Assembly (NCBI GenBank): GCA_963971285.1 | Contig: OZ020256.1 | Span: 3,908,501 to 3,972,500 of the forward strand | From: Astropecten irregularis | Lineage: Eukaryota; Echinodermata; Asteroidea; Paxillosida; Astropectinidae | Direction: 5' to 3' | Length of the DNA stretch: 64,000 bases | Part shown: positions 1-64,000 of the stretch, piece after piece | Layout: each line of letters begins with the position of its first letter | Position numbering within the stretch: position 1 is the first letter of the stretch | Made by a program: the position numbers and the translations under genes | The notes under the pieces: generated by a model | The model's input: only the letters and a program-made list of their open reading frames with translations | The model's database searches: none | Told to the model about the DNA's origin: nothing

Positions 1-14
1 TTCGTTTCCCTTAG

Positions 15-89
15 CTTTTCAAGAGAGCGAAAAACCTTGGACTTGGAGAGAAGGACATATCCGCCGTGTACAAAGCCGTCAACCAGTGA
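15..89 (+). CDS. GLYR1: Terminal coding exon of a GLYR1 (NP60/N-PAC) homologue, partial gene
   Basis: A splice acceptor (CCCTTAG, AG at 13-14) is followed by 24 open codons and TGA at 87-89. The peptide reads LFKRAKNLGLGEK then DISAVYKAVNQ. The KRAK...(D)xSAVY+A pattern with an immediate stop is the C-terminus I recognise from GLYR1, a nucleosome-binding cofactor with a PWWP domain and a catalytically weak beta-hydroxyacid-dehydrogenase-like domain that stimulates the histone demethylase LSD2/KDM1B. Only the last helix of that dehydrogenase-like fold lies here; the rest of the gene lies left of the window. Another beta-hydroxyacid dehydrogenase (3-hydroxyisobutyrate dehydrogenase type) is the main alternative, but SAVY plus the near-terminal stop fits GLYR1 better. 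The gene is co-oriented with the AFF gene to its right. The reading frame is phase 0 only if the upstream exon ends on a codon boundary; the match suggests that it does. Confidence 0.7.
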   Translation, partial: LFKRAKNLGLGEKDISAVYKAVNQ

Positions 90-2330
90 TACTAGATGGA
101 GGGGACCCAACCACCTACCCCCGTCCCATCATGCTTTGCCACAAAAAAACAATGGCCTCCCTAGCAACCGACAAATAATGTATAAAAATTGTTATATTTT
201 GTTATTCCCTGTGCTCAAACATCTGTAGGCCAGTGTTTGTGGAAAAGACTGTATTTTTAAAAAAATATTGATAATTTTTTTTTCCACCGAAAATCGGACT
301 CCAAAAAAATCATGACAATACAAATTTTTAAAAATAATCGTTTTCATTTTTTTAAAATTTGATCATGAGCTACTACTGTCTAGTAAATAATTAACCCCCG
401 AATCTTTTTTTTTTAATATCATTTCTCGGACTGCTGTATATGAGGCTTCTTTCTGTTTGTAAAATTAAGACGTTTAAAAAGCTTTCAAAACATGATTCTT
501 GTTTAGGCATGTAGTATGTAGTTTGTTGAATATGCTGTGCCTCTTTCTGGTAACGGTCATCAGTAGGGCCGTCGAATATACCCCCATACACAGGAACGCA
601 ATTACATTGGCTATGTTTTAAATGGCCCTGACCTTATTTAAAAGAAAGAAAAAGGACACAAAGAAATGGTAAATGTAAGACACAGGCAGGATTTTTCATT
701 TATATCTCAGACATTTTGTTTTTGTTGTGTTTGTTAGATCATTATGGTCAGATCATGTTTTGTTTTTTTCTACAAATAGAATGCAGTATTTTTACCTTAA
801 CTTTATTCCAAATACACTTACTTTGCTTCTATCTTGTGAAATATCCAGGAAGAAAATCCAAAACTCTGAACTGATTATTGGCATTGTGATTTGGGATTCC
901 TTTTTTTTGGTCCCATTTCAACACTGGTTACTTTTTCATCTCGATATTTTAATGTATTCATTCTAAACAAATGTCCGATAGATAAGCCATGAAAAATTCA
1001 GGAAGAGTCGAACAATTTGAGGAACTTCTTCAGAGTGCGTTTCTTTTCTTTTTTTCTTTTTTTATGTATGATTCCTTCACTACTTTCTTAGGCATGGCCT
1101 CCGTTTTATTTCGAGTTTTTATTATGTAGTTTTGATATAATTGTTTGTCACACCATCTTTGATTTAAAGCCAGACTGTAGTTTCAACCAACCGCTTTGTA
1201 GATATTCATGTGCATAAAGTCTGTGTTTCGGGAAAAAAGAACTGGCTAAGGCTTGGATTTGCACATGTGTCTGTTGCAGCTGCTGAAGCAGCTCATGAGT
1301 AATAGTCCAAGCCTTAGCCGTGGTCATTCTGACACCGCCTAATACAAACTGTACAGCAGTTTGACTGGTAACCCTGCTACTGGGAGTATTTTTGGCTTGC
1401 TGCCAGAGTACCAACGTCATGTTATCAGGGCACTGCTTGGAAATGCTTATTAAATTGATTTGTTTCATCTGGCAGTCTGGCACAGTGGCAGAACGAAAGC
1501 AAGAAAGATAAGACCAAAGATGGACAAAATGGAGCTACCAGGTGGGGCCTTTCTCAAATCTCGGCTCTGGCTCAGGCTCCGGCTCCATTTCTTGAATCCA
1601 TTCTAAAATAATGGGCATCAACAAAAAACTTTGGGCTGCGGTTCGGAAGTAGATTCTCTGGTTTGAAAAAGAAAACAGAGCTTCAGCTTCAATGCAAAGC
1701 CACAACCTGTATTTGCAGCATATGGATGACAGAGACAAAGCCAAAGCCGGAGCCGAGCTTTCAGAAAGGCCCCAGGTGTTACATGCTTTTGACTGGTCTT
1801 TCCTGACCGACTCTGGCAAGCATTGACATAAATTACAGACTGCGTATAATCTGGTCGGCTGTAATTCCTTGTAATTGTCCCAGGCCTGTCTAGGGGCCTT
1901 CACGAAATGAGCCTTGGGGCTAGGTTTGGGATTTATTTTGTTCCTGACATTTTGTGTCCTAAATGAAATAAAGGGCTTGAGATACATGGCGAAGCTGGGG
2001 CCTTTCTTTGGCTTCGTCGTGTAGCCCAATCCCTTCATTTCATTTTGAGGGCCTCAAATGGCAGCCAGTAGCGAAATAAGTACCAAGCCTAGCCTCAAGC
2101 CAGGTTTCGTAAAGGCCATAGGTAAAGAATCATGAAAATGATCATTGATTGAATGATTGATAGAATCAGCGCCGTTTGTTAATACCAGCGTGTTTGAATA
2201 GTCTTTACCAGTCTACAGTATGTGTCCGTTAATTTTTTACTGAATGTATTTACCCTTTGAGTCAGACAGCCTCTCTTTTGGGTGTAGAATTGTTTTAGCG
2301 AAACACTAATGAATAAACAAAAAATGTAAG
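90..2330 (+). other. GLYR1 3' UTR and downstream sequence
   Basis: AT-rich, no further credible coding sequence. Candidate polyadenylation signals (AATAAA) occur at 1967-1972 and 2312-2317; the second is followed by an A-rich tract at about 2331-2340. The true 3' end cannot be fixed from sequence. The only element I can delimit here is the foldback repeat at 1544-1773. Confidence 0.4.
1544..1773 (-). repeat. Foldback MITE, GGGGCCTTTCTCAAA family, copy 1
   Basis: The ends are inverted repeats: GGGGCCTTTCTCAAATCTCGG on the left and the complement of GGGGCCTTTCTGAAAGCTCGG on the right. AGGT lies directly outside both ends (1540-1543 and 1774-1777), a possible 4-bp target duplication. The interior is the reverse complement of the copy at 46276-46510, including the words for ACAGAGCTTCAGCTT and CGGTTCGGAAGTAGAT. 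No coding capacity; a long minus-strand open frame running across it is an artefact of the GC-richer repeat. Confidence 0.75.
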
Positions 2331-2872
2331 AAAAAAAAAAGAGTTAATTGCCTTTGCTTGAAGTTGTTTGTGTATTTGACTCAAGTTATCGTGCTGGCTT
2401 TCTCTGTGACATGTGCCTATAAATGGACAAAATTTGTTTTTGTTGAGGTTATTCAATTATTGTTGAATTATTTCATTGATATATGATCATTGTTTTCTTG
2501 TTTTGTTTGGCTGGCAAGCTGGCTGGCTGGTTTGCCCAAAAGTTAATTTGTATATATTTTTTTCTTAGTTTACTGACAAGAAAACAAAGATTCTTTGATT
2601 ATTCCAAGTTTGTTGATTAAGCCCCCCCCCCAAAAAAAAAAGAAAAAAAAGAAAGAAATTTATTAATTAGTAGGCTTATTTGCTAATGTTTTAATATTTA
2701 GAGTTTTCAGTAACAGAATTCATAAACAAAACACATTGAACACTCAAATCATGATAGGGTTATTAAAACCCTAAATCATTATTAAAATGATTTTGATTGT
2801 GGAAGTGATCTCACTTATGCAAATGATTTGGAACTGACAACAGAGGGCGCCTTGATTTTGTATGATCTTTAA

Positions 2873-3123
2873 AGGAAATATCATACTTTGTTTTTTGTCA
2901 AAGAAATACAGATTCATGAATGTTAAATGATTTTGGTCGGGAAATACAGATTCATTGGCAAAACTCGCTTTTTGAAAAAAAAATACTCAGTACTGTACAG
3001 TGTATTTCAGGCAGAACAATTTTAACAGTATGTTTCTACCATCACCATCTTCATACCCTGTAAGTTGTAGGTAAATCTGTGAAGATTTTTGTTTCGGTAA
3101 GCTACCAAAGTATGATAGTACCT
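2873..3123 (-). repeat. TTAA-flanked MITE (family A), short copy
   Basis: TTAA sits at both ends (2869-2872 and 3124-3127). The left terminus reads AGGAAATATCATACTTTG and the right terminus is the complement of AGGTACTATCATACTTTGG. The interior carries the family words GTTTCTACCATCACCATC and CATACCCTGTAAGTT. It is shortened compared with the ~356-bp copies at 45257 and 57035, having lost much of the left-centre including the central GATC palindrome. TTAA flanking with conserved short TIRs is the hallmark of piggyBac-type mobilisation. Confidence 0.75.
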
Positions 3124-3127
3124 TTAA

Positions 3128-6100
3128 ACTCTGCCGAATAATAATTATGTGGATTTATGCAAATATGCAGTGACCTGCAGACATATCCCACAATCCACCC
3201 ATTCAAAACTTTTTACAATTGTTTTGCGCGCGTCGACTTAAAAAGAAAAAAGGACGACAGACATGCGCAGCCCTGCTGGTCATGCATCACAGAAGTTGAA
3301 CTTTTCGACAGAACTTTGCCCAGAAAGCAACAAAATGAGGTTAGTAAATTAAACCAAACGTTAATGACATCTATGACGGTGTGTCTTGGCGGTTGTGTTC
3401 GCTGACAACGACGGGCGAGCAGCAGTATCTTGAAGCAGCCGTTTATCCATTTCCTCCTCGCAACAACAAAGTTGATAACATTAATTTCTCAAGCCTCATC
3501 CGTCTTTCGGCCATGCTAATAATTGTACCAGAATTTGTCTTCTGACCTTCGTGGTTTTGGGCAGTGCTTCGATATCTCCCATAACTTAAACTGAACCGCG
3601 GGAATGTGCGCAAAAAAAACCGCAAAGGACAAAAGGGGGATCGTGTTGCTGTACTGTTGAAGTGATCATTTTTATCTAACCCATTGAAGAAAATAATAGT
3701 TAAAAAGATTCAAATTTCAAATTGTCTGATTTTGTTTTTCATTGGCATCAGAAGTTGAAATTAGGTGTGCGCAATTTTAGTGCTTGCCCCGGGCCGGGTG
3801 CCGTTTTCCCTAGATAAACCGCTGATTATGAGGTATAAAACAATTTTTATGAACACCAAGAGGCAAGAATTCTAACTCAAAGATACATGCAGTGCTAGCA
3901 GTGGGATCATAATACAGGAAAGTGCGTACATTGTTTGTAGTGTCATACTTCATTGGGATTTTTTTTTTTGTTTTTACCTGTACCAAATCCAATATTGCTC
4001 TCTCACTGTTCTATATTTTTTGTATGATAGTGGCAACATTACATGCATTAAATTTTGCATCAGTGAATAATATTGACAGTAAAAACCAAAAGTTTCACTG
4101 TACTCGGTCTTAATTAGTAGTATTTTTGTTTTACTTTTAATTCCAAGTAGGGCCACTAAATGGTATACTCCCATTCCCATAATCTATCATTTGTCCATTG
4201 GCACAATGAGTCTGTATTTTTATTACATAAACAACCTATTTATGCCACATTTACATTTTGACATTTCTTTAGTTAATTTGAAAATAACTTTCGAATCCTA
4301 TTTACCAATCACTATATCATTTTGTTGATATGTATGATTTATATTAATGCTTGCTACGTCGGTGAAGGGTAATAAATAATTTGCAAATAGGTGCACCTGT
4401 TTTCCCCATCACCCCATGCAGAAATTACTTCGCAATTTTTTTTTTGTTGCTTATAACTTAGATTTTAAAATACCCTGAACGGTTTTCATACAATGACATG
4501 ACATGAGGTCACGAGCTGAATGATTCACAGGTTTGTTTTTAATTTATGACAAATCAAAATTATGAATAGACTGCATTTGTTCTATCACGTTTACAAATCC
4601 TGTATTATGCCTTTAATATTAGATTAATGATTTAATGTAGAGCCTACTGTACGTATTATTTTGTATTATAATTAGTATTGTTATTATTTATATTATGCAT
4701 ATTTCTTTTCATATTGGTAAAGGGGGTACATAACTGTTTCAAGATAATCCACGCGTTCCTGGGAAGCGCAGCTAGCTCGCAGCTGTACAAAGAGAATACG
4801 CGTGTGGCCATCCAGCCATCACTGACTCCATCGCACACACACAAAAATGCTCCGCCGCAGCTTGACTCCACAGAGGGCGCGCTTTAGATTTTGGCACCCA
4901 TCTCATCTCAACGCGTTTTAATATCGTTATTTTTTTGTAAGCAATGGATATTACCAAAACATTCCCATAAACAAACATGAATTCCAGTATTTTTATCGCG
5001 CATTTCAAATGAACAGCCAGTCGTCCCCATCCCGGTCTAACAAATGGCGAGACGCCACCCATGTCTCCACCCGTACCCATCTTCTCATCCCATACAGGTT
5101 TTGTGATGAGGCTTTTTCGAGCTAGAAATATACAGTGCCTGGGACATTTTTGGGGGAAACTTCATTTGTTTCATTACCAGAATAAATTAATAAATAAATA
5201 GCAAACACACAATTACAAACAATAAACAAACAGAAATAAATATATTAACAGTGAAATAAAAAAAACTGCAACAAAAACACCAGCTGGTTTCGGTCGTAAA
5301 AACCGAAAAATCAATCATGAAAGCCGTTATTAAATGTTTTCTTGAAAATTAATGCGAACTTGGCCGAAGTTCGATAATATTACGCAATTCACTGATTGGA
5401 TGACCCTGCTAAAAAAAATAGTCAAATGAATAAATAAATAAAATAGAATTGTAATCAATCCAAAATACCACCCATTGTAATGTACTATCTTTTTAATCAG
5501 TTGATATTGTCTCGATTTTTATACAAAATAATCTAAAAAGTATAGCTGTTGTCAAACATTGCACGGCCGCCGGACGTACTGTGACGATATTCACGCCAGC
5601 TTCGGTCAAAATAGCGCCCCAAAACCAATACTAAACTTGCTACCAGTACTCCCTACTTTCGAAAAAAAGACTTTGTAAACAAACAAATGAATTTAAAAAA
5701 AATAATGACAGTAGGCAAACACAAACATAATTCACATATATTTTCTTGTTTGTAACACTGAGTGTACATGTAAATTGTAACAATCGATTTGAAAGATGAC
5801 TTTTAAGTGAGTAAAGTCACTTTTGACAAGCCGATGGAAAGTTGAAAGGTCTCAAATAAACCAGCTGAGAGATGAACACATTTATTATGCAAATGAGCCT
5901 CGCTTTGAAGAAGAGGTCTAGAAATCATGTCAGCAATGGCGATGCGCAGTGTTAAAGTGAAGTAAGAGACTCCTGTGAATGGGGTTGAGACACTACAATA
6001 ATGTTGTAAGATTTCGCAGTTTCGATGCCCTTTTCTCAAGAGTATCCACGCCGTTTGATAGAGGGGGAGCCGGCACCGAACTTTTAGCGGACATTCGGGC

Positions 6101-6276
6101 AATTTGGTGTCATTTCCTGTGGCAAACATGTAAAAATTGGTAGGGGCTCGGGCCCATCGGTTTTGTGAGTGCGGGCTGGTCTTCCGAGCCAAAATCTGTC
6201 CGCATATTTTCTTCATTTTCTTCACTTTAAATACACTCCTCTGCGCTTAATTTCACACCGAATATTAATTTCTGCA
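3128..6276. other. Intergenic stretch and candidate AFF promoter region
   Basis: No gene is supportable. Two GC/CpG-richer patches stand out against AT-rich surroundings: about 3200-3620 (contains GCGCGCGTCGAC and a donor-like GAG|GTTAGT near 3338) and 4740-4915 (contains CAGAGGGCGCGC near 4871). A third runs from about 5560 to 6230 (CGGCCGCCGGACG near 5563). These, plus the donor at 6378, make this the best place to look for the transcription start of the AFF gene. No TATA box position can be argued with confidence. Confidence 0.3.
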
Positions 6277-6377
6277 GGCCTTATTAAAGGCCACATGCTT
6301 TCAGAAGTGTTGGCCAGAGCTTGGTGAAGTGTTGGAACATCTGCGAATTCCCCTTGTTGCAAGTTCCAGAAGTCGAG
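6277..6377 (+). other. Candidate non-coding or coding exon upstream of the AFF gene
   Basis: The segment ends in a strong 5' splice site, TCGAG|GTGAGT (donor GT at 6378-6379). It can begin at an acceptor (TTTCTGCAG ending 6276) or extend left as a first exon. It is low in repeats. The first coding exon of the AFF gene at 35518 needs an upstream partner, because its ATG follows an acceptor by only 4 nt; this is the most convincing donor on the + strand in the region. The 101-nt version is also open in one frame from its first base, so a short coding exon of an unrecognised gene is possible. I see no similarity to a known domain. Confidence 0.35.
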
Positions 6378-6666
6378 GTGAGTTTTTATGCCTTTTCCTG
6401 TTGTTGAAGATTAGCATTGATTACAATACAATGCGCACTGCATGCAGTACAACTTACAATACGAGTTAAACTAAAGTCTTAAAGAGTAAGATATGCCTAG
6501 GGGGTATATTCTTCACTCATTTCGTGAAATGTTTAAGTGAAAATAGTTTGAAATAAAAATCTGATAGTTTTCTAAAATTTCCCATTTTGTTAAATGCCAA
6601 AATGAGATAGGGGGCCTATTTTGACCCAAAATATATGGCCTAACGTTAGGCCCTGGAAATTGGGCA

Positions 6667-6808
6667 TTCCCGGAGATTAGTCCACTCTCACTGCCTCTGG
6701 TTAGCTGGTACCCAGACCCAACAGATAAAGAGTTGTATTAAGGTGAGTTAGTTTACTGTAGGAGCTGGGTACCAGCTAACCAGAGTGGACTAATCTCCAG
6801 GAACGCCA
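6667..6808. repeat. Short inverted-repeat (foldback) element
   Basis: Left arm TTCCCGGAGATTAGTCCACT...GGTTAGCTGGTACCC and right arm GGGTACCAGCTAACC...AGTGGACTAATCTCCAGGAA are near-perfect complements over about 40 bp, separated by about 50 bp. The left arm carries roughly 10 extra bases (CACTGCCTCT) absent from the right arm. No coding content. Family membership unknown; no second copy seen in the window. Confidence 0.7.
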
Positions 6809-7630
6809 GAAATTGGAAAAAAGAAGAAAGTCTGTCTATGCGGGTCTTCGCTTCAGATTAACTGTTTGTCGATGTCCTCCTATTCGCTGGTTCCGTTGCA
6901 AAGTCATTGGGGAGTCGTGCACATTTTTAAAGTGTTTTGTAACGTTTCTCATTTTCAGAGGTATTTTACTTTTTGACACGTATACCACATGAACATTATG
7001 AATTATGATGGAAACTTGGCATCTGGGGGGGGGGGGGGCTTCTGCAGAATTTGTAAATATCAACACATGACATCAATACACAGGTTTACACTTCTAAAAA
7101 AGCGCATGCGTGATAGTGCCTCGTTTTGAAGTTGCGATCAAAATCTAAGATGGCCGCCATGGTGTAAACCCGTGTATTTATTAATTTCATGTGTTCGCTA
7201 CAAAATGCACCATCTTACCATGAGTTGGATGATTTGCTCTGTAAGATAGGTACTATAACTTAAGTGGCAATTGTATAATTCATAACCCTCCTATTTATTT
7301 ATCACGCGCCGAAACGGCCGTGAAGACGTTCCGCTGCGCTTGCTAAGCCATGATAAAACATCTAGGGATGTCCCAAACTTTGCTGTCGCCCAATAGGTCG
7401 GCCTGCATCACACGGATGTCTTCTGTTGCTATCTCGGAGGTCACAACCATGATGAATGGTATGCGCAGCATGTATGACCAGCCGCAACTGTGAAGTCTAT
7501 AACCCTTAGTCACCCTTAGGTCCATGCCACCATAATGACAGACCATGGTTAGGATCATAACAGCTAGATGAGACAATGAGTAACATGTACTTAGCGAAGC
7601 TTCGCAATACGCAAATGCAAAGTTCCTACT

Positions 7631-7817
7631 ACAGTTGAACGCCACTATAACGAACACCGCTATAACGAACATTTGGCTAACCGAACATCACCCTTGGCTC
7701 CCAATATTTGTGTACAATGCATACCCAATATATGGTTCTAATAACGAACAACCACTATAACGGACGATATCAGTGCATGTGCATCCTGCCATGTTCGTTA
7801 TATCAGCGTTCCACTGT
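7631..7817. repeat. Palindromic repeat, GCTATAACGAACA family, copy 1
   Basis: Begins ACAGTTGAACGCCACTATAA and ends with the near-complement (TATATCAGCGTTCCACTGT). The interior shares ACCGAACATCA, CCTTGGCTCCCAATATT and ATACCCAATAT with the copies at 31420-31609 and 44122-44348, which lie in the opposite orientation. About 190 bp and non-coding. Confidence 0.7.
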
Positions 7818-8574
7818 ATGTGCATTGTTGCAGTTGCATCATGTGCCCTAATTTTCAGAGCAGCTTTGAAAAGTTGCGTAGAAACAGTGCGTAGAAATCA
7901 TACAATGTGTGCAGTCTTTTCTGATTGGTCAATTTAGTGATGTAATCCCCTGCAAGAACCAGGCTGCAAGAAAAATGTCTGTGTACTATGTTTACGTGTT
8001 GGTGATTAGTTCTACAAGAAGCATTATAATACAGAAAACAAGTTCAAATTTAGTGTGTTTGAGAAAAATGTCCCCATAGAAAAACAAACTTTTCTCATTT
8101 GCAAAGTGAAAAAATGTTGGTTTTTATACACCAAAACTAAGCCATGATTTGGCCGTCAAGTCTGATGCTTGTTAAAAAGGCAGTATTTAGCGATTATTTA
8201 CAACCACCCAAAAACATAAAATACTCCAATTTACTTCTGGAAGATTCGATGATTGTGGGCATGCTCAAGCAATGACCATTTGTCAACCATTGGTGGATAT
8301 GCCTGGTAACCTCTACAGTACACGAAATGCTTCAGGCTGGGTACCGGGCAAAGTTGACAGAGTTGTTGACAAGTAGGTCCTAAATTGAACTTGGCCCACT
8401 ATGTAACGTGTACTTTTGTACCTGTGCCAGATAACAACGTGACAGTAAGCTACATTACATCATATTTGCCAGTCTGGTAAAGGGACGACTGGCAACTGAA
8501 TATAATGTAGATTTTTGGCCAATCAGAGAAGACATGCCATACCAGACAAAGGTTGCCGTATACAGGGCAGGGTG

Positions 8575-8869
8575 TATATGGGTCATTCCACCAGGTTGGG
8601 GCACACTGTGTGATCACTGCTGTCAATGTTACAAATCTGTAAACTTACGCAGGCATCCATATACCTTTCCTATGACTCATAATTAATTAGCATCAATTGA
8701 TTCGGTTTTTCTTTTTGATTTTCCGATTGATTTTACTTTAAATTTGAAGATCAGCTGTGAATGTGCAATGAATTAATTAATCAAAGAATAATAAATATGT
8801 ATACAGTGCATGTTTATAACATTGACACCATCACAAATAGTGACCCAACCATGATGGAGTGACCCATAT
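8575..8869. repeat. Palindromic-ended repeat, GGGTCATTCCACCAGG family
   Basis: The left end TATATGGGTCATTCCACCAG is answered by a degenerate inverse at 8840-8869 (ACCCAACCATGATGGAGTGA then CCCATAT). Subterminal words also pair (GTCAATGTTAC versus TAACATTGAC). Single-end relatives appear near 26297-26322, 32130-32160 and 39191-39215, suggesting a dispersed family with eroded copies. Confidence 0.5.
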
Positions 8870-11800
8870 CAATGGGTCTAAGTTAAAGGGGGGGGGTATT
8901 ATCAAACGAGTGTAGGTTTTATGACTATTAGTACATGTACCAAACATTTTACTAAAAAGTAAAGGTTTGTAATGACACCATATGAAATATTCTTTGTAGA
9001 AGATTGTGGTTCTGCTAATACTGTAACTCAATGTTTCAACCAGTTTGCCCCAGCTGTCATGAACTCATTTTCCATTCATTTTCCCATCCTGTTGCATACA
9101 TGTATTTTAGTATTAAAATTGTTTGAATATGAAATGAAATACTGGATTGTGGGGAAATCTAGACATACATGTACCTGTACATGTATCTAGGTTTATGTGC
9201 AAAGGAAAATGACTGTGTCTCCAGCTGGAATATGTATTTTCAACAATTCTCCATTCCCACTTAAACACTTAAACGGCGGTTAATTTTGTAAAATGTGTTG
9301 ATTTTATATTGCCCATATTAATGGAAATTGGAATGATCTGTTCATGTACATGAGGAGTCACAACTATTGATCACATGAATCATAGAGTACTTGCTCAGGG
9401 TAAAAAAACCACAACTGATGAAATTTCTAGTCATGGGGGAAATCCCTACCCTGGAGTGAGCAATGCGTAGCATTTTCCGTTCTCGGTTGAATTGTTATTG
9501 TAATGGGAACATTGTGAGGTAATTGTTGTTTGATATTAGGCAGTAGCTTTATCAATTTGGTAATTACCAGAAACAGTTTGTGTAATAGTACTTACCAAGA
9601 CCTGAATTGATGCAGGCACTTAGTCATAAAAACAAGATAATTGAAGATCGCTCCTCGAGATAATTGGTCAGTAATTTTTTTTCCTGCTTGCCAGTTGGTA
9701 ACATTTTGACGGTTTTTCATGTGGGCGGGATACCATTCAGCTGTATCTGACACTGTACAGGTATGTGAATATCTGTAGGCTTGTCTAAAAATAGCAATTG
9801 GCTATTTCAGTTGTTGGATTGTAATCATTGTATGAGGTGTTTTATGGTTTCTTTTTTATTCAAAATTTCGGGGTTCAATCCGGTTCCAACCCCGAGATTT
9901 TCATAACGTGAATAGCCCAATATGATCTCAGGGTTGATAAAAAATTTACCTGGGAATGTTCACACTGCACCTCTAAGCATCTGAAAAAGTCTTAGTAAAT
10001 TTATAAATTTACAAAATGTGTAATGAAAGGCATGAACAACCTAATTATGACATAACAGCGCCACTGATCATTTTGTGGGGTCGGCCATACACATAAACAT
10101 GTTATTCAAGGTATGCTTGCATGACGAGCCAACATGAAATCTGCCCATGCCTTCTACTGTACGTTATGCAGCACGTGTCAGCAACCATCTGGTATGGTTT
10201 ATCGGATGAGGGAAACACACACACTGTGTTTGCTGACTTTGCAGATAATTCAACAATAGTAATTAGTATGACGAACGCAACTGTTTCCATTTTGCTGTCA
10301 AGTTTTATTAGTGCAATGGATTGGATTGTGGGAAGGCGGATGTTAAACATTTCTCTGGGTTTGACGCTCGCAGTGTGAATTCAGGCAGTTTGCAAATAAT
10401 TTGTAAATGTTTTGCAAAATACACTGGGTTACCATTTGCTTAAAATGGCCCTTATCCACGGTTGAAAAGTGGAACTAAATGGGTTGGATAGAGACAGAGC
10501 AGGTTACCAGACTGGTGGTCGTACAGGTACTGTAGTACTGTACATGTACCGGGTATACTGTACATTGTTTACATATCACATGTACAGTGTACATGTATGT
10601 ACATGTATGTACATAGTGTATTTATGCACATGTAGGCCTACATGTACACCCCAGTCTGGTCATGCCCTAATGGCATTTTTCAAAACTTAAATATGGTGAA
10701 AACCTGATACATGTGTACACATGTTCATTAACTGGACTTAAGTGTGGATCCATGATTACATAACAGGTCACTTGTTGCCAAGGCTGTACATAATTATGGG
10801 TGAGAATTGTTTGTATTTTTCTAATATCATAACTTAAATGCAAACATTACATATGATGTGACATGCTGCATATAGAGTATGTTACCGATAGACTACACGG
10901 TACCCTGCCATACACTGTACATGTATACACCGTCACGTATGTACTTGAATCCATATGCAAAGTCAACAAACATCGTATGACTTTGATTTGTGGCCCAGGA
11001 AATATGGGCTACCCCGCTAGGTATTATTTTGTTTGTAATGAATTCTACAGAACTTTACATACATGTACATCACTTGAAGTAATGTATGCGCATTGTTTCA
11101 CTTGGTATGATACTCGGTAGTTGGTATGATACATGTTACATGTGATATTTCTCATTCGCACATAATTGTCAGATTTATTGGAGAATCATGGTGCACATTA
11201 TCATGTTAATTACATTGAACTTTGCAGGTTTCTTTTAATACAGTAGTTGATGAGATATTAATTACATAAATTGACTGTATTATAAATACACTGTAGGTGT
11301 CAGTGTGATTAACATACGTGGGTAGTGTATGTCACTGAATGTACATGTACTGTATGTGTTGATCCTACTGTAAATGGTCATTTGGATATTTTCAAAGACT
11401 TCAAGCATACATTCCAGTGTGGATCTGCACCTGGCTATGCATGCTGTGTGCTGCCTGCTCCCACAACACGTCGATGATATCGTTAACTTTTGGAGAGCTG
11501 TCTGTGTTTGCCCCTAATTAGTATTAGTCACTCACTGGCCACAAACTTTGTGATACTGGATACACTTAAATCTCAGTATAAAACTGTACAGTATCTGGGG
11601 ACTTTGAAGTGTGCCCTTGTGTTGGCACTTTATTTTTCTCATGGAACAGGTTTGGTGTTGACTCATCAAGTTCTTTATGTCAACTCCAAAAAACAGCAAA
11701 TTCAGACAGTCATGTTCATGTACTTGACATACTTACTTATACAATGTCTGCATATTCTGGCTGCTTGATTCTGACATGTAACGGTAGGTTCTTCGTCAAT

Positions 11801-13215
11801 TGATAATGTCAGGCATTGAAGAATCCCAAAAAAATATTTCAGAAGTTCTGAACAGTTTTTTCTTTTTTTGTTAAAGTGAAAATTTATATTTGGTTGGTTT
11901 TAAAACGCATATTAATTTTCTTTTTATTTACATGGATACACATGTATATGTATTGTCCCCTTAAATTAAAATATATTAATTATGATTGTACATGTACAAT
12001 GTAGGCCTATATTTGTGGAGGAGGCCAGCCACCTAGATCTACAGTGTATCCATGAAAGTAAGCACTTGGCTATTGTTTGATAATCTTCTAATCTTGCTAA
12101 ATAGCCTGTGTAAAGCTGACACATGGAACAGCTGAATGATGAAACAACTTAAGCTTGTGTTTTAAATAGGTAATTGATTGGCTCCCATATGAGTGAATGG
12201 ATGGATGGTTTTGTTAACTAGAGCTTCACATTTATGCCCATGTCGATTGATGTTTTCTGAATTTCAGGATGAAAATGGTTTTATACACTTTTTCACGACT
12301 TCACATACATGTATAGTGTACATCCCCACATGTGGATAAATTGTAATCTGCTATGCACATGAACATTATGTAGTATATAAATGTACATTAGGGCTGGAAA
12401 TTAAGGTTTGGTGAGGGCAAGGCCAATTTTCCATTGCAAGGGGCACTTCCATTGGAAAATCATAATGTCTATGGAAACATTTGAAGGGGCACCAAGGCCA
12501 AGAACCAGGGGAACGAAGGCCATGGCCTCCTGTGGCCTCTGGTTATTTCCAGGCTTGGTACATTAATTGTCTCATTCAATTAGGCTTTTAGTAATGATGG
12601 CTGTTGTGGATGCGTGGGGAAAATGGCTGAAATGTAAATTGGAGAACAAAAACACACTTTGAATGAGTGGCTGTCTGAAGAGTGAAGAGATCATCGAAAT
12701 ACACAGTTGGGTGTATTGGATGTCAGAATCAACAATTAATTGATCAACTCATTTGTGTACCTTGGGTATTCAAATTATCTGCTTGAGTTTGTTTGAGTGT
12801 TGCACTGATGGGCACAGTGTACATCAATAATGCATCGAAGGAATGCAGATAACCAATTCACTGTGATCTCTCTTTATCATCAATAATAAACACAAGCTAT
12901 GGGTAACGTACTGTACACATATACGTGTTGTGCATGTTCTGGTAATCCTACTAGGTCGGGTCACGATTTGTATGCTGTTCATGTCTTCATGTTACATCAG
13001 GATACTATTACTTGTACTGTACCATTGTATTTAACGAAACCAGTACTTGATTATGAATTCTCATATAACTGGAAGTAGTAAGGTGTAGTTGGTTGTTTCT
13101 CAGAACTACATGATGTACTTTGAACCCTGAATGTGCTACTTCTTGAAAGGCCAAACTTCTGAGGACAGATAATACTGATGAATTACGTGTGCGCCGTCAC
13201 ACAATCGTGCCCCAG
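8870..13215. other. Non-coding stretch rich in TACATGTA-type dyads (probable AFF intron 1)
   Basis: No coding exon is recognisable. The outstanding feature is the density of self-complementary words built from TGTACA/TACATGTA, densest at about 10520-10640 and repeated near 10910-10930, 11340-11355, 11940-12005 and 12305-12320. TAGGCCTA-type words accompany them (10633, 12003). If the exon ending at 6377 belongs to the AFF gene, this is intronic. Confidence 0.5.
10520..10640. repeat. Cluster of TGTACA/TACATGTA dyads
   Basis: Within about 120 bp the word TGTACA or ATGTACATGT recurs many times, including GTACATGTATGTACATGTAT. Each unit is its own reverse complement, so the block can fold into many alternative hairpins. 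It resembles imperfect microsatellite expansion of a 4-8 bp dyad rather than a protein-binding array. Confidence 0.6.
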
Positions 13216-13219
13216 TTAA

Positions 13220-13720
13220 AGGTACAGTACACGATTGGTAACATACCTAAACAGATATGTTCACAGATGTTCTTCAGGATATGAAGATGGTGCTGGTAGA
13301 AACATACCTGTAGAGTATTTCCGCCTGAAATGGTGTACATGTACTTATCCAGAAAAGAGTAAAAGTAAACATCAAACATCATTTTCGACCTTGGAAAGAT
13401 ATAAAATGAGACAGCTATGGGAGACTTTTGGAGAGTCGGTCTTGAGTCAACAGCGCACGTGCAAACCATGCTTGCGCAATTGTGAGCATGCGCGCGTTGT
13501 ATTGTGCATGCGTGCGCTGTTGACTCAAGACCGACTCTCCAAAAGTCTCCCATTCCCACACAATTTGCCATAATATTTGCAACGTTTTTCGCTGTTTTCT
13601 ACTGTTTCCAATGATCAATTTCGCTGAAAATTTCACAGGCTTGTTTTTATTTCATGACAAGTCGAATTATGATCAGCTGTAGGCTGCTCGTGTCACCTTT
13701 ACCAATGTTGTACATTCCCT
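13220..13720. repeat. TTAA-flanked MITE (family B ends) interrupted by a nested foldback
   Basis: TTAA at 13216-13219 and 13721-13724. The left terminus AGGTACAGTACACGATTGG and right terminus (CCAATGTTGTACATTCCCT) are inverted relatives. The interior from 13250 to 13345 carries family A words (GTTCACAGAT, GAAGATGGTGCTGGTAGAAA, TTTCCGCCTGAAATGG). A separate 135-bp palindrome at 13418-13552 is inserted in the middle. Removing it leaves about 366 bp, close to the length of other members. Confidence 0.7.
13418..13552. repeat. Nested 135-bp foldback, TGGGAGACTTTTG family, copy 1
   Basis: Nearly a perfect palindrome: TGGGAGACTTTTGGAGAGTC...TTGAGTCAACAGCGCAC on the left is mirrored by GTGCGCTGTTGACTCAA...AAAAGTCTCCCA on the right, with a loop rich in GCGC and GCATGC. 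A second copy lies at 30213-30346 with the same ends and a diverged centre. Both strands show open frames here only because the two arms are complementary. Confidence 0.8.
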
Positions 13721-13803
13721 TTAAACTGGCAGGGTGACTACCCAGACACCATACATGGTCTTCACATTTCACCACAAGGATTTTGCATTCAGGATTTTTT
13801 TTT

Positions 13804-13823
13804 GGGGGGGGGGGGGGGGGGGG
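13804..13823. repeat. Homopolymer run of 20 G
   Basis: Twenty consecutive G followed by AGGGGAAGG. Similar mononucleotide runs recur at 30510-30523 (G), about 33019-33042 (C) and 59039-59056 (G-rich). They produce poly-Gly/poly-Pro open frames that are not genes, and they are likely sites of sequencing length error. Confidence 0.85.
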
Positions 13824-14544
13824 AGGGGAAGGATTTCCAAAGTTGGCTTGTGTGCACTGCACTGCTAAACAGGATGTCCAAATGTTGCATTTGCCATACA
13901 TGTACATTCACATGTGTACCTTCAACTACGTGCCCACATGTCGACAGCATATTCAGTTGCAATTGGAATGGAACATGCTGTCTGACAGCAGGAAAAAAGG
14001 TTATGCAGAGGACACCTGGATTGAAACCTTGTTTTACAGTCCGGTGTTGATCAGCTGATGATGTTTTGGGCTTATCAATCCATTCAATGGAGAACTAAAG
14101 TACCATTGTCATGGAATTTTAGATTCTGTCATCTGATTTTAAACTATCTTGTGTCCTACTTATTGTCATACAGGATGACTTTTTGAGGGGATAGGCCTTA
14201 TGTGTGGGTGGCACGGTGCAGCCGGCCATATCTTTGCAGCTGGCCATACTGTGCGTCAATCGATAAATCAGTGATTGAATGTCGTCATACTCATTAGGGT
14301 AACAATGGTTCGGGCCTTGGGACCTCACCTGGGCTTTTTTATTGCATAGGTGTGCAGTTTTGTTTTAATTGCACATTTTTGTGCATGCGTGCAGATAAAG
14401 ATGGGAGATACGTTAATGTACATGACCAAACCCATGCTAGGTTTCATTGTCAGACTCAGACTGAAGAGCTTTCACTTGTCTCGGTCCTTTCGATTGGAAT
14501 GGTGCTGTTGTAAACACTTGAGTGTAACGCTGTCAACTAAATTC

Positions 14545-14628
14545 GAAAGAGTTTTCCTTCCAACAAAACCGGTAAGCTGCATTTCACGAAAGAGTTTTCC
14601 TTCCACCAAAATCGGTAAGCTGCATTTC
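14545..14628 (+). repeat. Two tandem copies of a 43-bp unit
   Basis: GAAAGAGTTTTCCTTCCA...CGGTAAGCTGCATTTCA occurs at 14545 and again at 14588 with about two differences. A recent local duplication; no sign of function. The shared CGGTAAGC is not a splice donor with any coding support. Confidence 0.85.
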
Positions 14629-14813
14629 ATATTAATTTAGGCTTAATTTTTTTCAAAGCTTTTTTGTATGCTCCCAAATCAAAACTTTGAAATTGGAAAA
14701 GTAGAAACATCTGAAACCATAACACCAATAAATGGAATTTACAGACTTTTGCGTACTGTCCAAAATGCCTAAATACTGATGGTTTGTTTTACAAAGTCTA
14801 AATAATAAATGCA

Positions 14814-14955
14814 CTGCCAAACGAACAAAGATAATTGACTATTAGGGATACCACCAACGTAGAGCTGTATAGCTCAGTTGGTAGAGCAACTGTACGGTAC
14901 TCAAAAGGTCGCCGGTTCGAATCCCGCTCCAATCAATTTTTCTTTGTTCACCTTT
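14814..14955 (+). mobile_element. tRNA-derived SINE, copy 1
   Basis: Contains a tRNA-like head with an A box (TAGCTCAGTTGG at 14870-14881) and a B box (GGTTCGAATCC at 14914-14924), both typical of an internal RNA polymerase III promoter. It is preceded by the family leader (CGAACAAAGATAATTGACTA) and followed by the family tail (CAATTTTTCTTTGTTCACCT). The anticodon region is degenerate and the same unit recurs many times with leader and tail, so I call it a SINE rather than a functional tRNA gene. Confidence 0.8.
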
Positions 14956-15189
14956 CAATAAATGCACTTGGAATATTAAACTTATCAAAAATAATTGGTC
15001 GCATTGATTCAGGATTGTATAAAATTGATGTACTTAACGGCACTGGGGGCCACATGTAAACCAATCTTACCCCGATCTGGTGATATTTATGTATTTGTAA
15101 TGGAGGAATCTTACTTAAGTGTGATATTTAAGTGCTGGAGGCCTCAGGATGTGTCTGTACATGTATGCGCAGCGATATAAATTGCACTA

Positions 15190-15430
15190 CAGTATATGCA
15201 GCTCAAACCCCCTCTGGCCGTCTTGAATAGCATCTTGCATTGTGCCTGTTATGATGAGAATGCGATCCAGGCACATATCTTGGCCATACAAGTAGGGCCG
15301 GCCTGTGCGCGGTGTGTCAGCCACAACGATGCGGGTCTCCACCGTTGCATTACAGACATTGCACGGGTCGAGGTGATGTCTGAGACTTTTTCCCCGAGTG
15401 GACTTGGCTTGTAGGCCACCCCCTTCCCTC
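15190..15430 (-). pseudogene. Possible coding relic of unrecognised origin
   Basis: This patch is GC-richer than its neighbours and stays open on the minus strand for about 90 codons (peptide words RIVVADTPRTGRPYLYGQD and CLDRILIITGTMQDAIQDG). A second minus frame is also open. The first frame looks more protein-like than chance frames around it, but I do not recognise a family, there is no start or splice context, and dyad-rich non-coding sequence lies on both sides. A fossil of a transposon or captured gene is one possibility; chance is another. Confidence 0.2.
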
Positions 15431-15439
15431 CCCAGACAA

Positions 15440-17480
15440 TGGCAATACATGATACACAAAATGGATGTATTTTAGGGTGCATACTGCATGCACCATGGTT
15501 AAAATTACATTTGTACATGTATGTAGCATAGTGTCGCCAGATCATGGCTCAATTTCATGTCCACGCTTAACGCAGAATTCAGTGCTTTATAAGCCTAATT
15601 CCCTGCTTACAGGATTAGCATCAAAGTTCTACGCTAGCCGAGTTAGCGAGAAATCATAAGGTACCTGAATTACATGCGTGCACAACTGAAAATTCCTTGG
15701 TAATCCATGCAGTATGATCTCATAAGATTTCACAGAATTTTTCTGCTATCATAAGCACTGATTCTCTGTATTACTTTTAATCAGAGCTACGAAATTTGGC
15801 CCACGTCTGCTTAAGCAACATAAGGAGGACAGTGTACATGTACACTGTATGTACCTCGTCAGGGAGATTAGGGTCCCCTTTGTCGCAAGCCTATTCCCAA
15901 GCCTTGCTGCACATCCACCAAAATCCACTTCAGATTGTATGATTGCAGGATTTTGACTGACTTGGGACATACAGCTTCCAGGCCCGGCAAGGACTTGCTT
16001 GCTGGATGTTCTCTCTTTATACAGGTTTGTCCAGAGAACTTCAGGGGAGATTTATGTTCAGTGTTGGCTTTTGTAGGTCTGGGAGTAGTACAAATTACTA
16101 ATCTGGGTTTAGGGTTTTCATTTTGGTTAACATTAAAATGGCAATAGTGACTAGCGCATGTGCCAGATCTAAAAGATAAGGACCATTTTGGAGCGGAGAG
16201 AATACTTTGCCTTTAGTGCACTGGATATTGCAGTTTTGCAAAGTACTTTGGTTGAATCCATGTCACATCATGGTTGTATTGACTGCCTAGTATCAGATGA
16301 TGCAGCCTACTGTACATTATCGACTTGAAGGAACAGACGTAGATACACGTACATGTACATGCTAGAAGCAGATGTACAGTATTATGTGTCACGTCTGTGC
16401 ACAGCTCTCTGCCTTCCAGCATGTAGTCAGTAGGCCTACTAACACATTGCACATAATAATAAGGAACATACAGTACATACTGTATGACCCACACAGTACA
16501 TACTGTATGACCCGTGCAGTGTCTGATAACTTGATAATGACCCTTTTATCAATATCAGTCATTACACTGCATCCCAGCAGAAGAATGACAGATTACAGTA
16601 TGTAGACATGTACATGCTGTTTCCCGGTCAACAAAATGCAGGATGGGTATAGCTCAGTGTGGAGTGACGTCATTCCAACTCGCTGATCTTGGAGCGATGA
16701 AAACAAAGCTGCAAGTTCTATGGGTTTTAAGACAAAAAGCTGCCAGAATGGTTTAAACTTACATGTAGTATACGACTAGGCCTATACGGTACTTCAAAGA
16801 AGGATTATTGTCTGAGGAAAAACTAGGACTCGACAATGAAAGTCGTACAGAGCGCGATTTCTGCTTCTTGACAAAAATATTCGGAAAACAATTCTCGACG
16901 ATGGACGGTTTGTGTGTGATTTGTCCGTAGCTTGCGCCATCAACATGTTGGTTTTCATCGGTTGTCAAGTTCATGAGAATGAAAGTACCCGGATGTCCGC
17001 GCTGATCTATGGGCCTACATGTACAGTACAATGTACTGTGTACATGTACATGTGCACTATCACTGTTTGCTATTTAAATATAGGAATACATGTACATGTA
17101 ATGTAGACATCAGTTAAATCGAGTTACAGTATATGAACATTATGTTCATGTATTCATGCATGATTGCTCCTCATAAAACTTGATGACGTTTATACAAAGC
17201 CAAGGACACACCCCCCCCCCCTCTCACTGGTGACAATAACAAAACAATATCCAGCGGAACCCCTGTTTATATCATAATGAACAATTCATCACAGCTGAGG
17301 TTTTTTGCTAGGCATTTGTCAGCGTTTAATTTTAAAACACCTGGAATGAGACGTCATGTTTTGAGCATCTGTTGTTATTTGCTGGTATTTACGAGTTTTT
17401 GATTATTTTATATTAATCTAATGTACTTGTATTGTGAGCTTCAAATAGCCAGCAATGACAGGCTGTGATGCAAGTTACAG
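15440..17480. other. Non-coding stretch
   Basis: Nothing gene-like. Contains TACATGTA dyads (15836-15845, 16350-16360, 17015-17055), a C run near 17211-17220 and two tandem copies of a 23-bp unit at 16471-16516. Confidence 0.5.
16471..16516 (+). repeat. Two tandem copies of a 23-bp unit
   Basis: CAGTACATACTGTATGACCC occurs at 16471 and 16494, each followed by three variable bases. The unit contains the dyad CAGTACATACTG. Minor local duplication. Confidence 0.8.
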
Positions 17481-17482
17481 TA

Positions 17483-17721
17483 CAGGGCTCGAATTTTGTG
17501 AAAAAACCCACTTCTTTACTTGACCTGAACTTTTTCATCAGACCTGTGGCATTCAACTACATAGGAAAACCGTAATATCATCAATTAAGGCACCATTTTG
17601 TGTGTGCAAGGAAAACAAAATCACTAGACAGCAGGACTAGTGCAGTACACACTCGACTAGACCAGACAGACACTGAAATCACTAGACTCGGTCCAAGGTC
17701 AAGTGAATATTTTGAGCCCTG
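17483..17721 (-). repeat. CAGGGCTCGAA-ended MITE, uninterrupted copy
   Basis: Starts CAGGGCTCGAATTTTG and ends TTTTGAGCCCTG, with CAGTA directly outside both ends (17478-17482 and 17722-17726), a plausible 5-bp target duplication. The interior repeats the words TCACTAGACTCGGTCC and GACCTGAACTT. It is the reverse complement of the outer element at 32177-33363 and preserves the site that in that copy was hit by a hAT-like insertion (here ACTAGACAGCAGGACTAG). Confidence 0.75.
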
Positions 17722-20700
17722 CAGTACCAGCAGTATTTGCTATTGTTTACATGTACTAGTCTTGGTCTGGTCATGACTACGATTTGGCATACCAGTTCTG
17801 AATGTAAATGTTATGCCGCTGCATACTGCAGAATTCCCAGCATACAAACATCATTCATCACTCATAATGTTAAAGCTACTGTATGTACATGTACAATGTA
17901 CATGTAACTTTGCAGAGTAAGTGGAAAATCCTTAGTTACATGTATGTCAAGTGCGCACCATAGATATTGGAAGAATAAAACACTAGATGGGAAACTCGTA
18001 TCAGACTTGCAAGTAGGGGCGCCACCATTAATCATGTGAATTAGGCTAAACATTTTAATATTGTGTGTAAAGTTCCATTGGCTTGTTAAGTCCGTTTATA
18101 TATAGGATTTTACGTTGAGCAACATCATACAGATAAAAACATTAGTCTTTTTGCTCTGTGCTTTGCCTCATCCATGTGGCTTTTTAGCGCGCCCATGTGC
18201 AGCAAGGAAGTTTTTCTGCACAAGCAATGGCTTAGTGCGCACACGTTTGAGTGTTTTATTTTTCCTACATGTATATCTACATATGGTGTGCACATGTGCA
18301 ATACACAAACTGAAAATTCCTTGCTTATCTGTTATTAGATAGGGCCTGCTAACTGCTAAGCATGGAAATGTAGACACTTCTACAGTCTGTACTGTGCAAG
18401 TACATGTATCAATTGGCATGGTCATGGCCTTGAACATGCTAATTGGAGATTAGATGAATTGTCATCATTAATACATGTACATGAAGGAGAGGATTATGGA
18501 TTACCGGTAATTAATGGTCGTGGTTAATTGGTGTCTATTTCAAAGTCTGCCATGCATGGTGCACTTGAGCTGTACAAACCTCAATCCTATGCCTACTACT
18601 TGTTGGTCTGGGGGGAAAACACCTGATAGGAACCGATAAGATATCTTGTTTAGATTTGGCTGCGAGGGCCCCTTCCAAAATAACAACGTCCTCCAAAGCG
18701 AAAGCTTCCCTGGTTTCATTTTTGGAAATCAAACAGATTTGACTTTTAGTCAATTGCAAAATAGATCGTCAAACCATAACCAAAGGAATGATATGCCTAC
18801 AGGTACCGTACACAATTTTGAAAGCGCTGTACATGTACACTAGATTGTTTGTAGTGCACTGTACTTGATTTTTATATGTAAAGGACGGTAAATATTTCGC
18901 TGCGTAATGCCCCTTTTTAGTAAAGGCCTATACCAAAGAATGAGCAAATTTTAGTACCCTGCACGGTTCTGCTGCAGTGGATTGCCATTGTGTGCAGTGA
19001 ATGAGCTGCGCCTCGTGGTGAATACTTGATGACACGTTCATGCATTACTTATGTGCATACATGTACGTGCCTGTCATAAAGCCTTCAGGTAAGCCAGCGT
19101 GGATTGTTTCTTGGTCACGAAATCTTGCAGTCATGTATGCTGGTCGTGCTAGTATCGTCTGGTAACATGGACATGCACGCAAGTACTGATGCTACATACT
19201 GGAGGCCCGTACATTGATGCTTCAGATCTATACAATTCCTTGTCAGAGGTTTGAATCTGTCTAGGGGTAGATTTAAGGGTAGATTTGGCGAGGCTGGTTG
19301 ATACGTACATTGTGTATTACTTTCAACGTAGGGAAAATAAACCAAAATACTTGTATTTTTTGTAGTTTTTAATTAAATTCTTATAATGACACCAGCTGAT
19401 GAACAGAGGCAGACCAGCTGATCTGCTCATCACACTGTACACTGTAGATGCATCAAATTGAGAGATGTGGGTTACCAACCGATATTCATAGTGCAATGCA
19501 TGTTCTTGCCACTGGTACTTCTAGTATTTCCTCTTCATTCAAACATTCATTCATTGCGGCCAAACATGTAGGCCTACTCTCTCTCCTGAGGATGTCCAGA
19601 GCACACTGGCTGCAACGTAGAGATATTGTCTCTCACCGGTCCTTCTCAGGACCACACATCTTCTGAAAAAGAGTGTATACCGGTAATACAGTACATGGTG
19701 TAGGCCTATCCGCAAACCTTACTTGCATGTACTTCCAACATGTACTTGATTAACATTACATAAAATGTTGTATACATGTACACGATGTACGTGTGCTCCC
19801 TTATGCACATACAGTGGTGTGGTTGACAGTGACATGCGATACATACATCGAGGTCAGTGTATTAAGCTGAACTAATAGCACTTTGACCTTGCAGTTGCAC
19901 AGGCATGTGCATTCAGTACACATATTGCATTCGCAGTGCATAGACCAGTACCGAGGACAGTGTGGCAGCTATCCCAAACCCATACACTAAACCTGTGATT
20001 TATGCAATTAGAAATGACAGTTTATGACTTTGCAAATACCATAAAGCTATATTAATATGCAGTCAAGGACTCAGGTGACAGACTTGTTCCCTACCCCCCC
20101 CCCCCCATCCCAAGGCCAAGTCTATTTGGCCATAAAAGGACAAGAAAGACCTTTTGTATAATGTGCGTGTGTAGGCCTAATTTCATTTATGTGTAACTAA
20201 GTGAATTGATATTAAAACTTGAACCTTCATTCCTTTGCAGGATTTTTAACTGACCCTGAATCTGGCTGAATCTGGCAGAGTCCCAACAGCACTCAGCAGT
20301 GCAGTACTGTACACACTGGGCATATTTACACCTGTGCTTTTCCATTTTGGGCCTGGACCAAGCTTGGGTCAAATCCAAGATGCCTGGGCCCTCAACTGTC
20401 CTTAACCCTTTAATATTCCACAAACAGTTTGGGACCACGAAGGGTGTATTCCTCCCCCCTCTCTATCTTTCTCTCCCCAAACGTGTCCCGGTTGTGTGTC
20501 AGAGCATAGACCTGAGTAGACCTAGCTCTATGGTCAGATGGACTCGGATTTGAATTTTCTTCAGCTCTGCAAATTCTGTTTGTAAATCGTGTGGCTTGTT
20601 ACATACAGTAGTAATTCAGCAGATTGCAGCAGTACGGGGTATGTGTACTGTGTACAAACACATTGTTCTTTGTCAGTCATGAAGAAAGAACTTCTCTCTA

Positions 20701-22096
20701 TGGTTCATCTCAGTCATTTCAGTTCTCACAAGCAGCTCATCTTGCATTCTACCAGCAATGGCTGTGCCTTACACACTGTTCATGTACCTGGGATGTGTGA
20801 TGCTGCAAGGCCTCTGTCAATGTGTCATACCTTTTTGGCATGCATTCATCATGCCAGTGCCAGTTCACTTGAATTTACAAATAGTTAACAACCCATGCAT
20901 GTTTACATCCGGATACCTTATGCTTGTCAGTGCACTTCCGCACTTGTACTCAACACTTAAGTGACAATCATACATGTACATGTACTTGTGTATGAGGACA
21001 TGTACGGTATACTTGAAATTGGAAATTGTTTTGTACAGTTTCTGTGCACTTCATGTGTTGAAGAGTCAGTCCACGAAATTGGGGCTTGTTTTGTGATGGT
21101 GTCCCTGTCACATATGTTCATGTATTAAAGTGAACTCACACAATTCATTATCCCATACTTGATCATGATGGTGCACTTTCACTATTCTTCAAATTTATGA
21201 GAACATAGTCAATCTGCTCCTTGAACATGGAGATCTATGCACACATACCTGTCAGAATATTAATTAATACATATTGCTACATGTACATAGTTCAGTGATG
21301 TAACAGGGATGCTGTCAAAAATCTGTGCCCCAACTTTGTAGAATGACACAGAATGGATTTGTAGGACAGTCATGCAATGTAGACCTGTGGATTTCTATCT
21401 CTAGAGATGTGTACATTGTATATGTGTACATCATGTCTGCACAGTATGCATAGGGCCTACAATGACAGATCATTAGTACCTGGTTGGAGCATAACTGAGC
21501 AAATTTATATTGTCCATTATCTTCATATGAGTGCACACTTCAATATTTTCCTTCTGATTAAGATCATATCGATTGTGCCCCTTTGCATACATGTAGGCTA
21601 CATAGGGAATATTATAATGAATGTTTTATTAGTTGTCATGATGGAATAGGGACTATAGAATGATAGTGCAATAATATGGAAGCCATGTTGTTGCCCCTAT
21701 TGTATATTTGTACAGTTATTAACAGTTGTTGAAAATATTAAGTTGCACACAGAATGAGTGGCAAGGTGTCATCAGCATGTCCAGCTATTCAAATATGTGA
21801 TGGGTTAGATATCCCATTCAATATGATTAGAAAGGATTTTTTTAAAGTCTTTGTATAGTACCAGTTTGAATCTAAAACTATTTACAAGGTTCATTCTAGA
21901 AACAGTATTAGTGAATTTGTTTGTTCTGAATTGCTGGCATAGATTCAACAGAATGGCATAATTTGAAAACAACAACCAAAAATCACAAGCTAATTTCAGT
22001 TGTCAACCAAAATTACATACAAGAGCAGTGTGGACTAATTCACTCAGAGAAAATGAATAATAATACTTTTTTGTAGCTTCTTTTTATTTTATACGT
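17722..22096. other. Non-coding stretch, dyad-rich
   Basis: No coding exon recognised on either strand. TACATGTA/TGTACA words are frequent throughout (17881-17905, 18822-18838, 20970-20985). A C run lies at about 20094-20106. Otherwise I see nothing in it. Confidence 0.5.
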
Positions 22097-22305
22097 GAAA
22101 TAACCACAAGGGAAACTGACTGAGTTTTAAGTCATTGAAAAGTGAACAAAGAAAAATTGACTGGAGCGGGATTCGAACCGGCGACCTCCTGAATACCGTA
22201 CAGGCGCTCTACCAACTGAGCTATCCAGCCCTACGTTGGTGGTGACCCCAATAGTCAACTATCTTTGTTCGTTTGGCAGTCAGAAGCCATGAAACCACGC
22301 ACACA
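22097..22305 (-). mobile_element. tRNA-derived SINE, left half of a head-to-head pair
   Basis: Reverse-oriented full-length copy: tail ATAACCACAAGGGAAACTGA, then the B box complement (GGATTCGAACC), the A box complement (CCAACTGAGCTA), then the leader ending GTTTGGCAGTCAGAAGCC and CCACGCACACACCGCC. It sits about 20 bp from a forward copy at 22324. Confidence 0.85.
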
Positions 22306-22323
22306 CCGCCACACCCGAACAAA

Positions 22324-22437
22324 GAACAAAGATAGTTGACTATTGGGGTCACCACCAACGTAGGGCTGGATAGCTCAGTTGGTAGAGCGCCTGTACGGTA
22401 TTCAGGAGGTCGCCGGTTCGAATCCCGCTCCAGTCTA
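22324..22437 (+). mobile_element. tRNA-derived SINE, right half of a head-to-head pair
   Basis: Forward copy with leader GAACAAAGATAGTTGACTAT, tRNA-like head GGCTGGATAGCTCAGTTGG and B box GGTTCGAATCCC, ending about TCCAGTC without the long tail. It is nearly identical in its tRNA part to the inverted copy at 22097-22305, so the pair can form a hairpin of about 110 bp. Confidence 0.85.
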
Positions 22438-23837
22438 CTTTTTATTTTGTTAAATTGTTTTTAGTGCACAACAAACATTTTGTGTCTATGTTATCTCCGC
22501 ACACATACAGGCAGAAATTTGACCCCCCCCAAAAAAAAAAAAAAAAAAAACTACCACAACAAATGTGTTTTTGCTTCTGCCCCACTGGATCACCCCTATC
22601 CCGCAACCACCACCCCCAATGTGTGCCTTTTCAGTTTTGTACGTATTCCTTTTGACTGACTGAAGTGACGTGACATGACATCCTTGCTTTCAGTGTTGAT
22701 GACTACCGTACTAGTCTGGACTCTGGATCGACTGTGTGTGTGTGTGCGTGCTGTGCACCTGCCTGATTTGCAAGCCTGAAAACAAAACCTAATGGCCTAG
22801 CCAACCTTGGGCAGTGAAGCTCACTTCTAATTGCACTCGGTGTACATTGTACATGATGAACGTGTATATGTCCATGTATTTTCCAATATAAGAACACCTT
22901 GTTTAAAAAAATAATAAATATTTTAAGGTATCCTATTTATTAATGTATCAATATGTATCATAAATTATTAAATTTTAATTCATCAATACATACATGTACA
23001 ATGTGCATGTACAGTATGTAGGAAATTAAAAATACACATTTTTTCAAATGTCTTTTTAATAACTGTAAATTAATAAGCAATTTTAGTATCAATAAATAAG
23101 ACTGCATTTAATTACATGTATCAGCAACAGTACAATGATTTTCATCATGCATGAAACATAAAATGGCATAAAATAGTTAAATACTTAAAGGCCTAGCAAT
23201 TAAGATTGATTTAATGATTTATGATTGATCTTAGTGCTTGGTGAAACCGACTGCTGGAATAATTGCCATGTGAATTAGATGTATGTACATGTACACGCAT
23301 TTACAGGAAAACAAAAATGACCAGTGTCAATGTAAAACAAATGAGTGTCACAGACGTACTTTGACAGTGAAGTGATCTGACAGATGGTTGACACATTAAC
23401 GTGCACTGTGCTTCAGGATGAGTAAATTAACGTCATCCTTGTTTGAACCTGTTCCAACCCAACACCATGAACACAGAACGTGCCAGTCTGATTTGTCCTC
23501 GTACAACTGTATACAGTATCTACCATTGCCATTGAGTTTGCAGCCCATTGTCACTGCACTGTCATACCATGTCCTTTTGATTTCTTTGTATGGTGTATTT
23601 AAGCCAGGCAGCTGAGGTTTAGTTATAAATCCGGCGTGCGCAGAAATTGCCAGCAGAAAATACCGCACCGGCAGTTTGTTATCCTGTGCTAAATGTCTGC
23701 CCTGTGGTTTCCGCTATATGGTATCTGTATGCCAGGTCACGTACATGCAGCTTTATTGTTTCTCTTGTCGGATATTCCATGTCCTGAATGTGTTAGTGGT
23801 TTCTGATTGTCCTACTAGGAGTTAACCCGTACCTTAA

Positions 23838-24102
23838 AGGTAGTATCATACTTTGGTAAGGAACCAAAACAGAAATGTTCACAGATTTACGTATAACTTA
23901 CAGGGTATGTCAAACATACCGTTATGGTCTTTTAAAAGATCAACAATAAAAGGGAAAAGAAATACTGTGGCTGTTTTTCACTGTTTTCTAAAAAAGTGGG
24001 CACCGTATGGGACTGAAATTTTCACAGATGACCGTTACTGTATCTGTCTTGATATTTTTGCCCATGAATCTGCATTTCTTTGACAAAAACCAAAGTATGA
24101 TA
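23838..24102 (+). repeat. TTAA-flanked MITE (family A), shortened copy
   Basis: TTAA at 23834-23837 and 24103-24106. Left end AGGTAGTATCATACTTTGG; right end CCAAAGTATGATAT. Family words: ATGTTCACAGATTTACGTAT, CTTTTAAAAGATCAA, GGGACTGAAATTTTCACAGA, GCCCATGAATCTGCATTTC. The module carrying GATGGTGCTGGTAG is mostly deleted. Confidence 0.8.
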
Positions 24103-24112
24103 TTAAGGGAGC

Positions 24113-24325
24113 TCATCCAAAAGGTCGCCGCGGTCTGACCGCACGCGGTCACCGCGGTTTAGGCTTGTTGCTAAGGACCGCGGGCAGCGCGGCCCTTCGC
24201 GCAAAAAATCACCCGTGCGGAGACAAGTTAATGAGGCACAGCCTCGAGACGAGCGCTATTGTTATGTTGATGTTGATGAATTATGGATGAGCGAACGCGG
24301 TGATCGCGGTTCACCAACGAAATTT
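24113..24325. repeat. GC-rich inverted-repeat segment with ACCGCGGT words
   Basis: Immediately right of a MITE, the sequence switches to GC-rich with repeated CGCGGT/ACCGCG words (GGTCGCCGCGGTCTGACCGC at 24123; CGCGGTGATCGCGGTTCACC near 24297). The two ends are loosely complementary, which suggests another palindromic element whose limits I cannot set exactly. Confidence 0.35.
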
Positions 24326-24479
24326 CCTGCTGGCCGAAAATGTCTTTTTTCCCCCTCTGTACTTTAACCTTAACTGACATCTGCTTGGCTGAGCACTTGA
24401 TAAGAACGGCCTATGGGCTTCTCGGGGTGGGCTAAGGGTGTACATACGTGTTTACACTGGTTGACATTGGTTCAGGTTC

Positions 24480-24650
24480 AGGTTTATTTCATACTATTAT
24501 AATATTATTACATTGAGTACATTTTACAAGGTAAGCTAATAGTATGAGGAGGTCAGACAAGAAGCCGTAGCTTGTACAAAGGTCTGCCCCCTTTTCATTG
24601 AATAATAATAGTTATAATAATTAAAATTAATTAAGGGAATTTTAAGATAT
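24480..24650 (-). mobile_element. Possible LINE 3'-end fragment
   Basis: Read on the minus strand, this is a C/T-rich segment (CAGACCTTTGTACAAGC, then TCTGACCTCCTCATAC) followed by TGAAATAAACC near 24484-24494. That layout resembles the 3' ends of CR1-like LINEs, which terminate in a short conserved tail and AATAAA-type repeats. No reverse transcriptase sequence is present, so this remains tentative. Confidence 0.25.
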
Positions 24651-26355
24651 AACAAAATACAACGTTGTAAGGCTAGAATCATATAACTTGTTTGTTTAAC
24701 TTAACTTACAAAAGTATAGCAATTTAATAATGTTAAGTATTACAGTATAGACAAAGTCAAATAACGGCATCATGCAATCATATTCCTTTACATTATAATG
24801 CTTAATAGGATAAAAGTTATTCCTTTTTACCATGTCGTCAGGAAATACGTTGATCCAATTGGTATGGTGTGCGTGTGTGTGCGTGGGCGTGCACAGAAGA
24901 CATGAGTACAGTCTGTACGTGTGAAAGAACGATGTATGACACAGATGCGTCCCCCACTCACTCCACCACCAGCAACCTACATGTACATGTACACTCACTT
25001 TTAATAGAAATTGCGTTTGGAGAGGATGTAAACTGCATTCAAGCAAGACCCATCTTAAAACCCATAATTACATGTACATGTGTAGATACTGAATGCTGTG
25101 TAACTTTCATGCTGTACATTAAGGTCTACATAATAAGGATCATGGCCCATAACAACACACACAAGTTGCAAACACATTTGGCTACTGGACTTTAAAACCC
25201 TATTGGCTTGTCCGTAATGCTATGCAGATAAGTGACAATTAATATATCTTTGCTTCATATCAAAGAGTGTCTGAATGTGATAATCGCATACATACATATG
25301 ACGTCTTCTTGGGACAAACCTGTTAACCTGGTGTGTATGTAGTTGATTTGGTCATAGAGCATTGGCCTGGCCTTCGGTCCATAGAGCTATTGTGGTTAAT
25401 TAACCGGTTGTGTTCATTTAGAGGAAGTGGTTGTAATTGGAACACTGCATATGGAATACCGATCCAAGTTCAACGTACATTACACCATGTGTAAACGAAA
25501 TTATGTATGGTGAAAAACATACATGATGTAGGCTACATGTAATTCAGAAAAATATGTAGTATAGCCATGTATTTTATACAAAAATGTGGGCAGGCGTTTT
25601 TACCCCGAGACCCATTTAAACACGCCCGCCAAACTTCCTCTCAAAAGGGGGTCAAATTTCCCCCTCCTCAAAATAATGACCGTAATATTAGCAGTAGAGG
25701 AGACATGTTTTGCATAAAATCACACATTTGTTTCCTAGTGTCTCCACTTGGTATGGAGATATTTACCAAAAACTTCAAAATCAGGCGCTTTTACCCCAGT
25801 TTACCCTACATATTGGACATAAACACACATTATATGCATTTACCGGTATGCATACAATTTCCTCAGCAGACTATTAAATTGATGCTTGAATTTTCACACA
25901 GTGTTCATAATAATCATATGCAGGCAGACAATGAGATAGCCACAGTGAGGTTACATTTCCAGTGTTGATATGGGGGCAGTATCACTGCATTTGGGCCACG
26001 ATTGTGTGACATGCCATGCCTTATGGCTTTTGATATACATAATGCAAGGTACAAAAAATAATAAAGTACATGTAGGTCAACTGTGCAGTGTACTATGCAT
26101 TACATCATCATTATCCCGTTAGGCGGACCGATTTTGTGTGACAACTTACCATAACAATAACATCCTATTAAGGTGCAGTGCAATAAATGAGCTCATTCTG
26201 TTATGGAGTTAAAGATTACGAATGCGTGGCTGGGTTCATTTTTAGTGAAGGATGATGGATTGTGCATGTGGTCTAGGAAACCCAGAGGGGATGTCATGCC
26301 CCATCCTGGTGGAATGACCCACTAACACACTTGCACTAGGCACTTGCACTCTTAA

Positions 26356-26745
26356 AGGTACAATACATGATTGGTAAAGTCACAGAACAGCACTCACACT
26401 TTGTCTAATCCAACATATGTGGTTTACATGTATGTACATGAAATGATAAACCTGTGAAACTTTGAGCTCAATCGGACATCTGAGTCACACAAACAGCAAA
26501 AATCTGACTCAATTTTTCTTACAAAACATAAAGAATGGTTTTGATCTTACCCCGAGATCAAAACTGTTTTCTGTTTGTGTTTTACTAATTTCTGGATAAA
26601 TACACCATTTCAGTCAGAAATATTTTAACAGTATGTTTCTACCTGCACCATCTTCATACCCTGAAAGTTATACTTAAATCTGTGAACATATTTAAGTCTG
26701 TTTAATCTGTTTGGGCATGTTTAATACCAATCATGTACTGTACCT
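26356..26745 (-). repeat. TTAA-flanked MITE (family B ends)
   Basis: TTAA at 26352-26355 and 26746-26749. Left end AGGTACAATACATGATTGG and right end CCAATCATGTACTGTACCT are inverted repeats. The right half contains family A words (TTTCTGGATAAATAC, CAGTATGTTTCTACC, CATCTTCATACCCTG). The centre holds ATCTTACCCCGAGATCAAAA in place of the family A palindrome. Confidence 0.8.
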
Positions 26746-26927
26746 TTAATGGTATTTTCTCTCAATATTTCAGAAAGAAAATTCTTCCCCTGGAATAAAC
26801 GTGATACATACATGTATTTCAGATGTTTATTGGTTTTACTAAACAACATGCCCTACAAAGATGTTACATGACGTTCCCAAGTGGAAGATAAAACCCACCC
26901 CACCCTGCATGTTGTCCCGGGGTCTAA

Positions 26928-27914
26928 CACCGTGTTTACACTTGATCGCGCAACGGAGGATCAGATCCTGCGGTCGCGATCAAGCTCGAGGGATCTGATC
27001 CATGCCGCGTTTATACTCGATCCTGATCCCGCAATGATCGTGCGTTGGACAACGGAAGCAAGCGTTCAAAGGTTATTCATTTCGCGCGAAAACAAACTGA
27101 TTGTATATTTTTCTGTGGTCTTACATTTCTCAGACGGTCTTCACAAATCCCATTTTCTTCAAGCTCTGTGAGATTTTGTTAAACATCGCTATGTTTCGAG
27201 TGGTGCCATCCAGTTTGTCCAGTCAACTCTCGTGTATCCACAGCCGACCGCGAATATCCCTCCATTCGCCAACTTGTAACGTGACTGCCATGTTGTCTAA
27301 AAAAAAGTCAATGTTTTCCACACGAATTTCCTCGGGAAAAAAACACTGGCCTATAAAACTACTACATCAAAATGGCTAAATCATGCTAGAGAGTATACCC
27401 TTTAAGAAAAAATCACAATGTACATGAACGGGTTTTAAGCTTTGGAACGGCGATCGAGCGAAATAATCATGAAGACATGAAAAGGAGAACGAAAGTTTTA
27501 AGTACCAGTTATCGCTTAATAGGCACACGTACGTACGGCTCATATGTTGGGTACCAGCGTAACGTTGTTTGTATCTTGGACCATGCTGTCTGGGCATTGT
27601 GCAATAAACAATACACGTACGGTGTACATTTATCGCTGGAAAAATACGGACTGTTTTCGCGCGCTTGACCATGCTTGCACCGGATGCTGTCACTGTAAAT
27701 TGCAGGATCCGATCCCGCGTTGCGTTTACACTCAAACATTGATCCCGCACGCGAGATCGGAACCGGATCCGATCCTTCCCGAGAGGTGGATCAGATCCCT
27801 CTTCATCCCGGGATCGGATCCTGATCGCGCGAGCGTTTACACTCATCGTTGATCGCCCTTTGATCGCCCTCGCGGGATCTGATCGCCCTCGCGGTATCAA
27901 GTGTAAACACGGTG
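26928..27914. mobile_element. 987-bp GATC-rich foldback element with GTTTACAC ends
   Basis: Left end CACCGTGTTTACACTTGATC; right end the inverse (GATACCGCG-type then ATCAAGTGTAAACACGGTG). TAA flanks both ends (26925-26927 and 27915-27917), a possible 3-bp target duplication. Subterminal regions are packed with GATC words (GGATCAGATCC, GGATCCGATCC, GATCGCCC). The motif GCGTTTACACTC plus GAT recurs internally at about 27011 (variant), 27719 and 27832. The middle (about 27100-27660) is ordinary AT-rich sequence. Open frames here follow the repeat and match nothing known. Confidence 0.75.
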
Positions 27915-28561
27915 TAAAGTACTGTTGTGATTTCCCAATTAATTCCACAGACAGCCCTGGTTTACTGGGTCGCCTTAAAACTTGTTTGTCTGCAGTGCTT
28001 AGTCATGATGCTGGATGGCGCATATGTACATAATTCCTCTTGCAGTTTAAGGAACATTCTGGAGCTTTTGTATGGCTTTCTTGTGAAGCTATAAGTTTTA
28101 TAACCTCTACATGTGTACGTGTAGGCTTACACATGTACTTTTTGTAGGGGTTGGGGTGAAGAGCATCAGTCAACTGTATGTACTCTTATGTGGATCGGTT
28201 TGCGTAAATGCCATGTAAGAATCGTTCGTACTGTCGCACTTCTATTTCGTTTGCACTTCTCGTAAGGTCTCAACATTTTGACTAGCCTGCTCTAGTCCTC
28301 ATCAGGAGACGATTGAATGTACTCTTCCTCTTCATAATTTCCAAAGTTGTCATTTGGTGTGAGCGATATGTAAACCTCTTGAAAGTTGACACACTTATGC
28401 GGAAGGTCAAGATTTATTTGTCAAGGTCAGGTTGGTCTGCGTACTGGAAAATGCTCAAGATTAGAAAACCAAGGTTCCAGTGGCCATTATTGTTACCAAC
28501 TGGAATCATGACACACTGTTCCATTTGTCCATTGGCATACGTGTACAAATGTATGCACTTG

Positions 28562-28725
28562 ACCAGGGGTCGATTTCACCAAACTCATCATAACTTACAG
28601 TATTATCAATCGTAGGACTTACAATGCATATTGCAGTTCTACGTAGGATAGGCCCCCTACGATGGGTTATCCTTCATATCCTGAGTTACGAGCGATCATA
28701 GGGCTTTGTGAAATCGACCCCTGGT
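28562..28725. repeat. Palindromic MITE with ACCAGGGGTCGATTTCAC ends
   Basis: 164 bp. ACCAGGGGTCGATTTCACCA on the left and GTGAAATCGACCCCTGGT on the right are perfect complements over 18 bp. The interior is partly palindromic around CCTACG/CGTAGG words. Non-coding. Confidence 0.8.
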
Positions 28726-29274
28726 TGCTGGACTTTCCCTTTCCCTGCCTCCATTGTACACTTCTGCTACTAAGCTCCTGCAATGTCAGATGACATGTCT
28801 CTGGAGTTGAGTGAGCATTATCAAATCTAATGTTGGTGGCAGTTTGACAGGGGGCATGGAAATCAAATTACAACATCATTAGTTTGAACATTAAGTTGCG
28901 AGCTCATTGCTCATGATTGAAAGGGCAAATGTACAAAAGGTTCATAGATTGCTTGTGCTGTTAACCTGCAGAGATTGTATACTGTAGTGGTTCTCCCTTT
29001 CACCCCATAGTATTTTTGCAGCTCAGCAGTGGTTGATCTGTGCTTGAACTTAACAGTCAGATGGATATTCAATTACTTTGCCCCCGTCCTGTCAGTCTTG
29101 TATCCCGTGTCCCAATGTGCTTTGTCAATTGGGGACGTTTAATTTTAAAGAGACTAGTCAACTTGCCACAGGTACGTGGGCTTGTGGGACTTGGCCTCTA
29201 AGGATTTATGTTCCTGTGCTGCTGTCGGAGGAATCTTATGAACACATAAGGTGGTGCATTGTGATTTCAGTTAA

Positions 29275-29345
29275 TTTTCGTTCAGTTCAGTTCAGTTTGG
29301 CTTGATTCAGTTCATTTGATTTAATTTCAGTCCAGTTAGCTTTTC
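29275..29345 (+). repeat. TTCAG pentamer repeat, left block
   Basis: Imperfect run of TTCAG/TTCAT/TTGAT pentamers (GTTCAGTTCAGTTCAG near 29280). A matching block (TTCAGTTCAGTTCAGTTCAG at about 29639-29658) lies to the right of the intervening SINE, so the two are probably one pentamer tract. Confidence 0.65.
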
Positions 29346-29462
29346 ACATCATTTCAGTTCTGTTCTGTTCCACATTGTTGATTTGGATTCAGATCATTCA
29401 ACTTCAGCTCAGATGAGTTTCATTTCATACCATTTAATTTCGATTATTCCATTTCTATAATC

Positions 29463-29614
29463 ATCAAATAACCACAAGGGAAACTGACTGAATTTAACGT
29501 CATTGAAAAGTGAACAAACAGAAATTGACTTGAGCGGGATTCGAACCGGCGACCTCCTGAATACCGTACATATATGCGCTCTACCAACTGAGCTATCTAG
29601 CCCTCTTTGTTTGG
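29463..29614 (-). mobile_element. tRNA-derived SINE inside a pentamer repeat
   Basis: Reverse-oriented copy with tail TCATCAAATAACCACAAGGG, B box complement GGATTCGAACC and A box complement CCAACTGAGCTA. The leader is cut short (ends near CTCTTTGTTTGG). TTCAG-type repeat lies on both sides. Confidence 0.85.
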
Positions 29615-30212
29615 TATTTAATTTCTGCTCATTTCATTTCAGTTCAGTTCAGTTCAGTTTGGTTTTACTTGGTCCATTTCATTTCTGTTCAGTAATTCAC
29701 ACCAGCTTCAGTCAATATTCCTTTCCATGTCAGACAGAAAAAAACACACTAAGCAAAACTGTTCTTAGTAGAAACTAGAAAATATGAAATGTGTGCTTGT
29801 CCAAATTTGTACTATAGGGCCTCGTGTGAGGTACATTACATGTATAATGTACATCCTTAACAATATGTTTTGGGTAAATATTTGTAACAACTTACAAGTG
29901 CTGGCTTTTTCTTGCAAAACACTACCGCTAATAGCACAAATTCTGGGAATGTTTGGTTAAGTGCCTACTGTGTAGTACAGAATTTTGTTGTTAAGTTTTA
30001 ACTTTATCATAGAATGTGAAAGTTGAATGTTTCGTTTCACAGCCACTCTATGGCTTTAGAAAAAACAGAACTATGTTTTGAAAGCTTGGTTTCTCTCATG
30101 ACACAGAAATTCTGCAAACTATTGGTTAGTGTAACACATATCTGTTTTGTGGAATGCTCAAATGTTTCTTGATATCCTGGCTAGTTTCATGGCGTTCTCA
30201 TTGCAAGCTTAA

Positions 30213-30346
30213 TGGGAGACTTTTGAGGACCGGTCTTCAAGTCAACAGCGCACGCGCAACAGCGCAGGTGCAGAACAACGCGCGCATGCTCACAATTGCG
30301 TGTGCGTGCGCTGTTGACTTGAAGACCGGTTCTCAAAAGTCTCCCA
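30213..30346. repeat. 134-bp foldback, TGGGAGACTTTTG family, copy 2
   Basis: TGGGAGACTTTTGAGGACCG...CTTCAAGTCAACAGCGCAC pairs with GTGCGCTGTTGACTTGAAG...CAAAAGTCTCCCA. Same ends and architecture as the copy nested at 13418-13552, with compensated differences between arms (GGTCTTGAGTC there, GGTCTTCAAGTC here). Confidence 0.85.
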
Positions 30347-31107
30347 TTAGGCTAATTCTTAAGTTATGCCGTCATTCTCACTCAAACAAATAAAAGTCCG
30401 TATCTGAAAATTTGCAGCAATTTTTTTAAATCGTTTTTATCAGAGCATGTAATGTTGTACATATATACATGTAAATGTTTACAAATTGAGAATTTTTAAT
30501 TGTCTGTGTGGGGGGGGGGGGGGCATTACATACGTGTGACCTGTGTTGCTCAATGTTAGCATCCAAAGTTATTGTGATGAAGTGTAATGCTACATTGCAA
30601 GGTTTGGCCCCTATTGTTATGTCAGCAGGAAACACAATCCCTGCAGAGAAGGAAAAGGCAACGCACGAGGTCACAAGAATTACTCACATTCTTTCTGTGT
30701 AGTTGGTCTTGCTTCTGGGAAGCATTATAATAACAATATGGTTTTTTTTCTTTTGGGGGCTTCTCGGAACTTGACAAGCCTTCCGGGCTTCTGTCAGTGG
30801 TTGTTGTTATATTTTGGTCTAGGAATGCATCATGGTTATGTATGTATTCATTGGTTAAATAGGTGCTTAGCAAACAACAATTGTGCTAACTTTGTCCCGG
30901 GGCTATAATGTATTAAACTTGAAAATATTTATTTGTGTGTGTGGGTCTTTGTCATGGCCAACCCAGTCACCTAGTGGCACTGCAGTGTATGCAGTTTGTA
31001 GTCTAGTATTAGAGAGAAACTCATACATTGCATTTTCACCATAAAGAATATAACAAAGAAGTGGAATCAGTATTACATAGCTTTATCTTGTCCCAAAAAC
31101 CCTATTA

Positions 31108-31285
31108 AATACGGGCATTTTGCAATAATGCGCCAACATGAGTTTGCAACGCATTGGCCAATTTGTTGGCAAACTGCGCATCTTTCCACATGCGCAGTTT
31201 GTCAACAAAATTTATTCTGCACCTTGTGATTGGCCTACGCGATGCAAACTCATGGTGGGAACACTAATTGTGAATCGCCCGTATT
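31108..31285. repeat. Palindromic element with AATACGGGC ends
   Basis: Left AATACGGGC and right GCCCGTATT are inverted, with TTAA touching or overlapping both ends. Inner pairs include ATGAGTTTGCAACGC versus GCGATGCAAACTCAT and TTGGCAAACTGCGCAT versus ATGCGCAGTTTGTCAA. About 178 bp, non-coding. Confidence 0.7.
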
Positions 31286-31419
31286 AAGCCAAATCAATTA
31301 TGAACCTGAATCTGAACCCAAACCAGAACCCCAACATGTACACTCCAAATTAAAAACCCAATCGCCAATGTAGATGCCAAACACGATTAACTCAACCCTA
31401 CCCCATTGATGTACATGCA

Positions 31420-31609
31420 CAGTGCAACGCCGCTAAAACGAACATGACGGGATGCACAGAAATTGTCTGTTACAGTGGTTGCTCATTATTGTGATTTGAA
31501 GAACCATATTGGGTATGTTTTGTACCAAAAAAATTGGGAGCCAAGGATGATGTTCGGTATAGCCAAACGTTTGATATAGCGGTGTTCGTTATAGCGGCGT
31601 TCCACTGTA
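31420..31609. repeat. Palindromic repeat, GCTATAACGAACA family, copy 2
   Basis: CAGTGCAACGCCGCTAAAAC on the left and GTTATAGCGGCGTTCCACTG on the right. The interior has CATATTGGGTATGTTTTGTA and GGGAGCCAAGGATGATGTTC, the complement of words in copy 1. Confidence 0.8.
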
Positions 31610-32176
31610 TTCTAGCATTTAATTAATCATGTCCTGGGGATACTCAGTTATAAATTGTGTCTGATTTTTCATTGTCCATTGCAAACATTTTTCCTGTGCC
31701 CATCTTGCTGTTTGCGTAATTGCACAACAAATGGCAATTTTTTATCTGTACGTACAGGCAATATTTATCAGTGTATGCATACATGTACTGTTCTCCATAT
31801 GTGAACAGGATTCAATGAACTTTTGAGTGAACCACCGACAGTGTGTCAGTCAACCCATGTTGTTATTCATCTGTGGACAACCAGGATGTGGGTCATCGCA
31901 TAAGGGCCGGGCAGCGATTTGTACCGATGTTCCCCCTTGCTTTAATACTTACACTGTATACTGCAGTACACTGCTGTAATTTGCTTTGAAAGGTGCAGAG
32001 ATTAATGTCATTCTCATTTTGAAATGATAACAGTCTGTGATTGTGATCTCGTGAATGATGGATTCATTCATTGCAGATGGTTACATGTAATTTGCCTATT
32101 GCCAATGGAATTAACACATCATCACAAATTAATGTCCCATCCCTGTGGAACGACCCATCATGCAAATGTTGGAACA

Positions 32177-33363
32177 CAGGGCTCGAAATATCCACTAGAC
32201 TGAGGACCGAGTCTAGTGATTTCAGTGTCGGTCTAGTAAAGTGTGTACCGCACTAGTCCGGCTGCAGCGGCGTAGCTACGGGGGGGCCTGGGGGGGCACG
32301 TGCCCCCCCACAAATTCGGCGTGCCCCCCCAGGTGCCCCCCCACAAAAAATCTTGGGTATAGAAAAAAATTAAGCGTTATCTGTAGGGTACGAAAGCTAT
32401 AAAGGAAATAAAAACAACTTAACAGCTTCTGCTGTTCCAAAATAATATTTTTGACTTTCAGCAAATGTTCCTGAGTCCTTAAAACCCTACAGTGAAGAAA
32501 TCTGTGCAACATTTCAGTGTAAAAATGCAATTTTCTTACGCGCTTACGGTTGCGAACTTCAAAACAACCCATCTGTTATTTTGTCTGGTTTTGCTAGTTA
32601 TATAGTCTGGTCCCCAGGGTGAATTTCTCCCGCTCAAGAGTGTTGGATTAAAAAGAAATAATGAAGTAATCATATAAATAAATGAATAAATTTATCGGAA
32701 CAATTGCTTCCAAAATAAGGCTCAGATTGCACCAGAGAATATCTAGAACTCCCTGAGCTTCCAGGGCCCTTATAAGCGGGCCCTGGACCCCGGCCGCAAG
32801 GCCTTCGAGCTTATCCATGATTTTCCAGGGAGCCTGGAAATAAAATACGGCAATTCAATAGCGACGGGTGCGTTTCGGGGAGATCAAAGCTAGCTAATTT
32901 TGTCTTCCCCCTCTTTTTCTGCTCTTTTGGGGTCTTTCTGTTTCCCTTGTTTTCTGGGGTTTTTTTTGTTTTTTTTTTTGGCTTGAAGAAAAGGTTGCCC
33001 CACGCCCGCTGGATCCAGCCCCCCCCCCCCCCCCCCCCCCCCGCATTTCTCATATTTTGCAAATCTCCAGTTTTGAAAAAATTCCGGGTGCCCCCCCCAC
33101 AATATTCCAAGGCCCCCCCAGTGCCCCCCTGCTGAAAAAATCCTAGCTACGCCGCTGTCCGGCTGTCTAGTGATTTTGTTTTCCGTGCACAAATAAAATG
33201 GTTCCTATAAAATTAATGATTTTTGACACAATATTGCGTACAATTATGGTTTTCATATGTACATGAATGCCACAGGTCTAGTGAAACAAGTTCAGGTCTA
33301 GAAAAATGCTTCAGTTACTTGACCTGCTGTCCAGTATTTTTTTTCCATGAAATTCGAGCCCTG
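32177..33363 (+). repeat. CAGGGCTCGAA-ended MITE, split by a hAT-like insertion
   Basis: Outer ends CAGGGCTCGAAATATCC and ATGAAATTCGAGCCCTG. Without the insert at 32265-33157 and one 8-bp duplication, the remaining ~286 bp corresponds in reverse orientation to the element at 17483-17721 (shared ACTAGACTGAGGACCGAGTC, GTCTAGTGATTTTGTTTTCC, AGGTCTAGTGAAACAAGTTC). Confidence 0.8.
32265..33157. mobile_element. 893-bp hAT-like non-autonomous transposon with 8-bp target duplication
   Basis: Terminal inverted repeats CAGCGGCGTAGCTA (14 bp) at both ends. The 8-bp direct repeat TCCGGCTG flanks it at 32257-32264 and 33158-33165. An 8-bp duplication with CAG-starting TIRs is the signature of the hAT superfamily. 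Inside are runs of G/C including GGGGGGCACGTGCCCCCC and a C run near 33019-33042, plus a T-rich block at 32957-32982. Minus-strand frames with GGHxGG-like repeats derive from the G/C runs and are not transposase. Confidence 0.85.
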
Positions 33364-35009
33364 GTACACCATGTACAAGACTTCACACTCCTTAGGAAAT
33401 TATGAGGAAAAATCAGATAACTTTTATATGTGCAGACAAAAAAAATTAATTATGTACATGGCTCATAAGTTAATGTATAGGACCTACATACATATTAATT
33501 AATGTATAGGCCTATGTGTTAGAAGTAGGTCAGACGACTGTCAGTGATGGCTTATGTGCACAATGTATATTTTCAGCACTTGTCAGCACTTTGCATTGGA
33601 TGACGTCAACATGTTTTAAGTGGGCTGCAAACAATGTCCCTTTTAATACAATGTACACGCGTGCGCTTATAATACCGTTTACAATTAGACCAATTGGCCA
33701 ATTATCTTGGTGACCTCGCCAACTGGTCGGCTGAAAAAAAAGAGTACGGTAAGCGTTTAATACAGTGCGGGATTGCTGTGCAAATACAACACGAAACAGC
33801 TGTCTGTTGGGCGGTTAATCCTAAAGGCTTCGTCGTGCAACGCCTAATGTATAGCCATTCTTTAAAAGAAAGGATATAAATGTTGCCTACATGTACATGT
33901 AGTTGCTATTTCCATGCAATGTACAAGTATGAAAACTTATACATGTAGCCTAGGCCTGAATTTCTCATTACGGGATTTCCCCTCTGAACACCTGTAATAT
34001 TAGACTTGTGAACTACATATGTACCTGTATGCATTCACTGGTTGGCTCATTGTCAAGTGTAGTGAATCAGGGTACCAAACACTGGGTGGAAAAAGTAGTT
34101 GTAAGTACGCCAGTTTACAGGGGAAACCAGAATTGAATGGGAACAAGTTCACATTGTGTAGTACATGTGTAGGCCTACATATGCACAAGTACAGTGACAC
34201 GATTGCACAGTGTTCCGATTGCACTTTCCATTGTGTACATTAAATAAGGGTGCTCGGTGAGCGCGCTGTGAATATGGACTCACCAGCCGAATTCACGTAA
34301 TGAAAGAATTTTTTATGGGTGCTTTAAAACGGGTTTTACTATTTTCGTACATTCAATTTTGATTTGGACTACATACATGTAAAAGCAAAAAGTATTGTTT
34401 TCTCAGGGAAGCCCTAAGTCCCCTTACATTGGCCTAGAACTTTCCTTTCATTCAACACTTTGCATGATCAAGATCCCTACGGAGCATTCTCCAGGGCTTG
34501 AACCAAGTTGGGCCAGCAAGCCCTGTACGATGTTTTGCTGTTTGGGCCCTGTTAGTATTAGGCCTCAGTCCAGGCAAAATTTCAGGTGGTTTGGGTTTTA
34601 GAGTTTCTTTTGCAGCTTTAGGGCCTGACAAACATGGATGTGGGACACTAGTTGTCAAACTGGTACTTTGCACCATGTACTCACGTGGCATACATGTGTG
34701 GTGTAGGCTTTTCACAATTAAATGAAGAACGCAAATGCAACCAGTTAATAGTGGATCAGTCCCTGTCTCCAAGATCGGAGTCTCTGCGGTCATCAGTCAG
34801 ACATAGTGGCACCTTCTAGGACAGGACAGGCTTGATTTGACAACTTGAGAAGGGGGACTAGGGGAAGAAATCCACATCGTTCCTTTTGCAGTGCAATAAA
34901 GTGACAATGTCACTCCACTGTTGCATTAGATTACTGTTCATTCAGTTTACATTTTTTTCTGTCCAAATCTAATTCCATGCTTCCCTTTTTAAATAGTGGT
35001 CGATGAAGT
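33364..35009. other. Non-coding stretch before the AFF start exon
   Basis: No exon recognised. TACATGTA/TAGGCCTA words continue (33505-33515, 33888-33902, 34158-34170). The segment 34480-34700 is slightly GC-richer without coding support. Confidence 0.45.
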
Positions 35010-35255
35010 CCAGGGCCCAATTTCATAGAGCTGCTTAAGCTCAAAATTTGCTTTAAGCATGAAAAGTCTTCCTTGATCAAACAGGATTACCAACCAAATG
35101 TTCATATGTTTACTGGTTACTGTTTTTTCGGCCATTGTTTGCTGAGCATAACATTCAAAAGTAGTTTTGGCTGGCTTACTGATTTAATTTAGCAACGTTT
35201 TTGGTGCTTAAGCAAAATGTTGGTGCTTAGGCAGCTCTGTGTAATTGACCACAGG
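35010..35255 (+). repeat. MITE, CAATTTCATAGAGCTGC family, upstream of the AFF start exon
   Basis: Left end CCAGGGCCCAATTTCATAGA, right end GCAGCTCTGTGTAATTGACC, then ACAGG. Interior words AAGTCTTCCTTGATCAAAC, TTTGGCTGGCTTACTGATTT, TTGGTGCTTAAGCA. It is inverted relative to the copy at 35702-35919 on the other side of the start-codon exon. Confidence 0.85.
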
Positions 35256-35521
35256 CTCCATCATGGACAATATTTGCTTAGGGTAAATTTTGTTTTCTGG
35301 GTCTGAATCTGTGTTTTGAATTCAGAACTAATTGGATTCAGAACATTGAAGCCAGGAAGTCTATTAAAAATGAGCGCATTGCGAATTGCTGGGAAAATTT
35401 ATGCAGTGTGGTGGCACTAGTCACTTCAACATACATGTAGCTTTTATGTATTGCCTGCACTAACCTCTTTGCTTTTTGCCTCCACCCCTATCCCCATCCC
35501 CTTGTGGTTTCTTACAGCACC

Positions 35522-35635
35522 ATGGCTGACAGGGAGAGCGCCAGGTCTCTTGCCCAGAGGAAGCGCCAGATGGAGAGCATCATCACCAGCCGGCAGAGCC
35601 CCTGTGAGGGACCTAAGTTCATGGAGCCGATAAAG
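35522..35635 (+). CDS. AFF: AFF family (AF4/FMR2; super elongation complex scaffold), first coding exon
   Basis: The exon runs 35518-35635: polypyrimidine tract and acceptor TTTCTTACAG, then CACC ATGG (an ideal start context), 38 codons, and the donor AAG|GTACGT, ending in phase 0. The peptide begins MADRESARSLAQRKRQMESI and ends GPKFMEPIK. AFF proteins start with a short basic/helical segment followed by an F.EP.K motif that leads into the stretch contacting P-TEFb (cyclin T1/CDK9); PKFMEPIK plus the next exon's TDKVDRKMQNILGSF reproduces this. AFF scaffolds recruit P-TEFb, ELL and AF9/ENL to release paused RNA polymerase II in the nucleus. The start is fixed by the acceptor and lack of upstream frame. 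Two inverted MITE copies bracket this exon. Gene symbol is to family level; the ortholog name in this species is unknown. Confidence 0.8.
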
Positions 35636-35701
35636 GTACGTTAGAGAGGCTCTTTTAATTCAGGGAGGTTGTGTGAACAGGTGTTGTTTCCGTGGAGAAC
35701 T

Positions 35702-35919
35702 CCTGGGGCCAATTTCATAGAGCTGCTTAAGCACCAACATTTGCTTAAGCTCCAAAAACTTAGATAAAATCAGTATGCTAGCCAAAACTCCTTGTGAATG
35801 TTATGCTCAGTAAGCAATGGCCGAATACAAGTCAAAAGCAGTAAACATCACATGGAAATTTGGTTGGCGATCAAGGAAGACTTTTCATGCTTAAGCAGCT
35901 CTATGAAATTGGCCCCAGG
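35702..35919 (-). repeat. MITE, CAATTTCATAGAGCTGC family, downstream of the AFF start exon
   Basis: CCTGGGGCCAATTTCATAGA on the left, TCTATGAAATTGGCCCCAGG on the right; the arms pair perfectly at the ends, and ACT lies outside both (possible 3-bp duplication). Its interior is the reverse complement of the copy at 35010-35255 (here GATCAAGGAAGACTTTTCAT). Confidence 0.85.
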
Positions 35920-36145
35920 ACTTCTGGGAAGCACACACATACTGTACACATGTGAACAAATCGGACTTGAAGTATGGCTCTTCACAGCCTCCATGATAAC
36001 TTCCATCGGACAAAGCCATCAGATCCTCATCAGTAGCTGGAGGTGACTGTTAAAGCAGATCCTCGAGGCATCACCTTCAAACTGATGTTACTGTGAACCC
36101 TTCCGATTGCCCTCAAGGTGAACTACAAGGCGATTCCCTATTGGG

Positions 36146-36308
36146 GCGTTCAGACAACAGTACTAAAAGTGATCTATCTTTGGTTTAAATTGAAAAGGAT
36201 CTACCTACTAGTGTCTGAACGGTCTACGATAGACTGTTTTAGGTGCTATGATCGCTGTGACCACAAAGGGTAGACTTTTTTTGGTCTCCGGAGTACTGCG
36301 TCTGAACA
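36146..36308. repeat. Element with GTTCAGAC ends in AFF intron
   Basis: GGCGTTCAGACAACAGTACT at the left is answered by GGAGTACTGCGTCTGAAC at the right, with an internal TGTCTGAACGGTCTACG. About 163 bp, non-coding. The terminal motif resembles those at 26928 (GTTTACAC), 45620 (GTTCACAC) and 52857 (GTTCAGAC). Confidence 0.5.
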
Positions 36309-37454
36309 TAGCCATAGTGACTCTCAAGACAAAGTGCAGCGTAGCTTAGGTTCCCCCATGGAGGGTAGGATGAGACCCTTGTGCAAACCTGAAATTGACG
36401 CTCTAGTGATTCTCCCAAAAGTCCTCTTTGGGTGACTCTCAAGTGAATCTGAACCTGACCCTTAAGGATGACTGGTCTGGGCATCTCCCAAGGCAATACT
36501 AAGGAAAACCTCAAGGGGACCTCTCACCCCCCTTTAAAGAGACACTTATTGAGATCCCTCAAGACTACTCCTAAGCATCCTTTAAAGCAATCCATATTAT
36601 GACCCTTGGACAAAAACAAACAAACAAAAAAGAAACAGTTTCAGCCTATGAACACATTTTTAATTTCCTTGGCTCTGAAGAACAATATTTGTGCTTCCAA
36701 GGTTGAACAATAGCTTATGGCAATATTTCTCTGATATTTCCCAGGAAAATTATTTTGAGGCATATGATAACAGATGTTACAGTGACATGATACAAGTCTT
36801 TTTTCTTCTTCTTCGTTTGTTTTTGTTGGGGGTGATATCCCTTGAAATCTAGGAATTTATTCAAACACTCATGTTTAACACTCAAAGCTCAAAGAGTTGG
36901 AGAAATTTTGCATTTACATGTACCAGAGAAGGTCCATTTCTTCAGAAATGATATAAAATAAACCTTAAACAGAGGTGTGTCTGATTAAGAAGTATCTTCT
37001 GTCTCAAAATCAGTCCCTCCAGTAAAAAAAGAAAACGGCACGAAAATCATTCATGTTCTGAAAAGACGGTCTTTGTTACGCTGACTCTCCTCCTCCCACC
37101 CTCAACCAGCACAGCTTTTGACCTTTTCATTTGCTTTGTTCGGTATCACCTGATTTGTCCTTCTGATATTTTGGGCTTCGTTGTCCCTGGGAGCATTATA
37201 TGGGACAACCTGTCTTGTCTGGGATTTAAAGAGCCGCAAAAAACTCCAAAGTGCAAATGTGAAAGGGCAACAATATCGTGTGTCCAACAGGACTCAGTAA
37301 ACAATCTTTGTTGTAGTTTTAGATAGAACTTCTTTTACTTACAATGTTTGGCATCATTTGTTTTATCGGGATAGACCTTTTTTTCATTTGATTCATGAAA
37401 TAGTTGAAAGTCTTAAACATTTTGAGTTGATTGTGTCTCTTCTTTTGTCAACAG

Positions 37455-37970
37455 ACTGACAAAGTGGACCGGAAGATGCAGAATATTCTGGGCAGCTTCA
37501 GCAAGATCAAGAACGTCGAGCCTAGCTCCATGAACAATCTGCTGGGGATTCCCAAGGAGCCGCAGACGCCAGTTGACAACAAAGCCCGTCCGAACTTTGA
37601 CACTCTGGGGGTCACATTTACACCCAACGGACAGGTGAAGGTGAGCAAGTCGGGAGGGAGCCAGTCTGCCGGCGGTGGCTCTGCTGCCGCGCCGAAGGAG
37701 CAGTCGGGCTCTGCACCCTCCAAGAGCAGCGTGCCCATTTCCAAGAACGGACAGAAGTCCAAGGAGACCCTTAAGCAAAGTGCGAAACAGGAGATGGCCA
37801 AGAGCAGACCCGGAGGATCCTCTGTGTCACCTCAAGTCCCTCCAAATCGAGGCATATCACCTTTACCGACGACTGCCAAGAGTCAAAAGGCAAAGAGCGT
37901 TGATGCCAAAAATCATGTCAAGAAAGAGAAAGAATCACACAGTGTCAAGCCATCTGATGGCAGTAGCAGC

Positions 37971-38002
<32 letters not shown>

Positions 38003-38441
38003 TCAGCCCAGCAAGTCCCGACCTAGTTCCGGCGAAAGCAACTCCAAATCACAATCCAAGAAGTCCTCAACTTCCGTGAAGTCCAAGGCGCCTTCCAAGT
38101 CCGATTCCAAGCCCACCGCCAGTGCGGTCAAGAAAGAGTTCAGACGGCCCAATGGCGTCATCAACAACCACCAGCTTATGCCCACCGGTGCAACCGATGC
38201 AACCGACTCCGATAGACACTCCTCCGAGACATCTGCTGAGGTCTCCAAGCAGGTGCGGCCTCGCACCAAGAAGGAACCTCCTGACCTCCAGGCTGGGGAT
38301 GGAGAAGAGGCCGGCTCCAGTTCTCTCTCCACAGTAACCAAGAACCTGTTTAAGGACCCACCAGACAGCACGACGGAGCGGAAGCCCGACATCAAGAAGG
38401 AGAAACTAGCTGTTCCCAAACTAAACATCCCTTCTGGCTTG
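37455..38441 (+). CDS. AFF: AFF family, large second coding exon (N-terminal homology region and Ser/Lys-rich linker)
   Basis: Acceptor TTGTCAACAG ends at 37454; 329 open codons; donor TTG|GTAAGA at 38442. Both ends are phase 0. It encodes residues 39-367 of the joined product. It opens with TDKVDRKMQNILGSF, the continuation of the AFF P-TEFb-contacting segment (AFF4 has an equivalent R.QSMLG.Y run), then IPKEPQTP. Most of the rest is low-complexity Ser/Lys/Pro sequence: a 14-Ser run (residues 208-221), several KKE/VKKE basic-acidic motifs and SP/TP sites, as in vertebrate AFF linkers. It ends with VPKLNIPSGL, matching the L..L.IPS stretch preceding the EIL motif in AFF4. Codon use is GC-richer than the flanking introns. 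Expected to be disordered; nuclear. Confidence 0.85.
37962..38003 (+). repeat. AGC/AGT trinucleotide repeat coding 14 serines
   Basis: Fourteen Ser codons in a row (AGT, five AGC, AGT, six AGC, AGT) in frame within the AFF exon. The AGT interruptions break the pure AGC array. Length variation here would change only the serine tract. Confidence 0.9.
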
Positions 38442-41178
38442 GTAAGAATCCTTTTCCTTCTTTTCCCCAAACAAAAACAAGCATGCTAAGGGCAACACAG
38501 TCTTATAAATGACCCTAGGAACTGTTTCACAGCCAAACCATGAGCCAGGTATCTCCAGAGGAGAGGAGATACCTAGCTGCCGTCCTGTTTGGAAATCACC
38601 CGGACCCAGCTGTGTCCTCATACACTGTATGAGACTCTAAAACTGTGATCAGGCAAAACCAACTCTACCCACTCAGCTCAATGCCTGAGTTTATACCAGC
38701 TGTCTTTGTCTGGAGCCAGTATGAAGGTTGTGAACACCGTTTGCCCAGGTGCAAGTCAGCATTGCTGTTGGGCTGACATATTCTAGAGCTGTTGGATTTG
38801 GCTGGGAATGACAGGCTATGGCCTATCTTGTGCTTGTTGTGGGATCTTGTAGGATTATAAAGGCAGACCTGTTGCTCCTGTGGGAGTGAGGTTGGGTGTT
38901 GGTTCAGGGTTGTCATGGTTCTAACATACAACAGTTGCACCTGTCAGTGACTGTGGCAGTCACGTGCATACAGTATACACTGTACACATGTTACGTGCAC
39001 ATTCACATGTCTTGCTGTGTAGTTGTGGAAATGTTTAAGCTCAGTTCATATCTCCCATAAGCATTGCATTATGACCAATTTGGATGAATTTACCACCGGA
39101 AAGTAATATGGGCCAGCCCGTTGCCACTCCCATAGCTTTCAGCCCAGTTCATTTGCCAGTTTCACTTCCACTTTCAGTCACTTCGTATTAGGGTCATTCC
39201 ACTGGGGTGGGGGGGTAGCGGGAGATTATGTGTGTCTGACATGTGTTCCTTGTTACCACTTTTGTAGAGCTGCAAGTAAATGTAAATCTACCGCTTTATT
39301 ATGCTTCATTGAGTGCTTATTCCTATATGTAGTTGTTTTTTCAGATCGGGAAAAAAATCAATCACGGCACCTTAAATAGCGCGTCGACCAAGAACTGTTA
39401 CATGTACATGTATGTGAATATGAAGTCCTGATAAAATAAATATGTAGGCCTACATTGTACATGGTTGCACCATTGCAACTGAATTCATAAAGGGGCAAGA
39501 TAATGCACACTTAAGTGAGGAGCAACTTCTGAGAGGGAAACTACTGTAACATTTGAAAGGGGTACAGAGGCAACATTTGCAGAATAAGTTAATTTTATTC
39601 AAACTGAAAATGATGATGCATTATTAAAAATCCAGAGCAATAATTTTGCGCATTTCTAAAATCATAAAGTCCTTCGTTCTTTAGATTTTATGTGCATTAT
39701 TCATTATGCATCGAGGTCTTTAATACTTGTAAAATTGAAGCAAGTTTGATTGCCTTTTGAAATCTGTTTGGCAAAATGGCATTTGAAAACCAAACTCAAA
39801 ACACCTTAAAAAAATAAAATGAATGAATAGCATGACTGTACATGAACCGCTCTTTGGAAGTTGATACACTACCGTATTTAATGCTTAACATTGGCTGACA
39901 TCTATAACGCAACCCCCCCCCCCCTCCCCTCTATCCTCCGTGAGCCTGTAAAATATTGATGTTATTTCCCATGGGCAATGTATGTATCATGATTATTAAG
40001 GATAGGAAGTCAGGAGCACGACTGACTGACACATATGGGTGCAATTGACTCTGATTGCCAAATTCCAAAGTCATGTCACTGTCCTTTGATTGCTTCCCAA
40101 ATCTTAGATTTTTTAGATCTTAGTCTAGAAAAATGAGACAACTCAGGAAAAATTGGTGATATTTGAGTAAGGCCAGACAGATTTAATGCTGTGTTTCCAG
40201 TTTCCAGTTGGGTACATGTACGTATCAACAAAACTTATCTTTGCATGTAGGTACATGTACATACATATGTACAAGTGCATAATTTTGTTAAATAAATTAC
40301 AATTTTTTAAGCCTTTGGTTCGTTGGACGGTCCACATTTACATTTTCATTTATGAATTTATTGATGATAACAGTTGTTGGTTTATCATAATCCTTTCTTT
40401 TTTTTTCTCGGGTTAATCTGGAAAAAAATATTCTTCCTATCTATAGTTGATGTCTAAAGGCATCTTACATGTACATGATAATAAAAAAATGTTGACAATT
40501 GGGAAAGTCATTATTTGATTGGCAGGGATACTAGAAACACAACATTTCATTTGTTTGGCCTAACAAGATTGGTTACTTTTGCACATATGTTCCTTTTTGA
40601 TGTAAAAGCACTTTTTTCATTATTTATGTTCAAAATATTTTATCACTGTGCCAATGCATTTATCGGTACTATCAAATGTACCCAAAAAGAATGAAATAAA
40701 AAACAAAAGAGAAGAAGACAGATTCCTTTAATTTTACAAGCCATCCACTGGCATTGCAGACATTTAGTTACAAAACTCTCTTAAAATTTTTTTTTAAACA
40801 TTCAATCTTCACACACACAAAGGGAATTCTCTAGCTGTGTGACCAGGCAGACTATTATTGCATTATAGTCACTTTCAGATGCATAATTTCTCTCCCTTTT
40901 CTTAAATTCGCTCGGGTTCAGTTCGTACACAGCAGAGTCTAGCCGTATAGAATTGCATGCATGCATTTAAGCTAGGCGTATACATCATGCACAGATGTGT
41001 GCATGTACGTTGTCAGATATCAAATTTCGGAGATTAATAATGTTTCTAGCCAGCGGAAGTCACTCCTATTGTGTCTACTGTTTTTTTCTCGCATTTAAGA
41101 ATTTTTTTCTTTTTTTGGTTTAGGTTTCATGTGTTTATACACAGGTGCTGACTCGCTGGCCAAAGAGATGAAAATAGA
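38442..41178. other. AFF intron, left part, nothing coding seen
   Basis: Intronic. The frame of the preceding exon continues 15 codons past the donor before a stop. Contains a G run near 39208-39215, a C-rich run near 39911-39930 and scattered TACATGTA words (39401-39411, 40214-40262, 40468). No further exon recognised. Confidence 0.6.
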
Positions 41179-41365
41179 TTTTTTTTTTTTGAAACAGGTT
41201 TCTTTGACTCGGTTTGGGGGAATTTCACCTAGTGCAATCTTACCTGTAAACAATTACATTACGGATGTAGGTTTTTTTTTTTTTGAAACAGGTTTCTTTG
41301 ACTCGGTTTGGGGGAATTTTACCGAGTGCAATCTTACCTGTAAACAATTACATTACGGATGTAGG
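41179..41365 (+). repeat. Two tandem copies of a 94-bp unit
   Basis: A T run followed by GAAACAGGTTTCTTTGACTC...GTAAACAATTACATTACGGATGTAGG occurs twice with a period of 94 bp and only a few differences (CACCTAGTG versus TACCGAGTG). Recent tandem duplication in an AFF intron. Confidence 0.9.
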
Positions 41366-41439
41366 ATTTGAATGCAAAAAATGTATTCACGACCCATAGG
41401 CCCCATACCACACGAGGCAATTTACATACATGTACAGGC

Positions 41440-41545
41440 ATCAGATCAAGGAGTTTTGGCTGGCATACTGATTTTATTTACCAAGGTTTTTTTTGGTGCT
41501 TAAACAAATGTTGGTGCTTAAGCAGCTCTATGAAATTGGCCCCTG
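41440..41545 (+). repeat. Fragment of the CAATTTCATAGAGCTGC MITE
   Basis: Only the right half is present: GATCAAGGAGTTTTGGCTGG through GCAGCTCTATGAAATTGGCC. Same orientation as the copy at 35010. Confidence 0.75.
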
Positions 41546-42403
41546 GTTATTGGAGCCTCAACATTGCTGTTGTTGATGGAGCAAGACGTTACAATTTGTT
41601 TTTGTCCTTGATAAAGAGCATGAGTATGACAAATGAAATAGGCTGTACATCGAATTCCAGGGTTAAACTGTAATTTGTATCCAAAGGGTGCATTTATCAA
41701 GAATGATTAGGGACATTGGTCAAGGCAATAACTACACTATGCATGGAGGCAATTGCCTCAGTATAGGAAATGAATTGCCAAATAGAAATTGCTGTCATTC
41801 AAAAGTCATCCAAAACATGACCCTGCACTTTCCGGGGGAGAAGGGGGGGGGGGCTCAGTTAGCATGATAATTGAATTTTTTTCTGCCTGCTATATACACA
41901 TTTTTAACTTAACCTAATACTGTACAGTACATGTAATAATACCATTACAATTTGCAATATTATATTACTATGAACAATATACATTTAATTATAAATACAT
42001 TCAATAGAACGTTTGTTAAATGCTTGTTTTTATCTACCGGTAGTGGTAGTCAGTTTAGGCCAAATTCACCGAAAGTCTGAAGCTCGGTGAATCGGTGACA
42101 TCCTAAATCTGCACCGTATAGTATAACTTTCCCAATATGCTGACAGAGCATGCAACATACAGCTCATACAGCACATACAGAACATGTGCTGAATTTGTTG
42201 TCGTAATGTGTTTTTCTGCAATATTGCTCTCTCCAAATTTCTGTCAAGCGTGCAGCGAGGATGGATTTGATTGGATGGAGGCAGGCTGTGCACAATTGAC
42301 ATAGGAAATGAAGCCATCCGAATCCAGTCAAATTAATGTTTGGATTATCCTGGTAATAAGGAGAGCTGAAATTGGTTGAATGAAAATGTTGTGCTATTAC
42401 TGT

Positions 42404-42464
42404 AGGGGTAGGGGAGGGGAGGGGAGGGGAGGGGGTAGGTGGGAGGGGGTAGGGGAGGGGGTAA
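42404..42464 (+). repeat. G-rich (GGGGA/GGGGGT)n tract with quadruplex potential
   Basis: Around eight or more runs of three to five G separated by one or two bases (AGGGGAGGGGAGGGGAGGGG, then GGTAGGTGGGAGGGGG). This satisfies simple G-quadruplex rules on the + strand, so the AFF pre-mRNA would carry it as well. Function unknown. Confidence 0.75.
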
Positions 42465-43014
42465 GCACAATTATGGGAAGGTGCCCGTTATACATTCTGT
42501 AAATTTGCACATCTATTGCCCTTTGAATTAAAATACTGAGTGCATATAATCAAATTGATAACAAAATCCACCTGCAGCTCAGATAGGAAAGATACCTGAC
42601 ACCATATGCTGGTGCTAGGTCATAACATGGGTCTATTTGCTTCCATGGTCATAATAGAGGATTATAGATAAAATAGTGTACATGTACATATAACTTGTAC
42701 TGAAACCAGCAAGTTTTATTATCCTTTTATGAGTTGGTATAATGCCCAGCCATTGGGGACAGGAATTTTAAATTAGGAATCGCAATATGGCATAATGAGT
42801 ATATTTGCATTGTACAGTACTGTACATGTCATGTGTCAGCTAACCTCTGTAATATGACCCCAGCCTGTGGTACAACACATGTATCAAATAATTACAGAAG
42901 TATACTGATCAGTCTAGGTTCTCTTTTTGTCCATTGCGTGACCACTCCCCCTCCCACCACATCACCCCGACTAGGCTCATTTACAAATTTGACCTGTGTC
43001 TTAAGTGTCTTTAA

Positions 43015-43370
43015 AGGAAATATCATACTTTGAATTTTGTCCAAGAAATTCAGATTCATGGGCAAAAATATCAAGGAAGATACAGTAATAGTCATCTGTG
43101 AAATTTCCACTCCCATATGGTGCCCACTTTTTGAGAAAACAGTGACAAACACGCACAGTATTTCTTAAGTATTTTCTCTTTTCTTGTTGATCTTTATAAA
43201 AGATAACAAATAATGTTGCTCATTGGTTTTACTCTTGTCTGGATAAATACAGAATTCAGGTAGAAAAATTGTAACGGTATGTTTCTACCATGACCATCTT
43301 TATACTCTTGAAGTTATATAAATCTGTGAAGATTTCTGTTTCTGTATGCTATCAAAGTATGGTAGTACAT
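43015..43370 (-). repeat. TTAA-flanked MITE (family A), eroded copy
   Basis: TTAA at 43011-43014; left end AGGAAATATCATACTTTGAA; right end CAAAGTATGGTAGTAC. Carries GATTCATGGGCAAAAATATC, ATATGGTGCCCACTTTTTGA and CATCTTTATACTC. Confidence 0.75.
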
Positions 43371-43907
43371 GTACAAATTAATGATGGCTAAATGAAGCTG
43401 GATATCCTTCATTCAGACTAAAATTTAGAACTCCTGTCGGTCAATGATGTAATTTTTTTTTTTCTTTTTTGCTTATTTTGCTTGCTGATCACATTCCCAA
43501 ATCACTTACCAAATGAAACCAAATGATTTTTCTTTTACTGAATTTCAGTTGAAGAAAACCAAATTTCACCAGTCTGATTTCCGGTTTCAGATTCAAATGT
43601 AGTTATGTTTCCTGCTAGTCGCTGAAAAAAAGCAACAAAACATGAGGGGTTTGAATAAAAATTGGAAATTCCATGGAAGATGTTTTGACAGCGGACTTTG
43701 CTTTTTCTTAGAATTACTGAAACACATGATAATCATCTGTAATGAAAGCAGGATTTTCAGTTTCATGAATATTTCACGTACTTGTTCCATATATTTTTTT
43801 TTTCAAATCCTTAATTCTTGTTCACCAATTTTTAAAAAGTGTTGACAATTTTGTATCACTTTGTGTCATGTATCACTGGAGCTGGAACAAAATTTGTATT
43901 TGAAATG

Positions 43908-44112
43908 TGAACAAAGAAAAATTGACTTGAGTGGGATTCAAACCAGCGACCTCTGGAACACCGTACTGCAATTTGAACCAGTGATCTCCAAAACACTATA
44001 CTGGGACGGTATTCCGGAGGTTTGCTGGTTCGTTTCCTGCTCCAGGAGTATTTTCTTGACTTAAATAATAACTTAGAATCCAGTCAGTTCCCCTTGTGGT
44101 TATTTGATGAAA
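43908..44112. mobile_element. Degenerate head-to-head pair of tRNA-SINE fragments
   Basis: 43908-43970 is a reverse fragment (GAACAAAGAAAAATTGACTT, then GGGATTCAAACCAGCGACC). 44007-44112 is a forward fragment (CGGTATTCCGGAGG, TTTGCTGGTTCGT, ending CCAGTCAGTTCCCCTTGTGG). The tRNA heads face each other with the central A box regions lost. Confidence 0.7.
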
Positions 44113-44121
44113 ATTTGTATC

Positions 44122-44348
44122 TAGTGGAACGCTGCTATAATTTTAATAACAATTTTGAAATAAATGTCCATCTGAACTGAACTGAAATAACAAACATGGC
44201 GGGATGCATAGATATATGATCGTTCGTTATAGTGAATTTAAGAGCCATATTGGGTATGTATTGTACACAAATATTGGGAACCAAGGATGATGTTCGGTAT
44301 AACCAAATGTTCTTTATAGCGGTGTTCGTTAACGTGACATTCCGCTGT
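44122..44348. repeat. Palindromic repeat, GCTATAACGAACA family, copy 3
   Basis: TAGTGGAACGCTGCTATAA at left, GTTAACGTGACATTCCGCTG at right; interior CATATTGGGTATGTATTGTA and GGGAACCAAGGATGATGTTC. Carries about 40 extra bases in the left part compared with copies 1 and 2. Confidence 0.75.
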
Positions 44349-44619
44349 ACTAAATTATTCATATAAAATTCATTTGGTAAGAAATTTGCCGCTCAAAGCG
44401 GCGAGAAAATAATGACATCTGAAATGTCCTCTGAGTTTGCTATCTATAGATTGTGTCCAATGCAGTATGTGTCAACAGATACTGATACTTTGTTATTATG
44501 CGTCAAGTGTCCCTCATCCAGGACTGGTTAATTAGTCTGGCCACAGATATAAACTTATCTCGTAAATGACACTGGAAACAGACACCTGAGGTTTCTGGAT
44601 GCTCTTTCAAATCTCTGGA

Positions 44620-44866
44620 CCTGGGGCCAATTTCATAGAGCTGCTTAGCACTAAAATTTGCTAAGCATGACATTTCTGTCTTAGTAAAAACAGGATTAAC
44701 AACCAAATTTCCGTGTGTTGTGTATCACTTGCAATTGTTTTTTGGCTGTTGTTCACTGACCATGAATATCAAATCGAATTTTCAATGGTGGTTTGTTTTA
44801 TTGGGCAAGCTATTTTTGTGCTAAGCAATTTATTGTGCTAAGCAGCTCTATGAAATTGGCCCCTGG
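44620..44866 (+). repeat. MITE, CAATTTCATAGAGCTGC family, 130 bp upstream of an AFF exon
   Basis: CCTGGGGCCAATTTCATAGA at left and GCTCTATGAAATTGGCCCCT at right, with GCTAAGC in place of the GCTTAAGC seen in the other copies. Lies in the AFF intron just before the 51-nt exon. Confidence 0.8.
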
Positions 44867-44993
44867 GTATAGATTTGCAATCGGCAAAGAGCCTATTATT
44901 TAATCAGAGATTGATTATTGATAAAATGCCGCCATGGTTGTTAATAGTTTGTCTCTTTTTGGTTTACATGTAATTCTTTCTTTTTTTATACAG

Positions 44994-45044
44994 GGTGCAG
45001 TTGTTAATAATCCTAGTAACCAAGAAGTGGAGAAGATTCTCAGC
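44994..45044 (+). CDS. AFF: AFF family, 51-nt third coding exon
   Basis: Acceptor TTTTTTATACAG ends at 44993; 17 codons; donor AGC|GTAAGT at 45045. Both ends are phase 0. The peptide is GAVVNNPSNQEVEKILS (residues 368-384). It corresponds to the AFF segment ending in (V)xEIL just before the PLTAI motif, which confirms the order of exons. At 51 nt, with symmetric phase, it could be included or skipped without a frameshift; skipping would join IPSGL directly to MMTEMK. Confidence 0.8.
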
Positions 45045-45256
45045 GTAAGTTGAATTTTTTTTTGCTTTTGGTCATTTCGATGTTTTGCCTTTAATGTCAT
45101 TTCTTGTTTGTCCATTTAGGTTAGTTTTGTTTGTTTGTTTGTCTGTCTGTTGGTTGATATGTTTTGGTTGCAGATGTTTTTGTTTGTTAGAGTGTTGGGA
45201 TGTTTGCGTGCATGATGCTTGTTCAAAGTGACGATAATTGTCAGGGGATGACTTAA

Positions 45257-45613
45257 AGGTAGTATCATACTTTGGTTTTTATCAAAGAAATACAGATTCA
45301 TGGGCAACAATATCAAGGAAGATACAGTAAAAGTCATCTGTGAAAATTTCAGTCCCATACGGTGCCCAATTTTTGAGAAAACAGTGAAAAACAGCCACAG
45401 TATTTCTTAAGTCTTTTCTCTTTTATTTTTGATCTTTTAAAAGATCAAAAACATTTTCGGTCGTTGTTTTACTAGTTTCTGCATAAATATGACATTTCAG
45501 GCGGAAAAAAATTAACGGTAGGTTTCTACTTGCATCATCTTCATACACTGAAAGTTATACGTAAATCTGTGAACATTTCTGTTTTGGTCTCTTACCAAAG
45601 TATGATACTACCT
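45257..45613 (-). repeat. TTAA-flanked MITE (family A), full-length reference copy
   Basis: 357 bp with exact TTAA at 45253-45256 and 45614-45617. Ends AGGTAGTATCATACTTTGG and CCAAAGTATGATACTACCT are perfect 19-bp inverted repeats. The centre is the palindrome GATCTTTTAAAAGATC (45431-45446). Nearly the same as the inverted copy at 57035-57390. Confidence 0.9.
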
Positions 45614-45617
45614 TTAA

Positions 45618-45935
45618 GGCACGTTCACACTCACCAAAAAGCATGATTATTTGCGTCGCGATTCAAATTGCAATTATTTTGTGGCGTGTGCACACAGGCA
45701 GAAAAAGCGCGACCCAAATCGCACCGGTACGATTTCTTAATGAAATGATAATGCCCGATTCTAATGTGTAACGTACGATCGATGGCAGCTGCCTAGCAAA
45801 TAATCGCGACTATTTGCAAAAAGATGCACTATTAGTGCGATATTTGAATCGTGATTTGAATTGCGCTTCAAATAGCGATTATTTGTGTCAACACACAAAT
45901 GAACGTGATTATTTGCCGTTAACACATCAAATATC
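45618..45935. repeat. Probable element with GTTCACAC end and ATTATTTGCG words
   Basis: Starts next to the preceding MITE with CACGTTCACACTCACC and contains repeated ATTATTTG / CAAATAATCG / GATTTGAATTGCG words in both orientations, which makes it partly palindromic. The right limit is uncertain (near GAACGTGATTATTTGC at 45901). Confidence 0.45.
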
Positions 45936-46275
45936 AGGCATTCAGTAGCACTCCCTGCAGCATTGTGAATGCCATTTGGCTGGTAGTGCATGTATTTGAG
46001 GTGAAATCGTGGCCGGAATGATAGGTAAATAGTTGAATAATTGATGCTGGTGTCCGTGTGCCCATCAGGAGGGTTGTTGCTTTAATTGAACACAAGGTAG
46101 CTTTTATAAGTATCCCCACAGCTGCTGACCGCTAGCTTCCACGCTGATCGACATAATCATGCACTGAGCTTGTATTGAGCTAGAAACTTCATCAGGGTGT
46201 CTGTGAGGCACTGCAAGATTGGACACTAGGTCATCACTTGGTGGCAGCAGACAGATAGATTATTCTGAGTCCATT

Positions 46276-46510
46276 GGCCTTTCTCAAAGCTCGGCTCAGG
46301 CTCAGGCTCAGGCTCAGGCTTTGTCTATGTACACTGTATTCCATATGCTGGAAATATAGGTTGTGGTTTTGCATTTAAGCTGAAGCTCTGTTTTCCTTTT
46401 TAAACCAGAGGATCTACTTCCGAACCGCAGCCGAAAGGCTCTATTTTAATATTAAAATGGATTCATGAAATGGAGGCGGAGCCTTAGCCTGAGCCAAGCT
46501 TTGAGAAAAA
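46276..46510 (+). repeat. Foldback MITE, GGCCTTTCTCAAA family, copy 2
   Basis: GGCCTTTCTCAAAGCTCGGC at left, GAGCCAAGCTTTGAGAAA at right. Includes four tandem CAGGCT hexamers near the left end. Interior is the reverse complement of copy 1 at 1544-1773 (CATATGCTGGAAATATAGGT; GAAGCTCTGTTTTCC; ATCTACTTCCGAACCGCAG). Confidence 0.8.
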
Positions 46511-46872
46511 AATATCACATTATGCACGAATGCATCATGTTTGCATCAGGGATATGAAGCTTCAGATTTTAATCTGAATTCAAATTTTTTGGTATAGATT
46601 TTAACTCGAAATTGAATCTTTTTTGTACATATTCTGCTCTATACAAAAGTATAGGAACTTTCAGCTTTTCTCTTGGTGCGATTTTTGTGTGTGTGTGTGG
46701 CCACTCACATCCCTGTTGCATGTTATTTGGTGTCCAAGGTTCTGGTTGCGCTAGATAACCCAGTTGCTAATTTGTACGTCAACGTCAAGGGTAGCCTAGG
46801 TGTATGGCCTGTGCTGTCCAGTTGAATTTCTGAAAATAATTTGTGGGATTTTTAAAATCCTTTTTCCTTCAG

Positions 46873-46977
46873 ATGATGACGGAGATGAAGTCGCCACTGA
46901 CGGCCATTCAGAATACGCCCAGCAAAGTGGACGCTTCCTGCAAGTTTCACTTCCTGCCAAATACGCCCGTCTCCAAG
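46873..46977 (+). CDS. AFF: AFF family, fourth coding exon (PLTAI motif)
   Basis: Acceptor TTTTTCCTTCAG ends at 46872; 35 codons; donor AAG|GTAGGA at 46978; phase 0 at both ends (residues 385-419). The peptide runs MMTEMKSPLTAIQNTPSKVD then ASCKFHFLPNTPVSK. The PLTAI.TP...KF.F arrangement is the most recognisable AFF-family signature in the window: vertebrate AFF4 has the same motif directly after its EIL segment. Together with the preceding exon this makes the family assignment firm. Confidence 0.9.
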
Positions 46978-47700
46978 GTAGGAATTATTGTTCATTTCTT
47001 CTCAAAAATGGGAATATGGCCGGAAAAAAATTTGTTGTGTTGCCCTCAAGTGGAAAAATTAAAATTTTGGGTCGGTCGGTCAGTCAATTTCTTTTTCTTT
47101 TTTTTTTTTGGCCGGCTTTCAAACATTTAAGAATAAATACAGGATGTATGGTCACCAGGGCTTATAAATCAACGGTCTAGGGTCGTTTTGAGGTCACACG
47201 CTTTTTTACTGCTAAATCTTACATTTTCTGTCAAAAATGGTGAGTTTTTATCCTCTCGGACTCAGAGAAAAAAGAAAAGAAAAACAAATCCCGACCCAAA
47301 ATTTTGGCATTTTACGGCCGGTCGCTGAGGACTACACAATATTTTTTTTTTTTCGGCCTAAAGGAACAGGATGTGTCAAGATAGATATTCGCACGGAGAA
47401 ACAAAATAAACATACAAACTAGAACATCTTTCATCTGCAGTAAAACCATATTTGAATGTTTTCCATTTCATTACAAATTAATCCAAAATCCAAAAAGGAC
47501 GAAAACAAATTGTTTAATACAGATGTTTATTGCAACAAAAGGAATTTCAGCAGTTTCAAAGCACACATTCTGTATTTATTATTATCCTCAAAAAGAGGGG
47601 GCAAAATTTTTTCTTGAATTTCTTTGAATGTTGAAATGGAAACATGACTGAGATTGTGCTCTCTGTAATGTAGCCTGCAATGTAGAATGTGCTTTCAAAC

Positions 47701-47926
47701 CAGGGTTGATAAAAATCATGATTTTTATTTAAATTAAAAAAAAAATCTGATTTATTTGATTTATTCTTTTTTTATTTAAATCAATTTTTTTGATTTAATT
47801 TAAACTCTTAATTGTTTTTAAGTAATAACATTTTACTATCATTACCGTTTGATTAAAAAACCCCATAAATGCTGCCAAATTGCATCTTCCTAAATTGAGT
47901 GATTAAAATCAAACAACCCTGCCCTG
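47701..47926. mobile_element. 226-bp hAT-like MITE with 8-bp target duplication
   Basis: Flanked by TTTCAAAC at 47693-47700 and 47927-47934, a perfect 8-bp duplication. Left end CAGGGTTGATAAAAATC; right end GATTAAAATCAAACAACCCTG plus a duplicated CCCTG. The interior is a run of ATTTAAAT/GATTTATTT words. CAG...CTG ends and an 8-bp duplication point to hAT mobilisation. Confidence 0.8.
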
Positions 47927-48136
47927 TTTCAAACCCTCCTTGGAAAAAAAACAACAACAACCCAAAACGATCTCACATGATCCTCTCAAACCTCTAGATG
48001 TCGCTTCTGACCTATTTACATGCAGGATTTGTTTTAAATAGGTCTTTGCAGTGCCTGATATCGCGCCCACAGGGGCAGTGCACAGCAAGCTAGGGCAGTA
48101 TCCAAATACCAAGAGTTGCTAATCATATCACCAAGC

Positions 48137-48665
48137 GCAGTTGCCGGGAGGAATTCCCCCCCTCCCCCCCCTCCCCACTTGCCTCCTGTGTCCCCTACAT
48201 GTACGTGCAATTCAGTACAGGACGTCTCTGGATAATAATGATCGGCCGATGTATCCTGCACTTTTTGCCCGGGCTGCCGTGTGTACAGTGTTTTGCCGTT
48301 GTCTGTGGCTGGCCGGCCTGCTGGGCTACTTCACAAGTCTGAGAGTCAAATCCAACAGGCACGGCTAGCTAGCTTAAGCAAGGCAGAATCTGTACGTGGG
48401 ACTGAATGCATGTGTGTGTGTCTGGGTGTATGCATGTACAATGTGTGCGGCAGCCAGACTTGGGCCAAAGCCCGAGGGGGCTTTTGACTGTTCCCCGAGA
48501 CAGTCTTGAATGTCAAGATGTCAAACTCCTGGGCCTTGCTCCGGCCTTCCCAATGATGATGATGATGTCGATGATAGCGGCGGCGGTAGTGATGACGGCA
48601 TTGATGATAATGATGGGTACCGGTGATGATATACCAAGCGAGGGCGCTATGACAGCCAAGTGACA
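48137..48665. other. AFF intron segment with simple repeats
   Basis: C-rich run at about 48157-48175 and GATGAT/GGCGGC-type triplets at 48555-48625. Short open frames follow these simple repeats and show no conserved residues. Confidence 0.4.
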
Positions 48666-49071
48666 GACTTCCGTCCCTCTCCGATCTCTCGCCCCCCCCT
48701 CTCTCTCTGAGAGTGAAGTGGCTAGTAAAGTGTAGATGAGCAGACTACATGTAAGAGGGCATTTTTTTTTCTTTAGGGGAGGTTCAGGATGGAGTGAAAT
48801 TTCTCTCCAGCTTTTGCCTGGTGACTCAGGCTGAATGTCTTCTTGGGCGGAATGACTCAAGATCAGATTTTCAGATACATGGTCTTAATTCATACGGTTT
48901 AACCTTGTAAGTGTTTTAACCTCACGCATGTAAATACTGTAATGCTACCTTTGTATTCAATTAGTAAAAACCTTTTGGGTTTTTTTTTTCCATAAATTAT
49001 TTTCACCATTGATTTGGTGTTTGAAACGCAAGGTACATGTATGTGTATATATGGGAATTTTTATTCTTCGA

Positions 49072-49150
49072 AAGTTGAACAAAGTACTATTGACTGGAGT
49101 GGGATTCGAGCCTGTGACCCCCGAAATACTGTACCAGTGCTCGTGTTGAT
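49072..49150 (-). mobile_element. tRNA-SINE fragment
   Basis: GAACAAAGTACTATTGACTG, then GAGTGGGATTCGAGCCTGTG: the tail-proximal and B box part of the SINE in reverse orientation, without the A box. Confidence 0.65.
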
Positions 49151-49206
49151 ATTTGATGCTGGTATTATTGATAATAATAAAACCAAAAATAACAGGTATT
49201 ATTGTT

Positions 49207-50239
49207 AGGTGTTCGGGTTCAAGCCGAACACCTATTGTTATTGTTCGAGTTTTTTTTTTTTTTTTTTTTGTCTTCTTCCCAAACTTGTCAGCAGGACTTC
49301 TATATGACAGTTACAAGATATTGACTTGAAACTTGGTGGGAACTTCGGTCATGATGTCAAGTTGTACCTAGAAGATTGACGTCATGATGACGTCATCGGG
49401 TATCAAATTACACGCGTTTTTAGGAAAAACTTTGGTGCTTTATAACTTGAGAACCACATGGCCTATGATTTTGATTTTGACATATGTTACCCAACACGTA
49501 AATGTCAACAATTAATATATTCAATGATGTGTACAAATGACCTTCACTTCCGGTGTTACCGGAAGTTGAAGTTTGACTCAAAATAACTCGAAAACGGAAG
49601 GATTTGGGCACAAAAAACCTCATGGGTAAAAGATAGAACAGGTCTTGGGCTTTCAGAAAATATAAACAATGACGTCATACGGGCTGTATAGCGCCCTCTA
49701 CGGTGGCTTAAAGATATACAGTGATTACGTAATCCGAAAGTGAACTTCGGATTTCCGCTAAATTTGATGAGTGTGAAGCACTAGTGCACCTTGACATGTT
49801 TGCGAAGTTTGAAATCAGTGACGTCATTCAACCGGAAGTTATGCGTTTTTAAAGGGAAAATGATGTAATAATTCAAATACTGTTTACTCTTTAAGTACAT
49901 GACGTACATCAGTGAAAATGGCAAAATATTTACATCGTATGCATTCAATGACTTTTATAAATGTTCAGTTAGCTGTGATGAACTGACCGAAAGTTATTGT
50001 CCAGCCAATGTTATGTATATTTAAAGGTGACGCAATTTTCTATACTCTAGCAGTCAGTGTACGAATACAGCAATCAGAATGATCAGTATTTGTTCAGTCA
50101 CGCAGTTTAAGTGTACATGTATTTCGATATGCCATTATCTGAGGGACGATTGATCACTTCCAACATGTTCACATAACAGTTCCACTACGAAATAACCCCC
50201 CGAACACCTAGTGGTTGTTCCCACAACCACAATGTCTAG
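49207..50239 (+). mobile_element. 1.03-kb element with Helitron/HINE-like termini
   Basis: Begins with the hairpin AGGTGTTCGG-GTTCAAG-CCGAACACCT and a long T run. Near the 3' end CCGAACACCT recurs (subterminal inverted repeat), followed by the perfect hairpin GTGGTTGT-TCCC-ACAACCAC (50211-50230), five bases, and CTAG (50236-50239). A 3' hairpin shortly before a CTRR terminus and no target duplication are Helitron features; subterminal inverted repeats are found in the Helentron-associated non-autonomous class. The interior has several TGACGTCA sites and no protein. Orientation and class are inferred. Confidence 0.55.
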
Positions 50240-51360
50240 TTATTTTTATTTATTTATTTTTTTTACATTTTTTTTCTTACATTTTCCCTGACGATGTTGT
50301 ACCAAGCATGAGCTATTACAGCCAGCTATATTCGGAGCAATGAAAAGAATAACCTTTCTGTTGCCCCATAACATCTGTTGGATTTTGTTGCAATCTGCAG
50401 GCTTCAGCCATTTTTTCCTGGTGTTGGAAGTTGTTTGGTGTTGTTGGAATAATACCTGTTAGGATGATTTTGTACCGGAACTGGCGGATCACTGCAATTG
50501 CTACAAAGCTTCAATCAATCAATCAGTGGGAGCATGCGCCGCTGCAGTATGTTGCCGCATCTACCTTTGAGCAGTACTCCTTCAGTCTTCTGATAGCCAT
50601 CCCCCAGGCAGCTATGCGACCCATCCCCCATCTCGACAAAATAATGATCCATCTGACGCAACCATACAGCTTGAAAAATAATCATAGGCCCCCTATTGAT
50701 AGTGAAATGAACTTCAGTTGTACAGGTGTGATTGAAATAAATGGGGAATCTTTTGAAGCTCAAGCCCCCAGCTCATCCATCGTCAAAACCTGCCAAGACT
50801 TTTCCTGCGGTATCACCGGCCCACACGATACGTTTTATCCACTTACGATGAAATGATGATCGCAAAAATCAAGCAGGCAAAATACCTGCGCCCCCATGCC
50901 AGGGAGTTGATGTCGCATAATTGACACATTTTCACTTGGCCCTCGGAGGGAAAAAAAATAGAAAAAAAAATAGTGCAAACCATATAACATGATGCATGGT
51001 TCCTCCAGGCAGGCAAAAAAAAAAAAAAAAATGAGCGCTTGACGTGAACTGCAAGAATCATATGCCAACTCTCTATTACTGTTCATCTATTAAAAGAAGA
51101 AGTGGAAAAACTATATGACGGAATCTAGTCTCCCAAATGGCCTTCCCGCAATAACAGATTTAATAGACCTGTCCCAATATTGGATCCGTAGTCCATTCAA
51201 TATTTATATTCTGTCTGCATTGTATTGTTGTATGTGACCTAAAAAGGAGAGAAGAAAGCAAAATCTATAAATACAGGTGCGAAATGTGCTTTTATTGGAT
51301 GTCAGTCTGTTTGAATTTGAACTGCTGCCTAAAAGCGTATACCGGTAACTAAATTTGATT
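50240..51360. other. AFF intron segment, nothing firmly identified
   Basis: A 141-codon open frame lies at 50431-50856 on the + strand, but it has no recognisable domain, no conserved splice context and ordinary intron composition; I treat it as chance. An ATCA microsatellite-like run lies near 50512-50524. Confidence 0.4.
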
Positions 51361-51580
51361 CATCAAATAACCACAAGGGGAAACTGACTGAATTTTAAAG
51401 TCATTGAAAAGTGAACAAAGAAAAATTGACTGGACCGGGATTCTAACCGGCGACCTCCTGAATACCGTACAGGCGCTCTACCAACTGAGCCATCCGGCCC
51501 TACGTTGGTGATGACCCCAATAGTCAATTATCTTTGTTCGTTTGGCAGTCAGAAGCCATGAAACCACGCACACACTGCCA
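51361..51580 (-). mobile_element. tRNA-derived SINE, full-length copy
   Basis: The most complete single copy: tail CATCAAATAACCACAAGGGG, GAACAAAGAAAAATTGACTG, degenerate B box (GGGATTCTAACC), A box complement CCAACTGAGCCA, and leader GTTTGGCAGTCAGAAGCCAT then CCACGCACACACTGCC. About 220 bp. It defines the family consensus in the window. Confidence 0.85.
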
Positions 51581-52565
51581 TTTTGGTTCGTTTTTTTATG
51601 ACGTGTTTTTTTTTTCTTGGGGGGGGGGGGAGTGTTGATTATGCTCAAATTTTGTTGATGTATGTGTTGGTCTTTGAAATCTGGACGGCTATTACTAATC
51701 AATAATCGTTCCGTTTTGAACAACATTCCACCTTTTCCTTCTCGTTTCTAACCCACCCCCTCTTCCACTCCTCTGCTCCGTTCAAACCAGGAGAATTTTT
51801 AATTTTTTTTGCCCAGCACAAAGCAACCCCTATAGAATTACAGCCGGGTAATTTGGATAAGAGCTGTGCTGGTAACCGGAGAATCTAACTCTAGTATTTA
51901 ATCCTGGACCAGTTTCATAAAAAAAAAGAAGAAAAGACGAAAAAAAAATGATAATGACAAGAAAAACAGTCCTTTTTTTATATCTTCCACGGCCTCGTGA
52001 TAGACAGTTGGCCGTCAGGTACTATGCTACTGAAAGGAATCGGATTAGGGTTTATGCACGTAAACTCTGTTTGTGGAAGTGATCAGGGGAAAGAGATACT
52101 CTATATTGGACACTTCACATTTAATTCATTAACATTTGAAAAAATAAAAAGGGACAAATACAGTTTAACTGTTGTTCAATATTCCCCAGAAACCTGCAAA
52201 CATTTTTTTCCCCAGTTGCTGTTATCTTTTATATCTTGCTTCAGAAGTTAGTTGTTTTTGAAGTGAATTACGAATAGGCCCTAAAGGAAGGTTAAGTTGT
52301 AATGAAATAAACCTGTTTCTGCTTGCTTTGAATCAAATTCAAATGATTATTTGCTGATAGCATGTTTTGCCCTTTTTAAAGCGTTATCATCATGCATATA
52401 ATGAGGAATATAACTTTGGATAGTGTTTCAGCACCTTGGGCCAGACACATTCCACACAATCATAACTAATTAAATTTTTTCCCCAAAATGAAAGCATTTC
52501 TAGGTTTGTACCTCGTCATCCTTAAACTTTGTATGTTTTATTAATTGACATGGGGTACATTGTAC

Positions 52566-52985
52566 ATTCAGCTGGCGTTTTAAAATTGCTAAAATCACCG
52601 TTTTATCACGGTCAGTTTTAACAGTATGTGTCTGGACGCTCAAAAACGGTTTTACATTTAGAACAGATCGGTTTTATCCGCCGCTGAAACCCCAAAGTTA
52701 AAACTGCTCGGGAGCCTCAGAGGGTTTAATAACGATTCAAACTAATCAAGTTTACTGTTAAAACACTGGCTGGACAGAATAACTTTCTAATATCCGGTGT
52801 TAGTGCAGCAAAGCCTGGCAGCTGGTTACGTAACACTAAGGGTACACACATGTACGTTCAGACAGCATTTTGAATTCTTTAAAACCACCGTTTATCAGTT
52901 TTAACAATTTGCATCGGGACGCTCTAAAACAGTTTTATATTTAAAACTGATCGATTTATCCGCCGCTATACAGTCATGTCTTTAA
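52566..52985 (+). repeat. Element with two diverged copies of a ~115-bp module
   Basis: The string TCACCGTTTTATCACGGTCA...GGACGCTCAAAAACGGTTTT...TTTTATCCGCCGCT at 52596-52687 is echoed at 52886-52970 (CACCGTTTATCAGTTTTAAC...GGGACGCTCTAAAACAG...TTTATCCGCCGCT). The second module is preceded by GTTCAGACAGCATTTTGAAT. No coding potential. Confidence 0.6.
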
Positions 52986-52989
52986 TGCT

Positions 52990-54460
52990 ATTGTTACTAT
53001 GACAGCCAATGTTTATGTATTCATGTTCAGGCATGCTGGTTTAATGTTGGTTTAATATGTGGTTAGTGATCTGAATTAATTCCCCTTTCCTTGGTGGAAT
53101 TTACTGTGAAGATTTTCTACCCGGATATTCACCCTCCAGTGTTCAATCGCATTTATCTCGTCGTACGATTTCCCCGAATTCCATTACATTGCACAGAAAT
53201 AATTGGCTGTGTAATCATTAGTCAGCGGGCAGTGACTAATTATTACGTACCCCAGTGTCCAGTTCTTGGTCCCAGTTGATGAATTGTAATGGACGTGGAA
53301 AGAATACGAACTATAAAGCCGAGCAAATTGCTTTTTTTCAGTCTGACCACCTGGGGCCATTTTGAAATTTTGTTGAGCGGTGCTTTTATTAAGCTTGCAT
53401 GCAGACTTGTATTGCTGATGGCAAACGCAGTGCAACATAACTATTCCGAATTCCATGTCAAGTGTGTGTTACTTGTAGGTATGATGTGGTTCCCTTGGGT
53501 TCTTTGTGCTCATCAACCATGAAATGAATTTACAGAGCTCTCTCAGTGTTTTTCCTCGGAAGCAGTTTTGGTTCGGGGAAAGAATTGAGCCTCGGCTGCC
53601 GTTTTGTCATCAAGGCATCAATATATGCAAGGCTGTTATCATCATTACCAGCATCCGATCATCGCTGGCACCAATCGGCATCATTATCATCAGCCGTGGC
53701 AATATCCCAACCCCCACCCCCCCCCCAAGATGCATGTACATGTAATAAAAACCAGTATTCACTATTGGCGGTCTCTGGTTGGTATCAAGTGGCAGGGCCG
53801 GGCAGTAGCTGGATCGGAATACAGAAATTGGTCACCGTAGAGAATTGTGAATTCCGGGCACAGTCCTTGGAGCATATTATTATGATGGCTGTGGCAGTTG
53901 GTACCTCACCTTGGGCTCAGTCATCCACTGAGCAGTGTCAGTGTCATACAGTAAGCTTCGCTCCACCCTCCCCCCTTAGATCCAACCAAAAATCTTTAAT
54001 TTTCGTATTATTGTTTCAAGGCAGCCTGCTTGTTGAAGAGTCCGTAATGTATTTATAATTGTAACAGTACTACAATGTATCAAGATACTTTTACAATGTA
54101 TGCCGAGTAGGAATCCAGAGTGCCACCGAGAAGTGGCATTAGATACGGCCCGTCTGTTATGTAGAATGTACAATACATTCAGGAATGGCCGGTTCCCGAG
54201 TCCTCATTTACTGGCCCGCAGGCATTTTCCCTGTAAACCAATAATCACCCCGTGCTCTTTCACTAGACTCGAGCGCTTTCTCTCTGCTCCTCTTGAAAGC
54301 CTGGACCGAACCGAACTGGCAATTTACTCCAGATACTGTACTTAAACATCGGTAAGATTAGAGTCCAAACTAGGCCTTGCCCTCCCCAGTGTATTTGAAA
54401 GCTAGAGCTGTGTTCTAATTACTTGGGAGTACTAGGAAAAGGAATGCTGTATTGGAGTGG
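52990..54460. other. AFF intron segment of largely unique sequence
   Basis: No MITE family recognised; dyads are sparse (one at 53733-53742). The segment 54095-54350 is GC-richer and open for 81 codons on the + strand but has no splice or domain support. Possible regulatory sequence; untestable from one genome. Confidence 0.35.
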
Positions 54461-54465
54461 AGGGG

Positions 54466-54538
54466 GTCGGGCAGGATTCGAACCCAAGACCTTGTTTCAA
54501 TTAATATGCAGACTGCCTACCAGATGTTGGCACACCAT
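54466..54538 (-). mobile_element. Possible second tRNA-like fragment
   Basis: GGCAGGATTCGAACCCAAGA resembles a B box complement, and ACTGCCTACCAGATG lies where the A box complement would be. It differs from the main SINE family and lacks its leader and tail. Confidence 0.35.
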
Positions 54539-54829
54539 GGCCCAATCTCATGGAATCCGTTAGCAAAAATTCTTCGCTTAATACGGTAGTAGACATTTTG
54601 GGTTACGGTTAGCGTATTTTACGGGAGAATTTTCTTTTTGGTAACGGTAAAGGATTTTGTGCAAAATGCATATATGACAGCGCGTTAGCTGAAAAAAAAA
54701 TCACGGTTAGCCAAGAAATTCTTCACTAACCGAAAGTCTTGCTTACTGATTCCATGAAATAGATTTCGCAATGTAGCAAGGCCAGTAAGCACAAAAATAG
54801 GCCGTAACGGATTCCATGAAATTTGGCCC
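54539..54829. repeat. Palindromic element with GGCCCAATNTCATGGAATCCGT ends
   Basis: GGCCCAATCTCATGGAATCC at left is answered by GGATTCCATGAAATTTGGCC at right. A second internal ATTCCATGAAAT lies at about 54750. The ends resemble those of the CAATTTCATAGAGCTGC family (CCCAATTTCAT...) and may share a distant origin. Confidence 0.7.
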
Positions 54830-57030
54830 ACTTTTGTATATCTGGACATAATAATTCTCACAATAATAATATTAACCCCTGACACCACAACCACAAACAG
54901 CGCCCTCTGTGAGAGAGTTTGTAATACACAAACACATGATGTGGACATTTGTATTGTTTGAAATTAATAATGGCAGCCCATTCAAGGATTCTGTTTTACA
55001 TGTGTTTGTGCTTTTCAAGCATTTTGTGATAAAAAAAATCAATCATAATGTAGTTTTTGCAGAAATCATTTTTCTTTTGCTTGGAGTTAGGATGCTCTGA
55101 TGCGTTTCAATCCTAGCAGGATCTTTATCGAAGGCTAGATCTTTTGTTTTTTTTACAAGATTTAAGATGAAGGTGATACTAAAACCAATTAAATATCAAA
55201 AGAAAATGATTGTCACATTAAATTTATGAATAAATCAGCTAATATAAGTACAATCATCAAATAGCCACAAGGGAAACTGACTGAATTTTTTAAGTACAGG
55301 TATACGATGTAATTAGTAGGTAGCATGATAGGTTTTTTCTTCAGTAAGTTCATTTGCATTTTGACCTCTTCAGTATCCTTACATAATTGTCAGTGGACAG
55401 GTTTGAATAAAAATGGATACAAATGTGTGCATTGGTTTTTCCGTAATTTCTTTTAACTCTCTAAACTCTAATATCATCGGTATACTGATTGAACCATGAA
55501 CATTTCATTGAGTAGAAAAGAAACGCATGCAAGATTGCATTGGGACTTGGCCACAGCGGAAAAAACGATCATCATGATGGATTATGCCGTCGGGGGATCT
55601 GGAGGAAAGGCTAATCATTCCCCCTGCCGCGCACGTTTCGAGGCTAGAGGGCGGTTGTGTTATTAATGGATGCCTTAGTCTCCTCTCCAGCCCTGGAAGG
55701 CATGTAGTTTCTGTATTCCGGATCTCTTTCCGCCCCAGTGACACCATCAGATGAAGTGAGGCCTTGTCTTTACCTGACAGCCTCCCCGAGGCTTTGAGGG
55801 GAGACTAACAGATGCCCCGTTGTGCATTATCAGCCTCGCAGGTATTTGGAGGAAAGATGACAAGGATTTTGCATCCGGCATCTTAATCTCTCGCAAGGTG
55901 TGTAAAACATGAAATCCTTAAGATGACCCCAAAGCTTGTACATTGCACGTAACCTCTCAAGGCAGTGAGATACACCTCAGGGTTGCGGACGCCGGGAGGT
56001 TTCTGGTGTAATACTCCTCGAGGGGTAGGGTTTGAGGTGCAGAACACCATGAGGGGGTGTGCATGGTAGGATCGGGAGGAATCGGATGCCTTCTGTCTTG
56101 CCTTGAGCTGTGTTACAGACCTCACATTGCAGACGGACATCCGTGGACAATCTAGCAAGATCATGTATAAACTTGCAAGAGGACTAAGGGGCAACAGGGC
56201 GTGGGATTGTTACGCACGACACCCGGGGACGTCGAAGAGATTTTGTAGTGCTGGTGATTTCTGAGAAGCATCTGAGGTGTACGATATACTCTGTAGCTGT
56301 TGAGCTCTAGGTGAATGGTTTTCTCTCACCACCAACTATCTCTAGAAAGTCTTGGGCTGTCTGAGATGGATCCCCGAGCTTGAAGTATGCCTCGGGGGAA
56401 AAAGGGACAAAGTCCAATGAGAACATTCAGACACATTGCTCAAATTGGTTTATCTTCGGATTGAATAGAAGCAATCCTTAGCTGGGTGTACAGTAATAGG
56501 CTCGCTGTACACTGTGCCAATGGCTCTTCTGGGTAGAAGTTGGTTTGGTAAGAAGCAGATGTATGACTTGTTGTTATGTACATTTAGTTTGTCCTGAAAT
56601 TGGCCAGTGCGTGTTAGTCTAAGTGTTGATGCTGTCCATCTTACTCCTTTCGAAGAAGAGTCACTAATAGGAGAGGAGAGTTACTCTCCTGAGGACGAAC
56701 AGAGCACACTGTTTGGAACGTCAAGATACTACCACCGGTTCTTCTCAGAACCACACACTCTCACATAAGAGATCACATGGTGCCACCGCAAACCTACCTT
56801 AGTCATTAACATGTTAATCCATAAACCTATTTACCACTATTACTACATTGATCATGCAGTACCTCACAGTTTCTGTGTCTGAATATCAATAAAAAGCCTC
56901 TTAAAAGGTAACATTCTAGGAATTTCTTTCTATTTAGATCATTGGTTCGGGCAGTCGATTTTTAAAGACTGGGGAACATGTTATCTGTCTGGTCTAACTA
57001 TATTTTCTGCCCTTCCAAGCATTAATGTCT
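54830..57030. other. AFF intron segment, mostly unique
   Basis: Contains only a SINE tail fragment at about 55255-55290 (TCATCAAATAGCCACAAGGG). The stretch 55500-56450 is GC-richer than typical for the window and free of recognised repeats, but I see no exon in it. Confidence 0.4.
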
Positions 57031-57034
57031 TTAA

Positions 57035-57390
57035 AGGTAGTATTATACTTTTGTAGGAAACTAAAACAGGAATGTTCACAGATTTATGTATAACTTACAG
57101 GGTATGAAGATGGTGCTGGTAGAAACATACCGTTACGATTTTTTCGCCTGAAATGGAGTATTTATCCAGAAATTAGAAAACAACGACCGAAAACCTTTTT
57201 GATCTTTTAAAAGATCAAAAATGAAAGAGAAAAGACTTAAGAAGTACTGTGGCTGTTTTTCACTGTTTTCTCAAAAAGTGGGCACCGTATGGGACTGAAA
57301 TTTTCACAGATGACTGTTACTGCATCTGTCTTGATATTTTTGCCCATGAATCTGCATTTCTTTGATAAAAACCAAAGTATGATACTACCT
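57035..57390 (+). repeat. TTAA-flanked MITE (family A), full-length copy
   Basis: 356 bp, TTAA at 57031-57034 and 57391-57394. Left end AGGTAGTATTATACTTTTG; right end CCAAAGTATGATACTACCT; central palindrome GATCTTTTAAAAGATC at 57201-57216. Inverted with respect to the copy at 45257. Confidence 0.9.
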
Positions 57391-57615
57391 TTAAATAATG
57401 CTATACTGACCACATTACATAAGTACACTCTGCATAAATTGTGTAACCTGTCCTAATTTTCCTTCTCCAGCATTACAAAAAAAACAAAAAACAAAAAAAC
57501 AGGGAAACTCAAAGACTAAAAATAGGAACAGCTGTGTTATGAAACTTAATGAGATGTATTCTAATATTTGTGTTCCTTATTATATTAAATATCGTTAGTT
57601 ATTTGATCTTTACAG

Positions 57616-57679
57616 AATTGTGACAGATTACTACAGGTGCCTTCCGCGGTCAAACCCAAAGCGGAGAAAACAAAGAAGG
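57616..57679 (+). CDS. AFF: AFF family, probable fifth coding exon
   Basis: Acceptor GATCTTTACAG ends at 57615; in phase 0 the peptide is NCDRLLQVPSAVKPKAEKTKK (residues 420-440); donor AAGG|GTAAGT at 57680 leaves one extra base (phase 1). The basic KPKAEKTKK end fits the Lys-rich middle of AFF proteins, but there is no signature motif. Splice sites are strong on both sides. It breaks the run of symmetric phase-0 exons, and no phase-1 acceptor with coding support was found to the right, so the next exon probably lies beyond the window. Confidence 0.55.
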
Positions 57680-60600
57680 GTAAGTTCCATTTGCTTGTTT
57701 GAGGGGGAGGGGTTTGAGGAGGAGGAAAGGGGGAGGGGGGTCGTCAGGGTTACAATGTGCCGGGTGAAACCGAGAAGCCGATTATAAAGTCCAACGAGTA
57801 ATATGAACTCCTGCAGTAATCTATAGCTTAGTATAGATCAATGCTTTGGTTCCATTTACAGGCAGTGGGTATATAATATATTCTCCTGCTCCGGGCATTT
57901 TTTGGGAAGCTTATTTTTAGTTTTTTTAAAGAGATACTGTGTTTGAGTTTCCATTTGAATCAATTTGTTTTCTCAGTGCCCTGTTGCAAGGAGAATTATT
58001 TTTTTTTTTTGCAAGAAACAAAAATCACCGACAGGTGTATTTTCCATGTACACGCAATATATACACGGAGATTATATATTCGTATCCCAACTTGCCTCGG
58101 GCTGTGTTTGTTGTGTGTATTATGCCATAGGAGATCTGAATGTACATGTGTAATCCTTTTATTGAATTTTTTCATTCCGTTTGTGCGTGTTATTTTGAGG
58201 TTGGAAATTGTTCGCGGAGCAATGGTAAAGTATAGATGGTCTGGGTCAATTCGGATGCCCTGGGATTATTTAAGAAGTTCCCGGAGACCCACGGGATCAA
58301 ATAAAATCTAAACCTGTTACGGAAATAGCCTCTCCCTCTCTGCTGTTCTCGTCCACCCGAGCCGTTTTACGTCCCCTTTTTTTACCCAGTTGAATCTTCT
58401 AACCTGTTTTGGGGTTTTAAATTTGGAAACGGCATCCAACCTCACGATCAATTTTCATTAGTTACGTTTTATACGATGCTCACCATGCGATTGAAGTAAC
58501 TCATTTTGGGGGGAGAGTAGAGCGGTGAGTTGAGAAGAACCCCAGGGACTGGATTCTGAATTCTGGCCCCCCAATGGTGCAGCCTGTGAACCTTAGACTT
58601 AGTATATCACTGTTTCTTCATCCTGCATGGGGCGGCGGACTCCCAAATCTCCCATCAATCTCATCTTTGAGCGAAGGAACCACCTGAAGGGGGAAATGAT
58701 GTACTGCAAATAAAATCTCTTGCAGCGTGTGTTGGCGGACCCAGGCTCAGGCTGGCCTGTTAGAGAAGGTTGTTGTCGTGGAGGGAGGGGGGTTTGTCTA
58801 CGTACATTATTAGCATGGTCTCGTCATACGACCCTCCAGAATTAGCACAAATGCCTCCCATTCAGACTCCTTGCTTTATTTTTGGCGGAGTGATAATGTT
58901 CTCTCTCTCTCTCTCTTTTTTTCTCTCTATCCCTTGGAGCCGGCATTGAAACCTGACACTGCCTGCATTGTCCTATACCGCACCCGTGAAATTTACGTTC
59001 TGGCGAGGGGGAAAGGAAGTTGTGAGGGGAAGAGGGGGGAGGGGGGGGGGGGGGGGTCGAGAGAGACATAAGCCTCTTAAGAGCTCCCCGGCAGTGAATT
59101 GGCCGAATCTATCAAAAGTGTCTGTAAATTTGTACTGGGTTGATTTGCATCACTTTGATCGCCATTCAGCTCGGGAGTTGCTGTTCAAACTGTAGCGCGG
59201 ATAATGGATATTTATGTCGATTCCTGATCAGGTTTCTAGTTTTTTTTCTTCATTCTTTCTTACTTCTAAAACCCTACCTATAGCTGGAAATGAAAAACGA
59301 AATTGGGGGGGAAAAAAGAAAGAAAAATACCCATCTGCTTATTTATAAAGGTTAAGGGAAATGCAAGGTCCGTAATTTATCAGTTTCGCATATTAGAAAA
59401 GAACGGATGCTGCCACCGTGGAGTATAAAGACTGAGATTGATTCTCTCTTGTTAGGGGTTGGGTTGGGTTGCGTGGGTCGCCAATTGTACTCAGGAACTG
59501 GCAGGATATGGGAGGGCACGCATCCACATCATTTGAAAACAAAAGAAAGGGAAAGAAATTGTGTGATGTTCAGATCGGTCTGAAGCTTCATCGCTAAGAC
59601 ATCTTTGTCTATCGTGCGACCCCTCCATCCCACCAATTGTGCCAACAGGTCTGCTTACAGGTTTTCATTGTCTCCAAGTTTGGCATTGGGACGCAGCAGC
59701 ACTGATCAAAGATCCCATCAAATTATTCATTTCCGTGCTTTTAATACGTGAATGTCCTGGCCCGTCAATGCCTACAGAACAAAGAGATTTGAGCTGCGCT
59801 CGGGAACATATTCTGACATTCAGTTCGGTGTCTCGGAGGCGAAAATGTGAAATCATTATCGGGATGTCGCGAGGCATTATCAGTCAGCTATTGAATACAT
59901 CCACTTGCTGTCAGATACTTCAAGCAATTCACGTTCAACTTGTCTTCTGTAACACAGGAAATCTCACAGATTCCTGTCTGCACTGATTATGCACGCTGTC
60001 ACCTAGTCTTTCAGTTTTACAGTATCATCATGGCTGCAAATTGTCCTTGGTCTGAAAAATTAGGGCAGAGTATGCAATTCTGTCATTACTGCCAGACAAT
60101 GCGCATCACTTTAAAGTTGGGTCATTCTGCCTGTTAATTGAAGGTTAGGATTGGCGTCAGTGACCTTCGTCTGTGGTCTTGTTCTTACCATCAACCCTGT
60201 TCAGCAGGTATTTCATCTTGGAAACTCTTTTGATCCTCCACGGTACAGCACTGTGCATTAACCCCTTGGCGCATTCTGGAAATCAAGGTGTGCCAGCAAA
60301 CCTCCATGTTAAGTTGGCAGTAATCAATCCCAATTGTCTAAGTCCTTTAAAATCATGCAATACAAGCAAAAGTTTTAAAGGTTTTTTTCTATTGAAAAGT
60401 GAGCAAAGAAAAATTTACTGGAGCGGGATTCAAACCAGTGACCCCCGGAATACTGTATCAACTGCGACTGGGGATCAGTTTCCCTTGTGGTTATTTCATG
60501 TTTATTATGAGTTTTTTTTTTATCAGATGATGAGAGCTAAGGAAAAGACATTCACAGTTCTTCCCTCAAAATAATGTTTCATCCAAGGGTTAACCACAAA

Positions 60601-62587
60601 AACTGACTGACGCTGGATTCGAACCTGCAACCTCTGAAAAAAACTGAACTGGAGGTCACAGGTCAAAATCCCTAGTCTTCAGTCAGTTTCTTGTATCCAC
60701 CTTCAACCCCTTGAAATGACTTGAGATTAATCTGGTCAGTTTTCCCATGTGGATGTATTTGATGATTCAGCGTATAATTTCAGCAGAATGAACTCACACC
60801 CCAGCATCTTAAAAAAAAAAAACTAAATACAAGTGGTGATTATCAGGAGCCATGATATACATAGGCTATTCAGTCAGAACGTTTTGTTATTATTCCTGCC
60901 ACAAGGGAGACTTGTTTTCGTTTTTTTCCTGCAAATCCTCACCTGTAGTTGTGGGCTGACCCAGATTCTTCTATCCGAGTACATAACTTAGCCTACTTGA
61001 ACAAGCTGTGGCGCTGCGGGGTTTTGACTGTAAACACCAAGTTATCAGACAAACCGTGTACACTGGGAAACATTCAAATCAATTTGATTACTAAGCACGT
61101 CAGCATCAGTCACAAGGAATCGGCTCGAAGATTGACAGGGAGGGGTGGGGTCTGTGGGGAGGAGAGGGGGGGGGGGGGGCTTGGAGAAAATGATAAATAG
61201 AATCTAGAAATTAGTCAATAGATCATGCGTGCAATATGATATAGTTTTTGTTTTAAATACATACAGTGTACATCTTTGTCATTGTTTTACTTTGACCAGA
61301 TGAAAATACACAGACCCAGTAGGCCACGCCCCTTGACAAATTGACCAATCACAACTGTTATTTAAGGTCTGACAAATTGGGCCCGCCATTTTGTCCGACA
61401 TAACATTTTTAATTTTGTGTTCTTTGCTACACACTTTTCATTGAGTTTAATTTTGTTTCATATGTTCAAGGCAATTCTTTTACGTTACGTTTATGTTAAG
61501 TTACGTTACGTTAAGTTTTATTCTTAACCATGGTCAAGCGCTGTTTATATTTTCATTAAAATCCTGACTCTCGATGCCCTGGCTGAGAGGAAATGTACTT
61601 TTTGGGCCTTTTGCAAAACCAAAGTCCAACTGGATTTGTGTATTACTATAAGATCCCCAAATTGTTCAAATACTGCACAGAAAAAATCCTAAATGAGCTG
61701 ATTTGTAGCTCACTTACGGCAAGAAAAATGAAAAAGACGAGAGATAAAAAAAAAAAATACAAAAAATATCACTTGTTTTCTGCCTCTAACCTCCCCCCTC
61801 CCCCCATGCACCCATCTCTTCTCCTTAGGGCCGCGTCTGCACTCCTCCCGCACTGAATAAAGCCCACACGTTCCGGCTAATGGACGCACCGTGATGTCTG
61901 TAAATATCACCATGCCCATCCTTTACAATATCAAGCCAATTCACCCCCCCCCATTGGAATTGTTGCACAAGGGGGCTAGGTAAAACCCGGTGCATGCCCT
62001 GTTCTCGCTTGCCCGCCCCGCTGTCACGGAATTTATGACGCCGCTGTCGTAAATAACCTAGAGAGAGAGACAGAGAGGGAAGGAAGGGAGACCTCAATAT
62101 TTTGTTCGTTTATGTGAGCGTGTGTTTATGCCATGGGTGAAAAAACTAGTAATGGACAGGTTCTCCTTTTGATTTGCACGCTGTCCTCATATTTCGGACA
62201 GAAAGGGGACAGCCTCCATCAATCATGGACAGCTCTTCGTCTTTGAAAGCAACAACAACAACATTTCTGCGGGTTTCTATTTTGACTGCTTTTACGCGAC
62301 GGTCGGGGAGATTCACACTTTTGTTTGGCAGAGGAAGAGAAGTGGTTAATAACCTTCTCATGTCCTCGCTTCGCCTCGCCTCTCTCGTAACCATGGGGAT
62401 GTGTGAGCTCATTTCTGTTGGCCTTTTGTGAGCGTGGCGTCGTTTTGAACCAGTTTGCACTGACAAAACAGACAGCTTCTGAGTCCCGCAGAGTCCCATG
62501 TGTTTGTATCAGAAATGGAGCCCTACTTTATAAACAGCACTTTCAAGAAAGCATTGTTGACGCTGGGTGTCACTAAACTGAATCTGT
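57680..62587. other. Start of the next AFF intron
   Basis: Few recognised repeats: a CT microsatellite (58900-58915), G-rich runs (59030-59056, 61162-61178), SINE-like inverted fragments near 60.4-60.7 kb and a TACGTTACGTT block at about 61481-61517. TACATGTA words, common left of 43 kb, are nearly absent. Segments 59640-60000 and 61790-62470 look like unique, balanced-composition sequence. Confidence 0.4.
60393..60505. mobile_element. Degenerate inverted SINE fragments
   Basis: Reverse fragment ATTGAAAAGTGAGCAAAGAA and GCGGGATTCAAACCAGTGAC is followed almost at once by a forward tail (GATCAGTTTCCCTTGTGGTT). Another such pair follows at about 60588-60700 (AACCACAAAAACTGACTGAC, GGATTCGAACCTGCAACC, then AGTCTTCAGTCAGTTTC). 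Confidence 0.6.
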
Positions 62588-62591
62588 TTAA

Positions 62592-62932
62592 AGGTAGTAT
62601 CATACTTTGGCAGTGTGGTAGCATACTGGAACTGAAATCTTCACAGATTTACCTATAATTTACAGGGTATAAAGATGGTGATGGTAGAAACATACCGTAA
62701 AATGTTTTCTGCCTGAAAAGAGTAAAACCAATGACTAAAAACAATTTTGATCTTCGGAAGATCAAAAATAATGATGAACAGATTTTTAAAAATGCTGTGG
62801 CCGTTTTTCACTGTTTCTCAAGAAGTGGGCACTGTATGGGACTGAAAATTTCACAGATGACTGTAACTGTATCTTCCTTGATATTTTTGCCCATGAATCT
62901 GCATTTCTTTGACCAAAAAACAGAGTATGAAA
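62592..62932 (+). repeat. TTAA-flanked MITE (family A), right end eroded
   Basis: TTAA at 62588-62591; left end AGGTAGTATCATACTTTGG; family words AAGATGGTGATGGTAGAAAC, GATCTTCGGAAGATC (central palindrome variant at about 62749) and GCCCATGAATCTGCATTTC. The right end reads AGAGTATGAAATAAG, with TTAA lost. Confidence 0.8.
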
Positions 62933-64000
62933 TAAGCATCCTTTGATTGTCAAATGTGAGATGATCTTGCCAAAGAAATCATATTTGAATCTGTTAGAAA
63001 AATTAAAACAGATCAAAGCTTGGTTCCAACAAGGCGTTAAAAAATGTGGTGAGTGCAGGAGAATTGATGGTAAGAATGATTGCCAATGGCTGTCAAGGAA
63101 ACTGCTGTGGCTGTCTGTCACCATAGTTTATTGCCGTAACCTTCTTGAAGTATGTGTTCATGATGTAGCGATAACCATGTGATTTTAGGATTGGCATCTT
63201 TGTCAGCATAACAAGCAGCAAAACATCTTGTCTGGGCATTAAAGACACAGAAGCAGTAGCCCCTCGAGGTGAGGCTCGTATTCAGAGTAGGCCAATACCT
63301 CAACGCCCACCCCTCCCCTCTCCTCCTCCGAAGTGTGCCATCGGGACCATGTCCCAGCTTCAAGGGGCTTGACCTGAGAAATGGTGGGATTTTTGGGGTT
63401 GACGATCGGCTCCCCCCTGATTCCTGAGTCATCATCCTCTCCTAGTTCCAATCCCAAACCCCTCTTCCCTCTCTTGCGCGCTCTCAGTCTCTCCGTCTAA
63501 GAGTCTGTCCCACAACGCCATTAAAACCCGGTACAAGCAGACTGAGTAGGACCCTTAGACCTCTGCCCGATCAATAACCATGTTGCCCTAAACTCATTCA
63601 GTTTCTTTGGATAATATCACACCTCACTGTGTGCCTGTGTCCTTCCCCAGCAACCTATTAAAAGAAAAAACACACCACCAAAACAAGAAAAAAGACTGAT
63701 TAAATCCCTGAGCGCTTAGGTTTCTTCTCCCCCAACCAACCGACCGACCCGGTCCTGAGCTTTTGCCCGGGGTTCACTGGAGGATTCGGTACAAACCACC
63801 TGCTCCTCTGACCCCGAGCATGTTTTCTAGGCGGGATGGTGGAGAAAAAAAAACCGGGAACACGGTCATGGGTTACGTTCTCGGCCTGATTGTGTGCGGG
63901 AACATTCCAAGGTGTTAAAGCAACGGTCTTGATTATGAGAGGCTTCTCTGTGAGTGATGATACCTGTGCTTATCTACATCAGACATTGATTGGGTGTAAG
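62933..64000. other. AFF intron to the window edge
   Basis: No repeat family or exon recognised. An acceptor-like TCCTTCCCCAG ends at 63650 but is not followed by a convincing exon in the required phase. Balanced base composition. Confidence 0.4.

What the first reader, a model, noticed from the sequence alone, without database searches (positions are those of the whole stretch)
35010..35919. Start-codon exon of the AFF gene is bracketed by inverted copies of one MITE
A ~246-bp element lies 262 bp upstream of the exon (35518-35635), and an element of the same family lies 66 bp downstream in reverse orientation. Complementary intronic repeats pairing across an exon are an established driver of back-splicing (circular RNA) and exon skipping. 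Here the looped exon would carry the translation start, so pairing could lower full-length AFF protein or yield a circRNA. The repeats and positions are seen directly; the consequence is inferred.
Basis: partly seen in the sequence, partly recalled or inferred. Interest (0 to 1): 0.7.

Follow-up and report, generated by a model that had tools for sequence, protein, structure and literature searches.

The report
Inverted repeats flanking AFF start exon
In what appears to be a sea-star genome, two inverted copies of a very common small transposon flank the exon that starts the AFF gene and could pair in the RNA to loop that exon out; the repeats look like two independent insertions, and any effect on splicing is untested.

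Summary
A MITE copy (A, 35010-35255, +) and an inverted copy (B, 35702-35919) flank a 118-nt exon (35518-35635) at 262 and 66 bp; they match at 189 of 212 aligned bases. The exon belongs to an AFF gene: the exon 2+3 peptide aligns with recalled human AFF4 better than all 5,000 shuffles, its only PDB hit, weak, is AFF4, and AFF C-terminal exons lie about 150 kb downstream. Predicted A:B pairing is strong: 191 pairs, ensemble 114-129 kcal/mol better than local folding. But A and B look like independent insertions of a huge family (9,470 termini): identity ordinary, 3 shared derived bases, and tens to hundreds of exons should be bracketed this way by chance (exon number assumed). Back-splicing or skipping is plausible but unproven; no RNA data were available. 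Two additions: the exon junction falls inside the P-TEFb-docking segment, so skipping would remove its Phe/Pro anchor as well as the start codon; and human AFF1 makes a dominant circRNA from exons 2-3 (PMC6382020). Verdict: real, mostly ordinary, cheaply testable.

The parts
35010..35255 (+). MITE copy A (246 bp), presumed intron 1; foldback element
   Evidence: differs from the family consensus at 23 of 215 compared sites
35256..35517 (+). 262-bp spacer with branch-point-like CTAAC (35460-35464), pyrimidine tract and acceptor AG (35516-35517)
35518..35635 (+). AFF start-codon exon (118 nt; ATG at 35522; 38 codons, ends in phase 0)
35636..35701 (+). 5' splice site GTACGT and 66-bp spacer
35702..35919 (-). 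MITE copy B (218 bp), inverted relative to A, in intron 2; foldback element
   Evidence: differs from the family consensus at 13 of 215 compared sites
37455..38441 (+). Next AFF exon (987 nt, phase 0 at both ends as called from splice signals), holding the equivalent of the AFF4 helices that bind cyclin T1; first in-frame ATG at 37476
41436..41547 (+). Partial copy of the same MITE family downstream of exon 3 (possible competing partner)
44617..44868 (+). Diverged full-length copy of the family downstream of exon 3 (possible competing partner)

Best explanation
Two members of a very abundant MITE family inserted independently, in opposite orientation, into the introns on either side of the AFF start exon (inferred from alignment and family comparison). 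If intron 1 is transcribed through A, the two copies can form a duplex of about 190 bp that encloses a 446-nt loop holding the exon (predicted). By the known reverse-complementary-match mechanism this would bring the exon's acceptor and donor together and produce some exon-2 circRNA and some exon-2-skipped mRNA, as a minor side path to normal splicing (inferred). A skipped mRNA would lose the start codon; the first in-frame ATG in exon 3 (37476) would give a protein lacking residues 1-45, including the Phe/Pro anchor of the P-TEFb-docking segment (inferred). I see no sign of selection for the arrangement.
For: Inverted pair and exon. AFF identity. Pairing: cofold -287.1; ensemble 114.4, 114.1 and 129.4 kcal/mol better than with pairs limited to 260 nt; 191 A-B pairs in the MFE and 192.3-192.9 expected pairs in 3 of 3 context lengths; 100 shuffles of B. 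Independent, ordinary copies: A-B identity 0.871, while 2 of 24 same-subfamily copies of the unbiased set are closer to A and 22 of 24 are closer to B; 3 shared derived bases, 2 of them where only about half of the copies carry the consensus base. A:B duplex -291 lies within -335 to -165 for A against 31 other copies. Precedent: PMC8330042, PMC12060249, passages; closeness of the paired sequence to the exon favoured the circle in the Drosophila scro constructs.
Against: No RNA evidence. Exon 1 and the promoter were not located, so A may lie upstream of the transcription start. Each copy self-folds (-77.8 and -93.7 kcal/mol), and A folds before B is transcribed. Splice-site accessibility is predicted the same with and without A:B pairing. 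Sea-cucumber exonic circRNAs rarely have complementary flanks (167 of 1,709), and 72 of 2,354 rice circRNAs have MITEs in both flanks. Human AUG circRNAs are linked to long introns rather than inverted Alu pairs.
Confidence: 0.5

Rival explanations
1. No effect on splicing. The copies are inert: each folds into its own hairpin, is bound or edited as double-stranded RNA, or A is not in the pre-mRNA at all; exon 2 is spliced constitutively.
For: Strong self-hairpins; family-wide abundance, with other inverted neighbours within 2 kb seen in the same 264 kb (2 besides this one), so such pairs are presumably often tolerated; no sign of selection; exon 1 not found.
Against: The A:B fold is predicted 114-129 kcal/mol more stable than local folding; ADAR editing can stabilise as well as destabilise such duplexes (PMC8938519 passages).
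Confidence: 0.38
2. A functional, selected switch: the MITE pair was co-opted to tune AFF/P-TEFb dosage by diverting the start/docking exon into a circle or a skipped mRNA.
For: Bracketing of at least one of 11 AFF blocks within 300 bp on each side has chance probability about 0.003 (the 300-bp limit was chosen knowing the distances); the exon carries both the start codon and part of the docking motif (PMC3589825 passages); human AFF1 makes a dominant circRNA of exons 2-3 (PMC6382020 passages).
Against: No clear excess of shared bases between A and B; tens to hundreds of such exons expected genome-wide; no comparative data.
Confidence: 0.07
3. The exon circularises, but independently of the MITEs, through long flanking introns (AUG-circRNA mode), most often as an exon 2-3 circle; the MITE pair is a bystander.
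For: Human circAFF1 of exons 2-3 is 90% of that gene's circular output in the blood-cell data; human AUG circRNAs have long flanking introns and lack inverted Alu pairs; no plus-strand AFF4 match better than E=0.16 lies between exon 3 and 172.9 kb (33 hits), so intron 3 appears long.
Against: A weak match at 94622-94690 (E=4.1) resembles the recalled AF4_int motif and, if an exon, would cut intron 3 to about 56 kb, though I see no clear acceptor beside it; other small exons may be missed. Equating human exon 2 with this exon rests on recalled human gene structure. No RNA data.
Confidence: 0.05

Closest known systems
Reverse-complementary-match (RCM / inverted Alu) driven circRNA and exon skipping; C. 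elegans zip-2 (PMC8330042, passages)
   Same: Complementary intronic sequences on both sides of the exon or exons; same predicted outcome, circle plus skip
   Different: Here only the sequence is known; the repeats are long foldback MITEs, not 7- and 13-nt matches; no circle or skip has been observed
Drosophila scro circScro(2) and laccase2 intronic complementary sequences (PMC12060249, passages)
   Same: Second-exon circle promoted by paired intronic sequences near the exon
   Different: Those were shown by transfection tests; here none
AUG circRNAs (PMC6487579, passages)
   Same: The exon contains the start codon, is probably exon 2, and the following introns include at least one apparently long one
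   Different: Human AUG circRNAs are overall devoid of flanking inverted Alu elements; here an inverted pair is present and close
Human circAFF1, exons 2-3 (PMC6382020, passages)
   Same: Same gene family; probably the homologous exon (recalled human structure)
   Different: Two-exon circle, blood cells; no MITE mechanism in the passages seen
Rice circRNAs with MITEs in both flanks (PMC4647462, passages)
   Same: MITEs rather than SINEs supply the flanking sequence
   Different: Plant; 72 of 2,354 circRNAs, and pairing across the exon was not tested in the passages seen

Membership tests
MITE (miniature inverted-repeat transposable element) | Short element with terminal inverted repeats | tested here: met
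   246 and 218 bp; B TIRs 38 nt at 97%, A TIRs 28 nt at 82%
MITE (miniature inverted-repeat transposable element) | High copy number | tested here: met
   4,731 + 4,739 terminus matches with up to 2 mismatches, 0 for the reversed control pattern; 21 loci, partial and weak ones included, in 264 kb
MITE (miniature inverted-repeat transposable element) | Target-site duplication | tested here: inconclusive
   Longer direct repeats: 13 of 56 copies with a 5-bp and 24 of 56 with a 3-bp repeat at a CWG edge, about what a random W gives; no clear TSD; superfamily not assigned
MITE (miniature inverted-repeat transposable element) | No coding capacity | tested here: met
   No ATG-started ORF of 95 aa or more overlaps 35010-35255 or 35702-35919 (20 ORFs listed for the window)
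RCM-driven circRNA locus | Complementary sequences in both flanking introns, near the splice sites | tested here: met
   Inverted pair at 262 and 66 bp; pairing dominates the predicted ensemble. That A is intronic is inferred from the acceptor, not shown
RCM-driven circRNA locus | Back-splice or skipping junction that depends on the repeats | not testable with these tools
   No RNA-seq or cells available
AUG circRNA | Circle that includes the annotated start codon | not testable with these tools
   The exon contains the ATG; no circle demonstrated
AFF (AF4/FMR2) gene family | N-terminal segment similar to the P-TEFb-binding part of AFF4 | tested here: met
   Exon 2+3 peptide against recalled AFF4 1-73: score 66, 0 of 5,000 shuffles reach it (max 50); exon 2 alone 38 of 5,000; exon 3 part 0 of 5,000. 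Weak by other tests: only PDB hit 4imy/4ogr at E=0.093; tblastn with AFF4 30-72 places exon 3 first at E=0.31; with filters on the full AFF4 query does not find exon 3 at E<=1; Pfam finds 0 families. Binding itself not tested
AFF (AF4/FMR2) gene family | C-terminal homology domain | tested here: met
   AFF4_CHD exons on the same strand at C20:4096577-4101171, best E=1.2e-10; 3 of them also by filtered tblastn, best E=5.4e-8. That they belong to the same transcript is inferred from strand, order and intervening AFF-like blocks

The most novel reading that the evidence does not exclude
Circularisation or skipping of the AFF start exon is an old habit of AFF genes, and in this animal a MITE pair has been captured on top of it. 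The resulting single-exon circle and skipped mRNA set AFF level and yield an N-terminally cut AFF that cannot dock P-TEFb and acts as a brake on the super elongation complex.
Probability: 0.06. Interest if true: 0.65.

Novelty: new member of a known kind. Interest (0 to 1): 0.3.

Why it matters
If the exon is looped out, a common transposon would be tuning a transcription-elongation scaffold at the exon that carries both the start codon and part of the P-TEFb anchor. More generally, the copy density predicts that tens to hundreds of exons in this genome are bracketed by inverted copies of one MITE family (exon number assumed), a ready natural experiment on whether foldback elements drive circRNAs in echinoderms, where paired flanks were reported to be uncommon in a sea cucumber (PMC6614181).

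Tried and rejected
Looked for selection or gene conversion keeping A and B complementary: no clear sign (A 23 and B 13 derived of 215 sites, 3 shared; insertions and deletions not counted). Tested whether A:B pairing is unusually strong for the family: no; for 40 random pairs of family copies the net gain of duplex over two hairpins had quartiles -144, -38 and -14 (range -206 to +7), against -115.9 for A-B, which is thus better than the median, since the random pairs mix subfamilies. Tested the idea that local hairpins would win at equilibrium: no. Searched for a target-site duplication to place the MITE in a superfamily: inconclusive. A regular-expression search for an AFF N-terminal motif found nothing. 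Pfam AF-4 (PF05110) found nothing on this contig (2 weak matches elsewhere, E 0.19 and 1.4), AF4_int (PF18875) 6 weak matches, none on this contig, and the PDB search with exon 2 alone found nothing. CpG ratio from 28 to 40 kb showed no obvious promoter. No related genome is held, so presence in relatives could not be checked. Paper searches: circRNA with sea-star terms listed 15 of 2,474 papers, 0 of the 15 holding the word circRNA; MITE with echinoderm terms listed 10 of 947, 0 of the 10 holding the full MITE phrase. The search on mRNA traps was seen as a listing and not used. This does not prove absence.

Limits of the AFF match: the unfiltered tblastn gives exon 3 E-values down to 4e-11, but these are inflated by serine-rich sequence; with filters on, exon 3 is not found at E<=1. 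The printout was cut; one search repeats that search and lists the missing part by number and best hits.

Limits of the chance estimate: the density comes from one 264-kb stretch (21 loci after hand merging of 43 overlapping hits), exon number (150,000-250,000) is assumed, copies were placed at random, exon edges were approximate (37443-38440 for exon 3), 11 AFF blocks were used although the gene may have more or fewer, and the distance limits were set after seeing the case. At 2 kb on each side the values are 0.105 for this gene and 1,760-2,934 exons genome-wide.

Limits of the family comparison: 75 sequences were compared (60 fetched, A, B, 13 from the 264 kb). Of the 60, 40 were chosen as best hits of A or B and 20 for an exact terminus on contig C1; the 'unbiased' set is those 20 plus the 13, 33 in all, one of which overlapped too little for a value. 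The profile used to orient copies contains A and B. In one search, 31 of the 33 were used (length 200 or more).

Full report
What is there. Window 35010-35255 (A) and 35702-35919 (B) are inverted relatives: 189 of 212 aligned bases identical, 40 gap positions. Each element is a foldback with terminal inverted repeats.

The exon. It reads acceptor AG, CACC, ATG, 38 codons in all, donor GTACGT. A CTAAC at 35460-35464 is followed by a pyrimidine-rich stretch with no AG until the acceptor (sequence), which argues for a real intron upstream. The exon ends in phase 0, and the next exon, which I place at 37455-38441 from the splice signals printed, continues in frame. The joined peptide's only PDB hit at E up to 10 is AFF4 in its P-TEFb complex (4imy, 4ogr; E=0.093), aligned through the exon junction. 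Against residues 1-73 of a recalled human AFF4 it scores 66, which 0 of 5,000 shuffles reach; the exon 3 part alone 0 of 5,000, exon 2 alone 38 of 5,000. Weak or negative tests: exon 2 alone had no PDB hit, Pfam found no family in exons 2+3, tblastn of AFF4 30-72 puts exon 3 first in the 264 kb but at E=0.31, and full-length AFF4 with filters on does not find exon 3 at E up to 1. The C-terminal part is clear: the Pfam AFF4_CHD model finds exons at C20:4096577-4101171, same strand, best E=1.2e-10, and filtered tblastn finds three stretches there (best E=5.4e-8). An AFF-like LVVKLNLSLINRVPG block lies at 174803-174940 (E=0.022). I take it as one AFF gene spanning at least 157 kb. In AFF4, residues 34-66 bind cyclin T1, with Phe35 and Pro38 buried and two helices following (PMC3589825, passages). 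By the alignments, the Phe and Pro equivalents lie in exon 2 and the helices in exon 3.

The organism. The window lies in a 475.7-Mb genome of 168 contigs. Its 16,335-base mitochondrial contig carries, by my reading of the translations, ND1 on the strand opposite to COX1, ND4L and COX2. From memory, that arrangement is the sea-star one; the species is not identified.

The family. The pattern CCAATTTCATAGAGCTGCTTAAGC, allowing 2 mismatches, occurs 4,731 + 4,739 times; the reversed control 0 times. I count 21 loci in 264 kb around the gene, partial and weak ones included, one per 12.6 kb, after merging overlapping hits by hand; five neighbouring pairs lie within 2 kb, three of them inverted, including this one. 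Against a consensus of 73 other copies, A differs at 23 and B at 13 of 215 sites; they share 3, of which 2 are at sites where about half of the copies carry the consensus base and 1 where 79% do. A-B identity is 0.871. In the unbiased set, 2 of 24 same-subfamily copies are closer to A than B is, and 22 of 24 are closer to B than A is: B is near the top of A's list, and A near the bottom of B's. The simplest reading is two independent insertions, with A the more diverged.

Pairing. RNAfold of the region puts 191 A-B base pairs in the minimum-energy structure in each of three context lengths. The ensemble is 114.4, 114.1 and 129.4 kcal/mol better than when only pairs within 260 nt are allowed. 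Alone, A folds at -77.8 and B at -93.7. The duplex (-284.4) is far outside 100 shuffles of B (mean -84.5, sd 6.0), but ordinary for the family: A against 31 other copies in inverted orientation gives -335 to -165. In direct orientation A:B would still reach -167.5 through the TIRs. The splice sites are about half unpaired with or without A:B pairing; the branch-point-like site is mostly paired in both (0.05 and 0.04 unpaired). These are equilibrium predictions; hairpins that form during transcription could delay or prevent the duplex.

Chance. With copies placed at random at the local density, the probability that at least one of 11 AFF coding blocks is bracketed by inverted copies within 300, 500, 1,000 or 2,000 bp on each side is 0.003, 0.0075, 0.028 and 0.105. 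Genome-wide, for an assumed 150,000-250,000 internal exons, 41-68, 108-180, 408-680 and 1,760-2,934 exons are expected. The pattern is mildly striking for one gene and expected for a genome.

Mechanism. Reverse-complementary intronic matches can promote both back-splicing and skipping (PMC8330042, passages), and closeness to the exon helps (PMC12060249, passages). I judge low-level circle and skip products about as likely as not. Skipping would remove the start codon; the first in-frame ATG in exon 3 is at 37476, giving a protein without residues 1-45. Evidence pointing the other way: human AUG circRNAs are overall devoid of flanking inverted Alu elements and are linked to long introns (PMC6487579, passages); in sea cucumber 167 of 1,709 exonic circRNAs have complementary flanks (PMC6614181, passages); in rice 72 of 2,354 circRNAs have MITEs in both flanks (PMC4647462, passages).

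An unexpected link. In normal human blood cells circAFF1 of exons 2-3 makes up 90% of the circular output of AFF1 and is among the most expressed circRNAs of that study (PMC6382020, passages). From memory, human exon 2 is the counterpart of the exon studied here; I did not test this. It suggests that AFF start exons may circularise with or without MITEs, which is both support for a circle here and a rival to the MITE as its cause.

Verdict. Observation confirmed; interpretation plausible, not shown, and not special in its sequence evidence. New member of a known kind; interest 0.3.

Noticed in passing
window 22158-22230 (-), 22363-22438 (+), 29526-29602 (-), 51427-51499 (-): tRNA-like sequences (Thr-GGT twice and Tyr-GTA by ARAGORN; 4 by Rfam), three of which (22158, 29526, 51427) overlap copies of one dispersed repeat (D1): perhaps a tRNA-derived repeat.
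   Followed up: partly
window 19633-19678 and 56732-56776 (+): Two histone 3' UTR stem-loop matches above Rfam's threshold, yet none of the 20 ATG ORFs of 95 aa or more in the window overlaps either; the second lies downstream of AFF exon 3, apparently inside the gene.
   Followed up: partly
G000:C131:32162-33484 (L011): A COX1-like reading frame without stops (552 aa open frame) that looks bacterial to me, on a 102.9-kb contig: probably a bacterial contig in the assembly.
   Followed up: partly
G000:C25:9951047-9952018 (L013): COX1-like stretch with 7 in-frame TGA on a nuclear-size contig: probably a nuclear copy of mitochondrial DNA.
   Followed up: no
window coordinates 38442 to 172876: 33 plus-strand AFF4 matches, none better than E=0.16, between exon 3 and the next AFF-like block; the one at 94622-94690 (E=4.1) resembles the recalled AF4_int motif but shows no clear acceptor. 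Intron 3 may be about 56 kb or far longer.
   Followed up: partly
window 41179-41366: Tandem duplication of a 94-bp unit, 97% identical.
   Followed up: no
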